A stretch of 64,000 nucleotides of DNA, taken from contig CAKVCL010000020.1 of NCBI GenBank assembly GCA_934725855.1, positions 1-64,000 of the forward strand. Direction: 5' to 3'. This document shows positions 1 through 64,000 of the stretch, piece by piece. The translations under genes and the position numbers were made by a program. The stretch's first letter is position 1. Each line of letters opens with the position of its first letter. The notes beneath the pieces were generated by a model that worked only from the letters and a program-made list of their open reading frames with translations, was not told where the DNA came from and did not search any database. This DNA is from an uncultured Cellulosilyticum sp. Its GTDB lineage: Bacteria > Bacillota > Clostridia > Lachnospirales > Cellulosilyticaceae.

Positions 1-13
1 AAGTATTTACAGG

Positions 14-40
14 TACACTGGCTATGGAATAGCCAGTGTA
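14..40. terminator. Perfect 12-bp hairpin upstream of the lysS leader
   Basis: TACACTGGCTAT (14-25) and ATAGCCAGTGTA (29-40) form a perfect 12-bp stem around a 3-nt loop. The downstream sequence is not U-rich on either strand, so it is either the terminator or 3' processing hairpin of a gene left of the window, or a DNA palindrome. Function is inferred only from position. Confidence 0.5.
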
Positions 41-87
41 AAAGTGTTGCGCTTAATTTTACCGCTGAATAGTAACAGAAAATACCC

Positions 88-116
88 TTGCATTTACAAG
101 ATAACTATGCTAACAT
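88..116 (+). promoter_or_regulatory. Candidate promoter for the T-box/lysS unit
   Basis: TTGCAT (88-93), a 17-nt spacer and TAACAT (111-116), with an extended TGC directly before the -10. Predicted start is near 123, about 15 nt before the T-box stem I, which fits a T-box transcript. The -35 is weak (3 of 6). Confidence 0.45.
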
Positions 117-135
117 GCACTTTATAGTATCAATA

Positions 136-474
136 AAAGCGATGAAGAGTGAGAGTAGGTATCTGAAAGTGTTACAGAGAGCCCCCAAAAGCTGCAAAGG
201 GGTACATGGAAGGGTATTCTAAGTCATCAGAGTTCTGGAAACAGAACCGAATAAAGCCTTGGAGCTACATACCGACTGCATATTTTATATGCTGAGATTA
301 TGTTGGGCGTGCCCATTATAGCACAGGAGTATCGATATTTTATCTGTACTTTTTAATAACCAATAAGAACAGTAAATATCCGTACTTATAAAGGCTTGTA
401 TTGTGAAATACAAGTAAACTAAGGTGGTACCACGGGTATATACTCCCGTCCTTGGAAACAGGGACGGGTTTTTT
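136..474 (+). promoter_or_regulatory. T-box riboswitch leader, lysine type (AAG specifier)
   Basis: A tRNA-sensing leader that controls lysS by antitermination. The conserved T-box AAGGTGGTACCACGG lies at 421-435. The competing terminator pairs CCCGTCC (445-451) with GGACGGG (462-468), followed by six T. Stem I can be read directly: GATGA (141-145) pairs with TCATC (224-228), and AGAGTA (152-157) pairs with TATTCT (215-220). This leaves AAG (221-223) in the specifier position of the internal loop. AAG is a lysine codon and the downstream gene is a lysyl-tRNA synthetase, so specifier and gene agree. Uncharged tRNA-Lys should stabilise the antiterminator and allow readthrough. The T-box call is firm; the exact specifier is inferred from the pairing. 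Confidence 0.92.
445..474 (+). terminator. T-box terminator hairpin upstream of lysS
   Basis: A 7-bp GC-rich stem (445-451 with 462-468) and a run of six T. Its 5' arm directly follows the T-box sequence, the usual mutually exclusive terminator/antiterminator layout. Confidence 0.9.
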
Positions 475-529
475 GCGTTCATAAATTCACTGTTCCAAAC
501 AAAACTTATTTTAGAAAGGAAAGATTTTT

Positions 530-1915
530 ATGAGCGAGAATGTATTATTAGAAGCAAGATTAACAAAGTTAGACTATGTAAGGGCTATTACTAATCCCTA
601 TCCAGAGCGTTTTGAAAAGACTCATGAACTTAAAGAAGCTGCTCTATTAGCAGATGAAACAACTGGTGTACGCGTAGCTGGAAGAATTCTATCTATGCGT
701 AAGATGGGAAAAATGTCTTTTTTAATGCTTTCTGATATTGAAGGCAAGCTTCAAATTGCTGTAAAAAAAGATATGGTAGGTGAAAAAACACTTCGTGCTA
801 CCCAAATCTTTTTCCTCGGCAAGTCACTTCGCCCTTTACCTGAAAAATTTCATGGCATTCAAGATACAGAAACGTGCTATCGTAAGCGTTATCTTGACTT
901 ATTAATGAATGAAGCGACTAAAGAATTCTTCTTGAAAAAAGTTCAATTCATGCGTGAAATGCGCCGTTATCTAGAAGATGAGGGTTATATGGAAATAGAA
1001 ACGCCTGTTTTAATCGACCATCCATCTGGTGCAACTGCTAGACCTTTTACTGCTCATCATAATGCCCTAAATATGGATGTCTATTTAAGAATTGCACCCG
1101 AAACCTACTTGAAAAGAGCCATTGTAGGTGGCTTTACAAAAGTGTTTGAGTTTGCAAGATGCTTTAGAAACGAAGGGATGGATGCCACCCATCTTCAAGA
1201 CTTTACCATGGTAGAAGGTTATTGTGCCTATTATAACTACCGTGATAATATGAAGTTTTTACAAAACATGCTAACTAGTGTCATTACAAAAATATGGGGC
1301 ACACCTCAGATTACTGTAAATGGTACAGTGATTGATTTTAGTGCCCAATGGGAAGTTATCACTTTTCGTGATTTGATTTTAAGAGATTGCGGTATCGATA
1401 TTGAAGCTTATGAAACCGCTGAAAAGTTACTAGCCAGAATTGAAAAAGAAGGCATTGATCTTGCCTCTGGCACGGATCCTCATCAACTTGGACGTGGCAA
1501 TCTCATTGATTTACTTTACAAAAAAGTAAGTAGGCCAAAGCTCATTGCGCCTACCTTCCTTATTCAGCACCCTACAGACCTTTCTCCTCTTGCACGTGCC
1601 AATGATGAAAATCCTCAAATTTGTGACCGTTTTCAACTTATCATTAATGGTGCAGAAATTATTAATGCCTACTCCGAACTGGTTAATCCCCAAGAGCAAC
1701 GTGAACGCTTAATCGAGCAAGCTCGCTGTAAGGCAAATGGAGATGAAGAAGCCATGATGATGGATGAGGATTATCTCACAGCCATGGAATATGGCATGCC
1801 GCCTATCTCAGGATGGGGTATGGGCATTGAACGTGTATTACAAGTGCTTATGGATAAAGAAAACATTAGAGATTGTGTTCTATTTCCTTTAATGCGTCCA
1901 CTTACGGAATCATAA
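530..1915 (+). CDS. lysS: Lysyl-tRNA synthetase, class II
   Basis: Charges tRNA-Lys with lysine in the cytoplasm. The 461-residue protein has an N-terminal OB-fold anticodon-binding region (about 45-115) and the class II core. Visible landmarks are RKRYLDLLMN, motif 2 (FARCFRNEG), the DHPSGA/PFTAHHNAL region, a SPLAR...NAYSELVNPQEQRER segment typical of LysS, and motif 3 GWGMGIERVLQ. Motif 3 departs from the common GLGIGIDRL form, and the protein is about 30 residues shorter than the usual 490-500, so this is a somewhat divergent LysRS. The ATG at 530 follows GAAAGGAAAG at good spacing. An upstream lysine T-box supports the specificity. The stop lies 7 bp from the end of the convergent methyltransferase gene. 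Confidence 0.9.
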   Translation: MSENVLLEARLTKLDYVRAITNPYPERFEKTHELKEAALLADETTGVRVAGRILSMRKMGKMSFLMLSDIEGKLQIAVKKDMVGEKTLRATQIFFLGKSLRPLPEKFHGIQDTETCYRKRYLDLLMNEATKEFFLKKVQFMREMRRYLEDEGYMEIETPVLIDHPSGATARPFTAHHNALNMDVYLRIAPETYLKRAIVGGFTKVFEFARCFRNEGMDATHLQDFTMVEGYCAYYNYRDNMKFLQNMLTSVITKIWGTPQITVNGTVIDFSAQWEVITFRDLILRDCGIDIEAYETAEKLLARIEKEGIDLASGTDPHQLGRGNLIDLLYKKVSRPKLIAPTFLIQHPTDLSPLARANDENPQICDRFQLIINGAEIINAYSELVNPQEQRERLIEQARCKANGDEEAMMMDEDYLTAMEYGMPPISGWGMGIERVLQVLMDKENIRDCVLFPLMRPLTES

Positions 1916-1922
1916 ACGCCCT

Positions 1923-2651
1923 CTAGCTCATAATCCTAAAAAGCCGATATGCTTTTTCGCAAGGATAATAGTATGGAAATGTTTCATTCTGTGTTTCTTC
2001 TAATGTTTCAAGTAAATGCGCTTTGATTTTTTCTAGGTTCTCATCTCTGTTATAGCAGCTCATAAATAAAACGGCATCCTCTAGTGATTTAAAAGGCTGC
2101 CCAAAACATGTTAACAAGATTTCTTCTTCATATTTTAGGTCATTTGCTTCTAGAGTGGCTTTTATCTCTTGGGTCGTTTCAAAGCTTTTTTTCTTTTTAT
2201 GCGTTTTAAAATGATGGTAACCTGTATTACCTGTAATAAAATACATTTCTTTACCGGTTAAAGAAAGGACATCTTTTAAATGAGGCGCTAAGCCTCCTGC
2301 CATACAAAGTATGGTAACATCAGGTAATGGACTTAGCTTAAGGGTGTTATAATTTTCTTCTATCACTTCTATATTATGTATTTGTTTTTGATCCATATTT
2401 TCTTTGAGGCATTCTAGTGCATGATGATTTTGATCCACTGCAATTACCTTATGCACTTTTGGGCTAAGCACTAAGCTTAGCCCACCAATGCCACATCCTA
2501 GGTCACAAATCGTCACTTCTTTTGATAAATGTTTCATGATGGCATCCGCAAGTAATTGATTACGATTATTCGCTGGATACTCACACGCATCTTGATACCA
2601 TCTGATTTTATCGGGGGTCCATTCATACATTTTTTCTTCTAAGTGTTCCAT
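1923..2651 (-). CDS. Class I SAM-dependent methyltransferase, last gene of the purine/Mo operon
   Basis: A 242-residue cytosolic protein with a clear SAM-binding motif I (DLGCGIGG, about residues 49-56) followed by the acidic VIAVDQN strand, a standard Rossmann methyltransferase. The substrate is not evident; the fold resembles CbiT/precorrin-type enzymes only in general. It starts 4 bp after the NTPase gene and closes the FecB/FecC/FecD/NTPase cassette, so it probably acts with that transporter, for example on a small metal-binding ligand (inference). The C-terminal third (about residues 150-242) is charged and family-specific. No terminator separates it from the convergent lysS. Confidence 0.7.
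   Translation of the reverse strand: MEHLEEKMYEWTPDKIRWYQDACEYPANNRNQLLADAIMKHLSKEVTICDLGCGIGGLSLVLSPKVHKVIAVDQNHHALECLKENMDQKQIHNIEVIEENYNTLKLSPLPDVTILCMAGGLAPHLKDVLSLTGKEMYFITGNTGYHHFKTHKKKKSFETTQEIKATLEANDLKYEEEILLTCFGQPFKSLEDAVLFMSCYNRDENLEKIKAHLLETLEETQNETFPYYYPCEKAYRLFRIMS
1938..1957 (+). terminator. Weak candidate lysS terminator inside the opposing gene
   Basis: AAAAAGC and GCTTTTT form a 7-bp stem with a 6-nt loop just after the lysS stop, within the 3' end of the convergent methyltransferase gene. It is the only hairpin with T residues nearby and is weak. Confidence 0.3.
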
Positions 2652-2655
2652 GTTC

Positions 2656-3162
2656 TCATCCCTTATCTAAAAGCTCATTTGTTAGGGTTTCACGATTTTC
2701 CTCTGTTAGGGTATACACTTTCACATTCGGATGTTTTCTAATGGTCTCTAGAAAGGGAATTGCCTTGGGTTTAATCACGCCAAGTACCTTGACCTCTTGG
2801 TCTAAAACCTCTAGTACTTTTTGACAAAACCTAGGCGACCTACTTTCTAGAAAGCCTAACTCATCCATGATGACAAAGCTTCCTTTAGGGATGTTTTCAA
2901 GTAAGCTTACCCCATAGTTTTCAAAGACTTCACTATAAATCTCCTGTTTTCCTTTCCCATAGAGTTTAGCTAGACAATATCTTTCACCTTCAGGCCGCCT
3001 TGCTGAAAACATCTCTATCTCTCCCACTTCTCCCCATTTGCCCTCTGGGGAAACTTTTTCTGTATAAAAACCATAGCACTTTTCTTTTGGAAGCTTTTGA
3101 ACGAGCCTATGAATTAAAGTGGTTTTACCTACACCCCTTTCTCCTGTAATGAATATATGCAT
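2656..3162 (-). CDS. THEP1-like nucleoside triphosphatase (NTPase_1 family)
   Basis: A 168-residue P-loop protein with Walker A GERGVGKTT at residues 7-15 and Walker B FVIMDELGFLES, which matches the small NTPase_1/THEP1 family (usually 160-190 residues). The family hydrolyses nucleoside triphosphates in vitro and its physiological role is poorly known. It starts 5 bp after the FecB-like lipoprotein gene and is followed 4 bp later by the methyltransferase, so the three are probably translated together. Its linkage to an ABC importer and molybdoenzyme accessory genes suggests handling of the imported metal or ligand, but that is inference. Confidence 0.75.
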   Translation of the reverse strand: MHIFITGERGVGKTTLIHRLVQKLPKEKCYGFYTEKVSPEGKWGEVGEIEMFSARRPEGERYCLAKLYGKGKQEIYSEVFENYGVSLLENIPKGSFVIMDELGFLESRSPRFCQKVLEVLDQEVKVLGVIKPKAIPFLETIRKHPNVKVYTLTEENRETLTNELLDKG

Positions 3163-3167
3163 AACCT

Positions 3168-4355
3168 TTACTCCTTATAGGTAGAATGAGCTAATAAGGC
3201 TTTTGCCTCATCCTCTGATAACTCATAATGCCAGAAAAGCTCATAAAAATCTTGAAGTTCTTTCACCATATCATATGGATAAAGCTCTGGATAAAGTAAG
3301 TTACCTAACCATTTGATTCCAATGATTTGATTAATAGATGGTGGACTTGCTAAGAAGTGATAAGGTCCATAAGGAATTTCGTAATACTTGCCGTTTGCAA
3401 TGGCATTAAGTCCTGACCAGTAAGGATCGTCTTTTACCTTTTCATAAGGTCCACCTGCATCAAATAAGATGACATCTGGGTCTGCTGCCAAGACTTCTTC
3501 CATGGTCACGGTATTGCCACCACCTTTATTAGAAAGCTCAGCCACTTCAATCGCATTTTCTACTCCAACAGCCTCCAATACGCCACAATGAATAGAACCT
3601 TTTGCATTGCAATCTAAGCCTGTTTCTCCTGTTCCAAACATCACACGCAATTTGTTTTCTTCCCCTATTTGTGCACGTGCCTTCTCGGCATCTTGATAAA
3701 CATTTTCTGTATAAGCAGCTAACTTTTCACCTTGTTCTTCATTTTCAAGAAGTTTTCCTAAAGTACGAAACATCTCACCATAGCTATCTACAGTTGCTTC
3801 TATAAAAATAGTCGGAATGTCTGTTTGCTGTTGTATATTATCAAGGTCTTCTTTAGCACTTTTCTTTTTATCCCCTAGGTCAATAATCACATCTGGAGCG
3901 GCTTCAATCAGCGCTTCCATATTTAAATCCCCTTTACCATAAAATTGACCCGTAACAGGTAAGGCTTCACAGTCATCTTTTATGTAATGTTTCTGCTCAT
4001 CACCTAATTTTCCTGCCCAACAAGCTAACTTATCAGGGGCTACGGCATAAAGAATCATTTGTGCCACGGAGCCACTAGGTGCCACTTTCTGAATATGTGC
4101 TGGAATCTCCACTTCACGTCCACAACTATCTGTAAAGACAATGGTTTCAGCTTCTGTATCAGCTATGTTAGTTTCTTTCTGATTTGCTTCTTCCTGAGTT
4201 GGCTCTTTTTGTGTCTCTTCATTAGATTGACTCTCCTCTGTTTGTTCAACTTTTTGATTGCTTTCAGTTTGTGTGGTTGTTTGTGTATTAGAGCACCCTA
4301 CACTTAAAGAAAGCGTTAATAATGTACTGACTATAATTGCCCAAGATTTCTTCAT
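3168..4355 (-). CDS. FecB-type ABC transporter substrate-binding lipoprotein
   Basis: A 395-residue protein with a lipoprotein signal (lipobox LSVGC, Cys21) and then an unusually long Gln/Glu/Thr/Asn-rich linker to about residue 70. The rest is a Peripla_BP_2 domain opening with FTDSCGREVEIP and containing VIIDLGDKK and PDVILFDAGG. The family binds siderophores, cobalamin, haem or oxyanions outside the cell. Position beside xdhC and molybdenum hydroxylases suggests molybdate, tungstate or a chelate of them, as with the FecBCD-like MolABC system (inference). The partner permease and ATPase are upstream in the same operon after a 165-bp AT-rich gap (4356-4520) with no hairpin. Confidence 0.85.
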   Translation of the reverse strand: MKKSWAIIVSTLLTLSLSVGCSNTQTTTQTESNQKVEQTEESQSNEETQKEPTQEEANQKETNIADTEAETIVFTDSCGREVEIPAHIQKVAPSGSVAQMILYAVAPDKLACWAGKLGDEQKHYIKDDCEALPVTGQFYGKGDLNMEALIEAAPDVIIDLGDKKKSAKEDLDNIQQQTDIPTIFIEATVDSYGEMFRTLGKLLENEEQGEKLAAYTENVYQDAEKARAQIGEENKLRVMFGTGETGLDCNAKGSIHCGVLEAVGVENAIEVAELSNKGGGNTVTMEEVLAADPDVILFDAGGPYEKVKDDPYWSGLNAIANGKYYEIPYGPYHFLASPPSINQIIGIKWLGNLLYPELYPYDMVKELQDFYELFWHYELSEDEAKALLAHSTYKE

Positions 4356-4520
4356 ATTGTTTTCCTCCTACGCTCTACAAACTTCTATTTCTATTGAATA
4401 TTATCCATATGTTATTTTTATCTGTCTTTTACTAGGTATCTTTTAGTATTTGTTGTTTATTATCTTTTTTTTGCTATCTGCTTTTTACTATGTTTTTTCT
4501 TTGGTAGATTGCTTTATCTA

Positions 4521-5300
4521 TTAGGAATAGAGCTTTGGAATAAGCAGCTTTTCTCTGACCTCCACTTCCAAACCATATAACTTCATTAAATTTTCTTCTG
4601 TTAAAATGTCTTTTGGTTTTCCCTTAGCTAGCACCTTTCCTTCCTGCAAGGCAATCACTTCATCTGCAAAAAGCATGGCATGCTCGGGATTATGACAAGA
4701 TTGAATGACCAGCAGTCCTTCTTTAGCCAAGGCTTTCATTTGCATTTGGATGCGCATTTGATTGCCATAATCTAAGCTAGCAGTCGGCTCATCCATTAAA
4801 AGAATTTGAGCTTCCTGTACCAGTGCTCTTGCAATCATTGTGAGCTGTCTTTCTCCACCACTCATCTCATGAATGCCACAATTTGCTTTTTCTTTTAATC
4901 CTAGCTTTTCAAGGACCTTATAAGTGATTTCATAGTCTGAAGCATTAGGTGAAGCAAACGGTGATAAATAAGCCGTTCTTCCCATCATCGCAAGTTGTAA
5001 GACTGAATAGTTAAATGTGGGATTACAGCTTTGTGGAATATACGCTATTTTTTTAGCTAGTTCATGTGGTTTATAGTCACCAGCTTTTTTGCCTTCAATT
5101 TTAATCTCGCCTTGCTTTGGTTTAAGGTGTCCCATCATACAGCGAAATAAAGTACTTTTTCCTACGCCATTAGGGCCTAATATATAAACATACTCCCCAG
5201 AAGTAGCTGAAAAAGAAATATTTTTTAAAATCTGATGTGCCCCATAATCAAAACAAAGTTCGTTGACACTTAATAAATCCTTTTTAGGAAGTGTTTCCAT
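4521..5300 (-). CDS. FecE/BtuD-type ABC transporter ATPase
   Basis: The 259-residue ATPase of the FecB/FecCD-type importer. Walker A GPNGVGKST, Q-loop AYIPQS, signature MSGGERQ and Walker B ILLMDEPTASLD are all present. The ATG at 5300 is chosen because it overlaps the permease stop (TAATG arrangement) and has GAGGGGGG upstream; a start 30 bp earlier has no comparable site. It should act at the inner face of the membrane with the permease directly upstream. Confidence 0.9.
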   Translation of the reverse strand: METLPKKDLLSVNELCFDYGAHQILKNISFSATSGEYVYILGPNGVGKSTLFRCMMGHLKPKQGEIKIEGKKAGDYKPHELAKKIAYIPQSCNPTFNYSVLQLAMMGRTAYLSPFASPNASDYEITYKVLEKLGLKEKANCGIHEMSGGERQLTMIARALVQEAQILLMDEPTASLDYGNQMRIQMQMKALAKEGLLVIQSCHNPEHAMLFADEVIALQEGKVLAKGKPKDILTEENLMKLYGLEVEVREKLLIPKLYS

Positions 5301-6304
5301 TACGCTCGCCCCCCTCTTAAAATCATCCATAAGAAAAAGGGTGCCCCTACAAAAGAGGTTAAAATGCCAATAGGTACTTCACTCGTTGCCATGATTCGTG
5401 ATAAATTATCCACTACGATTAAAAAGCTGCCTCCCATTAATAGGGCGGCTGGTAAAAGGTATTTATAATCACATCCCACCCATTTTCTTGCAAAGTGAGG
5501 AATCACTAAACCTACCCAGCCAATCATCCCACTTACGGCTACGCAAGCTGAAGTCATCAGGGTACTGCATGCAATAACCATTAGACGTAATCCCTTTACA
5601 TTAACCCCTAAAGCTCTTGCCTCTTCATCCCCTTGTGTCAGCACATTAAGCCGCCATCTTAAGCATAATAAAGGCATAACCCCTATCATAACGCAAGGTG
5701 CTAATAAAACTAAATCCTTTTGCCTGATGCTGGCTAAACTTCCCATCAGCCAATAGGTAATTGCAGGAAGCTGATTCGTAGGGTCTGCCACTAATTTAAT
5801 AAAGGAGGTACCTGCTGAAAATAGGGAGCCAATCATAATTCCCGCCAGCACTAACCCCAGTGTTGGATTATATTTATATCGCCAAGTACAAACTAGCGCA
5901 ATGCCCACTGCTAAAATGCCAAAGCTAAAAGCCAATGTTGTAATCCCTATACTCCCTAGGCCTAGGAAAATGCCTAAAGCTGCTCCAAAGCCTGCCCCTG
6001 CTGAAGACCCTAAAAGGTCTGGAGATACCATTGGGTTTTTAAACATGCCTTGATACACACAGCCTGCCCCAGCAAGTGCCATGCCTACTAAAGCAGCGGC
6101 AATAATACGCGGCAGTCTTACATTCAGCACCACTACAGCCATTTGTTTCGTCCATGTTTGAGGACGCTCTAGCCATTGACCTAACAAAACGGAAATAACC
6201 TCTTTAACGGGTACATAAAAACGTCCAATTGAAAAAGAAACTAAAAAGATGATACAGAAAATCGTCACTAATGCCCAAAGCTTTTTGCCCTGTTTTTGAA
6301 TCAT
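5300..6304 (-). CDS. FecCD-family ABC transporter permease
   Basis: A 334-residue polytopic protein of the BtuC/FecCD family, with an N-terminal hydrophobic segment, VRLPRIIAAALVGMALAGAG and GLVIPHFAR as family landmarks and about 10 membrane spans. It forms the channel for the FecB-type binding protein. Its ATG overlaps the stop of xdhC as ATGA (6301-6304), showing translational coupling with the molybdenum-hydroxylase accessory gene. That coupling is the main reason to propose molybdate or tungstate as cargo. A separate modABC system is encoded at 41.5-44.0 kb, so the cargo need not be identical. Confidence 0.88.
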   Translation of the reverse strand: MIQKQGKKLWALVTIFCIIFLVSFSIGRFYVPVKEVISVLLGQWLERPQTWTKQMAVVVLNVRLPRIIAAALVGMALAGAGCVYQGMFKNPMVSPDLLGSSAGAGFGAALGIFLGLGSIGITTLAFSFGILAVGIALVCTWRYKYNPTLGLVLAGIMIGSLFSAGTSFIKLVADPTNQLPAITYWLMGSLASIRQKDLVLLAPCVMIGVMPLLCLRWRLNVLTQGDEEARALGVNVKGLRLMVIACSTLMTSACVAVSGMIGWVGLVIPHFARKWVGCDYKYLLPAALLMGGSFLIVVDNLSRIMATSEVPIGILTSFVGAPFFLWMILRGGRA

Positions 6305-7320
6305 GAAATAACGCCTTTACCTGCACGAATGGCAATAAGCTGTCCGGCAATGCTAATGGCAATCTCCTCTGGTGTATCTGCCCCTATCTCCAGTAAACCA
6401 ATAGGCGTTGTGACACGTTTCATATTTTCTGCTGTAAATCCTTGTTCCATCAGTTCTTTTTCTACACTGGCTTTTTTATGCTTGCTACCGATTACCCCTA
6501 TATATTTAGCAGGGGTTCTTAAAGCCTGCATTTCGACTAGCTTATCAAATTTATGTCCTCTGGTCATAATCACAATATAATCCTCACTGGTTACTTCTTG
6601 CATCGCCTCAATCTCACTAAAATCTATCACTTTTGTTTCAACTGCCTGACTAAACCACTCTTTAGATAAAAAATCTTCTCGATCTTCATAGACCTTACAA
6701 CGAAACCCTAAGTGACTCAGGACGGGAACTAATTCTCTTGAAACGTGTCCCCCTCCAAAAATATGTACATAGCCAGGTGTTAGTATTTCTTCTGCATAAT
6801 ATCTGCACCCTTCCCATTCAAATTGACAAGTGCGTCCTTTAATTTTCGCTTCTAGTCCCTTTTTGTCTGCCATACCAATCAGCCCTTTTTGCTGACTGTA
6901 AATGCCTAAATCTCCTTCATCTGATAAATCAGATACTAGCCAGGCTTGCTCTGGTTTATTAAATAAATCAAGTGCCGCCTCGCAAAGCTCAAGCCATTTT
7001 GGATTTTTGCTGTCTAAGTACTTAAAATATAACGTCACATCGCCTCCACAAATCATGCCTATATCTTCTACTTCATTACGGTGTAACATAAATTGCTTAA
7101 TCTTGGAGCCATGTAATGCTAATGCTTCCATTGCCATTTGCACAGAGCGATACTCCACCATACCACCACCAACCGTGCCGCAAATCTGACCCGCTTTTCC
7201 TACTAACATTCTAGCCCCTGTTCCTCTTGGCACAGCTCCTGAACTTGCTACAACCGTTACAAAAACAAGGTCTTCTTTGTTAGCTAAATAACGTTTCATT
7301 TCTGTAAAAAGCTTTTTCAT
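6301..7320 (-). CDS. xdhC: XdhC/CoxI-family molybdenum hydroxylase maturation protein
   Basis: A 339-residue accessory protein. The N-terminal XdhC domain (about 10-75) carries VTVVASSGAVPRGTGARMLV and GTVGGGMVE; the C-terminal Rossmann domain begins at VHIFGGGHVSREL (about 190) and ends with a TPEEIAISIAGQL motif. XdhC binds molybdenum cofactor, protects its sulfurated form and inserts it into xanthine dehydrogenase. The gene lies just downstream of the MocA-like transferase and the fused XDH, its likely clients. It matches ordinary XdhC rather than the separate YqeB marker of selenium-dependent hydroxylase loci, though the boundary between the two cannot be settled by eye. Confidence 0.88.
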   Translation of the reverse strand: MKKLFTEMKRYLANKEDLVFVTVVASSGAVPRGTGARMLVGKAGQICGTVGGGMVEYRSVQMAMEALALHGSKIKQFMLHRNEVEDIGMICGGDVTLYFKYLDSKNPKWLELCEAALDLFNKPEQAWLVSDLSDEGDLGIYSQQKGLIGMADKKGLEAKIKGRTCQFEWEGCRYYAEEILTPGYVHIFGGGHVSRELVPVLSHLGFRCKVYEDREDFLSKEWFSQAVETKVIDFSEIEAMQEVTSEDYIVIMTRGHKFDKLVEMQALRTPAKYIGVIGSKHKKASVEKELMEQGFTAENMKRVTTPIGLLEIGADTPEEIAISIAGQLIAIRAGKGVIS

Positions 7321-7355
7321 AGTGCTTTCCCCCTAACCAGTCAGTCCTTTTCCAT

Positions 7356-7952
7356 TTAATATGTATGCCTTTTTTCTAGATATAGCTTCATTTTCTCGAA
7401 TTCTTCTGGTGTATTGGTATTAAATAAGATGCCCTCATCTTCTACTGAAATAGCAATAAAGGGCTGCACTTTTAGTGCTCCCTTCATGCCCCCTTCTCCC
7501 TTATAGGCTAATAATGGCTCTATTAGGGTTTCGTCTAAAAGAAGAGGATGACCACCCTTTCCTTGATACATGGGTTTGACTACAGCTTCTTCTACTTTTA
7601 AAAGTTCTTCTAAAGTTTCTACTGAAAAAGCAGGTGAATCCACTGGCGTAAAGAAAAATCTTTCACATGCTCCCTTAAGTGCCTGCATTCCCAGTTTGGC
7701 GGATGAGAACATATCACTCACTGCAAACTGCTCATTTCTTACTGTTTCTATCATTTTGTCTTCTTTAAGTAAAGCTTCTAACTGCTCACTACAGTTTCCC
7801 GTTACCACAATGATTTGTCTGACACCTGCTTGTTTAAAGGTTTCTATCATATGAAGAATAATAGGTTTTCCCATCACTTCTTTAATCGCTTTAAAGCTTC
7901 CCATGCGTGAAGATAGGCCTGCTGCCACAATGATTGCTCCTAAATTTTTCAT
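7356..7952 (-). CDS. mocA: MocA-like molybdenum cofactor nucleotidyltransferase
   Basis: A 198-residue NTP-transferase with the N-terminal signature GAIIVAAGLSSRMGSFK, the nucleotide-binding loop of MobA/MocA proteins, and a PVDSPAFS segment resembling the MobA metal site. MocA transfers CMP to molybdopterin to make the cytosine dinucleotide form used by many xanthine dehydrogenase-family enzymes. The ATG at 7952 follows AGAGGATGCTT; longer in-frame starts run into the XDH gene without a good ribosome site. It sits between the fused XDH and xdhC, and a separate MobA is encoded at 39967, suggesting each serves a different cofactor form. Confidence 0.82.
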   Translation of the reverse strand: MKNLGAIIVAAGLSSRMGSFKAIKEVMGKPIILHMIETFKQAGVRQIIVVTGNCSEQLEALLKEDKMIETVRNEQFAVSDMFSSAKLGMQALKGACERFFFTPVDSPAFSVETLEELLKVEEAVVKPMYQGKGGHPLLLDETLIEPLLAYKGEGGMKGALKVQPFIAISVEDEGILFNTNTPEEFEKMKLYLEKRHTY

Positions 7953-7965
7953 AAGCATCCTCTTT

Positions 7966-10521
7966 CTATTTTTGATAAGCTGTATGCTCAAGTGGCAATT
8001 TCGTTCTAAAAATGCCATCTCGTTTATAGTAAGCAAGCTGCGCAGCTGGTGAAGTTGGAATAAGTGGAATCTCTCCTACCCCTTTCGCACCATAAGCTAA
8101 CTCAGCCTCATTTTTCTCAATGAGTATGGTTTCTATTTCTGGCACTTCTGTAGAACGCCATAGTCCAAGCTTTCCATAACCTACGGTTGGTTTGCCATTT
8201 TCTATTTTAGGATTTTCAGTGAGTCCATACCCTAATCCCATCACCACGCCGCCTTCAATCTGTCCTTCTACATTCATTGGATTAATGGCACGTCCTACAT
8301 CATGAGCAGCAACCACTTTCTTTACTTTTCCATCCTCATCTAAAATAACGACTTGAGTGGCATAACCATAAGCGAGGTGACTCACTGGATTTGCTTTATC
8401 TGAACCCATTGGGTCTGTTACCCCTACAAATTCTTCAAAGAAAGTTTCTCCTTCTAACTCCTCTAATGTATGTACGCTAAGTGCTTCTTTTAACTTTAAG
8501 GAGACACGTCTTGTGGTTTCTCCTGTAATCACCGTTTGTCTTGAAGCCGTACTCGTGCCTGAATCAGGCGTTTTGTCGGTATCAGGTGCAATCACCACTA
8601 CTTGACTAGCACTTAGCCCTGTGGTTTCACAGCAGATGGCACGCATCGTACTTGCAATGCCTTGTCCCATACAAGCTGCACTGGTACATAAGAGGACTTT
8701 ACCTTCTTTTACCACAAGCTTCACACGTCCTGTATCCGGTACACCAACGCCCACACCTGAATTCTTAATCGCACAGGCTATGCCTGCCTGCTTCTCATTG
8801 GCATAATAGACGTCTTTAACGGCCTTGAGCGTTTCCACAATCGCTGTTCCTTCATCTGCAATCTGCCCATTTGGCAGCACATCACCTGGTCGAAGGGCAT
8901 TCAGGTAACGAATTTCATAAGGGTCAATCCCCACTTTTTCTGCTAAAAGATTGAGGTTACATTCTGTCGCAAACATCGTTTGGGTTACCCCAAAACCTCT
9001 AAATGCCCCACTTGGAACATTGTTGGTATAAACACTCGTTCCGATAATATCAATATTTTGATAATTATAAGGACCAGCTGCATGCGTACAAGCTCTTTGA
9101 AGCACAGGGCCACCTAAAGAAGCATAGGCGCCTGTATCTGCAATGAGTCTAAGACGCATGGCGGTCAGTTTACCCTTTTCATCACAGCCTGTCGTTAGCT
9201 CCATTTTCATCGGATGACGCTTTGGATGCACCATTAAGCTTTCCGCTCTCGTTAAGGTCACTTGAACAGGTACTCTAGCAATATAAGCTAAAAGAGCGGC
9301 ATGATGCTGCACACTCATATCTTCTTTACCGCCAAATCCTCCGCCTACATAAGCACTCCTTATGGTGAGTTCTTCGTCTTTTAAGCCTAGTAAACGTTTG
9401 ATTTCACGGTGCTCATCATAAATGGATTGGCCGCCTGTATACACGGTTAAATGATGTGCTCCATCTGGGATAGCCAGTGCACTTTCTGGTTCTAGAAACG
9501 CATGCTCTTGTGCAGGGGTTTCATAAGTATTCGTTACCGTATAAGCTGATTTTTCTAAGGCCTCTTTCACATTCCCTCTTTGAATTTTTTCTACCCGATA
9601 TGCGTTACCTGTTTCATGAATTGCATAAGCCCCTTCTTTTAAGGCTTCTTCTGGGTCAAAGATTGGCTCACGCTCTTCATAATCGACTTTAATCAGTGCC
9701 TTAATTTCCTCTAAAGATTCTCTTCTCTTTGAGGCTACAAGTGCCACTGCATCCCCATAGTATCTCGTTTCTTCTCCGATATCTATGAGCGCTGGCCAGT
9801 CTAATGTTAAATGCCCAATCACTCTTTCTCCAGGCACATCTTTAGCCAGTACAATACAAACCGCATCTGGATGTTTTAGTGCCTTGCTAATATCAATCGC
9901 TTTGACCAGTGCTCTTGGATACTGACTACGAAGGGCACTGCCATATACCATGCCTTCGGCTTTTATATCTGCTGCAAATTTGCCCGTCCCTAGAATTTTA
10001 TCTTTGGCATCTGGTCTAATGCTTCTTTCACCGACTTTACCCACTGTTTCACTGAGGATTGGTTCTTCTTCTCCTCTAAAGCATTTGGCCGCCAGTTCAA
10101 TGGCTTCTACGATTTTCTTATAGCCTGTACAACGACATATATTGCCTCTGATTACCTGATTGATTTGCTTTCTAGTAGGCGTCTTTTCCACATCCAGTAA
10201 AGACTTGGCACTAATCACCATACCCGGAATACAAAAACCACATTGCACCGCTCCGACTTTTGAGAAAGCATAGGTATAAATTTCTTTTTCTCTTTCACTT
10301 AAGCCTTCTACCGTTACAATATGTTTGCCTTCTACTTTCTCCATCGTTAAGTGACAAGCAGGCATTTTCTTTCCATCTACTAAAACCATACAAGAGCCAC
10401 ATGCCCCTTCGCTACAGCCTTCTTTAACAGAAGTTAAATCGAGCTCATCTCTTAAAAAATCAATGACTCGTATGCTTTGATCTGTTTGAATTTCTTTTTC
10501 ATTTACGTAAAAATGAAACAC
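7966..10521 (-). CDS. Fused selenium-dependent-type xanthine dehydrogenase (2Fe-2S plus Mo domains)
   Basis: An 851-residue molybdenum hydroxylase that oxidises purines at the Mo centre. Residues 1-150 hold two [2Fe-2S] sites (Cys36, 41, 44, 56 and Cys94, 97, 129, 131). The rest is the Mo-binding region with GGGFGGKED, VLQRACTHAAG, GAFRGFG and the terminal GAKGVGE. In bovine XDH numbering the Glu after GGK corresponds to Glu802 and the Arg in LQRA to Arg880, the pair that marks purine rather than aldehyde oxidation; GAKGVGE supplies the catalytic Glu1261. Length and Fe-S/Mo fusion match the Se_dep_XDH family. There is no in-frame TGA, so any selenium would be a labile ligand, not selenocysteine. 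It lacks an FAD domain. Confidence 0.9.
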   Translation of the reverse strand: MFHFYVNEKEIQTDQSIRVIDFLRDELDLTSVKEGCSEGACGSCMVLVDGKKMPACHLTMEKVEGKHIVTVEGLSEREKEIYTYAFSKVGAVQCGFCIPGMVISAKSLLDVEKTPTRKQINQVIRGNICRCTGYKKIVEAIELAAKCFRGEEEPILSETVGKVGERSIRPDAKDKILGTGKFAADIKAEGMVYGSALRSQYPRALVKAIDISKALKHPDAVCIVLAKDVPGERVIGHLTLDWPALIDIGEETRYYGDAVALVASKRRESLEEIKALIKVDYEEREPIFDPEEALKEGAYAIHETGNAYRVEKIQRGNVKEALEKSAYTVTNTYETPAQEHAFLEPESALAIPDGAHHLTVYTGGQSIYDEHREIKRLLGLKDEELTIRSAYVGGGFGGKEDMSVQHHAALLAYIARVPVQVTLTRAESLMVHPKRHPMKMELTTGCDEKGKLTAMRLRLIADTGAYASLGGPVLQRACTHAAGPYNYQNIDIIGTSVYTNNVPSGAFRGFGVTQTMFATECNLNLLAEKVGIDPYEIRYLNALRPGDVLPNGQIADEGTAIVETLKAVKDVYYANEKQAGIACAIKNSGVGVGVPDTGRVKLVVKEGKVLLCTSAACMGQGIASTMRAICCETTGLSASQVVVIAPDTDKTPDSGTSTASRQTVITGETTRRVSLKLKEALSVHTLEELEGETFFEEFVGVTDPMGSDKANPVSHLAYGYATQVVILDEDGKVKKVVAAHDVGRAINPMNVEGQIEGGVVMGLGYGLTENPKIENGKPTVGYGKLGLWRSTEVPEIETILIEKNEAELAYGAKGVGEIPLIPTSPAAQLAYYKRDGIFRTKLPLEHTAYQK

Positions 10522-10525
10522 AAAA

Positions 10526-12157
10526 TCACCCTCTTTCTATCTTTAGCACCTCACCAGCACGATTTCCAGTAAATTTCCCGTTTTCAATTTCTAAGCTGCC
10601 ATTTACAAAAACATAATCGATGCCACTTGGATACTGCATAGGATTTTCAAAGGTTCCCCTATCGATTACTTCCTCTTCATAAAATAAGACTAAGTCTGCA
10701 AAGAACCCTTCCTTAATTTGTCCTCTTTGTTTTATTTGAAAAACCTGGGCTGGTTTTGCTGTCATTTTATAAATGGCAGTTTCAAGTGGAAAGCACTTTT
10801 CTTCTCTTACATACTTACCAAGCATTCTTGGAAAAGCTCCATATACTCTTGGATGTGGTTTTCCAGATAACAACCCGTCTGTACATAAGTTCATTTCTGG
10901 CCTTGCCATAATCCTTTTAACATGTTCTTCTGTTCCATAGAAATCTACCATGCCTACTGCATTTTTTTCTTCGAGTAATAGGTCAAAAGTGGCATCTAAT
11001 GGATCTTTGCCTCTTTTTTCTCCTAGTTCTTTTAAACTAAGCCCAATCACTTCTTTATTTTTCTCGCTCACCACACTGGTGATAAAAATGCCTTCTACGC
11101 CAGCGAACTGAATGAAATTATCCCAGCCAGGAATCCCATTTTTCATACCTTCCTTCATTTTTTCACGAAGTGTATCCTCTTTTAGTCTTTCCATTAATTT
11201 TTCTGTTCCACCATCGTGTGCCCAAGGTGGTAAAATCACCCCCAGCATGGTGCTACCTGCTATGTAAGGATATTGGTCAAAGGAAATTGATAAGCCTTCT
11301 TTTTGAGCCTCATCTAATTTTTTCAGCATGCCCTCTAACTTATGCCAATTAGGCTTACCACACACTTTAAAATGTGAAAAATGAAGATGCACCCCTGACT
11401 GCCTTGCTACCGTAAGCATCTCATCCATGGATTCTAAAATATCATCTGCTTCACTTCTTTGATGCACCACATAAATCCCATCATATCGATGTACCATCTT
11501 ACAAAGGGCAATGATTTCTTCTGTATGGGCATAAGCACAAGGCATATAAATAAGTCCATCCGATAAACCCACGCAGCCCTTTTGCATTTCTTTTTCTACG
11601 ATGTCACACATTTTAGTCAGTTCTTCCTCAGTCGGCTTTCGATTATCTAACCCCATCGCTGCCATTCTTACATTGCCATGAGGCAGTAGATACATTTCAT
11701 TAATACTTGGCTTTGCTTCTTCAATCTGTTTTAAATAACGACTAACGCTTTCATAATGCCAATTAATGCTTTCATCTTCTCCCTCTAATCCAGCCAAATT
11801 CTTTTTCCATGGCCCAATATACTTTTCGGGAAGCGGCGCCATCGAAATACCATCTTGTCCTAGTACTTCAGTGGTAATCCCTTGCATCAATTTAGGCAAA
11901 AGCTCTGGCTCAGATAGTACCTTTAAATCACTATGACTATGGGTATCAATAAAGCCTGGCGCACAAATGAGTCCATTTGCTTCAATCACTTTGTCTACAT
12001 GTGTTTCTACTATGCTTGCTGGTTTTACCAATGCTTCACCCTCTGCATCTTCCTTTATAATCTTTTGAATGTGCCCGTTCTCTATTAAAATACATCCTTT
12101 ATATCTTTCTTGACCTGTTCCATCTATAATCCAAGCATTTTTAATGAGTGTTTTCAT
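10526..12157 (-). CDS. N-acyl-D-amino-acid deacylase / D-aminoacylase-like amidohydrolase
   Basis: A 543-residue TIM-barrel amidohydrolase with the metal motif DTHSHSDL (about 76), a Glu/His set typical of D-aminoacylases (LHFSHFKVCGKPNW), and a C-terminal GLLSGKPHPRVYGAF loop seen in that family. It should hydrolyse an N-acyl or N-carbamoyl D-amino acid or a cyclic amide. Here it probably acts on an intermediate of ring-opened purine degradation rather than free D-amino acids (inference from position between XDH and ygeY). The ATG at 12157 is preceded by AGGAGGACAAGGC; a longer in-frame start overlaps ygeY and lacks such a site. Confidence 0.82.
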   Translation of the reverse strand: MKTLIKNAWIIDGTGQERYKGCILIENGHIQKIIKEDAEGEALVKPASIVETHVDKVIEANGLICAPGFIDTHSHSDLKVLSEPELLPKLMQGITTEVLGQDGISMAPLPEKYIGPWKKNLAGLEGEDESINWHYESVSRYLKQIEEAKPSINEMYLLPHGNVRMAAMGLDNRKPTEEELTKMCDIVEKEMQKGCVGLSDGLIYMPCAYAHTEEIIALCKMVHRYDGIYVVHQRSEADDILESMDEMLTVARQSGVHLHFSHFKVCGKPNWHKLEGMLKKLDEAQKEGLSISFDQYPYIAGSTMLGVILPPWAHDGGTEKLMERLKEDTLREKMKEGMKNGIPGWDNFIQFAGVEGIFITSVVSEKNKEVIGLSLKELGEKRGKDPLDATFDLLLEEKNAVGMVDFYGTEEHVKRIMARPEMNLCTDGLLSGKPHPRVYGAFPRMLGKYVREEKCFPLETAIYKMTAKPAQVFQIKQRGQIKEGFFADLVLFYEEEVIDRGTFENPMQYPSGIDYVFVNGSLEIENGKFTGNRAGEVLKIERG

Positions 12158-12168
12158 GCCTTGTCCTC

Positions 12169-13353
12169 CTATTTTAAGAGCGCCTTCATGATCCCATAAT
12201 AACATTCAGTCACATTCTCAAGCTGGCTGATTTCTATGTATTCATCAATCGTATGGGCAAGACGTTCTACAGAAGGTCCCATCCCTATCGTCTTAATCCC
12301 TGCTTCTCCTGCATAGTGACTGCCATTGGTGCAAAAATTATACTGGGTGATTTCTGGCTGATACCCCATATCGTTAAGTTCTTTCAATACGTCTTGAATA
12401 TAGGTTTCTTCCTTATTAAATAACCAGCCTGGGAAAAATCTCTCCCCACTAATGGTTTCTCCTGTATAGCACTTTTCTTCTCCTACTGCAAAGGAAACCT
12501 TTGCTTTAAACTCAGAATCTTCTGCCTCTAATTTCTCAATTAATTCTTGAATAGGGGCTAAGACACTTTCTTTGGTTTCACCCACTAAAAGACGTCTATC
12601 ATAGGTTGCCATGCAATATTCAGGAACCACAGAAGCCCCTGGATAAGGACTAGATTTAATATCTGTCAGTTCCAAAATGCCATCTCCTAATATCTCATGA
12701 TGCGTCACTTCAAGTCCTCTAATGGCTTCTACCAACTTGCACATACTATAAACTGCATTAACGCCTTTTTCTGGGTTTGCTGAATGGGCAGGCACACCAA
12801 AAGTTTCTACTTTGACTTCCCCACGCCCTCTTTGTCCAATTTTTAGATTTAAGTTAGACGCCTCACCGATGACCACATAATCTGGCCCAATGGCTTTACT
12901 AATCGCTCGTGCTGCCACTCCTTCAAAGCACTCTTCATGAACGACCCCTGCTACATAAATTTCTCCCTTAAAATTCCTTTCCGTATCTTTGGCAAAATTT
13001 GCTGCGGCACTCGCCATAGCAGCTAGCGCCCCTTTCATATCTGTTGTGCCACGACCATAGATTTTACCATCTTCAATCTCAGCACCAAAAGGATCATGGC
13101 TCCACTTTTCTACATTTTGAGCAGGTACGGTATCCATATGTCCATCAAATACAATTTTCTTACCAGGTAGTTTACCTTTAATCACACCAATTGTATTGCC
13201 ATATGCATCGACTCGCACTTCATCAAAACCTTGCGCCGTAAAAAACTCTTTTAATGCATCAGATACAAGATTTTCTTCTCCTGAATAACTTCTTCTTTTA
13301 ATCAATTTCTGGCATAACTCTATCACAGATTGTTTTCTTTCTTCTGTTAACAT
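12169..13353 (-). CDS. ygeY: YgeY family M20 hydrolase of purine/uric acid catabolism
   Basis: A 394-residue M20 metallopeptidase-fold protein with ligands in FDGHMDTVP, RGTTDMKGA and HEECFEG, plus the dimerisation insert (about 185-300). It matches the selenium-metabolism hydrolase YgeY (TIGR-type family, about 395 residues). In gut anaerobes ygeY is part of the uric-acid-induced cluster and is thought to cleave an amide in a purine-derived intermediate. It sits between dpaL and the D-aminoacylase, 11 bp from the latter. A 110-bp gap (13354-13463) before it contains no hairpin. Confidence 0.9.
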   Translation of the reverse strand: MLTEERKQSVIELCQKLIKRRSYSGEENLVSDALKEFFTAQGFDEVRVDAYGNTIGVIKGKLPGKKIVFDGHMDTVPAQNVEKWSHDPFGAEIEDGKIYGRGTTDMKGALAAMASAAANFAKDTERNFKGEIYVAGVVHEECFEGVAARAISKAIGPDYVVIGEASNLNLKIGQRGRGEVKVETFGVPAHSANPEKGVNAVYSMCKLVEAIRGLEVTHHEILGDGILELTDIKSSPYPGASVVPEYCMATYDRRLLVGETKESVLAPIQELIEKLEAEDSEFKAKVSFAVGEEKCYTGETISGERFFPGWLFNKEETYIQDVLKELNDMGYQPEITQYNFCTNGSHYAGEAGIKTIGMGPSVERLAHTIDEYIEISQLENVTECYYGIMKALLK

Positions 13354-13463
13354 CGCTCTTCCTCCTGTTCACTGCCTTGATATTTTTTTGCCATTACTTT
13401 TTACGTTAATATCTGCCTTAAATTTCAATTTATTTCTTGTTTTTAATCCTATGCCTAGCGCCT

Positions 13464-14669
13464 TTATAACCTTGCATATTTGCCTTCCCAGACAATTTTT
13501 CTATAATTTTCTTGGTCCGTATCGCCCTCTGTATTAAAGAATAATAAAACGGAATCTTTTGTAATCTGAAGCATTTTTCTCATTTCTTCTAGCTCTGGAT
13601 GTGTTAAAATGGCATAGCCAAATCCAAAACCTGCCGCACCACTTTCACCTGCAATAATACGTTCATCGCCTCCTAATGGTGCGCCTAAAACTCTCATCCC
13701 ATCTGCTGCCATTTCATCTGGACAAGAAACAAAATAGTCCGCATAATCTCTTAAAATATCTATGCCTACTGTAACGGGTTCGCCACATGCTAAGCCTGCC
13801 ATAATGGTCTGCATCTCCCCCGTTACAGGATGAATGCGACCATCATTTGCTTTCATGGTTTTAAAAACACAAGCCGCTTCATTAGGTTCTACCACAGTAA
13901 TAATCGGTTTTTCTTCTTTATAAATATCTGAAAAAAATGCCGTCATGGCTGTAGCAAATGAGCCTACTCCAGCTTGCACAAAGATATGCGTTGGTTTCAC
14001 TCCTTGAAGCTGCTCATAAGCTTCTAATGCCATCGTGGTATAACCTTTAATAATGGCTTTTGGAATGTCTTCATAACCTGGCCAAGAGGTATCTTGGACT
14101 AATACCCATCCCTTTTCATCCGCTTCTTTGCTGGCAAGTCTTACAGAATCATCGTAGTTAAAGTCTGTAATCTCTGCTTTAGCGCCTTCTCTTCTAATGT
14201 TTTCAAGTCGCTCCTTGCTGCTTCCCTTTGGCATATAAATGACGCAGTCTTGTAAAAGCTGATGCGCCGTCCAAGCCACCCCTCTTCCGTGGTTGCCATC
14301 CGTTGCAGAAATAAAGGTTTGCTTTCCTATTTTTTCTCTTGTTTCAGTTGCAATCAGCTTCTCATAAGTCATCTCTTCCATAGGAAGTGAAAGCTTCTTT
14401 GCGATATACTCTCCAATTGCATAGCTTCCGCCTAGCACCTTAAATGCATTGAGTCCAAATCGATACGCTTCATCTTTAACATAAATCCCTTTCACCCCAA
14501 GCTTATTAGAAAGGTTTTCTAAGTTTCTTAATGGGGTAGGCTGATACATTGGAAAGCTTTGATGATACTTCTTTGCCTCTTGGGCAACTTCTTTATTCGC
14601 TAAGGTAAGCGCTACTTTCTCTTTAGGTGACTTCTTAACGGATTCATTCGCTACGATTTCATAACCCAT
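13464..14669 (-). CDS. dpaL: Diaminopropionate ammonia-lyase (YgeX)
   Basis: A 401-residue fold type II PLP enzyme that converts 2,3-diaminopropionate to pyruvate and two ammonia. The PLP lysine lies in FGLNAFKVLGGSYA (about residue 77), with ATDGNHGRGVAW binding substrate and a Gly-rich phosphate loop near QAGVGSFATA. Size and motifs match E. coli YgeX/DpaL. In the uric acid cluster it yields pyruvate and ammonia from the carbon-nitrogen skeleton of purines. Its start codon directly abuts the stop of the ygfK-like gene, indicating translational coupling. Confidence 0.92.
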   Translation of the reverse strand: MGYEIVANESVKKSPKEKVALTLANKEVAQEAKKYHQSFPMYQPTPLRNLENLSNKLGVKGIYVKDEAYRFGLNAFKVLGGSYAIGEYIAKKLSLPMEEMTYEKLIATETREKIGKQTFISATDGNHGRGVAWTAHQLLQDCVIYMPKGSSKERLENIRREGAKAEITDFNYDDSVRLASKEADEKGWVLVQDTSWPGYEDIPKAIIKGYTTMALEAYEQLQGVKPTHIFVQAGVGSFATAMTAFFSDIYKEEKPIITVVEPNEAACVFKTMKANDGRIHPVTGEMQTIMAGLACGEPVTVGIDILRDYADYFVSCPDEMAADGMRVLGAPLGGDERIIAGESGAAGFGFGYAILTHPELEEMRKMLQITKDSVLLFFNTEGDTDQENYRKIVWEGKYARL

Positions 14670-16283
14670 TTAAATTCTCCCCCTTTCAATTTCTGCCATC
14701 AGCACAGCTTTAAAACTCTCTAACTGCTTTTCATCTAGTGCTTTAAACTCTATCTGTAATTTCTTACCCTCCACCCAAGCTTTTGATTTTTGACTTTCTA
14801 TATAGCTTGTTTCATCATGATAAATCGTAAACTTTTCTTCATAGGGTTTATGCCCCATCACACATTGCCACTGGCAAGCACCACAGGCGTTACAAAGATG
14901 GTCCAAATGAATGACTTTTTTCTGGTTATCCCACTGAATCGGTATATTGGCACGGTTAGGACAAATATCCACGCATTGATTACATTGACCACAAAGTGAG
15001 GTATAGTTTTCTTTTCTTTCAAACTGAACCGTCTTGCCACTTTGATAACTTTTATTGCTTTTCGCATTTTCTGCTAACTGAGTGAGTTTTTCAGTTCTTA
15101 TCGCCTGCTTCGTATAGTGCTCGCTTTTCTTTATCAGCTTAGTTATATTTTTATAACCCCCTGATTGTAAAACAAAAGAAGAAACGGTCACTGGCGTGAT
15201 GCCTGAGTCAAGAACAGCTTCAATATTGGATAAATCAATGCCTCCAGAGTAAGACATTTCGACTTTCTCATAACCTTTTTGTTCTAGTCCATTGGCTAAC
15301 TCATAAGCCGCTTCAATGGCAATTGGATAAAGTGGCTTTCCTGAAAGATACTTAGCATCTCCCACAAGCCTATCTCCTTTATTTTTGACTGGAAGCGTAT
15401 TGGTTAACTTCACGCCAAATGTTTTTCCTATCTGGTCACTTGCCTCTTTTAACTCATGAACCAATTCGACTGCCATTTCTAAAGTCATGTCTACTTCAAA
15501 AATAGATTCTACAATTTCAATATCCTTATAACCTTGCTCTTTTAATCTACTTTCCACCTTTTCTTTACCAATGAGCGTCGGATTCAATTTAATGAATGTA
15601 TGAAATCCTTTTTCTTTTAAAAGATAAAGGACAATTTCTTTAATTTCATTTCTTTTACAACCATGCATAGTAGAAAGTGTAATCGTATCTGTCAGTGAAT
15701 GCCTGACTTCAAGCGCTTCTATGTCTTGATGACTAAGGGGTAATTCTTTAGCCTGCGCTTTAATAAAAGCCATATCTTTTTGCCACTCCAAAGTCTTTTG
15801 AATGTCTTTCAGTCCTTCTAAAAATGCATCCACTTTAGGAGATTGAATGCCTTTTAAGTCATACCCTACACTGGCTATAAAATGAATCTCTGAAATAGGG
15901 GTTAAATGAAAAACTTTGCTAAGTACAGCAATAAGCAAATAGGCTTTGATATATTCATCTAATGCTTCATTAACTTCCAGTTCGGTGGACCATTCTGTGT
16001 TATAAACTTCATGCCCTACATCAATACACGGTTTAATAATCCCTAATGCTTCTTTTTCCAAGACTTGAACGGTTTTAAGTTCAAAATACTTTGCGCCTGC
16101 TGCATAGCCTGCTACTATATTTCCAGCTAACTGCGTATGAGGTCCTGCTGCCAGTCCAATAGGGGCATGGCTTTCATTTTTATAAACAGGAACCTCATAG
16201 AAGCTGCCCTTTTCTTTATATTCATTCACCAACCCTAAAAGCATTTGTTCAAACGAAATAGGGGTCATTTCTTCATGGTTCAT
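14670..16283 (-). CDS. Short YgfK-like iron-sulfur protein lacking the central flavin domain
   Basis: A 537-residue protein matching the N-terminal dihydroorotate dehydrogenase-like region of YgfK (APIGLAAGPHTQLAGN near residue 42, IKLNPTLIG, VEMSYSGGIDLSN) joined directly to a C-terminal ferredoxin module (CGQCNQCVDICP and CNACGACQWQC, about 434-480). YgfK of E. coli is about 1030 residues with a GltD-like FAD/NAD(P) domain between these parts; that domain is missing and no separate GltD homologue is in the window. YgfK is required for uric acid use and is annotated as a putative selenate reductase subunit. The ATG at 16283 follows AAGGAGG; an earlier in-frame start has no ribosome site. It probably passes electrons to or from the hydroxylases (inference). 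Confidence 0.85.
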   Translation of the reverse strand: MNHEEMTPISFEQMLLGLVNEYKEKGSFYEVPVYKNESHAPIGLAAGPHTQLAGNIVAGYAAGAKYFELKTVQVLEKEALGIIKPCIDVGHEVYNTEWSTELEVNEALDEYIKAYLLIAVLSKVFHLTPISEIHFIASVGYDLKGIQSPKVDAFLEGLKDIQKTLEWQKDMAFIKAQAKELPLSHQDIEALEVRHSLTDTITLSTMHGCKRNEIKEIVLYLLKEKGFHTFIKLNPTLIGKEKVESRLKEQGYKDIEIVESIFEVDMTLEMAVELVHELKEASDQIGKTFGVKLTNTLPVKNKGDRLVGDAKYLSGKPLYPIAIEAAYELANGLEQKGYEKVEMSYSGGIDLSNIEAVLDSGITPVTVSSFVLQSGGYKNITKLIKKSEHYTKQAIRTEKLTQLAENAKSNKSYQSGKTVQFERKENYTSLCGQCNQCVDICPNRANIPIQWDNQKKVIHLDHLCNACGACQWQCVMGHKPYEEKFTIYHDETSYIESQKSKAWVEGKKLQIEFKALDEKQLESFKAVLMAEIERGRI

Positions 16284-16310
16284 CACATTTTCCTCCTTTC
16301 TTATCACACG

Positions 16311-17651
16311 CTATGCCATAAAGCGTTTCCAAAAACTTTGTGCTTGCTTCTCGCAGCTTTTTCTAACGGCTTCTTCATCTATGCTAATAAGTTTTCTATT
16401 TTTCATTACCCACTTGCCATTAATCATCACATCTTCTGTCATAGCACCCTGCATGCCAAACATCACATGAGCATTGATATTTTCTGCATTCATTGGTGTA
16501 AATGGCTGGTAATTCACTAAAATTAAATCTGCCTTAGCACCCTTTTTCAGCTTTCCGATTTCTTTTCCAAAAAGCCTTGTCGCAATTTGAGCATTGTTTT
16601 CAAATAAACACATGCAGGCTTCATCAAAACCTCTTGCCGCATTTTGATGCCCATGTTTTTGTAAAATATGAGCCACCTTTAAAGACTCTAACATATCTTG
16701 GGTATAGCCATCTGTTCCTAACCCCACCAAAATGCCTTCATCCATTATCTTTAAAATGTCTAACCATCCTACGGCATTATTCATATTAGAAGAAGGATTA
16801 TGAATGACTGTCGTGTTTGTTTCTTTAAGCAGTTTATAATCTGCCTCATCAATATGAATACAATGAACGGCTAACGTTTGTTCTCCTAACATTTCATGTT
16901 CATAAAGTCTTCTAACCGCCGATTTTCCATAGGTTTCTTCATTAAAGGTTTCATCATAAAGCCCTTCTGCAATATGAACATGGTAACCACTCTTAAAGCG
17001 ATTGGCTTTTTGAATAGAAGCAAGCGTTTCTTCACTTAAAGTAAAAGGGGCATGTAAACCAATTAATCCTTTAAGCTCAGTACTCGGTGATTGAAGCGTT
17101 TCTTCAATAAAAGTCATATTTTCTTCTATAGCTTCCCTCATCTTTTGTTTTCCATGGCGGTCTGAAATCTCATAAGACAAGCAGCTACGAACACCTAATG
17201 TCTTTGCAGCTTTAGCAATTTGTGATAAGCTGCCTAATATCTCACCATAACTAGCATGATGATCTATTACCGTGGTCACTCCATTTTTAATGCTCTCTAT
17301 CAAAGTCAAACAGGCACTTTCATAAACGTCTTCTAAAGAAAGCCTAGCATCCATTTTCCACCAAAGCTTTTCTAATATCTCTAAAAACTGCTCTGGCGCT
17401 TTACCTGCTACTTTCATTCCTCTTGCAAAGGCACTATAAATATGAGCATGCGTATTAATCATTCCTGGCATGATTACCTTATTTTCAGCATCTATCACTG
17501 TTGCCTGTGAGTATTTTTGCCTAAGCGTTTCATAAGTGCCTACTTCTACAATTTGATCTTCGCAGATAACAACTCCACCGTTTTCATAATAAGGATGGTC
17601 GCTATCTCTTGTAATTACGCTTCCATTTCCAATCAGATACACTACTTTCAC
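16311..17651 (-). CDS. ssnA: SsnA amidohydrolase/chlorohydrolase family protein
   Basis: A 446-residue amidohydrolase matching SsnA of selenium/purine clusters. Metal-site motifs are NTHAHIYSAF (about 67), a YHVHIAEG strand, LAVHCIHID, and GTDGYTQD near the C-terminus; PSSNMNNAVG is characteristic. The relatives are deaminases (guanine deaminase, chlorohydrolases), so it probably deaminates or opens a purine-derived ring; its substrate is not established. The start is GTG at 17651. It lies between the FAD subunit gene and the ygfK-like gene, as in other uric acid clusters. Confidence 0.9.
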   Translation of the reverse strand: MKVVYLIGNGSVITRDSDHPYYENGGVVICEDQIVEVGTYETLRQKYSQATVIDAENKVIMPGMINTHAHIYSAFARGMKVAGKAPEQFLEILEKLWWKMDARLSLEDVYESACLTLIESIKNGVTTVIDHHASYGEILGSLSQIAKAAKTLGVRSCLSYEISDRHGKQKMREAIEENMTFIEETLQSPSTELKGLIGLHAPFTLSEETLASIQKANRFKSGYHVHIAEGLYDETFNEETYGKSAVRRLYEHEMLGEQTLAVHCIHIDEADYKLLKETNTTVIHNPSSNMNNAVGWLDILKIMDEGILVGLGTDGYTQDMLESLKVAHILQKHGHQNAARGFDEACMCLFENNAQIATRLFGKEIGKLKKGAKADLILVNYQPFTPMNAENINAHVMFGMQGAMTEDVMINGKWVMKNRKLISIDEEAVRKSCEKQAQSFWKRFMA

Positions 17652-17686
17652 CTACTCTCTAACTTGCCTATCCCTTCCTCATTTAT

Positions 17687-18544
17687 TTATAAAGCTTCTG
17701 CTTCACATAACGCTTCTATAAAAGCACCTAACAAATTTAAGCATACTTTTTTTCTATAAACTGCTGTGGAGCGTTGATCATCAATCGGATGAATATAGGT
17801 GCTATACGCTTCAACTATTGCTTCTTTTTCTTCTTTAACTTCATCGATGCTCTTTCCTATTAAGCGCTTTTCTAAGTCACGTTTTCTAATACTTGTCACC
17901 CCAACGGAGCCAAAAGCTATTCGTACATCAGCAACTTTTCCCTCTTTAAGCTTCCCTAGCCCTACAAAAGAAAGTTTTGAAATGGCTTCTGATTGTCTTG
18001 CCCCAACCTTTTGATAATGTGTTACTTTCAAATTACTATAACTAGCTGCCTCGATTTCAATCGCATAAACCATTTCTCCTGGATTTAAATCAATTTTTCG
18101 AATGCCTTTAATAAAATCTTCAATCGCTATTTTTCTAAAGTGCATTTTTCCTGACTGGCTATGTACTAAAATGATTTGGGCATCTAACGCATAAAGCACA
18201 GGTAATGTATCACCAGCAGGTGAGGCATTACAAATGTTGCCTGCCATCGTTCCTAGATTGCGAATAGCGGGTGAAGCAATGCCTCTTATGGCTTCTTTTA
18301 AAACTTCTGGAACTAGGTCACTCTCTATAAGCTCTCTATAAGTCATCCCTGCACCAATACGGAGCGTATTTTCTGTTTGTTCTACTTGTTTGATTTCTTC
18401 TATGCGATTTAAGAAAACCTCATTTTCAGCTGACTTCTTAACAACCATGACATCCGTGCCGCCACTAATGAGTAAGGCATCTGGATGTAATTCTAAAATT
18501 TGTGTGGCTTCTTGAAGTGTTGTGGGATAATAACCTGTTACCAT
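17687..18544 (-). CDS. Xanthine dehydrogenase FAD-binding subunit
   Basis: A 285-residue FAD_binding_5 protein with LLISGGTDVMVV (about 28-39) and GTMAGNICNASPAGD (about 100-114), followed by the CO-dehydrogenase flavin C-terminal domain. It takes electrons from the two [2Fe-2S] centres and passes them to NAD or another acceptor. Its ATG overlaps the end of the 2Fe-2S subunit gene by 7 bp and is preceded by AAGGAGGG, so the two are translationally coupled. Equivalent to YgfM of E. coli. Confidence 0.9.
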   Translation of the reverse strand: MVTGYYPTTLQEATQILELHPDALLISGGTDVMVVKKSAENEVFLNRIEEIKQVEQTENTLRIGAGMTYRELIESDLVPEVLKEAIRGIASPAIRNLGTMAGNICNASPAGDTLPVLYALDAQIILVHSQSGKMHFRKIAIEDFIKGIRKIDLNPGEMVYAIEIEAASYSNLKVTHYQKVGARQSEAISKLSFVGLGKLKEGKVADVRIAFGSVGVTSIRKRDLEKRLIGKSIDEVKEEKEAIVEAYSTYIHPIDDQRSTAVYRKKVCLNLLGAFIEALCEAEAL

Positions 18545-19005
18545 AGACCATTTCCCTCCTTAGCTGCCATTTGTACGGCATTAATAATCATGTTATAGCC
18601 TGTACACCTGCATAGATTTCCTGAGATGCCTTCACGAATCTCTTCTACCGTTGGATGGGGTTTCTTGCTTAATAAACTCTGAGCTGCCATAATCATCCCA
18701 GGTGTACAATAGCCACATTGAACCGCGCCACATACTGCAAAAGCATGATCTAAAAGCTGGTACTGTGGAGTATCTCTAAATCCTTCTAACGTAACAACTT
18801 TAGCCCCTTGTACACTTCCAATCGCTGTAATACAAGAATTGACTAAACAGCCATCTAGTAAAATGGCACAAGCTCCACATTCACCTTCCCCGCACCCTTC
18901 CTTTGGTGCCGTTAAATTAAATTCTTCTCTTAAAACATCTAAAAGCCTTTTCGTTGGCTGACTGTTTGTCTGAACTTCTTTTCCATTTAAATTAAATTGA
19001 ATCAT
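18538..19005 (-). CDS. Xanthine dehydrogenase [2Fe-2S] subunit
   Basis: A 155-residue electron-transfer subunit with a plant-ferredoxin-like N-terminal cluster (Cys38, 43, 46, 58) and a helical C-terminal cluster (Cys97, 100, 132, 134), the standard molybdenum hydroxylase arrangement. It links the Mo subunit to the FAD subunit. The start overlaps the Mo-subunit stop as ATGA (19002-19005). Confidence 0.92.
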   Translation of the reverse strand: MIQFNLNGKEVQTNSQPTKRLLDVLREEFNLTAPKEGCGEGECGACAILLDGCLVNSCITAIGSVQGAKVVTLEGFRDTPQYQLLDHAFAVCGAVQCGYCTPGMIMAAQSLLSKKPHPTVEEIREGISGNLCRCTGYNMIINAVQMAAKEGNGLW

Positions 19006-21107
19006 CCCATCACCTCCATAAGCTTTTCAGGTGTTACAGGTAGACAGTATATTGGTTTCTTAATAGCTTCTTCCACAGCTGCTTCATAAGCTGGTGCGGT
19101 TCCAATAAGGGTAAGCTCTCCTGCCCCTTTTGCCCCAAAAGGTCCATGTTCATAGAGATTTTCTACAAATACCACTTCAAAAGGAACGGTATCTTTAGCC
19201 GTTGGAATCATATAATCTGTAAAGCTATTTTGCTTAATGTCCCCAGAACTATTTTCCATTTTCTCTATAGAACCATAACCAATCCCTTGAAGCATTCCCC
19301 CTTCAGCTTGACCTTGCATAATGGTGTCATCAATAGATTTTCCTACATCAAATACGCCCCATACACCCAGAAGTTTCGTTGTTGCAAGCAGTTTATCTAC
19401 TTCTACCTCCACGACATTGATTCCATAAGAATAAGTTGGATAAGCATCTCCACTAAACGTTGCCATATCCCATGGAATCATATCCACATGCTGATAATGC
19501 TCTTCTATCGTAAAGCTTTTTTCTGACCATCTTGCTTTCATTTTCTTTGCCGCACGCTCGATTAGTTTTCCAACAATCAATAAAGAACGTGAAGCAACGG
19601 TAGGGCCTGAGTTGGGAACTCTATCTGTATCTGGATTTTCAATGAGCACATCCTCCATTGAAATGTCTAAGACTTTAGCTGCTATTTTACTAAAAGTGGT
19701 TTTTAGCCCTTGACCAATATCTGTATTGCTCACCAAAATCTCCACTTTTCCATCTTCACGCCTTACAAGCTTTACAACGGATTTAATAAAATCTTTTTCA
19801 GCTGAACCTGTAAATCCACATCCATGTAAGAAAATAGATAAGCCAATGCCCTTTTGATATCTTCCAGCTTTTTGATTTTGATAAGCTTTATATTTTTCAC
19901 TGTAATGAGAAATCTCCTCTACTTTTTCAAGCATTTCATTAAGGGGAACATGGTGATGAAACTGCCCACTTGTTGCCGTTTCATCATACTGCTTCACCAA
20001 ATATTGCTTTTTAAATTCAATTGGCGTTTGCCCAAGCTTTAAAGCAATATGATTCATCAACGTTTCAATAGCAAAGAAGCTCTGAGGGGCACCAAATCCA
20101 CGATAAGCGCCATTTGGAACGGTATTAGTTAACAAAGCAGCGCCTTCTACTTCAATATGTTCAATGCGATAAACTCCTGTGGCTGCAATCAGTGACCTTT
20201 GTAAAACCACACTAGAAAGTCCTGCATAAGCGCCTGCATCTAGCTTAATATTTGCCTTGATGCAAGTCAGTTCACCTTTCTCATTTAATCCCGCTTTATA
20301 AGTTAAGATACCTGGATGCCTTTTGGGCGTCACACTCATATCTTCTCTACGATTTAAAACCAGTTGGACGGGTCTAGCTACCTTTTTAGCTGCAACAGCC
20401 ACTTGGCAGCCAAGAAGTGACGGATAATCTTCTTTTCCACCAAAACCACCTCCTGTGGTCGTTTGAATAATTTGAACATGTGCTTCATCTAATCCCATGG
20501 TTTGCATAACAGCTGCATGCACATAATAAGGACACTGCATGGAGCCATAAACGGTGACTTTGTCTTTCTCAAAATCATAAATGGCGACTGCCCCTTGAGG
20601 CTCTATGTAAGCTTGCTCCTGATAGCCTGTTTTAAAGGTTTCTTCAATCACTGTTTTAGCGGCTTTAAACGCTTCTTCTGGATCTCCTTTTTTATAGTGA
20701 TACTGGGCAGCTGGCTCCGTGGCTTCTTCTAACATTAGGACAGGTTCACAGGCTTCATAAATAATCTGCACTTTACTTGCCAGTTTTTTCGTTTCTTCTT
20801 TATCAGGCCCTACAATCATTAAAATAGGTTCCCCTTTAAAACGAACGATATCCTCTGCAAAAATAGGCTGCTCACTGGTAATGACCTTTAATAAATTAAC
20901 CCCTGGCACATCCTCAGCTGAAACCGTTTCATACCCTTCTGGAAGGTCTGGCAGGTTAATTTTTATAATTTTTCCATAACTGATTGTAGACCTTACCATG
21001 GTGGCATAAAGCATACCTTCCAATTTTAAATCTGCTATATAAATGGCTTTTCCGCTCATTTTGACTTCATGATCTTTTTTGATGACTGGTGTACTAATCT
21101 CTTTCAC
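19002..21107 (-). CDS. Xanthine dehydrogenase molybdenum-binding subunit
   Basis: A roughly 701-residue Mo-cofactor subunit. It has GGGFGGKED, VLQRSLIAATG, NGAYRGFGAP and terminal GAKGAGE. By homology with bovine XDH these give the Glu802 and Arg880 equivalents of purine-oxidising enzymes and the catalytic Glu1261, with Tyr replacing Phe914. Substrates are therefore likely xanthine, hypoxanthine or a related purine. I prefer the GTG at 21107, which follows AAAAGGGGTGAGATCA; an ATG at 21140 gives 11 more residues but has no clear ribosome site. It overlaps the end of hyuA by 14 bp and forms a three-subunit enzyme with the next two genes. This is a second hydroxylase distinct from the fused one at 7966-10521. 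Confidence 0.9.
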   Translation of the reverse strand: MKEISTPVIKKDHEVKMSGKAIYIADLKLEGMLYATMVRSTISYGKIIKINLPDLPEGYETVSAEDVPGVNLLKVITSEQPIFAEDIVRFKGEPILMIVGPDKEETKKLASKVQIIYEACEPVLMLEEATEPAAQYHYKKGDPEEAFKAAKTVIEETFKTGYQEQAYIEPQGAVAIYDFEKDKVTVYGSMQCPYYVHAAVMQTMGLDEAHVQIIQTTTGGGFGGKEDYPSLLGCQVAVAAKKVARPVQLVLNRREDMSVTPKRHPGILTYKAGLNEKGELTCIKANIKLDAGAYAGLSSVVLQRSLIAATGVYRIEHIEVEGAALLTNTVPNGAYRGFGAPQSFFAIETLMNHIALKLGQTPIEFKKQYLVKQYDETATSGQFHHHVPLNEMLEKVEEISHYSEKYKAYQNQKAGRYQKGIGLSIFLHGCGFTGSAEKDFIKSVVKLVRREDGKVEILVSNTDIGQGLKTTFSKIAAKVLDISMEDVLIENPDTDRVPNSGPTVASRSLLIVGKLIERAAKKMKARWSEKSFTIEEHYQHVDMIPWDMATFSGDAYPTYSYGINVVEVEVDKLLATTKLLGVWGVFDVGKSIDDTIMQGQAEGGMLQGIGYGSIEKMENSSGDIKQNSFTDYMIPTAKDTVPFEVVFVENLYEHGPFGAKGAGELTLIGTAPAYEAAVEEAIKKPIYCLPVTPEKLMEVMG

Positions 21108-22398
21108 TGATCTCACCCCTTTTAATATAATGTCCCTCATGTGCGTGAATTGTTCCTTCTTCTAATACGATGCTGCCTCTTGCGACCACCGTTTCAATCG
21201 CCCCTTTTAATGTCTTGCCCTCGTAAACACTCATTTCATCTTGAACCACGACTTGACCTTTAGGATTAAATAGCACCACATCTGCATCAAAGCCTGGAAG
21301 CAACTGCCCTTTTTCTTTTAACCCATAAATATTCGCCACATTTTTTGTAAACTGATCAAGTACCTCAAAACCATACTGCTGATACATATTTAAAAACGAG
21401 TACCTTAGTCCGCCAATTCCCATAGGAATCTCACAGGTATAAGTGTGTTGTTTTTGCTTTTTAGTAAATGGACAATGATCCGTTCCAATCGTTGTAATGT
21501 CTTTTAGATGTGCATTTAGCTTTCTTCTTTCTCTTTCTGTTCTTAATGGGGGTGTCATTGTATATTTATACCCCTCTTGAGTATTTAGTTTTTCTGAGTT
21601 TAATAGGAAATAATGCGGACAACTCTCGAAAACAATCTGTTTAGAGGTTAATTCCTTTTGAAACACGCCTTTCATCATTTCCACGGTACTGCCTGCACTC
21701 ACATGAACAATGTAGAGATTGCCTCCAGTCGTTCTTGCCATACTACCAAGCTTAAGCACTTCTATATTTTCAGTTAACGCAGGTCTAGCCAACTCATGAT
21801 CCTTAACAAGTATCTTTTCATCTTGATTAATGAGGTCATCATTTTCAGCATGTACCACAATCCATACCTTTTGTTTTTTACTTTCTTCTAGTAACTCTAA
21901 AATCTGCTTATCATAAGTTCTTCTATCCGTATCTGAATAAGTGGTAAATAATTTAATAGAAGGTATCCCTAATTTCTTAGAAGCAGTAATCATTTCCTTG
22001 GCTGTTGAAATGGGATTACGAAGAGTGGTATGGAAAGCAAAATCCACTAAGCTCGCCCTTGCAAGCTCCATCCGTTCATTAAAAGCTTCTTCTAGTTCTT
22101 CTACCTTTTGAATAGGGTCTAAAAAATCAATGTACGTTGTGACGCCGCCTAAAATCGCTTCTTTAGAACCCGAATAAAAATCATCCTTTGACTTTCTATT
22201 GCCACTTCCTAAGCTAAAATGAACATGAGGGTCAATAAAGCCCGGAAGTACATAACGTCCTTTAGCATTTATTTCCTTTTGACAAGGGAGTTTCTCCTTT
22301 GTTACCGTCTGTATTTTTTCATCCTTTATATAAAGATTGACCTTTTGAAACGTATGGTCTATATACACCCTTCCTCCTATAATGCCTAAATCATACAT
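21094..22398 (-). CDS. hyuA: Dihydropyrimidinase/hydantoinase HyuA
   Basis: A 434-residue cyclic amidohydrolase. Visible metal-site elements are DPHVHF (about 57), the carbamylated-lysine segment SIKLFTTY (about 150), VHAEND, IVHVSAGS and GTDHCPF. The family opens hydantoin, dihydropyrimidine or related rings. In uric acid clusters hyuA is one of the conserved genes and is presumed to open a ring of a purine-derived intermediate. It is the first catabolic gene after the transporter genes and overlaps the start of the Mo subunit gene. Confidence 0.88.
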   Translation of the reverse strand: MYDLGIIGGRVYIDHTFQKVNLYIKDEKIQTVTKEKLPCQKEINAKGRYVLPGFIDPHVHFSLGSGNRKSKDDFYSGSKEAILGGVTTYIDFLDPIQKVEELEEAFNERMELARASLVDFAFHTTLRNPISTAKEMITASKKLGIPSIKLFTTYSDTDRRTYDKQILELLEESKKQKVWIVVHAENDDLINQDEKILVKDHELARPALTENIEVLKLGSMARTTGGNLYIVHVSAGSTVEMMKGVFQKELTSKQIVFESCPHYFLLNSEKLNTQEGYKYTMTPPLRTERERRKLNAHLKDITTIGTDHCPFTKKQKQHTYTCEIPMGIGGLRYSFLNMYQQYGFEVLDQFTKNVANIYGLKEKGQLLPGFDADVVLFNPKGQVVVQDEMSVYEGKTLKGAIETVVARGSIVLEEGTIHAHEGHYIKRGEISERD

Positions 22399-22436
22399 GT
22401 TGTTTCCTCCTAACTTTCTTGTTTGCTTAATTCCCC

Positions 22437-23417
22437 CTAACGTTCTTCTCTAAAATAAGCTAACCCTAAATTTTTAGGCGGTTGATTTTCTACTTTATTT
22501 CTTTTACTTGATAAAACTAATACAATCATCGTTACAAGATAAGGTAGCATTTTGAAAATCTCCTGCATATATCTTTCAAGCCCTGGTATGTACATATATA
22601 AAATATATAATGCCCCAAATCCTAGTGCGCCCCATATGGCTCTCATTGGTTTCCACAAAGCTAAAATAACCAGTGCAATAGAAAGCCAGCCTCTATCCCC
22701 AAATCCATCATTCATCCAAGTTCCACCTAAGTATTCCATTACAAAATGCAACCCACCCATTCCTGCAATGGCTGCCCCTAATATGGTGGCGATATATTTA
22801 TATTTTGAAACAGAAATCCCCGCTGCATCTGCCGTAGCTGGATTTTCACCAACCGCTTTTAAACTCAATCCTTTTCTAGTTTTTTCTAGAAAATAGCTTA
22901 AATAAAGTGCTAGTCCTATCGCTAAGTAAGTTAATATCCCATATGAAAAAAGCACCTCACCAATGATAGGCAGCTTAGAAAGTCCTGGCACACAGGTTCT
23001 ATAAGCTGTAGCCGTTGTCGCAACTGAAATCTGTCCTACACCACCTGCTAGTTTTGAAATAGAACCGCCAAAGAAATTTCCAAATCCAACCCCAAAAGTC
23101 GTTAAAGCCAGACCGACTACATTTTGATTGGCTCTTAATGAAATCGTTAAAAAACTGTAAATCAGTCCACCTAAGGCTGAAGCCATCAGTGCACATAGTA
23201 AGGAAATCAAAAGTCCCACCACACCATTTGGCGCACTGGTACTTCTTTCATAAAAGAAAGCACCCATAAGTCCTGAAATGCCACCCATATACATAATGCC
23301 TGGAATCCCAAGATTTAAGTTGCCTGATTTCTCGGTTACAATCTCACCCGTTGCTCCAAATAAAATAGGAATAGCTTGTCCGATTGCTTTTTGAATAAAA
23401 ATTAAAACCACAGACAC
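22437..23417 (-). CDS. BMP-family ABC transporter permease (NupQ-like), copy 1
   Basis: A 326-residue inner-membrane permease of the BPD_transp_2 family with 8-10 hydrophobic spans and the family motif GEIVTEKSGNLNLGIPGIM near the N-terminus. With the second permease and the double ATPase it imports nucleosides or purines. The GTG at 23417 is chosen because it follows the previous stop as TAA-G-GTG with AAAGGAGGTG upstream, the same layout as in copy 2 (34256). A longer in-frame start would overlap the previous gene. Confidence 0.88.
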   Translation of the reverse strand: MSVVLIFIQKAIGQAIPILFGATGEIVTEKSGNLNLGIPGIMYMGGISGLMGAFFYERSTSAPNGVVGLLISLLCALMASALGGLIYSFLTISLRANQNVVGLALTTFGVGFGNFFGGSISKLAGGVGQISVATTATAYRTCVPGLSKLPIIGEVLFSYGILTYLAIGLALYLSYFLEKTRKGLSLKAVGENPATADAAGISVSKYKYIATILGAAIAGMGGLHFVMEYLGGTWMNDGFGDRGWLSIALVILALWKPMRAIWGALGFGALYILYMYIPGLERYMQEIFKMLPYLVTMIVLVLSSKRNKVENQPPKNLGLAYFREER

Positions 23418-23418
23418 C

Positions 23419-24510
23419 TTAGTGCACCTCCTTTGCTTTTTTACCAAAATCAACCTTGTAATTTGTAAAGAACTCACATCCAATTAAAAAGAATAAAATA
23501 ATCCCTGTAATAATATCTGAAGCATTTTGATTGAGTCCAAACTGACTGGCAATCTGTACTGCCCCTTGTTGCATAAAAGCTAAAAAAGCAGAAACTAAAA
23601 TCATCACAAATGGATTGAACTTTGACATCCAAGCCACAATAATGGCTGTAAACCCTCTTCCACCTGCTGTACTTGTGGAAATCGTATGACTTGAACCCCC
23701 TACAATAAGGGCTCCAGCTAGTCCACATATTGCGCCTGAAAGCATCACCGTTCGGATAATCACTTTATTCACAGAAATCCCTATATATTTAGCAGTGTGT
23801 TCACTTTCCCCTACTACAGAAATTTCATAGCCTTGCTTACTATATTTCATATAAATAAACATGCCTACCGTAATGGCGAGTACAATAAGGACACATAACC
23901 ATTGTGAATTGCCAAAGAGTTCTGGAAACCATCCTTTTTTCGTTTCTCCATTAATGATGCCCACAGAGTTTGAACCTGCTGGATTTTCCCAAAAGATCAC
24001 ACAAAATGTAACCATTTGCATTGCGACATAATTGAGCATTAAAGTAAATAATGTTTCATTGGTATTGTAATGTGCTTTAAAAACACTAGGGATAAATCCC
24101 CAAAGCATACCTGCTAATATACTTGAAAGAATCATAAGTGGAATGAGTACCCCATTAGGCAAAAAATTAGAAAGATAAATCATAACGGCTGCTGATGCAA
24201 GGCCTCCTACTAAAATCTGTCCCTCGGCACCAATATTCCAAAATCGCATTTTAAAAGCAGGCGTTAGCCCGACTGCAATAAGTAGTAAAATAACCGTTTC
24301 TCTTACGGTTACTAAGATTCTTCTCTTAGTCCCAATCGCACCATCTATAATGCCTTCATAAACGTCAATAGGATTTTGTTTGGTAATGGCGACAATCACA
24401 ATCCCACACACAATCAGTGCGAGTATGGCTGCCACAATATGCGTACTGATGGATTTTGTTTTACTAGTCTTATCGTTTTTCGTAATTCTAAAAAAAGGCT
24501 CTTTATTCAT
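23419..24510 (-). CDS. BMP-family ABC transporter permease (NupP-like), copy 1
   Basis: A 363-residue BPD_transp_2 permease with PAFKMRFWNIGAEGQILVGG, a family landmark, and about 9-10 membrane spans. It overlaps the ATPase stop by 8 bp (24503-24510). Same length and long identical stretches as copy 2 at 34258-35349. Confidence 0.88.
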   Translation of the reverse strand: MNKEPFFRITKNDKTSKTKSISTHIVAAILALIVCGIVIVAITKQNPIDVYEGIIDGAIGTKRRILVTVRETVILLLIAVGLTPAFKMRFWNIGAEGQILVGGLASAAVMIYLSNFLPNGVLIPLMILSSILAGMLWGFIPSVFKAHYNTNETLFTLMLNYVAMQMVTFCVIFWENPAGSNSVGIINGETKKGWFPELFGNSQWLCVLIVLAITVGMFIYMKYSKQGYEISVVGESEHTAKYIGISVNKVIIRTVMLSGAICGLAGALIVGGSSHTISTSTAGGRGFTAIIVAWMSKFNPFVMILVSAFLAFMQQGAVQIASQFGLNQNASDIITGIILFFLIGCEFFTNYKVDFGKKAKEVH

Positions 24511-26044
24511 TCACAGCACGCTCCTTATTAGGCTCGGCAGTCATTAACATTCCAATTTCCTCTTTTGTTGTTTTTCTAGCATCTACAATCGCTGCAACAT
24601 GTCCACTATTAAGTACCATAATTCTGTCACATAATTCTAGAAGCACATCTAAATCTTCAATCACACAAATCACTGCTACCCCTTTTTCTTTTTGCTCATT
24701 AAGTAAGTTATAAATCACATAAGAAGAGTTAATATCTAATCCTCTTACGGGATAAGCTACCATTAATAAAGAAGGATTAGATACAATTTCTCTTCCAACG
24801 AGCAATTTTTGAACATTTCCACCTGAAAGTCTGCTAACAGGGGTTTCAACACTAGGTGTCACGACTTCTAATTTTTCAATAATCTTTTTAGCAAGTGCTC
24901 TTGGTGTTTTTCGATCTAAGAAATGTCCCTTTCCCTCGCTATAAGATCTAAGCATCATATTGTCAGTAGCATCCATACTACCAACCAATCCCATTCCAAG
25001 CCTATCTTCTGGTACAAAAGAAAGTCCAATATCTAATTGCTTAATGTGACCTGCATCCATTTTATCTAAGCGGTAAATCGTTCCTTTGCCATCATGATAT
25101 AAAATCTCACCTTCCAAAGTAGGTGTCAGTCCATTAATGGATTCAAGCAGTTCCTTTTGCCCATTTCCTGAAATACCAGCCACGCCTAATATTTCACCGC
25201 TATAAGCTTTAAAAGAAGCATTTTCTAATACACGAATCCCTTCACTATCTAGGCAGGTTACGCCTTTCATTTCTAAACGTAGTTCTCTATTTTTAGGCAG
25301 CGCACGTTTTATATTTAAGCTTACTTTTTCACCCACCATCATCTCCGTTAAGCTTTCAATGGTGGCATGTTTGGTTTCTACTGTTCCTATATATTTTCCT
25401 TTTCTTAAAACAGAAACCCTATCAGATAATTCAAGGACTTCATTTAATTTGTGCGTAATAATAATGATAGATTTACCATTTGCACGCATTTTTCTAAGCA
25501 CATCAAAAAGTTTTTTGGTTTCTTGAGGGGTTAAAACAGCTGTTGGTTCATCTAATATGAGTAAATCAGCGCCTCGATAAAGGACTTTTATAATCTCAAC
25601 GGTTTGCTTTTGTGACACACTCATACTATATATTTTTTGATCCAAATTCAGTTCAAACCCATTATGCGCCATAAGTTCCTCAATCTCTTCTTTAACGCCT
25701 TCCATATTCAAATGTTGTTTGCCTGGAAGTCCTAAAATAATATTTTCTGCTGCCGTTAAGACATCAATCAGTTTAAAATGTTGATGAATCATACCAATTT
25801 TAAGTGCCAAGGAATCTTTAGGGGAACGAATCGTCACAGGTTGGTTCTTGACATAAATCTCACCTGCATCTGGATAATAAATGCCTGCAATCATATTCAT
25901 TAACGTGGTTTTACCACTTCCGTTCTCACCTAAAATGGCAAGAATCTCACCCTTTTTCACATTAAGATTGATGTGGTCATTTGCAATGACTTCTCCAAAG
26001 TGCTTTGAAACTTCTTTTAATTCCAGAACATATTCTGTGCTCAT
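24503..26044 (-). CDS. BMP-family ABC transporter double ATPase (NupO-like), copy 1
   Basis: A 513-residue protein with two ABC domains as in NupO/RbsA. The N-terminal domain is intact (GENGSGKTT, LLILDEPTAVLT). The C-terminal one has the usual degenerate form (GISGNGQKE, SRLSGGNVQK, MVAYPVRGLD instead of a DEP Walker B). It powers purine/nucleoside uptake. The ATG at 26044 is preferred over one 6 bp earlier because of spacing from AAAGGG. Confidence 0.9.
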   Translation of the reverse strand: MSTEYVLELKEVSKHFGEVIANDHINLNVKKGEILAILGENGSGKTTLMNMIAGIYYPDAGEIYVKNQPVTIRSPKDSLALKIGMIHQHFKLIDVLTAAENIILGLPGKQHLNMEGVKEEIEELMAHNGFELNLDQKIYSMSVSQKQTVEIIKVLYRGADLLILDEPTAVLTPQETKKLFDVLRKMRANGKSIIIITHKLNEVLELSDRVSVLRKGKYIGTVETKHATIESLTEMMVGEKVSLNIKRALPKNRELRLEMKGVTCLDSEGIRVLENASFKAYSGEILGVAGISGNGQKELLESINGLTPTLEGEILYHDGKGTIYRLDKMDAGHIKQLDIGLSFVPEDRLGMGLVGSMDATDNMMLRSYSEGKGHFLDRKTPRALAKKIIEKLEVVTPSVETPVSRLSGGNVQKLLVGREIVSNPSLLMVAYPVRGLDINSSYVIYNLLNEQKEKGVAVICVIEDLDVLLELCDRIMVLNSGHVAAIVDARKTTKEEIGMLMTAEPNKERAVNE

Positions 26045-26112
26045 ATTCATTCACCCTTTCATTTCATCCTTTATTTTCCTATCTATTCTTATGTTTATCC
26101 CTACTCTAAAAG

Positions 26113-26152
26113 CATATCGCGTAACATCCTTTTTATTTTGTTACGCGATATG
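26113..26152 (-). repeat. Intercistronic hairpin between the binding-protein and ATPase genes, copy 1
   Basis: A perfect 13-bp inverted repeat, CATATCGCGTAAC with GTTACGCGATATG, around a 14-nt loop. It lies in the 115-bp gap after the BMP lipoprotein gene. The same core (CGCGTAAC/GTTACGCG) occurs at the same place in copy 2. No long T-run follows, so it is likelier a 3'-end stabiliser or partial terminator giving more binding protein than permease (inference). Confidence 0.75.
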
Positions 26153-26158
26153 GGGTAC

Positions 26159-27421
26159 TTATTTAACGGTAATGCCATCAACAATCATACTAAATGCAGG
26201 AGCTGAACCATATTCAGATTCATGAAAATAACCATTACTTACAAATTCTTGACCAGCATCATTTTTAAAGCTTTCTACTGGTTTACCTTCTACTGTAAAT
26301 TTAGACGTATCAAATATATGTAAAGAACCATCCTTAATTGCAGCAATCACTTCATCCACTTTTTCTTGCGTACCAGCTGCACAAGCTTTGCCAAGTGGGG
26401 TAATGGCAACTGAATCCTCAGCATAACCTTGGCACCAGTCTGTTTCAATTGGTTTACCATTTAAGACACAATCTACGGCATATGTATAATAAACGCCCCA
26501 GTCATTTGTAGGAGAAGTTAATGCAACATTTGGTGCAACGGTTGTCATATCCACGTTATAACCAACGATTGGAACCCCTGCTGTTTCACAAACAGATGGT
26601 GCACCTGTTGTATCTGCATGTTGACTAATGAGTTTGCAGCCATCTGCAATGAGTGCGGTTGCGGTCTCCCCTTCAAGAGAAGGATCTGCCCAGCTATTGG
26701 TATAGCTTACTTCCATAGTTGCTTCATCTACTATGCTTTTAGCCCCTAAGTAGAAAGCTGTAAATCCTGAAATAACTTCAGCATATGGATAAGCTCCGAC
26801 ATAACCAAGCTTAGCTTCACCAGCTGTAATCGTTCCATTATCTATCATTTCTTTTAATTTCATACCAGCTACAACCCCTGATACGTAACGTGCTTCATAA
26901 ATGCTGTCAAAGTAATTATGCATATTACTAAGACCACTTGAAGCGGCTTTAAAACCCGTTGCATGACAACACTGAACCTCTGGATATTCCTGTGCCACAC
27001 GCATTAAGTAATCTTCATGTCCAAAGCTCGTCGCAAAAATAATATTACATCCTGAATCTGCAAGGTCTGCGGCGGCATCATAGCAAGACTCATCTTCTGC
27101 AATATTTGTCTTTTCAATCACTTGATCTTCTGAAAGTCCAAAGGCTGCCATCATTTCATCAATACCAGCCATATGAGCGGCTGTATACCCTTCATTTTCA
27201 TCCCCTACATAAATGACACCTACTTTTATTCCTGAAGCATCTACACTTGAACTTTTTTGTGCCGTTTCTGCTGCATTTGTTTCTTCTGTAGCGGCTGGCG
27301 CTTCTTCTGTTTGTGTAGCTTCAGTTGATGTATTCGTTGAAGTGGCACTACCTCCACATCCTGTCAATAATGATAGGGCTACTGTAAAAACCGTCATTAA
27401 ACTGATTATTTTTTTACTCAT
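26159..27421 (-). CDS. BMP-family purine/nucleoside-binding lipoprotein, copy 1
   Basis: A 420-residue substrate-binding lipoprotein with lipobox LLTGC (Cys21), an Ala/Glu/Thr-rich linker to about 65, and a BMP (PnrA/BmpA) domain starting KVGVIYVGDENEGYT. The family binds purine nucleosides or bases outside the cell. It is the first gene of the roughly 25-kb catabolic operon. The ATG at 27421 (MSKKIISL) follows GGGGAGGG; an in-frame extension upstream runs through a terminator hairpin and is not credible. Very similar to the protein at 36969-38234. Confidence 0.92.
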   Translation of the reverse strand: MSKKIISLMTVFTVALSLLTGCGGSATSTNTSTEATQTEEAPAATEETNAAETAQKSSSVDASGIKVGVIYVGDENEGYTAAHMAGIDEMMAAFGLSEDQVIEKTNIAEDESCYDAAADLADSGCNIIFATSFGHEDYLMRVAQEYPEVQCCHATGFKAASSGLSNMHNYFDSIYEARYVSGVVAGMKLKEMIDNGTITAGEAKLGYVGAYPYAEVISGFTAFYLGAKSIVDEATMEVSYTNSWADPSLEGETATALIADGCKLISQHADTTGAPSVCETAGVPIVGYNVDMTTVAPNVALTSPTNDWGVYYTYAVDCVLNGKPIETDWCQGYAEDSVAITPLGKACAAGTQEKVDEVIAAIKDGSLHIFDTSKFTVEGKPVESFKNDAGQEFVSNGYFHESEYGSAPAFSMIVDGITVK

Positions 27422-27447
27422 ATCGTTTCCCTCCCCTAAATTTTTAC

Positions 27448-27490
27448 AAAACAAAAAGGAGCTGCATGTATTTTTCATACATACAACTCC
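27448..27490 (-). terminator. Intrinsic terminator in the 5' leader of BMP operon 1 (putative attenuator)
   Basis: On the - strand, GGAGTTGTATGTAT pairs with ATACATGCAGCTCC (14 pairs, 2 G-U, 5-nt loop; 27458-27490), followed by TTTTTGTTTT. It lies about 24 nt after the predicted transcription start and before the start codon at 27421, so the operon depends on readthrough. The segment ACAAC (27498-27494) just upstream could pair with GTTGT of the 5' arm as a competing fold. Structure is seen; regulation is inferred. Confidence 0.8.
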
Positions 27491-27519
27491 TTTGTTGTCA
27501 GTTATTGATTGATGAACAC

Positions 27520-27548
27520 ATCATAAAAAATAAATCGGAATTTGTCAA
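27520..27548 (-). promoter_or_regulatory. Strong SigA-type promoter of BMP operon 1
   Basis: TTGACA (27548-27543), 17-nt spacer and TATGAT (27525-27520) on the - strand. Predicted start is near 27513. It drives the whole purine operon. The same TTGACAAAT and TATGAT at identical spacing occur before copy 2. Confidence 0.88.
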
Positions 27549-27607
27549 CACTTTTCTTGAATTTTATAGATTAATCAATTAAACCCCATTTTCTATTCTC
27601 TATTTGA

Positions 27608-27636
27608 TTGACTATTCAAACCAAACAGACTATGAT
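27608..27636 (+). promoter_or_regulatory. Promoter of guaD
   Basis: TTGACT (27608-27613), 17-nt spacer and TATGAT (27631-27636). It is divergent from the BMP operon promoter, with about 60 bp between the two -35 elements. Those 60 bp (27549-27607) are AT-rich, hold an ATTAAT/ATTAA-type near-palindrome, and could be a shared operator. Confidence 0.85.
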
Positions 27637-27649
27637 AAAGATATAGCAA

Positions 27650-27686
27650 AGAGGCTATTGGTTTTTAAACTAATGGTCTCTTTTTT
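27650..27686 (+). terminator. Intrinsic terminator just after the guaD transcription start (putative attenuator)
   Basis: AGAGGCTATTGGTT (27650-27663) pairs with AACTAATGGTCTCT (27668-27681), with several G-U pairs and a 4-nt loop, followed by five to six T. It begins only about 8 nt after the predicted start and some 75 nt before the guaD start codon. It mirrors the leaders of both BMP operons. Alternatively it is a 5' mRNA-stabilising stem. Confidence 0.7.
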
Positions 27687-27755
27687 CTATCTTCTATAGA
27701 TATATAGATATCAAATTAAATTTCTAAGAACTATATTATTAAAGGGAGTGATTTT

Positions 27756-29045
27756 GTGATGCCAAATCATAACACAATATTTATTCTTAAAGGTCATGTT
27801 ATTTATGCGAAGCAAGATCAATCTGTATGCTACTTTGAAAACGCATATGTGGTTTGTAAAGCTAACAAGGTGGAAGGGGTTTATAAAGATTTACCTGAAA
27901 GCTTTCGTGATTATCCTATAATAGATTATAAAGATCAATTAATCATTCCAGGTATGAGTGACCTTCATGTTCATGCCCCTCAATATCCTTTTAGAGGGTT
28001 AGGTATGGATTTAGAGCTTCTTGAATGGCTAAATACCAATACTTTTCCTGAAGAAGCCAAATATCAAAATTTAAGCTATGCTCATGAAGCTTATTCTATC
28101 TTTACAAATGATCTGCTTCACAGTACCACTACAAGAGCTTGCATTTTTGCAACCATTCACCCAGAGGCGACACTTGAGCTGATGCAGCAATTAGAAAATA
28201 GTGGTCTTCATACTTATGTCGGTAAAGTTAACATGGATCGAAACGGCAGTCCTGATTTACAAGAAGCAAGTGCTAGTGCTTCTTATGAAGCTACAAGGAA
28301 TTGGATTATTGAAGCTAATAAACGCTTCGCCCATACCAAACCTATGCTAACGCCTCGATTTATCCCTACCTGTAGTGATGAACTGATGAGAAAACTTAAA
28401 GCCCTTCAAACTGAATTTAGCCTTCCTCTTCAATCCCATTTATCTGAAAATCTTGATGAAATTAATTGGGTTAAAGAGCTTGTTCCAACCTCTAAGTTCT
28501 ATGGGGATGCTTATCACCAATTCGGCTTATTTGGTGGCAGCGTCCCTACCATTATGGCACACTGCATTTACAGTCCACAAGAAGAAATCAAGCTGATGAA
28601 AGAAAACAATGTCTATATCGCTCACTGCCCAGAATCTAACACCAACATCGTGGCTGGTATTGCGCCTATCCGCCAATACTTAGATGAAAACTTACATATC
28701 GGATTAGGTTCTGATGTAGCTGGAGGAACCTGCCTTTCTCTTCTAAAAGCTATGGCAATGGCGATTCAAGTTTCCAAACTCTATTACCGCGTCATTGACC
28801 AGACCAAAAAGCCACTGACTACTGAAGAAGCCTTTTATCTTGCTACACTTGGCGGAGGTTCTTTCTTTGGAAAAGTCGGTTCATTCTTACCTGATTATGC
28901 CTTTGATGCGGTTGTCCTTGATGATTCAGCCCTTAAAACACCTAGAACCCTTTCATTAAAAGAACGTTTAGAAAGAATGATTTATTATCCTGATAAATTG
29001 CAAATAGTTGCTAAATATGTAGACGGTACAGCTTTAAATCTCTAA
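27756..29045 (+). CDS. guaD: Guanine deaminase
   Basis: A 428-429-residue cytosolic zinc amidohydrolase that converts guanine to xanthine, feeding the xanthine dehydrogenases encoded divergently. Motifs: PGMSDLHVHAPQYPFRG (zinc HxH, about 70), LTPRFIPTCSDELM, SHLSEN, IMAHCIY and GSDVAGGT, all characteristic of GuaD. The start is either GTG 27756 or ATG 27759; AAAGGGAG at 27741-27748 fits both. It shares the attenuator-type leader layout of the purine transporter operons, which argues for common regulation. Confidence 0.93.
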   Translation: MMPNHNTIFILKGHVIYAKQDQSVCYFENAYVVCKANKVEGVYKDLPESFRDYPIIDYKDQLIIPGMSDLHVHAPQYPFRGLGMDLELLEWLNTNTFPEEAKYQNLSYAHEAYSIFTNDLLHSTTTRACIFATIHPEATLELMQQLENSGLHTYVGKVNMDRNGSPDLQEASASASYEATRNWIIEANKRFAHTKPMLTPRFIPTCSDELMRKLKALQTEFSLPLQSHLSENLDEINWVKELVPTSKFYGDAYHQFGLFGGSVPTIMAHCIYSPQEEIKLMKENNVYIAHCPESNTNIVAGIAPIRQYLDENLHIGLGSDVAGGTCLSLLKAMAMAIQVSKLYYRVIDQTKKPLTTEEAFYLATLGGGSFFGKVGSFLPDYAFDAVVLDDSALKTPRTLSLKERLERMIYYPDKLQIVAKYVDGTALNL

Positions 29046-29066
29046 TAATAATATTATTATTATTAT
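29043..29066. repeat. TAA/TTA triplet palindrome at the guaD stop
   Basis: A run of TAATAATAATA followed by TTATTATTATTA directly at the guaD stop codon, forming an AT-only palindrome next to the larger inverted repeat. Likely slippage-prone; no function evident. Confidence 0.6.
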
Positions 29067-29070
29067 TACC

Positions 29071-29190
29071 AAAAAAGGGCTGTTGCATTAAGCATTCCAG
29101 CTTGTAACTATACAATTATTAAGACAAATAAATTTGATTTTGTCTAATAAACTGTATATTTATAAGGAATATGCTTATAGTGCAACAGCC
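29071..29190. repeat. Palindromic MITE-like element / bidirectional terminator
   Basis: About 120 bp between convergent guaD and the GH31 gene. The ends are inverted repeats: GGGCTGTTGCATTAAGCATTCC (29073-29094) reads against GGGGCTGTTGCAC...GCATATTCC on the other strand (29188-29162). The interior continues the palindrome (TATACA/TGTATA, AGACAAA/TTTGTCT). On the - strand the left end reads CAGCCC then TTTTTT, a usable terminator for the GH31 gene. There is no coding capacity. The terminal GGGCTGTTGCA resembles transposon ends, suggesting a MITE (inference). Confidence 0.7.
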
Positions 29191-29232
29191 CCTTCTTATT
29201 TGCTTAATTCTGCCATTTGCTTATTAGTCATT

Positions 29233-31224
29233 TTATTTTCGTATAAATACTGGAATCTCATCAAGAGGTGCCTCACAAGTCACTGTTCTTAGTCCTTCAT
29301 AGATTTGATGATCATTCACATTTTCCCATGTTCCACTAGGTAAGTAAACTTCTCTACTTCTTACTCCTGCTTGTAAAATAGGTGCCACAAGATAGCGATC
29401 TCCGAACATATATTGGTCTTCTATCTCCCAACACATTTTATCTTCTGGAAACTCATAAAACATGGTTCTCATTAGTGGTGCTCCCGTTTCATGTGCTTCT
29501 TTCATAAGCTGCTCTAGATATGGTTTTAATGAAAATCTTACTTTAAGATGTTTCTCCATGATTTTCATATTCTCTTCTCCATAACTCCAAATTTCATTAG
29601 GCTGTCCAGTATAGAGATAACCTCCACCATAATCCTTATCTGATAAAGGTGGAATATTGTGTGGTCCTCTATCTCCATGCATACGTAATACAGGTGTAAA
29701 GACCGCAAATTCAAACCATCTAATCAGTAGTTCTTTAAATTCAGGATCTTCTACGTCATCTGTCATAAAGCCCCCAATATCTGTTGTCCACCATGGAATG
29801 CCTGCAAGCCCCATATTTAAGCCTGCTGCAAACTGATCTCTTAGTGATTCAAATGTGCTTGGTACATCCCCAGACCATATCAGTGTGGCATATTTTTGAC
29901 TGCCAGCCCATCCACTTCGTACTAAATGAAGCATTTCTTTTTCTCTTCCAAGTGAAGTAATCCCATCACTAAAGGCTTTAGCATAAAGCTGAGGATAAAT
30001 ATTACTTACTTCGAGAGCAGGTCCTATACTATAGCGATAATTATCAAAGTCATAAACTGCTAAGTCAGGTTCTGCATTATCTAACCAAAACATATCAATT
30101 CCATAATCATAATAATTCTTTTTGCATTTTTCCCATATGTACGCTCTTGCTTCTGGATTTGTCACATCAATTTCAACACAATCCCCTTGAAAATCATAAG
30201 TTTCAATGGTTCCTCTTTCCGTGCGAATTAAAAGACCTCTTTCATACATTTCCTCAAAGTTTTCACTTTTACGATCTACAGATGGCCAAACAGATACTAC
30301 AACTTTTGTACCCATTTCATGAAGCTCATCTACCATTGCTTTTGGGTCTGGCCAATACTCAGGATCAAAACGCCAATCCCCTTGTCTGATCCAATGGAAA
30401 AAGTCAATAACGATAACATCTAGTGGAATACCTAACTCCTTGTACTTACGTGCTACTGTTAATACTTCTTCTTGCGTTCTATATCTCAATTTACATTGCC
30501 ATAAACCGAGCAAATTAGAAGGCATAATCGGTGCCCTTCCCGTCACCGCTGTATAATTTTCAACAATCTGACGTGGACCATCTCCAACAGTCACCCAGTA
30601 ATCAATTTGTTTAGAAGCTTCTGCTTTCCACTCTGTGTAATTCTTGCCAAAAGAAACATGCCCTACTGCTGGATTATTCCATAAAAAGCCATAACCTAAA
30701 CTAGAAACAGCAAACGGAATAGAGACTTGTGAATTTCTTTGAGCTAATTCAAGAACGCATCCTTTTAAATCCATATAAGGCTGTTGATATTGTCCCATTC
30801 CAAATATTTTCTCACCATCGTTACTTTCAAAGCACATAGAAATAGCATAATCGCCACCAATAATTGGCTTATAATTACGTGCAATAAGTTTAAGACAGCG
30901 ACTTTCTTTACTAATTGTTCCATTATAATTTCGATAATACTCACGTAAAAATAGCTTATCATCTCTATAAAAAGAAAGAATTCCAACTTCATTAACCAAA
31001 ACCTTTATTCGTCCATTAGTAATACTTGCCTCATTGCCATTAATAACAATTTCTACTTTACTCTCTGCATAAGAAATTGCTTCACTTAATGCCCAATTTT
31101 CATTAGTAAAATCCATATACTGTGTCGCACGTACTCTAAGCGCATCTTTTCCCCATGCTTCAATAAGTATTTTTTCTGTACGATGCTTAATAATAAGTGC
31201 GCCCTTTTCTTCAATAAAAATCAT
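29233..31224 (-). CDS. Glycoside hydrolase family 31 (alpha-xylosidase/alpha-glucosidase-like)
   Basis: A 663-residue GH31 enzyme with an N-terminal beta-sandwich (to about 225), a TIM barrel and C-terminal beta domains. The nucleophile is Asp382 in FWLDNAEPD and the acid/base is Asp453 in WSGDVPSTFESL; PWWTTDIGGF follows. There is no signal peptide, so it acts on imported oligosaccharides. The WLDNAEPD form is seen in GH31 members active on alpha-xylosides or alpha-glucosides; the exact substrate cannot be read from sequence. It is divergent from an AraC regulator (31385), its probable controller. No sugar transporter adjoins it. Confidence 0.88.
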   Translation of the reverse strand: MIFIEEKGALIIKHRTEKILIEAWGKDALRVRATQYMDFTNENWALSEAISYAESKVEIVINGNEASITNGRIKVLVNEVGILSFYRDDKLFLREYYRNYNGTISKESRCLKLIARNYKPIIGGDYAISMCFESNDGEKIFGMGQYQQPYMDLKGCVLELAQRNSQVSIPFAVSSLGYGFLWNNPAVGHVSFGKNYTEWKAEASKQIDYWVTVGDGPRQIVENYTAVTGRAPIMPSNLLGLWQCKLRYRTQEEVLTVARKYKELGIPLDVIVIDFFHWIRQGDWRFDPEYWPDPKAMVDELHEMGTKVVVSVWPSVDRKSENFEEMYERGLLIRTERGTIETYDFQGDCVEIDVTNPEARAYIWEKCKKNYYDYGIDMFWLDNAEPDLAVYDFDNYRYSIGPALEVSNIYPQLYAKAFSDGITSLGREKEMLHLVRSGWAGSQKYATLIWSGDVPSTFESLRDQFAAGLNMGLAGIPWWTTDIGGFMTDDVEDPEFKELLIRWFEFAVFTPVLRMHGDRGPHNIPPLSDKDYGGGYLYTGQPNEIWSYGEENMKIMEKHLKVRFSLKPYLEQLMKEAHETGAPLMRTMFYEFPEDKMCWEIEDQYMFGDRYLVAPILQAGVRSREVYLPSGTWENVNDHQIYEGLRTVTCEAPLDEIPVFIRK

Positions 31225-31280
31225 TTTATTTTCCCCCTTTTTCTATTTAAACACTTAGGATTTCTTTGAGCATCCCTGTA

Positions 31281-31309
31281 TTGCTTTTGCTATTTACTAA
31301 CATTATAAT
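31281..31309 (+). promoter_or_regulatory. Promoter of the AraC-family gene
   Basis: TTGCTT (31281-31286), 17-nt spacer and TATAAT (31304-31309), within the 160-bp divergent intergenic region. The -10 is part of the palindrome CATTATAATG, so it could also be read on the other strand toward the GH31 gene. Confidence 0.6.
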
Positions 31310-31384
31310 GATGACAGATGCCTAATTCTATAACATATCTGCTCGTAACTAACACAATCTTGATTTAATTAGGAGGATAAATTT

Positions 31385-32275
31385 ATGGAAAAACTCCCTG
31401 AATTATTAAAAGAAAAGATGCCTCATGGAAATGCCATGTTTCCACTTATGGTTCATGAGTTTTGTACAGATGTCAATATCACAGAAAGATTTGCCTGCCA
31501 CTGGCATAAGGAATTTGAAATATTAGTGATTACTAAAGGTGAAGGTCAGTTTCATATTGACGACCAAACTCTGTCTATTGAAGAAGGCGGCATCCTTATT
31601 ATTCCCTCCGATTGCCTTCACTCTATGATTGCTAAAAAGGATACCCCTTTAGATTTTTTTGCTATTGTTTTTCATCCTGACCTTATTCGTAGTCATATAA
31701 GTGATGCCATACAACAGAAATATATTGATATTTTACATACTAACTCTCTCTTATTCCCCCAATACATCCTTCCTAAAGAAACTTGGGAAAAGCAATTATA
31801 CAGTAAACTTTGTTATATTAAAACTTTATTTGCTACTTGTGAAATGGGATATGAACTTTTAATCAAAGCCAGTTTATATGAAATTTGGTATCTTCTTTAT
31901 ATTCATGCCAACCAAAATCTTAAAAATAGCAAACCTCTTACAGACTATAAAATTACTCAAACAAAGTCCATTATTCTTTGGATTGAAGCTCATTATACAC
32001 AGCAGATTACTTTATCGAAACTTACTGAAATCTTTCATATCAGCGAAGGTCAGCTCTGTAGACTATTCAAATCTATGACTAAAATGTCTATTATGGAATA
32101 TATCAACTATTACCGAATTAGTTCTAGTATTTCTGCTCTGTGCTCTACCGATAAACAAATAAGTGAAATTGCCCTAGATTCCGGTTTCCATAATATTAGT
32201 TATTATAATAAAGTCTTTAAATATTACATGCATACTACCCCAAACGCCTATCGAAAAGCGCATCAAATAAAATAA
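31385..32275 (+). CDS. AraC-family transcriptional regulator with cupin sensor
   Basis: A 296-residue protein. The N-terminal cupin domain (about 25-100) carries FACHWHKEFEILVITKGEG and GGILIIPSDCLHS. The C-terminal double helix-turn-helix (about 195-293) has LTEIFHISEGQLCRLFKS and IALDSGFHNISYYNKVFK. This is the usual layout of sugar-responsive activators. ATG at 31385 follows AGGAGG. It is divergent from the GH31 gene, which it probably activates. Confidence 0.88.
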   Translation: MEKLPELLKEKMPHGNAMFPLMVHEFCTDVNITERFACHWHKEFEILVITKGEGQFHIDDQTLSIEEGGILIIPSDCLHSMIAKKDTPLDFFAIVFHPDLIRSHISDAIQQKYIDILHTNSLLFPQYILPKETWEKQLYSKLCYIKTLFATCEMGYELLIKASLYEIWYLLYIHANQNLKNSKPLTDYKITQTKSIILWIEAHYTQQITLSKLTEIFHISEGQLCRLFKSMTKMSIMEYINYYRISSSISALCSTDKQISEIALDSGFHNISYYNKVFKYYMHTTPNAYRKAHQIK

Positions 32276-32309
32276 GCAGTTAAAAAGCTTTTTACACTTT
32301 TTAACTGCT
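32275..32309. terminator. Bidirectional terminator between the AraC and Rpn genes
   Basis: AGCAGTTAAAAAG and CTTTTTAACTGCT form a perfect 13-bp stem with a 9-nt loop between convergent genes, overlapping the AraC stop. The T-rich arms suit both directions. Confidence 0.75.
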
Positions 32310-32320
32310 ATTCTAATGAT

Positions 32321-33154
32321 TTATTTTCTTAATGCTTTCACTGTTTCAATAGGTAGATTAAGTTTTAAAGCGATTGTTTCATCCTCTAAAATCCCAAGTA
32401 ATGCCCTTGCTGCCTGTTCTATTCCTTGTTCTATCCCTTGTTCTATTCCATCACGTTTTGCTTGATTTAACGCACTGATTTTATCTCTTAGTGTTTTAGC
32501 ACGCATCTCATAAATTGAACGTTGCTCTTCATCATTACTCATCTTAATGAGTTCATCTTTTGCTTCTCTAATCTCCTCTAACTTCATCTCTAGGCTTCGC
32601 ACTTCTTGGCTTTCTGGATCTTTTAGAAACTCAGACCATGCCCAAAGCATATCCTTTTCATCTGTTTCTTTTGGAAGTTTAGGAATTTCAATAAAATGTA
32701 CTTCCATTACATCAGTTAATTGCTCATGTGTAGTAAGCTCTTTCATGCGATAAACCGTATGATAATTCTCTGCTTTAAGATATTTAAAATTTAATATATT
32801 AATACAAATTGTTTTTTTAAGATCTGAATAATCATCACCTTCAGAAGGCTGCTCTTCATACATTTTACTCAAATAATATAAGCTTCTTTTAATCATATTA
32901 TATTCATTCTTTAACTGAATCTCTATATTGATAATTTCTTTATTACTAGTAAAGGCTTTAATATCTAATCTTGAATACTTATCTTCAATAAAATGCTTAG
33001 ATATCTCTGTACCTTTTATTTCTACTGAAACAATTGGTTCTTTTGGTTTTAAAATGGCATTCAAAAATGAGATTAATACACGTGGATGTTTCTCAGAACC
33101 AAATATATTTTTAAAAACAAAATCCACTTTAGGGTCTAATAATCCTTTTCCCAT
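32321..33154 (-). CDS. Rpn-family recombination-promoting nuclease (PD-(D/E)XK transposase-like)
   Basis: A 277-residue protein of the Rpn/PDDEXK-transposase family. It opens GLLDPKVDFVFKNIFG, and the nuclease core is Asp64 (SRLDIKAF), Glu78 and Gln80 (NIEIQLK). The family includes E. coli RpnA, a DNase that promotes recombination, and is often annotated as a transposase. The C-terminus has four GIEQ units and a short helical tail (ALKLNLPIETVKALRK) typical of the family. ATG at 33154 follows AGGAGG. It lies between the two transporter copies and is typically a mobile, multi-copy gene. No inverted repeats bound it clearly. Confidence 0.82.
   Translation of the reverse strand: MGKGLLDPKVDFVFKNIFGSEKHPRVLISFLNAILKPKEPIVSVEIKGTEISKHFIEDKYSRLDIKAFTSNKEIINIEIQLKNEYNMIKRSLYYLSKMYEEQPSEGDDYSDLKKTICINILNFKYLKAENYHTVYRMKELTTHEQLTDVMEVHFIEIPKLPKETDEKDMLWAWSEFLKDPESQEVRSLEMKLEEIREAKDELIKMSNDEEQRSIYEMRAKTLRDKISALNQAKRDGIEQGIEQGIEQAARALLGILEDETIALKLNLPIETVKALRK
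32415..32450. repeat. 12-bp tandem repeat inside the Rpn gene
   Basis: Three units of TGTTCTATTCCT (with one- or two-base changes) in tandem, encoding GIEQ repeats on the - strand. Unit length is a multiple of three, so copy-number change would alter length without shifting frame. Confidence 0.85.
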
Positions 33155-33227
33155 ATCTGCCTCCTATACTTTACTCACGTTATCTAGTTGCAAAGTCTCC
33201 CTAAGATATTTTATAACTCATTTATAC

Positions 33228-33256
33228 ATTATACCCTATATTAACCAGTTTGAAAA
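33228..33256 (-). promoter_or_regulatory. Candidate promoter of the Rpn gene
   Basis: TTTTCA (33256-33251), 17-nt spacer and TATAAT (33233-33228) on the - strand, about 75 bp before the start codon. No terminator separates it from the upstream transporter operon, so readthrough is also possible. Confidence 0.55.
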
Positions 33257-33275
33257 CTAGTCAAACGCCACCTAG

Positions 33276-34256
33276 CTAACGTTCTTCTCTGAAATAAGCA
33301 AGTCCTAAACTCTTAGGCGGTTGATTTTCCATTTTATTTCGCTTACTTGAAATGACTAATACAATCATGGTGACAACATAAGGCAGCATCTTAAAGATTT
33401 CTTGCATATATCTTTCAAGTCCCGGTATGTACATGTATAAGATATATAATGCACCAAAAATTAAGGCCCCCCACATGGCTCTTATAGGTTTCCAAATCGC
33501 CAAAATAACAAGTGCAATAGAAAGCCATCCTTTATCGCCAAAGCCATCATTCACCCAAGTTCCTCCTAGGTATTCCATGACAAAGTGTAATCCTCCAAGA
33601 CCTGCTATGGCAGCACCTAGTATTGTCGCAACATATTTGTATTTAGAAACATTAATGCCTGCTGCATCCGCTGTTGCTGGATTTTCACCTACTGCTCTTA
33701 GACTTAATCCTCTTCTCGTTCTTTCTAAAAAATAGCTTAAATATAAAGCCACAATAATAGCAATATAGGTTAAGCAGCCATAGGAAAAGAAAATCTCTCC
33801 AATCACAGGAATTTTACATAGTCCTGGAATAGGGGCGCGATAAGCTGCCGCTGTAGTGGCTACGGAAATTTGGCCGACTCCTCCTGCCAGTTTTGAAATA
33901 GAGCCTCCAAAGAAATTTCCAAATCCCACACCAAATGTAGTTAAGGCAAGACCTACTACATTCTGATTTGCACGTAATGTAATCGTTAGAAAGCTATAGA
34001 TGGCTCCCCCTATGCTCGCTGCAATAAGGGCACACAACAAAGAAATCAAAAGTCCTATAACCCCATTAGGTGAAGACGTACTTCTTTCATAGAAGAAGGC
34101 ACCCATAAGACCAGATACCCCGCCCATATACATAATACCTGGAATTCCTAAGTTTAAATTTCCTGATCTTTCTGTTATAATTTCACCTGTTGCCCCAAAT
34201 AACATGGGAACGGCTTGCCCAATGGTTTTTTGAATAAAAACTAAAAAAACAGACAT
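33276..34256 (-). CDS. BMP-family ABC transporter permease (NupQ-like), copy 2
   Basis: A 326-residue permease, the same length as copy 1 (22437-23417), with GEIITERSGNLNLGIPGIM and an identical C-terminal GLAYFREER. It starts at ATG 34256, one base after the preceding stop (TAA-G-ATG), with AAAGGAGG upstream. Copy 1 uses GTG at the same place. It is the last gene of the second transporter operon. Confidence 0.88.
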   Translation of the reverse strand: MSVFLVFIQKTIGQAVPMLFGATGEIITERSGNLNLGIPGIMYMGGVSGLMGAFFYERSTSSPNGVIGLLISLLCALIAASIGGAIYSFLTITLRANQNVVGLALTTFGVGFGNFFGGSISKLAGGVGQISVATTAAAYRAPIPGLCKIPVIGEIFFSYGCLTYIAIIVALYLSYFLERTRRGLSLRAVGENPATADAAGINVSKYKYVATILGAAIAGLGGLHFVMEYLGGTWVNDGFGDKGWLSIALVILAIWKPIRAMWGALIFGALYILYMYIPGLERYMQEIFKMLPYVVTMIVLVISSKRNKMENQPPKSLGLAYFREER

Positions 34257-34257
34257 C

Positions 34258-35349
34258 TTATTGGACCTCCTTTGCTTTTTTACCAAAATAAACTTTATAG
34301 TTTGTAAAGAATTCACAGCCAATGAGGAAGAATAAAATAATCCCTGTAATAATATCTGAGGCATTTTGATTCAGTCCAAACTGACTGGCAATCTGAACCG
34401 CCCCTTGTTGCATAAATGCCAAAAAAGCTGAAACTAAAATCATCACAAAAGGATTAAACTTAGACATCCACGCCACAATAATCGCTGTAAATCCCCTGCC
34501 GCCTGCTGTACTTGTAGAGATCGTATGGCTTGAACCGCCTACAATAAGGGCTCCTGCTAGTCCACATAAAGCCCCAGAAATCATAACGGTGCGGATAATG
34601 ACCTTGTTCACATTAAGTCCTATATATTTAGCAGTGTGTTCACTTTCACCCACTACAGAGATTTCATAACCTTGTTTGCTATATTTCATATAAATATACA
34701 TCCCTACTGTAATGGCAAGAACAATGATGATGCACAATGCTTGTGGATTTCCAAATAGTTCTGGAAACCATCCCTTCTTTGTATCCCCATTGATAATCCC
34801 TACAGAGTTTGATCCAGCTGGATTTTCCCAAAAGATGATACAAAACGTTACGCATTGCATCGCCACATAATTGAGCATTAAGGTAAATAATGTTTCATTT
34901 GTATTATAACGTGCTTTAAAGATACTTGGAATCAATCCCCATAACATGCCAGCAAGTATGCTGCTTGCAAGCATTAATAGAATTACCACTGCATTGGGAA
35001 GAAAGCTAGACAAATAAATCATGACTGCTGCCGCAGCAAGTCCCCCTACTAAAACTTGACCTTCAGCCCCGATATTCCAAAATCTCATTTTAAAGGCAGG
35101 CGTTAATCCTACCGCAATTAAAAGTAAAATAATCGTTTCTCTTACCGTTACCAATATTCTTCGTTTTGTCCCTACTGCACCTGAAATAATGCCCTCATAC
35201 ACTTCAATTGGATTTTGTTTGGTAATGGCTACAATGACAATGCCACATACAATTAATGCCAGTAGGGCTGCCACTAAACGAATGAGTACCCCTTTTCTTT
35301 TAGAGGTTGCATCATTTTTTGTGATTCTTATAAATGGTTCTTTATTCAT
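34258..35349 (-). CDS. BMP-family ABC transporter permease (NupP-like), copy 2
   Basis: A 363-residue BPD_transp_2 permease, collinear with copy 1 and with long identical runs such as VVGESEHTAKYIG and SSHTISTSTAGGRGF. The start MNKEPF at 35349 matches copy 1; it overlaps the ATPase stop by 8 bp, as in copy 1. Confidence 0.88.
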   Translation of the reverse strand: MNKEPFIRITKNDATSKRKGVLIRLVAALLALIVCGIVIVAITKQNPIEVYEGIISGAVGTKRRILVTVRETIILLLIAVGLTPAFKMRFWNIGAEGQVLVGGLAAAAVMIYLSSFLPNAVVILLMLASSILAGMLWGLIPSIFKARYNTNETLFTLMLNYVAMQCVTFCIIFWENPAGSNSVGIINGDTKKGWFPELFGNPQALCIIIVLAITVGMYIYMKYSKQGYEISVVGESEHTAKYIGLNVNKVIIRTVMISGALCGLAGALIVGGSSHTISTSTAGGRGFTAIIVAWMSKFNPFVMILVSAFLAFMQQGAVQIASQFGLNQNASDIITGIILFFLIGCEFFTNYKVYFGKKAKEVQ

Positions 35350-36883
35350 TGCTAGCACGCTCCTCTTCTGGTGATGCAGTCATCAACATGCCTATTTCTT
35401 CCTTAGTGGCTTTTCTTGCATCTACAATAGCCGCAACCTTACCACTATTAAGTACCATGATTCGATCACATAGCTCTAAAAGCACATCTAAATCTTCTAT
35501 GACACAAATAACCGCTACACCTTTTTCCTTCTGCTTGTTAAGTAAGTTATAAATCACATATGAAGAGTTAATATCTAATCCTCTTACAGGATACGCTACC
35601 ATTAGTACGGAAGGCTGGGCTGCAATCTCACGACCGACTAGTAACTTTTGAACATTGCCGCCTGAAAGTCTACTAACGGGTGTATCGATTCCAGGTGTGA
35701 CGACCTCTAATTTCTCCACGATTTTCTTTCCTAGTTTCTTAGGTGCTTTTCGATTCACAAAGTAGCCATTGCCTTCGTTATACGACCTAAGCATCATATT
35801 ATCCGTCACATCCATATTCCCTACAAGTCCCATTCCTAGTCGGTCTTCTGGAACAAAAGATAATGTCACCCCTAATTTTTTAATATCCCCCACATTCATT
35901 TCATTAAGCTGATGTGTTTTTGAATCGGGACTATGATAAATAATTTCTCCCTCTGTAATCGGCACAAGCCCTGCTATGGATTCCAGTAATTCTTTTTGCC
36001 CATTTCCTGAAATACCTGCCACCCCCAAGATTTCTCCACTGTAAGCTTCAAAGGTAGCATGTTCTAATACTTTAATCCCTTCCATATCTGTGCAGCTCAC
36101 ATTTTTCATTTCAATACGAAGCTGTGTATCTTTAGGCTCAGCCCTATTAATATTTAAGCTTACTTTTTCTCCTACCATCATCTCAGTTAAGCTTTCAATA
36201 GTCGCGGATTTTGTTTCTACCGTTCCTATGTATTTTCCTTTTCTAAGTACAGATACTCTATCTGATAACTCAAGTACTTCATTTAATTTATGCGTAATGA
36301 TGATAATGGATTTGCCATTTGCTTTCACTTTTCTAAGCACATCAAATAATTTCTTGGTTTCTTGTGGCGTGAGTACAGCTGTAGGTTCATCCAAAATGAG
36401 TAAATCTGCTCCTCTATAAAGGACTTTGATAATCTCCACGGTCTGCTTTTGTGAAACACTCATATTGTATATCTTTTGGTCTAGGTTCAGTTCAAACCCA
36501 TTCTGGTCAATCAATTGTTGAATTTCTTTTTTGACAGCTTCCATATTCAAATGCTGTTTTCCCGGAAGCCCAAGTATGATATTTTCTGCTGCAGTCAGCA
36601 CATCAATCAGCTTAAAATGCTGATGAATCATTCCGATTTTAAGTGCTAGTGAATCTTTAGGGGAGCGAATCGTAACTGGCTTATTTTTGACATAGATTTC
36701 ACCTGCATCTGGATAATAAATGCCTGCAATCATATTCATTAAAGTTGTTTTGCCACTACCATTCTCACCTAAAATAGCAAGTATTTCACCTTTTTTTACA
36801 TTGAGATTAATATGGTCATTTGCAATAACTTCTCCAAAGTGTTTAGACACTTCTTTAAGCTCTAAAGCATATTCTGTACTCAT
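35342..36883 (-). CDS. BMP-family ABC transporter double ATPase (NupO-like), copy 2
   Basis: A 513-residue tandem ABC protein, the same length as copy 1. The N-terminal ATPase is intact (GENGSGKTT, LLILDEPTAVLT) and the C-terminal half is degenerate (GISGNGQKE, MVAYPVRGLD). The half most different from copy 1 is the start of the second domain (about 255-340). ATG 36883 follows AAAGGAAG; a longer in-frame start overlaps the intercistronic hairpin. Confidence 0.9.
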   Translation of the reverse strand: MSTEYALELKEVSKHFGEVIANDHINLNVKKGEILAILGENGSGKTTLMNMIAGIYYPDAGEIYVKNKPVTIRSPKDSLALKIGMIHQHFKLIDVLTAAENIILGLPGKQHLNMEAVKKEIQQLIDQNGFELNLDQKIYNMSVSQKQTVEIIKVLYRGADLLILDEPTAVLTPQETKKLFDVLRKVKANGKSIIIITHKLNEVLELSDRVSVLRKGKYIGTVETKSATIESLTEMMVGEKVSLNINRAEPKDTQLRIEMKNVSCTDMEGIKVLEHATFEAYSGEILGVAGISGNGQKELLESIAGLVPITEGEIIYHSPDSKTHQLNEMNVGDIKKLGVTLSFVPEDRLGMGLVGNMDVTDNMMLRSYNEGNGYFVNRKAPKKLGKKIVEKLEVVTPGIDTPVSRLSGGNVQKLLVGREIAAQPSVLMVAYPVRGLDINSSYVIYNLLNKQKEKGVAVICVIEDLDVLLELCDRIMVLNSGKVAAIVDARKATKEEIGMLMTASPEEERASNE

Positions 36884-36921
36884 CAGGATTCTTCCTTTCA
36901 TTTTTACCTTTAAATAAATAA

Positions 36922-36952
36922 TCGCGTAACGCCTAATCAGGTCGTTACGCGA
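36922..36952 (-). repeat. Intercistronic hairpin between binding-protein and ATPase genes, copy 2
   Basis: TCGCGTAACG (36922-36931) and CGTTACGCGA (36943-36952) form a 10-bp stem; CCT/AGG in the loop can extend it. It keeps the CGCGTAAC core of the copy 1 hairpin although flanks and loop differ, so the stem is selectively maintained or recently duplicated. Confidence 0.75.
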
Positions 36953-36968
36953 CGTTTGCACTCTTATA

Positions 36969-38234
36969 CTATTTTACTGAAATGCCATCAATCATAATAC
37001 TAAATGCAGGAGCTGAACCATATTCAGATTCATGGAAATAACCATCACTTACAAATTCTTGACCTGCATCATTTTGATAGGTTTCTAATGGTTTACCTTC
37101 TACTGTAAACTTAGAGGTATCAAAGATATGTAAAGAACCATCTTTAATTGCTACAATCACTTCATCTACTTTTTCTTGTGTTCCAGCAGCGCAAGCTTTA
37201 CCAAGTGGCGTAATGCCTACAGAATCTTCTGCATAGCCTTGACACCAATCCGTTTCGATTGCTTTACCATTTAATACACAATCTACAGCATGTGTATAAT
37301 AAACGCCCCAGTCATTTGTAGGAGAAGTTAAAGCAACATTTGGTGCAACCGTTGTCATATCTACATTGTAACCAACGATTGGAACGCCTGCTGTTTCACA
37401 AACAGATGGTGCACCTGTTGTATCAGCATGTTGACTAATGAGTTTGCAACCATCTGCAATGAGTGCCGTTGCGGTTTCACCTTCAAGAGATGGATCAGCC
37501 CAGCTATTGGTATAACTTACTTCCATCGTCACATCATTTACAATGCTCTTAGCACCTAAATAGAAAGCTGTGAAGCCTGAAATAACTTCAGCATATGGAT
37601 AAGCTCCTACATAACCAAGCTTAGCTTCTGCTGCTGTAATTGTGCCATTATCAATCATTTCTTGTAATTTCATACCTGCTACTACACCTGATACATAACG
37701 TGCTTCATAAATGTTATCAAAGTAGTTGTGCATATTAGTAAGTCCACTTGAAGCTGCTTTAAATCCTGTCGCATGGCAGAACTGGATATCTGGATATTCA
37801 CCAGCTGCACGAATCATATGATCCTCATGTCCAAAGCTTGTTGCAAAAATAATATTACAGCCTAAATCTGCAAGGTCTGCTGCTGCATCATACGCAGATT
37901 CATCTTCAGCAATATTGGTTTTCTCAATCACTTGATCTTCAGAAAGGCCAAAAGCACTCATCATTTCATCAATACCAGCCATATGTGCTGCTGTATACCC
38001 TTCATTTTCATCCCCTACATAAATAACGCCCACTTTTAAACCTGAAGCATCAACCGTTGCTGCACTCTCTGCTGATTCTTCATTAGCAGCTCCGGTATCA
38101 CTTGCTATTTCTGTGTTTGTATCTTCACTATTTGTAGCTGATGTATTAGTAGAAGTTGCACTACTACCACATCCTGCAAACATTGAAAGTGCTACGGTCA
38201 ATACAGTCAATAAACTTACTATTTTCTTACTCAT
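36969..38234 (-). CDS. BMP-family purine/nucleoside-binding lipoprotein, copy 2
   Basis: A 421-residue lipoprotein with lipobox MFAGC (Cys21), an acidic Ser/Thr/Ala linker that differs most from copy 1, and a BMP domain nearly identical to it (KVGVIYVGDENEGYT, NNWAD-type ligand region, APAFSIMIDGI at the C-terminus). It should bind purines or nucleosides. ATG 38234 follows TTGGAGGAAAAAT. Differences lie mostly in the linker and a few surface positions, so specificity is probably close to copy 1. Confidence 0.92.
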   Translation of the reverse strand: MSKKIVSLLTVLTVALSMFAGCGSSATSTNTSATNSEDTNTEIASDTGAANEESAESAATVDASGLKVGVIYVGDENEGYTAAHMAGIDEMMSAFGLSEDQVIEKTNIAEDESAYDAAADLADLGCNIIFATSFGHEDHMIRAAGEYPDIQFCHATGFKAASSGLTNMHNYFDNIYEARYVSGVVAGMKLQEMIDNGTITAAEAKLGYVGAYPYAEVISGFTAFYLGAKSIVNDVTMEVSYTNSWADPSLEGETATALIADGCKLISQHADTTGAPSVCETAGVPIVGYNVDMTTVAPNVALTSPTNDWGVYYTHAVDCVLNGKAIETDWCQGYAEDSVGITPLGKACAAGTQEKVDEVIVAIKDGSLHIFDTSKFTVEGKPLETYQNDAGQEFVSDGYFHESEYGSAPAFSIMIDGISVK

Positions 38235-38260
38235 ATTTTTCCTCCAACACATTTAATCTA

Positions 38261-38299
38261 AACAAAAAGGAACTGTATGTTTTCACTTCATACAACTCC
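38261..38299 (-). terminator. Intrinsic terminator in the 5' leader of BMP operon 2 (putative attenuator)
   Basis: GGAGTTGTATG pairs with CATACAGTTCC (11 pairs, 9-nt loop; 38269-38299), followed by TTTTTGTT on the - strand. It starts about 22 nt after the predicted transcript start. The 5' arm AGGAGTTGTATG and an upstream CTGAC at the same distance are shared with operon 1, while the loop and 3' arm have changed in a way that keeps pairing. Confidence 0.78.
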
Positions 38300-38327
38300 T
38301 ATATCGTCAGATATAATTATCAAAATT

Positions 38328-38356
38328 ATCATAAGAAAATACATCTGATTTGTCAA
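38328..38356 (-). promoter_or_regulatory. Strong SigA-type promoter of BMP operon 2
   Basis: TTGACA (38356-38351), 17-nt spacer and TATGAT (38333-38328) on the - strand, matching operon 1 in both boxes and spacing. Confidence 0.88.
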
Positions 38357-38380
38357 TACATTTTTGCAATTCTATAACTT

Positions 38381-38393
38381 ATTGTTCGGAAAA
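38381..38393 (-). promoter_or_regulatory. Candidate PurBox upstream of BMP operon 2
   Basis: The - strand reads TTTTCCGAACAAT, matching the Bacillus PurR box consensus AWWWCCGAACWWT except at the first base. It lies about 25 bp upstream of the -35. A purR gene is in the window (52767-53576). PurR usually binds paired boxes and I do not see a convincing second one, so this is tentative. Confidence 0.4.
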
Positions 38394-38640
38394 TTTGCTT
38401 TATACTTTTTAGACTTCCTTGTTAAATTAATAATCGCTTTTTAATTTTTATTTATTTTATACAATTTTCATATTATATTTTCAATTTTTTATATCTATTT
38501 TGTTTGTATTCTTTTAAATAGCCATCTCATTGTATTTTATTTATAATTCTATTTCTGAATTTACTGTTATGTAATTTACCTTATATCCGTACATTCACTC
38601 ATGTATATTATTTTGTCCATATAAATTTTGAGCAAATAAT
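38394..38640. other. AT-rich intergenic stretch before the MFS gene
   Basis: About 250 bp of very AT-rich sequence between the divergent BMP operon 2 promoter and the MFS gene. I find no ORF, strong hairpin or repeat. A weak promoter for the MFS gene may lie at its right end (TTGTCC 38613-38618, 16-nt spacer, AATAAT 38635-38640). Confidence 0.5.
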
Positions 38641-38682
38641 GTTACAATAAATCATTACTAATCAATCAGAAAGGATTATCCT

Positions 38683-39840
38683 ATGTATACCTTATTACTT
38701 ATGATTATCTACCTTGCATTTATTAGCCTTGGTCTTCCTGATTCACTACTGGGTTCAGCTTGGCCTGTAATGCAAACGACTTTTAATGTACCAATTTCTT
38801 ATGCGGGACTTGTTACCATGATTATTTCTGGTGGTACCATCCTATCTAGCTTAATGTCTGACCGACTTACTAAAAAATTAAGTACGCCTATCGTTACTAC
38901 AGTTAGTGTGTTTTTAACGGCTATTGCTTTATTTGGTTTTTCACGTTCCAATGCGTTTTGGATGCTCTGTCTATGGGCGATTCCATATGGCTTAGGGGCT
39001 GGTGCGATTGATGCAGCTCTTAATAATTATGTGGCTTTACATTATTCTTCAAGGCATATGAGTTGGCTTCATTGCTTTTGGGGAGTAGGCACTATTATTA
39101 GTCCTTATATTATGAGTCATGCCCTTATAACCTCTGGTTGGCAAACTGGCTATTTAATGGTCTCTATTATCCAAATAACCATTACCCTTCTTCTACTTGT
39201 TTCAATACCATTATGGAAAATTCATCACACTGAAACTCATAATAACGCTCAAGCTTCTCAAGGTAGTAGCCTAAAAAAATCTCTTCAAATTAAAGGTGTT
39301 CCACAACTTTTATTTGGCTTTTATGCTTATTGCAGTGCTGAAGCAACCGTTATGCTTTGGTCAAGCAGTTATTTAGTACATACGCGTGGTATCTCAGAAA
39401 ATAAAGCAGCGGCTTATGCGTCCCTTTTCTTTATAGGCATTACAGTAGGACGTTTTATTTCGGGTATTGTTTCCGAAAAAATAGGCGATAGAAATTTAAT
39501 TCGTATAGGGACTGCTATTATTGGTTTGGGTATTGTTTTACTGCTCCTTCCAATTTCTAATCCACTTTTTGCATTAATTGGTTTTATTGTGATTGGACTA
39601 GGATGTGCCCCTATTTATCCTTCTATCATTCACTCCACGCCAAATAATTTCGGAAGAGAAAACTCCCAAGCCATCATTGGGATTCAAATGGCTAGTGCTT
39701 ATGTCGGTTCAACCTTTATGCCACCTGTCTTTGGACTCATTGCCAATCATATTAGTATTCGATTATTACCCCTTTATTTGACGGTATTTATTATCCTTAT
39801 GCTTTATATGCTGGAAAAAACCTATCGTCAGATTGATTAA
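38683..39840 (+). CDS. Major facilitator superfamily transporter
   Basis: A 385-residue membrane protein with 11-12 hydrophobic spans and a hydrophilic central loop (about 180-205, HHTETHNNAQASQGS). SDRLTKKLS and SEKIGDRN are the MFS loop 2-3 motifs of the two halves, as in the FucP/YfkF-type sugar or drug permeases. The substrate is unknown. It has its own terminator and lies between purine transport and Mo cofactor genes, so a role in purine export or uptake is possible but unsupported. ATG follows GAAAGGAT. Confidence 0.8.
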   Translation: MYTLLLMIIYLAFISLGLPDSLLGSAWPVMQTTFNVPISYAGLVTMIISGGTILSSLMSDRLTKKLSTPIVTTVSVFLTAIALFGFSRSNAFWMLCLWAIPYGLGAGAIDAALNNYVALHYSSRHMSWLHCFWGVGTIISPYIMSHALITSGWQTGYLMVSIIQITITLLLLVSIPLWKIHHTETHNNAQASQGSSLKKSLQIKGVPQLLFGFYAYCSAEATVMLWSSSYLVHTRGISENKAAAYASLFFIGITVGRFISGIVSEKIGDRNLIRIGTAIIGLGIVLLLLPISNPLFALIGFIVIGLGCAPIYPSIIHSTPNNFGRENSQAIIGIQMASAYVGSTFMPPVFGLIANHISIRLLPLYLTVFIILMLYMLEKTYRQID

Positions 39841-39878
39841 AAATAAACCAAGTGTTTATCCATATATTGGTTTATTTT
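39841..39878 (+). terminator. Terminator of the MFS gene
   Basis: AAATAAACCAA and TTGGTTTATTT form an 11-bp stem directly after the stop codon, ending in TTTT. Confidence 0.75.
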
Positions 39879-39966
39879 ACTTCTATTGCTGTATAATATA
39901 TATAACCAAGTTCACTTGTATGGATGAATTTGGGATATTCCTATCATCAATTTCAAGGAGCCTTTT

Positions 39967-40557
39967 ATGGAAAAACAAAATATTGCAACGCTTATTTTAA
40001 TGGGTGGTCAAAATAAAAGGATGAACGGCGAGCATAAAGCCTTTCTTACATTGAATCAAAAAACCTTCTTAGAGACTATCGTGACTGAGTTATCTTCTTT
40101 TTCTAAGCTTTATCTTTCTGTTAATGATAAAAATCAATTTAACCATTTGTCACTCCCTCTTATTGAAGATGAATTTTCATCTATCGGCCCAATAAACGGC
40201 ATTTATTCAGCCCTCAAAACCGTTCCAGAGGAATATTTATTTGTAACAGCTTGTGATATGCCTTTTATGACTGCTGAATTTGCAAAGTATATGGTTTCAC
40301 ACCTCCATTTGGATGCTGCTTGCTTTGCCCTTACCAATGAAGAAGGCTTTTTCTTTACTATGGGTGCTATTTACTCCAAAGCATGCCTTCCTTATATAGA
40401 AGAAATGCTTCAAAATGAACGTTATAGCTTACAGCAGCTTATAAAAAAAAGCCCTTCACAAAAAATGGCTTTATCCGATACGCCCTTTTCTAAAAAGGTC
40501 TTAGTCAATATCAACACCCCTGAAGATTATCATTTATACCGTACTCATATAGAATAA
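39967..40557 (+). CDS. mobA: Molybdenum cofactor guanylyltransferase
   Basis: A 196-residue MobA-type NTP-transferase with the loop LILMGGQNKRMNGEHKAF at residues 9-26 and the metal-site FVTACDMPFM (about 95). It attaches GMP to molybdopterin to make the guanine dinucleotide cofactor used by DMSO-reductase-family enzymes. ATG follows CAAGGAGCC. It is convergent with the Mo cofactor operon. The separate MocA-like gene at 7356 probably makes the cytosine form. Confidence 0.88.
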   Translation: MEKQNIATLILMGGQNKRMNGEHKAFLTLNQKTFLETIVTELSSFSKLYLSVNDKNQFNHLSLPLIEDEFSSIGPINGIYSALKTVPEEYLFVTACDMPFMTAEFAKYMVSHLHLDAACFALTNEEGFFFTMGAIYSKACLPYIEEMLQNERYSLQQLIKKSPSQKMALSDTPFSKKVLVNINTPEDYHLYRTHIE

Positions 40558-40563
40558 ATGCTT

Positions 40564-40602
40564 AATCCCCTCTACTTGGAGCATTTTCAAGCAGAGGGGA
40601 TT
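40564..40602. terminator. Bidirectional hairpin between mobA and cbiK
   Basis: AATCCCCTCT-A-CTTG and CAAG-C-AGAGGGGATT form a long GC-rich stem with one mismatch between two convergent genes. T-runs are short on both sides. Confidence 0.65.
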
Positions 40603-40623
40603 TCATTATGGATACGTTTACAA

Positions 40624-41406
40624 TCAATTAATAGTCTGCGCTTCATGAATGTGTGCCACAAACAGTTCTCTTATTTTAGATATTTCACCTAGTCCTCTCA
40701 TGACACCCTGCACCATATAACCTTCTTTTTCTAAACGCTTTACCCAGCCTTTTTCTCCCTTTTGATTCATTTCTTTGGCGACATGATGCCCTGCTACAAA
40801 CATGAAGGGGACAATTCTTACTTTTTTATAGGCCTTTCTCTTAAGCTGTCCTATTACTTGTTCAATCCCTGGATAGGCTTCTATAGTGGCCATGTATATA
40901 TCTGGATGGGCACTTTCCTTAAACACATAATCTAGCGCAGCATAGCTTACACTCATAAAATGTTCTACGCCATGTCCCATACAAATGACAGCTTCCTCTT
41001 CCTCAATTTTACCTAAATCCTCAGTCACTATGGATGCCACCTTAAAATAATCTTCCATTGAATAAAGTAGAGGTTTGCCTATGGCGATGCTTTCAAAATT
41101 TTCTTTAAAGTTTTCCACTGCGCGACACATTTCATCATACTCTTTTCCACAGATTATAAAGGTAGGTTGCACAATGATGTGACTAATGCCATCTCTAGCC
41201 ATTCTAATAAGAGCTTCCTCAACGCTATCAATCATCTCCCCTTGCTCATGTATAACTTTTCTAATCCTAGGACTTGTAAATGCACGATAGACTTTATAAC
41301 TTTTAAAATGCTTTTGTATGGCTTTTTCTGTTTCTTCAATTGTTTTCTTTCTCGTATCCTCGTAACTTGACCCAAAGCTTACCACTAAAATTGCCTTATC
41401 TTGCAC
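40624..41406 (-). CDS. cbiK: CbiK-type sirohydrochlorin chelatase
   Basis: A 260-residue anaerobic chelatase that inserts cobalt (or iron/nickel) into sirohydrochlorin. Family landmarks are KAILVVSFGSSYEDTR at the N-terminus and the metal-site histidines in CMGHGVEH and FVAGHHVAKEM. I prefer GTG 41406, which follows ATAGGAG; a GTG at 41448 gives 14 more residues and overlaps less well with known CbiK starts. It is the last gene of the Mo operon, 45 bp after modC. No other corrin or sirohaem genes are in the window, so its placement is odd. Confidence 0.82.
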   Translation of the reverse strand: MQDKAILVVSFGSSYEDTRKKTIEETEKAIQKHFKSYKVYRAFTSPRIRKVIHEQGEMIDSVEEALIRMARDGISHIIVQPTFIICGKEYDEMCRAVENFKENFESIAIGKPLLYSMEDYFKVASIVTEDLGKIEEEEAVICMGHGVEHFMSVSYAALDYVFKESAHPDIYMATIEAYPGIEQVIGQLKRKAYKKVRIVPFMFVAGHHVAKEMNQKGEKGWVKRLEKEGYMVQGVMRGLGEISKIRELFVAHIHEAQTIN

Positions 41407-41451
41407 TTTTTCCACTCCTATCGTTTGGCGAATTACTAAGTTTTTCACACG

Positions 41452-42501
41452 TTATTCTTTTAAAAATAGCAGCTTATCAGGTTGAATTTTAATACCAATG
41501 ATTGGATTGTCTAATAAGTCTCTTATGCCTTCATACTCATTTAGACTACACGTTAAAATCATGCGTTCTCCTTGCAAGGTCCATAGTTCCAATTTTACTT
41601 TGTCTGCGAGTTTATCAATCTGCCCTTTCCTTGCTTTAATCACCGTTTCATCTTCTAGCTGATTTGTTATTTTAAAAGCACTATCTCTTAATCCTATATG
41701 GGTAAAGTTTTTCTTTTTAAAAGGTCCTGCTAACCGTACATCCCATGCTGGAATAACTATTTCTTGGCTACTTCTCCACTCGCAAAAAGTGATATTTCTA
41801 CACCCCGTCAGCTTAGCCCCCGCTAAGCTCTCGCAGTTTTCAAACAAATCACTTGTTTGCTTGACCTCTACAATTCTTCCATTAGATACGATGGCTGTTT
41901 CTTTACAATAACGATAGATTTCTTGTCTATTATGAGAAACATAAAGTACCGTTCCATTAAATAATTCCAGTGCGCGCTTAAAGTCTTGTTCTAGCTTAAA
42001 TTTTAAATGGTTATCTAATGCTGAAAAAGGTTCATCTAATAATAAAATTTCAGGCTTCTGAGCAAGAATTCTTGCTAATGCAACACGTTGCTTCTGACCT
42101 CCTGAAAGCATTTTGGGCTTTCTATCTTTTAAGTTTTCTAACTCTAATAACTTTAGCCATTTGTTAATTTCATCGGCTTTTTCTTGTTTTGCCTGCTTCA
42201 TACCAATGGCTATATTCTCATAAACACTCATTGTATTAAAAAGTGCATAACTTTGAAACATTAGTCCTACGTTTCTTTGTTGTGGCCTTAAATTAATCCT
42301 CTGATTACTATCAAATAGCGTCCGCCCATTTAATACAATTTTCCCTTTATCTGGTATTACCATGCCTGCAATTATTTTTAACGTCATCGTTTTTCCACTA
42401 CCTGAATATCCAAGAAGTCCCATAATACCTTTCTCAGTCTCTAAATCAATTTTTAATTTAAATCCTTCCATTTCCTTTTCTATATGCATACTTAAACTCA
42501 T
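41452..42501 (-). CDS. modC: Molybdate ABC transporter ATPase
   Basis: A 349-residue ATPase with Walker A GYSGSGKTM, signature MLSGGQKQR, Walker B ILLLDEPFSALD and a C-terminal regulatory (TOBE/MOP-like) domain from about 230. It energises molybdate import with ModB and ModA, encoded just upstream. Confidence 0.9.
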   Translation of the reverse strand: MSLSMHIEKEMEGFKLKIDLETEKGIMGLLGYSGSGKTMTLKIIAGMVIPDKGKIVLNGRTLFDSNQRINLRPQQRNVGLMFQSYALFNTMSVYENIAIGMKQAKQEKADEINKWLKLLELENLKDRKPKMLSGGQKQRVALARILAQKPEILLLDEPFSALDNHLKFKLEQDFKRALELFNGTVLYVSHNRQEIYRYCKETAIVSNGRIVEVKQTSDLFENCESLAGAKLTGCRNITFCEWRSSQEIVIPAWDVRLAGPFKKKNFTHIGLRDSAFKITNQLEDETVIKARKGQIDKLADKVKLELWTLQGERMILTCSLNEYEGIRDLLDNPIIGIKIQPDKLLFLKE

Positions 42502-42520
42502 GTCTTTGTGCTCACTTTCC

Positions 42521-43174
42521 TTACTTATGACTGTAATAATTCATTCCCCATAACATCACGCAAGAAATGAGTGTAATGACAAGACTCCACAACATAGCAA
42601 GCTCCATCTTACCATTCGCTGTTGCAAAATAAATGCTAATTGGAATGGTTTGTGTCACTTTGGGTATATTTCCAGCAATCATTAGGGTCGCTCCAAATTC
42701 ACCTAATGCTCTTGAAAAGGCTAAAATAAGTCCTGACATGACACCAGGCCATGCTTCTGGCACAAGCACCTTAAGGAAAATCTTCCATTCAGGCAATCCT
42801 AGTGTCCTAGCTGCCCACAAAATTTCCTCGTCCACTTGTTCAAATGCCCCTTTGGTGGCACGATACATCAGCGGAAAAGCCACAACAACTGCCGAAATGA
42901 TAGCTGCTGTTGGTGTAAAAATAATACTCACATTAAACTTCATTAACCACTTACCAATCCACCCATTTTTCCCAAATAGCAAAAGCAAAATAAAACCCAC
43001 TACGGTTGGTGGCATCACTAAGGGTAAAGTAAAAAGGACATCTAAAATCCACTTTAGCTGTCCTTTAAGCACCATACTTAGCCTAGCTGCTAGTATTCCC
43101 AATATAAAAATAATAACACCTGCCACTATTGCAATTTTTAGTGATAAAAATAATGGACTCCAATCGATTCCCAT
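42521..43174 (-). CDS. modB: Molybdate ABC transporter permease
   Basis: A 217-residue permease with about 5-6 spans. The EAA loop is clear (PEAWPGVMSGLILAFSRALG), and LFTLPLVMPPTVVGFILL is typical of ModB. It lies between modA and modC with short gaps. Confidence 0.92.
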   Translation of the reverse strand: MGIDWSPLFLSLKIAIVAGVIIFILGILAARLSMVLKGQLKWILDVLFTLPLVMPPTVVGFILLLLFGKNGWIGKWLMKFNVSIIFTPTAAIISAVVVAFPLMYRATKGAFEQVDEEILWAARTLGLPEWKIFLKVLVPEAWPGVMSGLILAFSRALGEFGATLMIAGNIPKVTQTIPISIYFATANGKMELAMLWSLVITLISCVMLWGMNYYSHK

Positions 43175-43188
43175 ATATACTCCTTATC

Positions 43189-43974
43189 CTATACACTTGG
43201 TGTAAAGCCATAGGTTCTTAATATTTCATTTCCCTCTTCAGATTTTAGAAAATCTATAAAGCTTCTAGCTTCTTTTTCATTTTGAGTCGTTTTGATAATG
43301 CCAATCGGATACGTAACAGGTGTATGCCAGTTTTCCTCTGCTGTATCACAAATCACGACCTTTTTACTCGTTTTAGCATCTGTTTCATACACGATTCCCG
43401 CTTCAACATTTCCTGTCTCGACCCAAGTTAATACTTCTCTCACATTTTTTGCATAAACAAGGTAAGGCTCTATCTTGTCAAGTATTCCTAGTGTATTTAA
43501 AACTTCTATACTGTATTGTCCTACTGGCACACTTTCTATCTCACCAATTGCAAGCTTTCCTTTAAGCTCTCTATCTAATTCTTTAAATGACATCGAAGCA
43601 TCAGAACCAAGTGGCATAATGAGTACAAGCCTATTAGTTACTACTTCTTCAAGGCTATCTTGTAATATAAGTTCCTCATCTTCTAATGCTTTCATTTGCT
43701 TCATGCCTGCTGAGAAAAATACATCAACTGGTGCGCCTTGTTCAATTTGTTTTTGTAAAGTCCCAGATGCCCCAAAATTAAATTGTAGCTTAACATTTGG
43801 ATTGGCTTCCTCAAAAGCTGTTTTCATTTCTTCCATGCAATCGGTTAAACTAGCTGCTGCTGAAATGGTTAATGTTTGCTCTTGCACATTTTTCTTAGCA
43901 CACCCTACCATTCCAATACTAACTATCAAAACCATAAGTATGGCTATTTTTCTTTTTATACAAGTTAATTTCAT
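43189..43974 (-). CDS. modA: Molybdate-binding lipoprotein
   Basis: A 261-residue binding protein with lipobox IGMVGC (Cys25), then TISAAASLTDCMEEMK (an oxyanion-contact segment in ModA), FNFGASGTLQKQIEQGAP and FFSAGMKQM. It captures molybdate (possibly tungstate) at the cell surface. 14 bp upstream of modB. Confidence 0.92.
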   Translation of the reverse strand: MKLTCIKRKIAILMVLIVSIGMVGCAKKNVQEQTLTISAAASLTDCMEEMKTAFEEANPNVKLQFNFGASGTLQKQIEQGAPVDVFFSAGMKQMKALEDEELILQDSLEEVVTNRLVLIMPLGSDASMSFKELDRELKGKLAIGEIESVPVGQYSIEVLNTLGILDKIEPYLVYAKNVREVLTWVETGNVEAGIVYETDAKTSKKVVICDTAEENWHTPVTYPIGIIKTTQNEKEARSFIDFLKSEEGNEILRTYGFTPSV

Positions 43975-43989
43975 AGTTCCCTCCTATTA

Positions 43990-44514
43990 CTATCGACTTT
44001 GACTTTTTTTACTTTCTACTTGAATTGGCATTGCACATTCAGTAGCACTTCCCTTTAAAATACCAATGCCATGCTCTAAGCTTCCTATGATACTTTCCAA
44101 ATTTTCTTTAACCGCCTTTGGACTGCCTGGTAAGTTAATAATGAGTGTGTTTTTTCGAATACCTGCTACGCTGCGACTTAACATAGCACGTGGTGTAATC
44201 TGTAAACTGTAATAACGCATGGCTTCTGGAATACCGGGTACATTTTTTTCAATGATATCCAATGTAGCCTCTGGCGTACAGTCCCGTTTCGCAAAGCCTG
44301 TTCCCCCAGTGGTTAAAATCAAATCTACAAATTCAGAATCTGACCATTCTTTCATTTTGTCAGCTAATTCATCTCTCTCATCTGGTAAAATCACATAATC
44401 CTTTACTTCAAAGCCATAGGCTTCAACCATTTCCTTGATGAGTCCCCCACTACGGTCTTCACGTTCACCTCTAGAGCCTTTATCACTTGCTGTAATAATT
44501 CCTACACGAATCAT
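43990..44514 (-). CDS. mogA: Molybdopterin adenylyltransferase MogA/MoaB-type
   Basis: A 174-residue MoCF_biosynth protein with GIITASDKGSRGEREDRSG at the N-terminus and LTTGGTGFAKRDCTPEAT in the active site, ending LPGSPKAVKENL. It adenylates molybdopterin before Mo insertion by MoeA. Downstream of the MOSC gene. Confidence 0.9.
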   Translation of the reverse strand: MIRVGIITASDKGSRGEREDRSGGLIKEMVEAYGFEVKDYVILPDERDELADKMKEWSDSEFVDLILTTGGTGFAKRDCTPEATLDIIEKNVPGIPEAMRYYSLQITPRAMLSRSVAGIRKNTLIINLPGSPKAVKENLESIIGSLEHGIGILKGSATECAMPIQVESKKSQSR

Positions 44515-44549
44515 TTCTTGCCTCCAGTAATTATTTTTGACTTTATTGT

Positions 44550-44984
44550 TTATTCCTTGATGATTTCCATTTCATCGCCTACTTTAAAACGCCCACCTTT
44601 AAGGACTTTTGCAAATACACCTTCTCTCGGCATAATGCAATCCCCTACTTGATGAAAGATTTGGCAATGCGAGTGGCACTTTTTACCAATTTGAGTCATT
44701 TCAAGCTCTACCTCATTACATCTAAAACGTGTCCCAACAGGTAAATTTTTAAAATCAATGCCTTGTACAATCACATTTTCTCCAAATGCACCAGGCTGTA
44801 CCTTTGCCCCTCTTTGCTTAAACGCTTCAATTTGCTCATAAGAGATTAAGCTTACTTGTCGATGCCATTTACCCGCATGCGCATCATTTTCTATTCCAAA
44901 ATCTTCAATGAAAGCGGCTTCATGAATATTGACTTTTTGTGTCCCACGTTTCTCACTAATACATATTGCTGTTACTTTTCCCAT
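44550..44984 (-). CDS. MOSC-domain protein
   Basis: A 144-residue single-domain MOSC protein with GAFGENVIVQGIDF and a Cys-containing IGKKCHSHCQIF loop (family sulfur-carrier cysteine region). MOSC proteins act in sulfur or Mo cofactor handling; in Clostridia this short form is routinely next to moaA and mogA. The ATG at 44984 follows TTGGAGGCTAAG, which is the end of moaA. Confidence 0.85.
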   Translation of the reverse strand: MGKVTAICISEKRGTQKVNIHEAAFIEDFGIENDAHAGKWHRQVSLISYEQIEAFKQRGAKVQPGAFGENVIVQGIDFKNLPVGTRFRCNEVELEMTQIGKKCHSHCQIFHQVGDCIMPREGVFAKVLKGGRFKVGDEMEIIKE

Positions 44985-44985
44985 C

Positions 44986-45963
44986 TTAGCCTCCAATTTG
45001 TGCCATGATCTTATTTTCTACCTCTAAAGTTTCTTCTTCACCAAAATGATGACGTTCTGGTTTATTTATGATGGCATCATTAATTTTTTTCGTTAATTCT
45101 TGTTCTTCTACCCCATTTCTTAATAGTGCCTTTAAATCTATTCCCGACTTAGAATGCAAACAAAGCTTTAAAAAGCCATCTGCTGTCAACCTTACCCTAT
45201 TGCAGTTATCACAAAAGCAATCACTTACCGCACTAATAAATCCAATCTTACCTTTAAAATTTTCTAAAGTATAATAAACGCTTGGTCCATTCCCTAATCT
45301 TCCTTGATAAGGGGTTAGTTTTCCAAAAGCCGCTTCTATCTTTGCCATAATCTCCTGCTTTTTCATAGGGACTAAATCTTTTCCTAGACCAATTGGCATG
45401 ATTTCAATAAAGCGAACATGAATCATCTCATCTTTTGCAAGCGCTACAAGGCTTAAGATATCATCTTCATTTAAATTTTTAGCAATTAGGGCGTTCACCT
45501 TTACTGATTTCAATTTGCTCTGTGCTACCTGATGAATGACATCTAATACTTTTTCTAATCCATCTACTCGTGTAATTTCCTTAAAGCGTTTTTTATCTAA
45601 CGTATCTAAGCTTATATTGATAGAAGTAATGCCTGCCTCAATAAGCTCCTCTAGACTTTCACCTAGTAATAGTCCATTAGTTGTTAATGTAATTTCTTCA
45701 ATACCCTCTATTTGGTGAATGCCTTTTATTAGTTCGATAAGGTTTTTTCTTACAAGTGGCTCTCCACCCGTTAATTTAATCTTCTTCACCCCTAATTTTG
45801 CCATGCTTTTGCAAACTTTAAGGATTTCTTCAAATCTTAGTATTTCATCATGGGCCATACAGGAAATACCTTCCTCAGGCATACAATAAGTACATCTGAA
45901 ATTACACCTGTCTGTTACAGAAACTCTTAAGTATTCTACTATCCTCTTTCTTCCATCCTTCAT
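44986..45963 (-). CDS. moaA: GTP 3',8-cyclase
   Basis: A 325-residue radical SAM enzyme that begins molybdopterin synthesis from GTP. The N-terminal cluster is CNFRCTYC (about 18-25), with KLTGGEPLVRK; the C-terminal [4Fe-4S] motif is CFCDNCNR...LKLC. The C-terminus ends in Gly-Gly, needed for activity in MoaA. Complete length. Confidence 0.95.
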   Translation of the reverse strand: MKDGRKRIVEYLRVSVTDRCNFRCTYCMPEEGISCMAHDEILRFEEILKVCKSMAKLGVKKIKLTGGEPLVRKNLIELIKGIHQIEGIEEITLTTNGLLLGESLEELIEAGITSINISLDTLDKKRFKEITRVDGLEKVLDVIHQVAQSKLKSVKVNALIAKNLNEDDILSLVALAKDEMIHVRFIEIMPIGLGKDLVPMKKQEIMAKIEAAFGKLTPYQGRLGNGPSVYYTLENFKGKIGFISAVSDCFCDNCNRVRLTADGFLKLCLHSKSGIDLKALLRNGVEEQELTKKINDAIINKPERHHFGEEETLEVENKIMAQIGG

Positions 45964-46001
45964 TTTATGTTCCTCAATTCACAACTCATCTAGCCTATTA
46001 T

Positions 46002-46529
46002 TTACTTTCCTATCTTTGCTCCACCATTTTCTTCATCATGAATATAATCTAAAATTACTTTAAATACCTTTCCAAAATCATCTAAGCCTATACAAGCTAC
46101 ACCCTCTATTTTTAAAGCAGTATCCGTTACAAGTGCCAGTAACGTCTCTTTTCGGCAAACACTTTCAGCCGATACACCTGAGCGGACAATTTCTATTTTA
46201 GGATAATGCGAATACTTCATTCCCTCCAAAATTATGATATCCATCTCTTTTTGCAGCTCAATTAAATTTTCTATTTTTGGCATCATGTCCTCTTTAATCA
46301 TCATGACTTTCGTCTTAGAATACACAATGACATTCTTTGCCCCTGCTTCTTTATGCTTGTAACTATCTGTTCCTTCATGGTCAGCCTTAAATTCGTGCCC
46401 ATCATGCTTAATGACACCAACTTTATAACCTTTTTGAGTTAAAGCCTTCACAAGTTTTGTAATCAGCGTGGTCTTGCCTGAATTTTTAATACCGCTTACT
46501 GCAAAAATACATTGCTTTTTTATTTGCAT
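46002..46529 (-). CDS. mobB: Molybdopterin-guanine dinucleotide biosynthesis protein B
   Basis: A 175-residue P-loop protein with Walker A GIKNSGKTT (about residue 14) and the MobB landmarks VGVIKHDGH and DSYKHKEAGA. MobB binds GTP and assists MobA. Co-directional with moaA and moaC. Confidence 0.9.
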   Translation of the reverse strand: MQIKKQCIFAVSGIKNSGKTTLITKLVKALTQKGYKVGVIKHDGHEFKADHEGTDSYKHKEAGAKNVIVYSKTKVMMIKEDMMPKIENLIELQKEMDIIILEGMKYSHYPKIEIVRSGVSAESVCRKETLLALVTDTALKIEGVACIGLDDFGKVFKVILDYIHDEENGGAKIGK

Positions 46530-46605
46530 GGTTATCTCACTTTATTTATTCCGTATATTTTTTTAGTTTTATATTAATCTTTTGTTTGCTTTTAGCTTTA
46601 AATCT

Positions 46606-47091
46606 TTAATTCTCACTTCTGATGTAATGACCGCTTTTACCACCTTGTTTTTCAAGAAGTTTAATATCACTGATTATCATTCCCTTATCTATGGCTTTAC
46701 ACATATCATAGATTGTGAGTAATGCTACATTGACACCTGTTAGTGCTTCCATCTCTACACCTGTTTGCCCACTAACTTTTACGAGGCACCTAGCTTCCAC
46801 CACACTATTTTTTTCATCTATCTTAAAATCAATGCTACATTTTGTGAGCATGAGTGGATGACACATAGGAATGAGTTCCCATGTCCTCTTTGCTGCCATA
46901 ATGCCAGCCACGCGTGCTACGCCTAGTACATCACCTTTTGTAACGTTTCCACTTTTAATTGCCTTAAGCACAGCTTCATTCATTTGAATTTTACCTGATG
47001 CAATCGCTTCTCTTTGTGTGACTTGTTTTTCTGTTACATCCACCATAACGGCATTGCCTTGTGCATCAAAATGAGTGAATTGTTTTTCCAT
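46606..47091 (-). CDS. moaC: Cyclic pyranopterin monophosphate synthase
   Basis: A 161-residue MoaC with [14 protein letters not shown] at the N-terminus, [17 protein letters not shown] and [23 protein letters not shown]. Works after MoaA. A 76-bp AT-rich gap separates it from mobB. Confidence 0.95.
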
Positions 47092-47106
47092 ATTTCTAGC
47101 CTCTTT

Positions 47107-48312
47107 CTACAATAAAATAACTTGCACTTTTTCTTCCACTTCTAAAGAAGGCGTCCCAGCTGGAATTTCAATCAGTGCATTACATAAGCTCATGGTATAC
47201 AGTGAACCAGAACTATGATTATCATGAGGTAAATACACCTTTCCATTCTCATATTTTGCTCTAATAAAACGTCGTTTCTTACTTTTCTTCTGGAAGGTAT
47301 CACAAAGCGTTGCTTCGACTTTGCAAGTTAAAATAGTCGTATCACCTGTTAATTTAGCTAATAGTGGACGGACTAGTAACTCAAAATTCGTAAGCGAGGC
47401 AAAAGGATTTCCTGATAAGCTCACCATAAGTGAACCCTTATAGCTAAAAGCCAAGACTGGTGTTCCTGGCTGAATCTGCACCCGCCAAAATAACCGCTTT
47501 GCCCCTAAAACTTTAATTACATCATGCATAATGTCTTTTTTACCAACAGAAACACCCCCTGTTGTAATCCATAAATCCACTTGCTCAATATGGGTTTCAA
47601 TCACTTTAGCAATTTCCTGTGCCGTATCGCCACATGTTTTTAAATAGCAAATAGGAATACCAAGTTCCTCCCCTCTTTGCTCAATCATAATTCCGTTACT
47701 ATTATAAATTTTACCCTTTTCAAGTGGCTCACCTGGTAATGTTAGCTCATCTCCTGTGCAAATTAGAGCAACCTTAGGCTGGCGATAAACTCTTACTTCA
47801 CCATATCCTAGGCTGGCTAATACCCCTAATTTTATAGCAGAAAGTTTTTCACCTTTAGAAAGAACCTTTTGACCTTCCTTAATATCTTCACCTGCAAAAC
47901 AATAATTGTCATAGGCTTTTAAACTTTTATAAAGGGCAACCTCTTCTTCTCCATAATCCGTATCCTCTTGTCTAATCACTGTATTACACCCTTTTGGAAT
48001 AGGGGCACCTGTCATAATGCGTACGGCCTCTTTGCTTTTTACTTCTTCGCTAAAATATTCTCCTGCACATACCTCACCAATAACCTTTAGTTTAACTGGC
48101 TGCTCTCTCTCTGCGCCTTCGCTATCTTCTGCTTTAAGGGCATACCCATCTAATGGTGAACGGTCAAAAGGAGGCTGAGAAAAAGATGCCCAAATATCTT
48201 CTGCTAAAATACGTCTATTCGCTTTTTCTAAAGGCAAAGTTTCATATTCATTTACAAACATTATTTCTTGTAATAAGTTTTCTATGGCTTGTTCTAATGG
48301 AATATCTTGCAT
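47107..48312 (-). CDS. moeA: Molybdopterin molybdenumtransferase
   Basis: A 401-residue MoeA with the four usual domains: FSQPPFDRSPLDGYA (about 57), a MoCF domain with TTGGVSVGKKD (about 240) and a C-terminal beta domain. It inserts Mo into adenylated molybdopterin. 4 bp downstream of the MoeA-like gene. Confidence 0.93.
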   Translation of the reverse strand: MQDIPLEQAIENLLQEIMFVNEYETLPLEKANRRILAEDIWASFSQPPFDRSPLDGYALKAEDSEGAEREQPVKLKVIGEVCAGEYFSEEVKSKEAVRIMTGAPIPKGCNTVIRQEDTDYGEEEVALYKSLKAYDNYCFAGEDIKEGQKVLSKGEKLSAIKLGVLASLGYGEVRVYRQPKVALICTGDELTLPGEPLEKGKIYNSNGIMIEQRGEELGIPICYLKTCGDTAQEIAKVIETHIEQVDLWITTGGVSVGKKDIMHDVIKVLGAKRLFWRVQIQPGTPVLAFSYKGSLMVSLSGNPFASLTNFELLVRPLLAKLTGDTTILTCKVEATLCDTFQKKSKKRRFIRAKYENGKVYLPHDNHSSGSLYTMSLCNALIEIPAGTPSLEVEEKVQVILL

Positions 48313-48316
48313 TTTT

Positions 48317-49339
48317 TTACACTCCTTTGCCGAAGCTGCAATGCGGATAAGTACAAGGCTTACATCCTGTGCATAATCCGCCGTGTCCTAATGCTACTAA
48401 ATCTCTTTTGCTCAGCTTCTCACCTGCTATGACACGTGGTAACACTAAATCAAATACCGTTGCGCCAGCATACATCACACACCCTGGAAGTCCCATAATT
48501 GGAATGTCTCCTTTATAAGCTAATAAAAACATGGCACCCGGTAATACTGGCGCGCCATAAGAAATAATGCTTGCCCCTGTACTTTGGATAGCTGTTGGGG
48601 TCACATCATCAGGATCAACACTCATTCCACCTGTGCAAACAATTATATCCGCACCTTGGTTTAAAAAGTCATCAATCGCTTTTGTAATTTGCTCTACTTT
48701 GTCATCCACAATAACTTGTCCTAAAATTTCTGCTCCAAAAGGTTCAAATTTTTGTCTAATAACAGGCCCAAAAGCATCTTTAATACGTCCTTTAAAAACT
48801 TCACTTCCTGTTGTCACAATCCCTACCTTCTTGTGCAAATAAGGCATCAGTTTTAAAAGTGGTTCGCTTCCAGCTACCTTTTTAACCTCTTCCATCGCTT
48901 CTTTCTCAATAAGTAATGGAATAATTCTTGTTCCTGCTATCTTTTCACCCTTTTTTATTGGCATATTATTGTGCCTTGTGGCAATCATGATACGTTCTAT
49001 ACTATTAATTTTAAATAATCGATGCACATCTACTTTAAGCACCCCATCACATTTGGCAATGACTTCAATTTTACCTTCTTTTACTTCTGAAGGCTCCATA
49101 TAATCATTTTTGCAAATGCCATATAAAATCTGGGCTGCTTCGTTCTCATGAAGCATATTGTCATCTTTTTCCCAAATGTAAAGATGTTCTTTTCCAATAG
49201 AAAGGAGTATCGGAATATCTTCCTCGGTAACAACATGGCCCTTTTTAAAAGCAACACCTTTTTTCACATCCTTAATAATCTGTGTAATGTCATGACAAAG
49301 CACATGACCTACAGCATCTTCTGTACGTATTTGCTTCAT
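48317..49339 (-). CDS. MoeA-like molybdopterin-binding protein with a C-terminal cysteine cluster
   Basis: A 340-residue protein with a divergent N-terminus (about 1-170), a MoCF-type domain (VGIVTTGSEVFKGRI about 178, CTGGMSVDPDDVTPTAI about 250) and a tail containing CTGCKPCTYPHCSFG. The tail gives four cysteines in a Cx2Cx2Cx4C spacing, which could bind a metal cluster. It lacks the domain layout of true MoeA. Homologues accompany molybdenum hydroxylase genes in clostridia; function is not established. It is first in the Mo operon, so its expression sets the operon. Confidence 0.82.
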   Translation of the reverse strand: MKQIRTEDAVGHVLCHDITQIIKDVKKGVAFKKGHVVTEEDIPILLSIGKEHLYIWEKDDNMLHENEAAQILYGICKNDYMEPSEVKEGKIEVIAKCDGVLKVDVHRLFKINSIERIMIATRHNNMPIKKGEKIAGTRIIPLLIEKEAMEEVKKVAGSEPLLKLMPYLHKKVGIVTTGSEVFKGRIKDAFGPVIRQKFEPFGAEILGQVIVDDKVEQITKAIDDFLNQGADIIVCTGGMSVDPDDVTPTAIQSTGASIISYGAPVLPGAMFLLAYKGDIPIMGLPGCVMYAGATVFDLVLPRVIAGEKLSKRDLVALGHGGLCTGCKPCTYPHCSFGKGV

Positions 49340-49411
49340 TATTTATGCTCCTTCACTATTTTTCCAGATAGATTGTTAATTTTTCTACTATCTTAATACT
49401 ATATGCTTCAC

Positions 49412-49446
49412 ATTATATCTTGTCTGTGATTAATCTCACAAACTTA
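49412..49446 (-). promoter_or_regulatory. Candidate promoter of the Mo cofactor operon
   Basis: On the - strand, TTGTGA (spacer 18 nt) and TATAAT (49417-49412), with a predicted start near 49405, about 65 nt before the start codon. The -35 is 4 of 6 and overlaps a perfect CRP-like palindrome. Confidence 0.5.
49425..49440. promoter_or_regulatory. CRP/FNR-family-type palindrome overlapping the Mo operon promoter
   Basis: TGTGA-TTAATC-TCACA is a perfect two-fold TGTGA-N6-TCACA site. This is the CRP consensus of Gram-negative bacteria and is close to sites of other Crp/Fnr regulators. Here it overlaps the -35, so repression or a different start site would have to be assumed. No such regulator is in the window. 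Confidence 0.55.
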
Positions 49447-49509
49447 ACTGACACAACCCTCCTCATTTATTAAGTTTATTCGCTAGAGGATAAATTATGT
49501 ACGGTTAGC

Positions 49510-49555
49510 AAAAAATGCAACTGACTATTTACTTTATAATCAGCTGCACTTTTTA
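49510..49555. terminator. Hairpin between spoVG and the Mo operon
   Basis: TGCAACTGACTAT (49516-49528) and ATAATCAGCTGCA (49536-49548) pair over 13 bp with two G-U pairs. The - strand follows with six T (49515-49510) and the + strand with CTTTTT. A weak TTTACA/TAAAAA promoter lies just upstream on the - strand, so this could be an attenuator of the Mo operon or an independent terminator. The remainder of 49340-49665 shows nothing else. Confidence 0.55.
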
Positions 49556-49622
49556 CACTTTAATTCCAGAATTGTAAAGTTTTAAATTTCAAAATCCTCT
49601 GAGTGAAAATTACTACTCTAAT

Positions 49623-49659
49623 AAAAAAGGATGCTTCACAATATGGAAAGCATCCTTTT
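49623..49659 (-). terminator. Terminator of spoVG
   Basis: GGATGCTT and AAGCATCC form an 8-bp stem, with A/T runs on both sides giving TTTTTT on the - strand directly after spoVG. Confidence 0.85.
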
Positions 49660-49665
49660 ATGTAC

Positions 49666-49971
49666 TTATTCTTCAAATCCTAAATCACTCTCATCTGCAA
49701 TAGCAGCTTCATCAGAAAGAAGAACCATTTCATATTTTTCTAATACTTGATTTTGAATGCGATCTCTTGTTTCTGAATTAATAGGATGTGCAATGTCTCT
49801 AAATTCCCCATCTAATGTCTTGCGACTTGGCATTGCGATAAAACGACCTTTGTCTCCTTCAATAACTTTGATATCATGAACAACAAATTCATTATCAAAT
49901 GTAACTGATACAACGGCTTTCATTTTACCATCTTTATTAATCTTTCTTACTCTGATATCTGTGATTTCCAT
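49666..49971 (-). CDS. spoVG: Septation protein SpoVG
   Basis: A 101-residue SpoVG, an RNA/DNA-binding regulator of septation and sporulation. It begins [11 protein letters not shown] and contains [22 protein letters not shown] and [11 protein letters not shown], the strongly conserved family sequence. ATG 49971 has GGAGG upstream; an adjacent in-frame TTG is less likely. Confidence 0.95.
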
Positions 49972-50050
49972 TAGCAAAATCCTCCCTGTTATTAACTAGC
50001 GCCATGATGGCTTTCCTATTAATAAAAATTAATTCTTTTTATTTATTTGA

Positions 50051-50079
50051 ATTATAAAATGTTTTTTCTAAATAGTCAA
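50051..50079 (-). promoter_or_regulatory. Promoter of spoVG
   Basis: TTGACT (50079-50074), 17-nt spacer and TATAAT (50056-50051) on the - strand, a near-consensus SigA promoter about 80 bp before the start. The leader has a small GCCATCATGGC palindrome. Confidence 0.85.
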
Positions 50080-50167
50080 TATTTTTTTGTTTTTACTTAA
50101 AATTCCATATATTTTTCATGAATGCATATCGTCTTTTTTATAGATATTATTATTATCTTTATTAATT

Positions 50168-51277
50168 CTATACAATATTTCTCTTTTCAAGAAGAATAAT
50201 ATTATCTTTGGTACCAATAACACTTTGTCCATCAGAAACAAAAACTTGTTTATCTAGGATTGCATTTTCGATCACACAATTCTTTCCAATGGTTGCACCT
50301 TCCATAATAATTGAATCTTTAATAACGGTTCCTTCACCTACAAATACTTTTCTAAATAAAACAGAATTTTTGACTTCACCATTAACAATGTCCCCACCAC
50401 TGACAATACTATTGGTTACCTTTGCTTTCGCATTGAACTTAGTTGGTGGCTCATCTTTTGCTTTTGTAGAAATATATGGGTACGTATTAAAGAAAAGATT
50501 TCTTACTTCTGGTGTAAGGAAATCCATATTAATACGATAGAATTCATTAATATCTCTAATTCTTCTCCAGTATCCATCAAAATGATATCCGTAAATTTTG
50601 AGTTTTTTACGATAACGAATGATAATATCGCTTACAAAACTATAACGTCCTTCTGATTCTAATTGCTCTAATAATTTAATCAGAAGTTCTCTACTAATCA
50701 CATAAATACCAAGTGAAACTGTTGTATACTGTGGATTAAGTGGTTTTTCTTCAAAATCAATCATTTGCTTATTATCATCTAATCCAATAACACCATAATC
50801 CTCTACTGCATAAGTATTCATATCTTTATAGGCAATTGTAATATCTGCATTTTTTTGTTCATGATATTTAATCAGTTTTTCATAATCCATTTTATAAATT
50901 TGTTCCCCAGAAGTAATGACCACATAAGGCTCATTACTTTTCTTAAGGAAATCAATATTTTGGTAAATACTATCTGCAGTTCCTCTATAACCATAGGTTT
51001 CTTGGTTTAACATGGTTGGGGTAAATAAGAATAACCCCGTTTTTTTACGTCCAAAATCCCACCATTTAGATGAACCAATATGATCTGCCAGTGATCTACC
51101 ACTGTATTGAGAAATAACGGCTACTTTTTTAATACCAGAGTTACTTAAGTTACTTAATGCAAAATCTATTGATCGATAAGATCCGCCAACAGGCATAGCT
51201 GCAACATTTCTTTGTTTTGTTAATACACCTAATGTATTTCTTTTTCCACCTGCTAAAATAATTCCTATTGCTCTCAT
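50168..51277 (-). CDS. glgD: Glucose-1-phosphate adenylyltransferase subunit GlgD
   Basis: A 369-residue GlgD. The N-terminal nucleotidyltransferase domain starts IGIILAGGKRNTLGVLTKQR, and the C-terminal left-handed beta-helix has the hexapeptide repeats (NSIVSGGDIVNG, IIMEGATIGKN). In Firmicutes GlgD is the partner that stimulates GlgC in glycogen synthesis. 12 bp after glgC. Confidence 0.93.
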   Translation of the reverse strand: MRAIGIILAGGKRNTLGVLTKQRNVAAMPVGGSYRSIDFALSNLSNSGIKKVAVISQYSGRSLADHIGSSKWWDFGRKKTGLFLFTPTMLNQETYGYRGTADSIYQNIDFLKKSNEPYVVITSGEQIYKMDYEKLIKYHEQKNADITIAYKDMNTYAVEDYGVIGLDDNKQMIDFEEKPLNPQYTTVSLGIYVISRELLIKLLEQLESEGRYSFVSDIIIRYRKKLKIYGYHFDGYWRRIRDINEFYRINMDFLTPEVRNLFFNTYPYISTKAKDEPPTKFNAKAKVTNSIVSGGDIVNGEVKNSVLFRKVFVGEGTVIKDSIIMEGATIGKNCVIENAILDKQVFVSDGQSVIGTKDNIILLEKRNIV

Positions 51278-51289
51278 ATCTTTTCCCCC

Positions 51290-52558
51290 CTATATAATCA
51301 GTGAATGTCCACTCTCTAATATTCCATTTTCGTAGTGATCTTGTAAGGTTCGTCCACTTACTTCGCAGTTCTTACCAATTTTCACATTGTCCGGAACAAC
51401 GGTATTATCCCCAATAACTGTAATACCACTAGAATAGATATGAGGTTTTGTAATATGAGGTACAGCTTCACCTACCCCTATATATGTATTTTCACCTATT
51501 TCACTCTTCTCAGATACGATACAAGTTTCTAGGTTTGCCCCTTTACGTACAATGGTTTCACCCATTACGATAGAGTTCTTTACAACAGCCCCTTCTTCAA
51601 TAATGACTTTAGGTCCTAAAACAGAATGATATACCTCTCCATATACTTCACAACCTTCAGAAACTAAAGATTGCTCGATAATAGCTTCTTCCCCTACATA
51701 TTGTGGTAATTGATGCTCGGTATTGGTATAAATCTTCCAGAACTCATCATATAAATTAAAGACAGGCACAGTTTCTGTTAATTCCATATTCGCTTTCCAA
51801 TATGCATCAATTGTACCAATGTCTCTCCAATAGTCATTAAAGCGGTAAGCATATACATTCATCTCTCCATTAATCATCTCTGGAATAATATGTTTACCAA
51901 AGTCACTATCTTCATGAATAGTATTATCTTTAAGCAGTGCTTCTCTTAATACCTTCCATGTAAAGATATAAATCCCCATAGAAGCTAAATTGCTCTTTGG
52001 CTGAGCTGGTTTTTCTTCAAACTCAATAATTCTATCATTTGAATCTGCATTCATAATACCAAATTGAGGTGCAATTTCCATTGGCACTTCAATAACAGCA
52101 ATTGTAGCATCTGCATTATTTTTCTTATGTTCCTCAAGCATGGCACTATAGTCCATTTTATAAACATGATCCCCAGATAACACTAAAATGTATTCAGGGT
52201 TATAATCATCAATATATCTAATGTTATGATAAATCGCATTAGCTGTACCAGAATACCAAGATCCTTCTTTTTTACCTGTTTTTTGGAACGGTGGTAAAAC
52301 TGTAACGCCACCACTTCTTCTATCTAAGTCCCATGGAATACCTATTCCGATATGCTTAGTTAAAAGTAATGGCTCATATTGTGTTAAGACTCCTACTGTA
52401 TCAATCCCTGAGTTAATACAGTTACTTAGTGGGAAGTCAATAATTCTATATTTTCCACCAAACATTACTGCAGGTTTTGCTATTTGTTTAGTTAATGTTC
52501 CTAATCGGCTGCCTTGCCCACCTGCTAGTAGCATGGCAATCATTTCTTTCTTATTCAT
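51290..52558 (-). CDS. glgC: Glucose-1-phosphate adenylyltransferase catalytic subunit GlgC
   Basis: A 422-residue enzyme making ADP-glucose from glucose-1-phosphate and [25 protein letters not shown] (N-terminal nucleotide loop), [10 protein letters not shown] and [12 protein letters not shown] are the catalytic motifs; the C-terminal beta-helix follows. First gene of the glgC-glgD operon. Confidence 0.95.
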
Positions 52559-52626
52559 GCAATCCCTCCTACCCCTTCTCTATCGAGTTATATTTTGAAT
52601 AAATTTAATGTACCTTACGTATTAGC

Positions 52627-52655
52627 ATTGTATCATTTTTCCATTTTTCATACAA
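52627..52655 (-). promoter_or_regulatory. Promoter of glgCD
   Basis: TTGTAT (52655-52650), 17-nt spacer and TACAAT (52632-52627) on the - strand, about 65 bp before the glgC start. Confidence 0.65.
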
Positions 52656-52766
52656 TAATTTGAATAAATATTTTATATTAATGTTGTACAAAATTTCGGA
52701 CTTTTTTTCTCCTTGACGGTTTTCTTTGACTCATCTTATATTTTTTTACAACTTTTACATTTTTCT

Positions 52767-53576
52767 TTATCTATTATTATAAATATCTACAACTTTATTA
52801 TTTTCATCTACAGCATCTAACCATAATAGTGTTTTAAAATCATCAACTACTTTAGTTTCAGGTATCTTTGTTGCCATTAAAACGCCAATTCCAACAAGTT
52901 GTGCCTCAAATTCTTGCATTAATTCAATAATGCCTTTAGCTGTGCCTCCAGCTTTCATAAAGTCGTCAATAAATAAAACCTTTGAGCCTTTTTTTATCGC
53001 TCTTGTAGAAAGGCACATGGTATTAATTCTATGTTTACTACCTGAAATATAGTTTAAATGAATGGCTGTTCCGTCCGTTAGTTTAGTCTGATTTCGAACT
53101 ACAACTAGTGGTTTATTAAGTGCCATTGCTGTCATTAATGCAATGGGGATGCCTTTTGTTTCTATTGTAATAATATAATCTACCTCTACTCCTTTAAACA
53201 AACTTGCTAGTGCCATTCCTATCTTTTTAGAAATAACAGGAGAATAAAGTAAATCATTCATATAAATATACCCACCAGGAATAATACGATCTGAACTATT
53301 AATAAGCTGACATAACTCTTTGGTAAACTCCTTAATCTGTTCATCTGTCATCAGTGGATTATAATAAACCCCTCCTGCTGCACCAGATACAGTTTCGATG
53401 GTTCCTAACTCATAACCATTAAATATTTCTTTTACAATATCTAAATCTTCGCTTATAGTAGATTTTGCGCAGTCAAATAAGTTACAAAAGTAAGTGAGTG
53501 TGTAGATTTTATTGGGATTGTTTGTCAGAACATTAGTAATTACACTTATCCTATCGTGTTTTTGAACTTTTTTCAT
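52767..53576 (-). CDS. purR: Pur operon repressor
   Basis: A 269-residue PurR with an N-terminal winged helix (to about 75) and a phosphoribosyltransferase-fold effector domain. The PRPP-binding loop is VLFIDDFMKAGGTAKG (about 203). In Bacillus PurR represses purine synthesis and transport genes through PurBoxes and is relieved by PRPP. This gives a possible trans-acting link to the purine operons here. Confidence 0.93.
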   Translation of the reverse strand: MKKVQKHDRISVITNVLTNNPNKIYTLTYFCNLFDCAKSTISEDLDIVKEIFNGYELGTIETVSGAAGGVYYNPLMTDEQIKEFTKELCQLINSSDRIIPGGYIYMNDLLYSPVISKKIGMALASLFKGVEVDYIITIETKGIPIALMTAMALNKPLVVVRNQTKLTDGTAIHLNYISGSKHRINTMCLSTRAIKKGSKVLFIDDFMKAGGTAKGIIELMQEFEAQLVGIGVLMATKIPETKVVDDFKTLLWLDAVDENNKVVDIYNNR

Positions 53577-53618
53577 TTTTTTCTCCTTTTCTCAGCGACT
53601 ATACTTGACTTATATTAT

Positions 53619-53636
53619 ATGCTATTATGAGCATAA
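53619..53636. promoter_or_regulatory. Palindrome in the purR promoter region
   Basis: TATGCT-ATTATG-AGCATA, an inverted repeat with 6-bp arms next to a - strand TATAAT, about 45-60 bp before purR. It could be an operator; no regulator can be assigned. Confidence 0.35.
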
Positions 53637-53689
53637 AGTCGAATGTTAAAACCTTAGTTCACATTTTCATTCATAAAATATAAAAATAT

Positions 53690-53717
53690 TTGTTTATTAT
53701 TTATCTTGGTATATAAT
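53690..53717 (+). promoter_or_regulatory. Candidate promoter of murC
   Basis: TTGTTT (53690-53695), 16-nt spacer and TATAAT (53712-53717), about 75 bp before murC. Confidence 0.5.
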
Positions 53718-53794
53718 TAAAAATAACCTTATGCATAGTATAGTATTAAGGACTTTTTAAGAAGAATATTCTATTCATCGAAAGGACTAATAAT

Positions 53795-55180
53795 ATGTCA
53801 AATCAGAACACTCTATTAGATAAAAAGAAATTACATTTTATAGGCATCGGTGGTATTAGTATGAGTGGCCTTGCTGAAATCACCTACACTAAAGGCTATA
53901 AAGTTACTGGCTCAGATATGAAACACTCTTTGACAACAGACCACCTAGAAAAAGTAGGCATTCCAATTTACTACGGCCATAGTGCAGATCATATTGAAGA
54001 AGATGTAGACCTTGTGATCTATACCGCTGCGATTCATGAAGATAACCCTGAAATTCAGGCAGCTAAAGCTAGAGGCATTGAGCTGATGACGCGTTCAGTA
54101 TTCCTTGGATTATTAATGCATCACTTTGACTATCCTATTTGCATCTCTGGTACTCATGGCAAAACGACCACTACTTCTATGCTCTCTCATGCCCTTCTTG
54201 CTGCCAATTTAGATCCAACGATTAGTGTAGGTGGTATTTTAAAAGCCATTCATGGTAATATTCGTATTGGTCACTCTAAATATTTTATTACTGAAGCTTG
54301 TGAATACTGCGATAGTTTCTTAGATTTCTTTCCTAGAGTTGGCATTATATTAAATATAGAAGAAGATCATTTAGATTATTTTAAGGATATCCATCAAATC
54401 AGAGATTCCTTCCAAAAGTTCTCTAAAAAAATTCCTGATGATGGATTCCTTGCAATCAATGGTGAAATTGATGACCTTGAAACGTTCTTAGCTCCACTTA
54501 CTTGTCAAATTGAAACGTTTGGTTTTTCTAATAAAGATAACTGGACAGCTCAAAATGTGACTTATAATGAAAAAGCTTGTGCAAGCTTTGATGTCCATTA
54601 TAATGGTCAATTTATGAAACATATCGCCCTTCATGTTCCTGGTAAACACAATATCTTAAATGCTCTTTCAGTCTGCGCTGTGTGTCACCATTTAGGCATA
54701 GATTTAGACGTACTTAATCATGGACTTGAAGATTTCAGTGGTGCCAATCAACGTTTTGAAATTAAAGGAAATGTAAACGGCGTAACGATTGTGGATGATT
54801 ATGCACACCATCCTACTGAAATATCTGCCACCCTAGAAGTAGCTAAGCATTATCCTCATAATGAGCTCTATGTTGTTTTCCAACCTCACACTTATACGCG
54901 TACACGAGCATTTCTTCCTGATTTTGCAAAAGCACTTTCACTAACTGGTCATATTATCGTTACAGATATCTATGCTGCAAGAGAACAAGATCCTGGTGAT
55001 ATTTCTGCAAAAGATATTGTAAATGAAATGAAAAAGCTCGGTAAAAATGCACTTTATCTATCTGACTTTAATGAAATTGCCGCCTACTTAAAAGAGCATG
55101 CTGTATCAGGTGATTTAATTATTACAATGGGCGCTGGTAATGTTAATCAAATTGCAAGTCTTTTATTAGAAAATAAGTAA
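53795..55180 (+). CDS. murC: UDP-N-acetylmuramate-L-alanine ligase
   Basis: A 461-residue Mur ligase adding L-alanine to UDP-MurNAc in peptidoglycan synthesis. LHFIGIGGISMSGLAE is the N-terminal nucleotide fold, CISGTHGKTTTTSM (about 112-125) the P-loop, NIEEDHLDYF and DDYAHHPTEI the catalytic motifs. ATG follows GAAAGGACTAATAAT. Monocistronic with its own terminator. Confidence 0.95.
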   Translation: MSNQNTLLDKKKLHFIGIGGISMSGLAEITYTKGYKVTGSDMKHSLTTDHLEKVGIPIYYGHSADHIEEDVDLVIYTAAIHEDNPEIQAAKARGIELMTRSVFLGLLMHHFDYPICISGTHGKTTTTSMLSHALLAANLDPTISVGGILKAIHGNIRIGHSKYFITEACEYCDSFLDFFPRVGIILNIEEDHLDYFKDIHQIRDSFQKFSKKIPDDGFLAINGEIDDLETFLAPLTCQIETFGFSNKDNWTAQNVTYNEKACASFDVHYNGQFMKHIALHVPGKHNILNALSVCAVCHHLGIDLDVLNHGLEDFSGANQRFEIKGNVNGVTIVDDYAHHPTEISATLEVAKHYPHNELYVVFQPHTYTRTRAFLPDFAKALSLTGHIIVTDIYAAREQDPGDISAKDIVNEMKKLGKNALYLSDFNEIAAYLKEHAVSGDLIITMGAGNVNQIASLLLENK

Positions 55181-55188
55181 GCTTCTAT

Positions 55189-55217
55189 AAAATCTCCCCA
55201 CTTAAGGGGAGATTTTT
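55189..55217 (+). terminator. Terminator of murC
   Basis: AAAATCTCCCC and GGGGAGATTTT form an 11-bp stem followed by T residues, 9 bp after the stop. Confidence 0.9.
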
Positions 55218-55286
55218 ATTTATTTATCATATTTTCTTCATTTTGTGCTATAATACTAACACGTCAAAAACATAAGGAGGTGTCTC

Positions 55287-56360
55287 ATGGCATATATTAA
55301 AGCACATTGTTTACCTAAAAATTATATACAAGTCCCCAGCTGGTTCATTAAAGATTATATGCCTAAGGCACTAGGTGGTTATATAAAGGTTTACTTTTAT
55401 TTACTTGCCCTTTCATCTTGTCCGCCTAAAGAAGGGATTATTTTAGAGAATGTTTGTAAAGCTTTAGATATGCTTCACTCAGAGCTTATTCAATCTCTTA
55501 AATATTGGGATGAACAAAAAGTTCTTTCCTTTAAAGAAGAAGACGGTGAAATTTTTGATCTATGTTTTTATATGGATGCCCCTCATTCAGCTCTATCTTC
55601 TACAGAACGTTCTTCAAAGGTTGCTTCCCCAAAAACTATTATTCAACCAACACGTCCGGAATACAGTATCGATGAAATCAATCTTTATAAAAACAACAGT
55701 CAAGACTTCACAAACCTTGTGCGTGTAGCTGAACGGTACCTAGGAAGGCTTATTTCTTTTACTGATCAAAAGATTTTATATAGTTTTTATGATTGGCTTC
55801 ATATGCCCTTTGATTTAATAGAATATCTGATTGAATATTGTGCTTCTATGAATCGAACGGGTATGCACTATATTGAAAAAGTTGCACTGAGTTGGGTCGA
55901 TGAAGGCATTGTAACTTTAGAACAGGCTAAAGCAAAAACAGCTTTTGACAAACGTTATTTTAAAATTCTTTCTGCTCTAGGCGCTTCACGCAGTACTTTA
56001 ACCCCTGTAGATAAGAAGTTTATGAATAAATGGCTGGATACCTACGGGTTTAGCCTTCAAATTGTTATTGCTGCTTGCCAAAAAGCAGTCGGACAAACCA
56101 CTAAACCTAGTCTTAATTATGTAGATACTATTTTAACCAGTTGGTACAATGAAAAAGTTAAGACATTAGATGATATTAAAGCTCTTGATAAAGTATTTGA
56201 AAGCAAAAAAAATATGACTAACTCTAATTCTTCTAAACTGGCTCCTGTATCTAATAAAGTTGCAAACTTTAATAATCTAGACTCCCACGAATGGGATTTC
56301 GACGAAATAGAAAAACTAGAACGAGAATATATAGAGCGGAAATTAAATGGAGGAGGCTAA
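55287..56360 (+). CDS. DnaD-domain primosomal protein
   Basis: A 357-residue protein. The N-terminal winged-helix DnaD-like region is FIKDYMPKALGGYIKVYFYLL (split here as about 19-39). Two DnaD/DnaB_2 domains follow at about 145-215 (SFYDWLHMPFDLIEYLIEYC) and 235-305 (WLDTYGFSLQIVIAACQKA). It probably loads the replicative helicase together with the DnaC-like ATPase that overlaps its end. ATG follows AAGGAGGTG. Confidence 0.85.
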   Translation: MAYIKAHCLPKNYIQVPSWFIKDYMPKALGGYIKVYFYLLALSSCPPKEGIILENVCKALDMLHSELIQSLKYWDEQKVLSFKEEDGEIFDLCFYMDAPHSALSSTERSSKVASPKTIIQPTRPEYSIDEINLYKNNSQDFTNLVRVAERYLGRLISFTDQKILYSFYDWLHMPFDLIEYLIEYCASMNRTGMHYIEKVALSWVDEGIVTLEQAKAKTAFDKRYFKILSALGASRSTLTPVDKKFMNKWLDTYGFSLQIVIAACQKAVGQTTKPSLNYVDTILTSWYNEKVKTLDDIKALDKVFESKKNMTNSNSSKLAPVSNKVANFNNLDSHEWDFDEIEKLEREYIERKLNGGG

Positions 56361-57357
56361 AATGAATACTAAAGAAATTCATTATAAACGTTTATTACGC
56401 GAATACGACTTACTTCGATCTAAGACCCATCAAGAAATGCTCGCTCGTCAAAAAGAGATTTACGAAAAACTTCCTCAAATCAAGTTAATTGACGATGAAT
56501 TAAGCGATTCTGGCATTAAACTTGTCAGACGTATGATGGCTTCACCTTCGCCAGATTCTTTAGAAGCTTTTCACAAGCATTCTGATGACTTAATCCGTAC
56601 TAAAAAAATGATTTTAGTAGAAAACGGCTATACGCCAGATTATTTAGATGAGCACCACCACTGCAAAGCCTGCAAAGATACTGGCTTTATAGGTAACCAG
56701 CCTTGTTCTTGTTTTAAACAAGGTCTCATTAATATTGCTTATGAACAATCTAATTTAAAGCATATCTTATCTAAGGAAAACTTTAACGCTTTTTCATTAA
56801 AATATTATTCTAAAGAACCTATTAAAAAAGATGAACTTTCTCCTTATGATAATATGGAAAAAATCAGACAAATCTGCGTTGGCTTAATTGAAAAGTTTGA
56901 TACTCAAAAAGAAAACTTACTCCTAACAGGACAAACAGGCTTAGGTAAAACCTTTCTTTGTAACTGTATTGCTAAAGAACTCTTAGACAATGGCTTTACT
57001 GTGTTATATTTTACCGCTCCTCAACTCTTTAAATTATTTGAAGAATCTCGTTTTCATCGTGAAGATATGGAGGATGCCTCTAAAGATCTGCTAGATACAT
57101 TATTTGATGTGGATTTACTCATTATTGATGATTTAGGTACTGAATCCATTTCCACTATCACGATTAGTGATTTATTTAATGTGATTAACTCACGCTATTT
57201 AAACCAAACTTCTACCATTATTTCTACCAATCTTACATTTAGTCAACTAAAAGAACGGTACTCTGAACGTGTGGTTTCTCGTATTATTGGTCAGTATACT
57301 TTACTTAGATTTTATGGCAAAGATATTAGAAAGTTAAAAAAGTACATGCAATTCTAA
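56347..57357 (+). CDS. DnaC/DnaI-type helicase loader ATPase
   Basis: A 336-residue AAA+ ATPase that overlaps the DnaD-like gene by 14 bp. A zinc-binding segment (CKACKDTGFIGNQPCSC, about 108-124) precedes Walker A (TGQTGLGKTFL, about 196) and Walker B (LLIIDDLGTE). This is the DnaI/DnaC arrangement; with the DnaD-like protein it should load DnaB helicase during replication start or restart. Confidence 0.9.
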   Translation: MEEAKMNTKEIHYKRLLREYDLLRSKTHQEMLARQKEIYEKLPQIKLIDDELSDSGIKLVRRMMASPSPDSLEAFHKHSDDLIRTKKMILVENGYTPDYLDEHHHCKACKDTGFIGNQPCSCFKQGLINIAYEQSNLKHILSKENFNAFSLKYYSKEPIKKDELSPYDNMEKIRQICVGLIEKFDTQKENLLLTGQTGLGKTFLCNCIAKELLDNGFTVLYFTAPQLFKLFEESRFHREDMEDASKDLLDTLFDVDLLIIDDLGTESISTITISDLFNVINSRYLNQTSTIISTNLTFSQLKERYSERVVSRIIGQYTLLRFYGKDIRKLKKYMQF

Positions 57358-57377
57358 TTAATTGTATGTACTTTTTT
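57336..57377 (+). terminator. Terminator of the dnaD/dnaC-like operon
   Basis: AAAAAGTACATGCAAT pairs with ATTGTATGTACTTTTT, one G-U, ending in six T; its 5' arm overlaps the 3' end of the ATPase gene. Confidence 0.9.
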
Positions 57378-57474
57378 ATAGCTTTTACTTGGTATATTTT
57401 ATTGACTATAATGGATACTTTCAAAGGCTCTCTAATATATTTCTAATATGACCTTTTATATTTGGAGGTGCTAT

Positions 57475-58821
57475 ATGTTTCATACAGTCAAATTATCTAA
57501 AACAGATCCTACTCCGATTTACATACAGCTTGCTTGTGAACTTTCCAAACTCATTGAGCAGGGCATTCTTTATGAAGGTATGAAGCTTCCCACGATTCGT
57601 TTTCTTTCCAATCAGCTTTCTATTAATCGGGATACCGTGGTGAGTGCTTATAAACTTTTAGAAAAACAAGGTCTTGTGGAAAGTCATATTGGTAGAGGGA
57701 CTTATATTGCTGAAAAAAAGCCTTCTTTAACACTTAGTTCTCCTATTATTCCAGCCTCTAACACTACTCAGCTTTGTTGTAGTCAATTGACGCCTTCTGA
57801 GCAATTTTTTCCTAATAATCTTTGCCTAGAACTTACCACTCAAATTGCTCAAAAAGAGTCTTGGGAAGCCTTTAGTGACCCACTTTATCGTGAACGCAAT
57901 GCGCTTAAACAAAGTGTCACTCACTTTTTAGAAACACTTGGCATTAAAGCCCATTTTGCCCAGACGCGTATTGTGAGTCAAATGGAACACTTTTGGATGA
58001 ATTTATTAAAACTCTCCCCTAAAACAGGAATCTGTGTAGAAACACCTAGAGATCTCACGGTTTCTTGCTATCTTCGCTCTTTAGGAGCTAAAGTTTATGA
58101 AGTACCTCTTACCTCCTTTGGAATGGATTTAGACCTTCTAGAAAAATATCTTCGTACAGGAAATATTTCTTACATATTCATTAATCCTTGCTTGCAAAAC
58201 CCAACTGGTATTTGCTACTCCAAAGAATCTCTTCAAAAGCTCCTTGAACTTGCTAAGTGTTATGATTGCTATATTGTAGAGGATGGCACTTACTGTGATT
58301 TTTTGCTTTCTAGACACTATAACCCTTTATTTAATCTCTCTAGTGAAGGACGAGTTATTTATCTCTATCACTTTTCTAAAGTGTACCTACCTTATATGAA
58401 ATATAGTTTTGTCTGTCTTCCGCTTTCACTCATTAAAAGAATTCATGACGAAATTGATTGTAGCTTTAATGAACGCTTTTTACATTACTATTTAGATTCC
58501 CCTTCACTTCAAGAAATTAAACATCATATACTCTTATGTACCAAAGAACGTTATACGTATCTTCTCGAAAAAATCGCCCCACTAAGTCCTACTATTACCT
58601 ATAAGAACTCGTGGGGAGGGCTTTTTCTTTGGTGTAAAGTTTCAGAAAAGCTTTATGAGGCTTTCTTAAATAGATTACTTCAAAAAGAAGTCATTATTGC
58701 GCCAGAAGAACTTTTTACTTATGCACCCCCAACAGGGCATTTTAGAATTTCAATTAGTAATGTTTCGCTTGCTCAAATCGATGAAATCGCTCAAATTTTT
58801 TTAGAAAGCATTCAATTTTAG
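57475..58821 (+). CDS. MocR-type GntR/aminotransferase fusion regulator
   Basis: A 448-residue protein. A GntR winged helix at about 12-80 (LPTIRFLSNQLSINRDTVVSAYKLLE, RGTYIAEK) is followed by a fold type I aminotransferase domain. NPCLQNPTGI and IVEDGTYCDF match the PLP-site strands, with the PLP lysine in HFSKVYLP (about 293). MocR regulators often control PLP, GABA or amino acid genes; the target here is unknown. ATG 57475 follows TTGGAGGTGCT. Its last 67 bases overlap the opposing amidase gene. Confidence 0.88.
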   Translation: MFHTVKLSKTDPTPIYIQLACELSKLIEQGILYEGMKLPTIRFLSNQLSINRDTVVSAYKLLEKQGLVESHIGRGTYIAEKKPSLTLSSPIIPASNTTQLCCSQLTPSEQFFPNNLCLELTTQIAQKESWEAFSDPLYRERNALKQSVTHFLETLGIKAHFAQTRIVSQMEHFWMNLLKLSPKTGICVETPRDLTVSCYLRSLGAKVYEVPLTSFGMDLDLLEKYLRTGNISYIFINPCLQNPTGICYSKESLQKLLELAKCYDCYIVEDGTYCDFLLSRHYNPLFNLSSEGRVIYLYHFSKVYLPYMKYSFVCLPLSLIKRIHDEIDCSFNERFLHYYLDSPSLQEIKHHILLCTKERYTYLLEKIAPLSPTITYKNSWGGLFLWCKVSEKLYEAFLNRLLQKEVIIAPEELFTYAPPTGHFRISISNVSLAQIDEIAQIFLESIQF

Positions 58822-59515
58822 GCTGCGCTCTTTCATTTTCTTTAACTTGTTCTTCAAAATATTTGATAATACCTTGATAAATGCCATATGCCATTTTATC
58901 TTGATAAGCCTGACTGTTAAGCTTCTCCTCCTCTTCAGGATTGGTTAAAAAACCACACTCCACAATAACGGCTGGAATCTGGGTTGCTTTTAAAACATAA
59001 TAATTGGTATTACTTTTAGCTTGTCTTCGATTGGTTTCATCGGTATGAGTCTTAATGGCATTTTGAATGCTTTCAGCTAACCTTTTTCCTTTTTCAGATT
59101 TTCCATTGTAAAACGTTTGGGCGCCATGCACACTAGACTGCGTAAAGGAATTTTGATGAATACTTACAAGTATATCTCCACCTTCACAAAGCTTTTTACG
59201 CTCTACCATATCTTTGCTCTTGTGCTTTACCCCGTCCATTCCATCTACATCATCATCCGTCGTACGTGTCATCACCACAGTAGCTCCTGAATCTTCAAGA
59301 TAGGTCTTAAGCAAAAGTGCAATTTTTAGATTAATGTGCTTTTCATCTTCTCCATGAATGCCTGGTTTTCCTGGGTCAAAGCCTCCATGACCTGGGTCTA
59401 CAATAATGACTTTTTGACTTAGGAGCATATCTTGTGCATAAATAGGCGTCCATAAACTAGCTTGTAAAACATATACGACCAGTAACATTATCCACTTTAG
59501 CTTTATTTTTTTCAT
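58754..59515 (-). CDS. cwlD: N-acetylmuramoyl-L-alanine amidase, CwlD-like
   Basis: A 253-residue Amidase_3 enzyme with an N-terminal signal or anchor (to about 28). Zinc ligands lie in IVDPGHGGFDPG (His43), GEDEKHIN and SIHQNS, and the catalytic Glu in PAVIVECGFLTNPEE. Length and N-terminus fit CwlD, which makes muramic lactam in spore cortex. The C-terminus (about 232-253) is charged and is encoded antisense to the end of the MocR gene. Confidence 0.85.
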   Translation of the reverse strand: MKKIKLKWIMLLVVYVLQASLWTPIYAQDMLLSQKVIIVDPGHGGFDPGKPGIHGEDEKHINLKIALLLKTYLEDSGATVVMTRTTDDDVDGMDGVKHKSKDMVERKKLCEGGDILVSIHQNSFTQSSVHGAQTFYNGKSEKGKRLAESIQNAIKTHTDETNRRQAKSNTNYYVLKATQIPAVIVECGFLTNPEEEEKLNSQAYQDKMAYGIYQGIIKYFEEQVKENERAQPKIECFLKKFERFHRFEQAKHY

Positions 59516-59560
59516 ATCATATTCCTTTATTTCATTAATTTAGGCCTACTCATTTGCCAT

Positions 59561-59602
59561 AAAAAAAGCAAATCACCTTCATATTAGTGATTTGCTTTTT
59601 TT
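59561..59602. terminator. Terminator after the GH18 gene
   Basis: AAAAAAAGCAAATCAC and GTGATTTGCTTTTTTT form a 16-bp perfect stem with a 10-nt loop. It can act on both strands and directly follows the - strand GH18 gene. Confidence 0.92.
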
Positions 59603-59608
59603 ATAAAA

Positions 59609-61270
59609 TTATTCAACTTTCTCAAGGATATCCCATATATCATTGGTTTCATAACCTAAACGCCATGCTGCATAGCCTGCTAAATCATACTTTTTCATTA
59701 ATTCAAGACGTTTTTGTACAGACTCCTTATCCTCAATCCATATTCTATATTTGTCGCCATCCTTATCATATTCCGCATAGTTTTGGCCACTTACTTCATC
59801 TAATCTTGGTACAACGCCCCAATTACTAATAAGTTCCTCTACTGAATCCATACTATAAGCTCTTGTTTCTAGGCCATGACTCGTTTCTTTCCAAAGTCTT
59901 GAATAAAATGGCATGCCCAGTACTAATTTCTCTTTTGGTACTTCTTCTAGCGTTGCAATAATCCCTTCTTCTGTCCATGGCAGTTCAGCCACAGAACCCG
60001 CTTCTTCTGAGCCAGACCAATATTGATCATAAGCCATTATCATAAAGTAATCGCTGCTTTCAGATATTTTTCCTCTTTCATAATGCCCTGACCAAGCAGA
60101 AGGTGCATACACATCTACAGATACTGTGAGTCCTTTGGCTTTAAGCTGAGGATAAAGTTCTCTCATAAATTGAACCCATTCTTTACTAAAATCATCTTGT
60201 ATGTTTTCAATATCCACATTTATCCCATCTAAATCATATTGCTCTGCATAATCTAAAAGCTGATTAATAACTTTCTGTCTTTTATCTGTACTTGATAAGA
60301 TTTCTCTTGTTAAACTCGGCTCTTCTAGATTATGACGTAATATTGCCCATACTTTTATGTTTCTATCATGAGCCTGTTTAACATAAGCCTCACTCGCCGT
60401 ATTAGAAAGACTTCCATTTGCATTTTCAAATTCAAACCATGCGGGTGCAATCACATTAACATTTTTCATGCTTGTATACTTGGCATTTGTCCAATTGTTA
60501 TTAGATTGGTTATACACTTCATCCCACATCATGCGTACAGTCTCACCTAAAGGATTTTGCTGCCATGTTTCTTCATCTATTACATACTCTGCATTTTTAA
60601 CTTCTTGTACCTTAATATCACTTTCTGGCAGATAACCTATTATCCCATTTTCGCTTCTAACACGGACAAACCCATCTGCTTCACTATAAATAGTCACCTT
60701 AGACCCTTTTGGTAAAACTTCTACTACCGTAGACTTTTTGGCTGGGTGTGTACGCACTTGCACCTTTTTATGCACAATGCCAATGGTCTGATTTTTACTG
60801 ATGTCAGTGGCTACAAATAACCTTCCATCTTGTCCTCTTTCAATGGTTACCCCAAATAAGCTCTCCACTAAGCTTGCTTCTATATATAAAGTATCCCCTA
60901 ATGTAATCAGGGAATAATCTTCCTCTTGCCCTTTAAAGTTAATATGATTTTCACCCTCATATAGTCTAACAATTTGCTTTGGGCTAGTTAAGGTAAGTAC
61001 TTTTTCATTGTAATCATAAAAAATCCTATCATTGATAAATTGACTCGCCACATCATAACTTATATAAGCTTTCTCATCAACAATCTGAATCGGCTCATTA
61101 GCATCTATACGTGTATCTTCATACACTAAATTATTTACATTTCCATTAAATTCATCAAAATAAGTAAGCGGATCCACTAACTCTCCAACATATGATACTT
61201 TATTATATATAAAAATACCCGATAAAATAGAGAGTAACACCACTCCACCAAGTACAATTTTCTTAAACAT
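59609..61270 (-). CDS. GH18 glycosidase with stalk-like N-terminal and SH3 domains (cortex-lytic type)
   Basis: A 553-residue exported or membrane-anchored protein. An N-terminal transmembrane segment (about 5-24) is followed by a copper-amine-oxidase-like N domain (about 60-160), an SH3_3 domain (about 168-225, KVQVRTHPAKKS...VRVRSENGIIGYLP) and a GH18 TIM barrel (about 265-553). The catalytic motif DGINVDIE (348-355) is intact with Glu355 as acid. Relatives such as SleL/YaaH/YdhD cleave peptidoglycan in spores. Neighbouring cwlD-like amidase fits that role. Confidence 0.88.
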   Translation of the reverse strand: MFKKIVLGGVVLLSILSGIFIYNKVSYVGELVDPLTYFDEFNGNVNNLVYEDTRIDANEPIQIVDEKAYISYDVASQFINDRIFYDYNEKVLTLTSPKQIVRLYEGENHINFKGQEEDYSLITLGDTLYIEASLVESLFGVTIERGQDGRLFVATDISKNQTIGIVHKKVQVRTHPAKKSTVVEVLPKGSKVTIYSEADGFVRVRSENGIIGYLPESDIKVQEVKNAEYVIDEETWQQNPLGETVRMMWDEVYNQSNNNWTNAKYTSMKNVNVIAPAWFEFENANGSLSNTASEAYVKQAHDRNIKVWAILRHNLEEPSLTREILSSTDKRQKVINQLLDYAEQYDLDGINVDIENIQDDFSKEWVQFMRELYPQLKAKGLTVSVDVYAPSAWSGHYERGKISESSDYFMIMAYDQYWSGSEEAGSVAELPWTEEGIIATLEEVPKEKLVLGMPFYSRLWKETSHGLETRAYSMDSVEELISNWGVVPRLDEVSGQNYAEYDKDGDKYRIWIEDKESVQKRLELMKKYDLAGYAAWRLGYETNDIWDILEKVE

Positions 61271-61364
61271 TCTTCCCTCCTCCTTAATACTTATAGTATA
61301 CCATAAAATTCCCTTTTTCTTGCTATGTATTAAGAAATAGTAAGAATAAACGCATAAATAAATT

Positions 61365-61415
61365 TAAAAAACAAAAGACGCAACAATTTCATTTTTCAAT
61401 TGCTACGTCTTTTGT
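61365..61415 (-). terminator. Terminator of the carbonic anhydrase gene
   Basis: ACAAAAGACG and CGTCTTTTGT form a 10-bp stem, extended by AACAATT/AATTG, followed by a T-run on the - strand. Confidence 0.8.
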
Positions 61416-61435
61416 TACTATATATTAAATCTTTA

Positions 61436-62185
61436 TTAGTAGGATTCATCTAGAAATATTACTCGCCCATCTAAATCATAGTAAGCACCCACTATCGTAC
61501 ATTTTTCTTGATGAACTGCTTCAGCTACGACAGGATTCTTTCTTAAATCATCAACTGTTTTCTTTACATTAGCATAAGATGCCTCTTCAATAGATTTTCC
61601 TCCTACTGCTTTGACACTAGGCAAAATAGCTTCTACTAGCTCTCCTATCTCACCTTCCACTTCCTGATGGTTTTGATAAGCTTCATAGGCTGCTGTCACT
61701 GCGCCACATTTTTCATGTCCCATCACAACAATGAGTGGACATCCAAGATGTTCAATTCCATATTCCACAGACCCCATAGCATAATCATCTAACACATTTC
61801 CTGCTACACGGATTTCGAAAAGTTCTCCTAATCCTGCATTAAAGATATGTGTAGGTGTAACTCTGGAATCTGAACATGAAATCACAATAGCATAAGGAGA
61901 TTGTCCCTCTTCTAACTCATTTCTTTTTTTAGAAGAAACATTAATAAGCTCTGAGTCATCTGCTGCAAAACGTTTATTGCCTTCCTTTAAAAGTTGAAGT
62001 GCTTCATCAGCACTTGTTACCGTCCTATCAATAACAAGGCTTTCCTTTTCACTTGTTTCTTGCTGAGAAGGAATCGTATTTTTCGCTTTTTGTTCTGTTT
62101 CAGGTTGAACCTTGTTATTTGCTGCACTACATCCACTCAGTATCACCGCATTTAATAAAATAAATAAAAATATTCCTTTTTTCAT
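61436..62185 (-). CDS. Lipoprotein beta-carbonic anhydrase
   Basis: A 249-residue beta-class carbonic anhydrase with a lipoprotein signal (lipobox LSGC, Cys19), a Gln/Glu-rich linker, and the enzyme from about 55. Zinc ligands Cys104, Asp106 (CSDSR), His157 and Cys160 (GHEKC) are present, so it should interconvert CO2 and bicarbonate. Surface anchoring is unusual for this normally cytosolic enzyme class but is known in some Gram-positive anaerobes. It is monocistronic. Confidence 0.9.
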   Translation of the reverse strand: MKKGIFLFILLNAVILSGCSAANNKVQPETEQKAKNTIPSQQETSEKESLVIDRTVTSADEALQLLKEGNKRFAADDSELINVSSKKRNELEEGQSPYAIVISCSDSRVTPTHIFNAGLGELFEIRVAGNVLDDYAMGSVEYGIEHLGCPLIVVMGHEKCGAVTAAYEAYQNHQEVEGEIGELVEAILPSVKAVGGKSIEEASYANVKKTVDDLRKNPVVAEAVHQEKCTIVGAYYDLDGRVIFLDESY

Positions 62186-62403
62186 TTCTCAACCTCGCTT
62201 TATTTATTTCTCCTCCTTTTCTTTTTTATTTCCCAAGCTGAGTATTTTTATTCTCTCTGCTTCTTACAAAGCCTTTCAATATTGCCTTATAACCAACCCA
62301 ATATCAGTTTATGTGAAAATATCCCCGCAAGCATTTGACTAAATGTTTATATTTTTGTATCATCTTATCTATAAATTCAATCTATCTAAGGAGATGAATC
62401 CCT

Positions 62404-63051
62404 TTGAAAAATAAAATACGTTACGTCTTATCTGCTATTATGGTTTCTATTTTCTTAATCTTTTTTACAAGCTGTAGTAAAGCACCTACACCCTCAGAAG
62501 TTGCCCTTAGTTATTATGAGCTCATTATTAAACAAAATTCACAAAAAGTTGAAGCATTAGGCATGCCTAGTGAAACAGCTCATTCAATTATCTCAAAACT
62601 AAAAGAAAATCTGAACAGTGAAATTTCAGATAACTTATCTATCGCTTCACCTAATCAAGTGTCTAAAGAACAACTTGAAAGCATTCAAACTGCATATTTT
62701 GATGCACTCCACAAACTAAATGCAACGGCTACTTTTGTTCAATCAGGTGCTTCTAGTGAAGTGACTCTTTCTACCACTTGCTTAGACTTTAAAACGCTCA
62801 ATGAGTTGGCTACAGACCAGGCCTTAGAACAAGTAGACATTCTCAACTATATCGATAAAGACCTCTACATAACTGATTTAACTTCTGCCTATATTGACTA
62901 CCTTATTCAAGCTTATGAAGATGCTATACCAGAAGCTTCTACAAATGAAGCAACCTTTACTTTCACTAAGCAAAATGGTCTTTGGCTTCCTGAAGATTAC
63001 GAAGCGTTTGCTAGCAAACTTTGTGAATTAATCATCGCAACTGCAGAATAA
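62404..63051 (+). CDS. Small lipoprotein of unknown function (DUF5105-like)
   Basis: A 215-residue lipoprotein with signal (lipobox FFTSC, Cys24) and SKAPTPSEVALSYYELIIKQ after it, which resembles the DUF5105-type family found in Firmicutes; its role is unknown. The start is TTG at 62404 with AAGGAG at 62391-62396. Divergent from the carbonic anhydrase gene; 62186-62403 between them is AT-rich with no clear promoter motif I can assign. Confidence 0.75.
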   Translation: MKNKIRYVLSAIMVSIFLIFFTSCSKAPTPSEVALSYYELIIKQNSQKVEALGMPSETAHSIISKLKENLNSEISDNLSIASPNQVSKEQLESIQTAYFDALHKLNATATFVQSGASSEVTLSTTCLDFKTLNELATDQALEQVDILNYIDKDLYITDLTSAYIDYLIQAYEDAIPEASTNEATFTFTKQNGLWLPEDYEAFASKLCELIIATAE

Positions 63052-63089
63052 AACGCTCATTGTTACACAAATTGATAAAATAATTAATC

Positions 63090-64000
63090 GAGTAGGAGAA
63101 ACTTCTCGCAGTTGAGAAGTTTCGACCTCTCACACCACCGTGCGTACCGTTCGGTACACGGCGGTTCAATCAACTTAACAAGTAACACACCTTTTGGTGT
63201 AGTAATCTAACATTGAAACTAATCCAAAGCGGGTTAGTCTTTCTTTTGTTACTGCATAATTCATAGCACCTCTTTGACATACATAGGCAATTCTAGCTCC
63301 TGTGTATGCCGTTGACCATGCGTATTTTCTGCCTATTCCTAACTTCATCAAGTTCTTTGCTCTGTTCTGTGGAGTCTTCCATTGTTTCCAAATGCACATA
63401 CGCAGTCGATACCGGATATGTTTATCCATTTCTCTGCATTGTTGTTTCATACTTCCTATTTTGAAGTAGTTAATCCATCCCCTGATGAGCTGATTAAGCT
63501 TCTCTACCTTGTATCTGTTGCTCACGCTCCAACTACGCCTAGTGAGTTCCTTTATTCTTTTCTTAAACTTCTCTACTGACTTTGCATGTGGCTTTGCCTT
63601 ATATTGGTGTGCTCTGAAGTCAAAATAGAATCCAAAGCCCAGATATTTCAGTCCACTCGGTCTATCCACTTTACTCTTCGTCATATTGACTTTAAGCCCT
63701 AGTTTCTCTTCAATAAATCGAGATATATTTCTCATTACTCTGTTCGCAGACATTTCACTTCCGACCATAATGATACAGTCGTCCGCATAGCGTACAAAGT
63801 TAAGCCCTCTCTTTTCCATTTCTTTATCAAGTTCATTAAGCATGATGTTTGCTAATAACGGCGAGAGATTCCCTCCCTGTGGTGTTCCCACAACAGAATC
63901 CTCATATTCTTCATCAATCATGATTCCGCTTACGAGGTATTTTCTTACAATGGAGATGACATCTCCGTCCTTAATCGTTCTACCAATTAGAGTCATTAGC
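63090..64000 (-). mobile_element. Group II intron, 3' part (5' part outside window)
   Basis: On the - strand, downstream of the reverse transcriptase stop, CCGTGTACC-GAAC-GGTACGCACGG (63161-63138) has the sequence and shape of group II domain V, followed by a domain VI-like stem (AAACTTCTC/GAGAAGTTT) and a CTACTCGAT end near 63090. The exact 3' boundary is approximate. The intron lies downstream of a lipoprotein gene and is not inserted in any ORF I can see. Confidence 0.82.
63175..63996 (-). CDS. Group II intron reverse transcriptase/maturase, partial
   Basis: The C-terminal 273 residues of an intron-encoded protein, cut by the window edge on its N-terminal side. Visible are GTPQGGNLSPLLANI (RT block 4), VRYADDC (catalytic YADD, visible residues 70-73), KSKVDRPSGLKYLGFGF and a group II maturase X domain with INYFKIGSM. 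It ends soon after domain X without an HNH endonuclease, as in group IIC and similar intron proteins. Confidence 0.92.
   Translation of the reverse strand: MTLIGRTIKDGDVISIVRKYLVSGIMIDEEYEDSVVGTPQGGNLSPLLANIMLNELDKEMEKRGLNFVRYADDCIIMVGSEMSANRVMRNISRFIEEKLGLKVNMTKSKVDRPSGLKYLGFGFYFDFRAHQYKAKPHAKSVEKFKKRIKELTRRSWSVSNRYKVEKLNQLIRGWINYFKIGSMKQQCREMDKHIRYRLRMCIWKQWKTPQNRAKNLMKLGIGRKYAWSTAYTGARIAYVCQRGAMNYAVTKERLTRFGLVSMLDYYTKRCVTC

Follow-up and report, generated by a model that had tools for sequence, protein, structure and literature searches.

How is a purine degradation operon read when an intrinsic terminator stands between its promoter and its first gene? This question is raised by a locus in the 64-kb stretch of DNA analysed here (64,000 nucleotides, referred to as the window). 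The first gene of the operon, on the minus strand at 26159..27421, encodes a BMP-family (PnrA-like) nucleoside-binding lipoprotein (Pfam PF02608, 2.3e-29). The genes down to about 1.9 kb are co-oriented with it and are predicted to form one operon, which includes xanthine-dehydrogenase, SsnA, YgeY, diaminopropionate ammonia-lyase and hydantoinase-like families. A guanine deaminase-like amidohydrolase is encoded divergently at 27756..29045 (+), with a TIGR02967 match (1.2e-103, 347.2 bits) under the curated cut-off of 375.4. BMP/ABC nucleoside-type transporter operons were found twice, at 22437-27421 (-) and 33276-38252 (-), and both carry the hexaloop layout described below. The paralogous BMP-family lipoprotein lies at 36969..38234 (-), its start at 38234 being set by comparison with the first copy, and the two copies share 84% DNA identity over the first gene and the leader. 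A PD-(D/E)XK family transposase is located between the two transporter operons (32321-33154, -).

The leader of the purine operon (leader A) was read and folded. The earlier note on this DNA had described a near-perfect promoter, a terminator hairpin about 24 nt after the start and a competing ACAAC/GTTGT pairing, and all three were borne out. The promoter, TTGACA-N17-TATGAT at 27520..27548 (-), agrees with the consensus at 11 of 12 positions and was the sole 11/12 match among the promoter matches listed for 24-34 kb. The terminator hairpin (27455..27493, -) has 17 pairs including wobbles and is followed by TTGTTTTGT, a U-rich tract at 27446..27454 (-); with the RNA assumed to start 7 nt past the -10 box, at about 27513, some 20 nt are transcribed ahead of this hairpin. 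The competing pairing closes a 6-nt loop in the 5 bp hairpin ACAAC-AAAGGA-GTTGT (27483..27498, -), in which 27498-27494 pair with 27487-27483 and the loop carries A1 and G4. The entire hexaloop and the 3' arm of this putative antiterminator are contained in the terminator hairpin. Because the antiterminator uses the 5' part of the terminator, the two computed folds are mutually exclusive; the minimum free energy structure of leader A (-28.1 kcal/mol) was the terminator form. These results support the view that the layout makes the operon depend on antitermination and that the leader is too short for a classical riboswitch. In addition, AAAGGAG inside terminator A precedes an in-frame ATG at 27478 (-), which would lengthen the BMP lipoprotein by 19 residues and is probably not the true start.

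Two more leaders of this kind were present in the window. Promoter D, ahead of the divergent guanine deaminase gene, reads TTGACT-N17-TATGAT (27608..27636, +; 10/12) and is followed by the 5 bp putative antiterminator hairpin ATAGC-AAAGAG-GCTAT (27643..27658, +) and by a terminator hairpin (27648..27683, +), then TTTCTATCTT. Promoter B, of the paralogous BMP/ABC operon, reads TTGACA-N17-TATGAT (38328..38356, -; 11/12). Its putative antiterminator, ACGAT-ATAGGA-GTTGT (38292..38307, -), has three Watson-Crick and two G-U pairs, and its terminator hairpin (38268..38300, -; fold -11.2), which is 11-12 bp by reading and absent from the automatic terminator list, precedes TTTTGTTT; leader B as a whole covers 38356-38260. 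Leaders A and B are paralogous and D is not; all three hexaloops have R1 and G4 (A AAAGGA, B ATAGGA, D AAAGAG). When both strands of the window were scanned for a promoter, an R..G.. hexaloop hairpin and a terminator, A, B and D were the only matches, in a scan that demanded R1 and G4 after the loops had been spotted by eye. Ten shuffles of the window gave 0, 0, 0, 0, 1, 0, 0, 3, 2 and 0 matches, one shuffle thus equalling the three. In the region, promoter-like matches alone were near shuffle level (33 versus a mean of 37.2), as were terminator-like matches alone (8 versus a mean of 5.1, sd 2.4); the combined layout was rarer in shuffles than either.

We consider it likely that the leader is controlled by nitrogen-responsive ANTAR antitermination of a form lacking the upstream hexaloop hairpin P1, and not by purine sensing. 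The loop shape, A1 and G4, the overlap with the terminator and the co-occurrence of glnA-linked ANTAR genes point to ANTAR antitermination; a protein antiterminator had been one option in the earlier note and is supported. By default, the nascent RNA would form the terminator a few dozen nucleotides past the start and transcription would stop. When nitrogen is short, an ANTAR antiterminator would bind the 6-nt loop of the 5' hairpin ACAAC-AAAGGA-GTTGT, which forms first. This hairpin would use the 5' half of the terminator, and holding it would block termination and allow the operon to be read. Judging by relatives, the regulator would be a single ANTAR protein with a pseudo-receiver, whose gene in most cases directly follows that of glutamine synthetase. 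Unlike the described ANTAR leaders, the switch would have a single hexaloop and no P1, at or near the transcript start. Purines are rich in nitrogen, so a purine operon is plausible in a nitrogen regulon, to which purine and urate catabolism would belong.

Related genomes were scanned for the layout. A first pattern, a promoter plus CRAAGRNG within 30 nt, matched 174/200 genomes of one family, Shine-Dalgarno decoys included; CAAAGGAG matches followed by ATG were set aside as such decoys. A second, stricter pattern, TTGACA-N16-18-TATNNT-N3-30-CRAAGRYG, gave 341 matches in 392 genomes of the order (taken as Lachnospirales), where its reversed control gave 57. With its spacing of 3-30 nt, the pattern is silent on how often dual leaders occur in Clostridia. 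It also prescribes A1 and G4, and the conservation of these bases in the scan is therefore not independent. In many matches the promoter is followed by a hexaloop hairpin right where the transcript begins and by a terminator that overlaps it; several such leaders precede glutamine synthetase. A non-random set of 120 sites was read (60 loci from the two pattern scans and 60 hand-picked among the matches listed), and a terminator follows at 63 of them. In the 56 best sites, picked with at least three pairs, AAAGGC was the commonest loop (39/56). In a class-wide sample, taken as Clostridia, 122/291 genomes had a match, and overlap with the terminator was seen in 14/14 cases among 32 sites read. 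Divergent pairs on opposite strands, about 65-121 bp apart like A and D, were also among the matches listed (G279:C76:36554-36774, G258:C29:15779-15998, G289:C4:689672-689839, G324:C37:96570-96733 and G377:C90:10768-10938); the pairs in G289 and G377 are about 7 kb from an ANTAR gene. Recurrent matches at L201, L206, L209, L255 and L256 begin with a GACGAAGACG-like sequence, followed at some distance by CAGAGAG, and have no hairpin; they resemble the start of a T-box leader and presumably are scan decoys.

The co-occurrence of the pattern with ANTAR genes was computed in the order sample, where 287/392 genomes have an ANTAR gene. The pattern matched in 190/287 genomes with an ANTAR gene versus 35/105 without (Fisher p 9.5e-9, on raw matches including decoys and with kinship ignored), and the reversed control matched in 16 of the 105 genomes without a detected ANTAR gene. 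Among classified sites, 2/42 with the hairpin and 7/48 without it were in genomes lacking ANTAR. A glutamine-synthetase motif was present within 1.5 kb upstream of the ANTAR gene at 30/34 loci, and glutamine synthetase was directly upstream in 13/14 cases in a first reading. No ANTAR gene was found in the 64-kb window with a profile of 34 ANTAR proteins against 440 frames of at least 40 codons, which would place the regulator gene outside the window.

The relatives mostly have one ANTAR protein per genome, mostly with a pseudo-receiver. The phospho-acceptor Asp54, a feature of the EutV-type phosphorylated receiver, was kept in 3/33 aligned proteins and was otherwise G, N, S, A, T or R, indicating that most relatives' ANTAR proteins are pseudo-receivers and not of the EutV type. 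Of the residues by which EutV contacts RNA, Tyr164 is replaced by His in 31/34 Lachnospiraceae ANTAR proteins and Arg168 by Gln or Glu in 33/34, Arg175/177 are mostly lost, and Met172 is kept in 34/34; the RNA contacts must therefore differ in detail. Solved structures matching the ANTAR proteins were 6wsh/6ww6 (EutV), 1s8n and 4akk, the last two presumably Rv1626 and NasR. AmiR is a known pseudo-receiver ANTAR protein (PMC3369936, consulted in part), and NasT is set free from its partner by nitrate (PMC3795266, in part). As a guess, the ANTAR sensor here may be of the partner type, perhaps glutamine synthetase. We lean slightly towards a family that spans the class Clostridia, with ANTAR control lacking P1, in which one hexaloop at the 5' end suffices, the pseudo-receiver is linked to glnA, the sensor may be glutamine synthetase, and urate and purine degradation in the gut is included.

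A real hexaloop antiterminator might instead be bound by another protein, such as CsrA or an undescribed RNA-binding protein, which we regard as unlikely. A CsrA site is AGGA or ANGGA in a hairpin loop, and AGGA is present in the loops of A and B. One related locus (L029) has two TwoAYGGAY RNAs, a family that together with the AGGA loops we take to point to CsrA, and the poorly kept EutV contact residues would also suit another protein. But such a site is present neither in D nor in the commonest loop, both of which lack GGA, and the genes that co-occur with the element are ANTAR genes, mostly behind glnA.

The genes behind 56 leaders were named, ten by Pfam and the other 46 by reading of the N-terminus. 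Pfam identified SAICAR synthetase, glutamine synthetases III and I, ammonium transporter, circularly permuted ATP-grasp, three glutamine amidotransferase domains, Glu/Leu/Phe/Val dehydrogenase and PII behind the ten. By N-terminus reading, the 56 leaders precede 24 glutamine synthetases, 13 ammonium transporters, 7 amidotransferase types, 2 SAICAR synthetases, 2 ATP-grasp proteins, 1 PII, 1 glutamate dehydrogenase, 1 transporter binding protein (no NCBIfam match) and 1 aminotransferase-like protein; behind 4/56 (L130, L142, L211, L229) there was no clear gene or an unrelated one. The family of hexaloop leaders is mainly a nitrogen regulon, and some genes behind the motif are not nitrogen genes. 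Among 12 upstream regions of glnA-ANTAR loci, a single hexaloop was read in 5 (L147, L148, L151, L153, L156) and none in L149, L150 and L152; L154/L155 have a different hairpin, and at L157/L158 the ORF picked was not glnA. Because the same hairpin precedes general nitrogen genes in many genomes, nitrogen status would be the likely signal, and the suggestion in the earlier note that the leader senses purines or nucleotides found no support. Nothing spoke for its start-site or slippage option either, the conserved part of the sites being the hexaloop hairpin.

A protein-free attenuator, by which the leader would directly sense a purine, a nucleotide or the choice of start site, is accordingly very unlikely. 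It would suit an operon that degrades purines and a leader at the 5' end, where start-site effects act, but the element is shared with ammonium, glutamine and glutamate genes, and its conserved region is one short hairpin, which to our knowledge is too small for any described purine riboswitch. At gathering score, Rfam matched no riboswitch or leader family anywhere in the window (permissive settings gave sub-threshold noise only) and nothing at the hexaloop sites of 20 related loci. Away from the hexaloop, these loci had one T-box and two TwoAYGGAY matches, the latter (RF01731) on opposite strands near gltB at L029 11911-12432.

Pairing in the hexaloop stem was compared with controls. At least 4 bp close the loop at 52 of the 63 sites with a terminator, where re-pairing of the arms among sites gave 15.1 expected (maximum 30 in 2000); the same closure around loops of 4, 5, 7 and 8 nt was seen 2, 0, 0 and 0 times. 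At the 57 sites without a terminator, it was seen in 5 (control 2.7). The earlier note had proposed a search for covariation in related genomes, and the stem covaries strongly: the score over the 56 best sites, whose pairs are unselected only beyond the third, was 0.703 versus 0.291 shuffled and 0.06-0.23 slid. At 52/53 sites with a U-run hairpin and a stem of at least 4 bp, the terminator stem engages at least 60% of the loop and 3' arm, a count that took in 119 sites, one being too short.

A covariance model was also trained on the 56 leaders of other genomes, with no window sequence included. In the 64-kb window, it ranked A first (17.9 bits, E 0.023) and D second (15.3 bits, E 0.12), the third match scoring 11.3 bits; leader B was not found. 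The model recovered 4/5 by-eye glnA leaders (L147, L148, L151, L153) and 3/9 by-eye BMP leaders (L006, L053, L112), the latter indicating that it is insensitive to BMP-type leaders.

Strong 5' hairpins can stabilise an mRNA, and terminator-like matches alone are near background, but a hairpin that merely acts as a 5' stabiliser or a constitutive partial terminator, with the upstream pairing arisen by chance, is highly improbable in view of the stem covariation, the near-exclusive 6-nt loop across genomes and the terminator overlap. Translation-level control, with AAAGGAG in stem A as the Shine-Dalgarno sequence of the ATG at 27478 hidden by the terminator fold, is scarcely credible: the ORF list starts the first gene in frame at 27478, but a start with GGGGAGGG is present at 27421, the paralogue ORF begins inside or near the normal gene start, D has no such start and all three hairpins end in U-rich tracts.

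Leaders of BMP relatives, taken from genome collections, were read with the motif in mind. Hexaloop hairpins were read in L006 (ACGAC-GAAGGG-GTTGT), L047 (AAC-AAAGGG-GTT), L053 (AAC-GAAGGC-GTT), L055 (CATGC-AAAGAG-GCATG), L107 (TGC-AAAGAG-GCG), L108 (TGC-AAGGAG-GCA) and L112 (GTGAC-AAAGGA-GTTAC). Those in L060 and L110 are weaker, and in most other BMP leaders no such hairpin was seen; in L055 and L112 the hairpin is more than 40 nt from the promoter. By the automatic criterion, 12/79 BMP loci have the leader (20 shuffles 0-4, mean 0.65), the scan covering 79 of 82 loci with L049 (which repeats L006) and L038 and L052 (truncated sequences) left out. Matches at L007, L013, L015, L020, L113 and L114 are probably accidental, and some by-eye members were missed. 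With 12/79 matches, several of them doubtful, the leader is patchy among BMP relatives.

Lacrimispora-type BMP leaders (L001, L002, L003, L005, L008, L010, L041) combine a terminator with a TGAC-AATTGC-GTCA hairpin, and were rejected as family members since the loop has no G4; together with the atypical glnA leaders L154/L155, they possibly represent a diverged recognition code. An ANTAR gene is present in genomes with a BMP leader (G001, G032, G033, G044, G171, G241, G524, G526, G552). ANTAR presence was uninformative as a test of leader presence, the gene being near-universal there (46/54 genomes).

If nitrogen-responsive ANTAR antitermination is correct, gut Lachnospirales would have a common nitrogen regulon, and anaerobic urate and purine degradation, which is of interest for gout, would be switched by nitrogen supply and not by purines alone.

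The window leaders were compared with known systems. In BglG/LicT control, as proposed here, a protein holds an RNA hairpin that overlaps a terminator. The BglG/LicT target, which we take to be the subject of PMC3369936 (in part), is a stem with two asymmetric internal loops and not a plain hexaloop hairpin. The reductive uric acid degradation clusters (SsnA, HyuA, YgeY, YgeX, XdhD) resemble the window operon in their gene families; in the part of PMC12507026 consulted, a Crp site in E. coli is the one native control to be named, and no RNA switch is mentioned.

Published ANTAR targets have two hexaloops with A1 and G4, the second of which, P2, overlaps the terminator (PMC3369931, in part). 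The dual-hexaloop leaders (eutP/EutV, nasF/NasR, amiE/AmiR) share with the window leaders a short stem, a 6-nt loop with A (or G) at position 1 and G at position 4, a C-G closing pair (in A and D) and a 3' part common with the intrinsic terminator. Of the features given in the consulted parts of PMC3369931 and PMC8164766, the hexanucleotide loop with A1/G4 and the overlap of P2 with the terminator were found in the window leaders, whereas two tandem stem-loops with a linker were not, and the leaders are therefore not filed in the dual-hexaloop family. They have one hexaloop without P1 or linker, at or a few nucleotides past the predicted start (about 14 nt from the assumed start in A, 13 in B and -1 in D). 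None of the three window leaders has a P1 (R..G.. hexaloop hairpin) within 45 nt upstream of P2, and P1-like hairpins in the 56 other leaders were at chance (8/56 versus a shuffled mean of 7.8). In these leaders, the assumed start is at most 12 nt from P2 in 55/56 and precedes the first paired base by a median of 2 nt (range -2 to 13, n=56).

In E. faecalis eutP, P1 is required in vivo (PMC3369931 and PMC8934654, both in part), and eut P1-P2 linkers are 5-12 nt long (PMC3369931, in part). The consulted part of PMC8934654, a structural study of 2022, reports that EutV binds one hexaloop at a time and redefines the minimal motif as a single hexaloop. It expects single sites where the time limit set by the transcribing polymerase is absent, describes an extra single hexaloop in EutX RNA and mycobacterial stem-loops that are not all dual-motif, and leaves the role of single-hexaloop sites open. 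The class described here sits directly on the nascent leader. One thought is that a hairpin at the extreme 5' end may need no recruitment hairpin, since nothing upstream would compete. A natural and widespread class with a single hexaloop at the promoter makes the question of one versus two hexaloops directly testable. A gltB leader at L029 7118-7250, and at the same place in L032, has two hexaloop hairpins about 36 nt apart (upstream hexaloops GTTCC-GAAGAT-GGAAC or GTTCC-AAAGAT-GGAAC; terminator loop AAAGGC), a distance longer than the eut linkers of 5-12 nt.

For NitR-type control, PMC4676874 (in part) mentions the nitR antiterminator of C. acetobutylicum and an ANTAR gene in the ammonia-assimilation cluster of C. 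thermocellum, and the relatives' ANTAR gene here is likewise mostly behind glnA. The part consulted gives no leader structure; the present analysis defines the RNA element and follows it into purine catabolism. A 2012 commentary had already noted that ANTAR leaders occur close to ammonium and to glutamine-synthetase genes (PMC3369936, in part). No description of a single-hexaloop terminator leader was found in the literature by titles and abstract openings, subscription papers being mostly outside this scope. While ANTAR antitermination itself is known, we regard the single-hexaloop, promoter-proximal leader of putative ANTAR type as a novel form.
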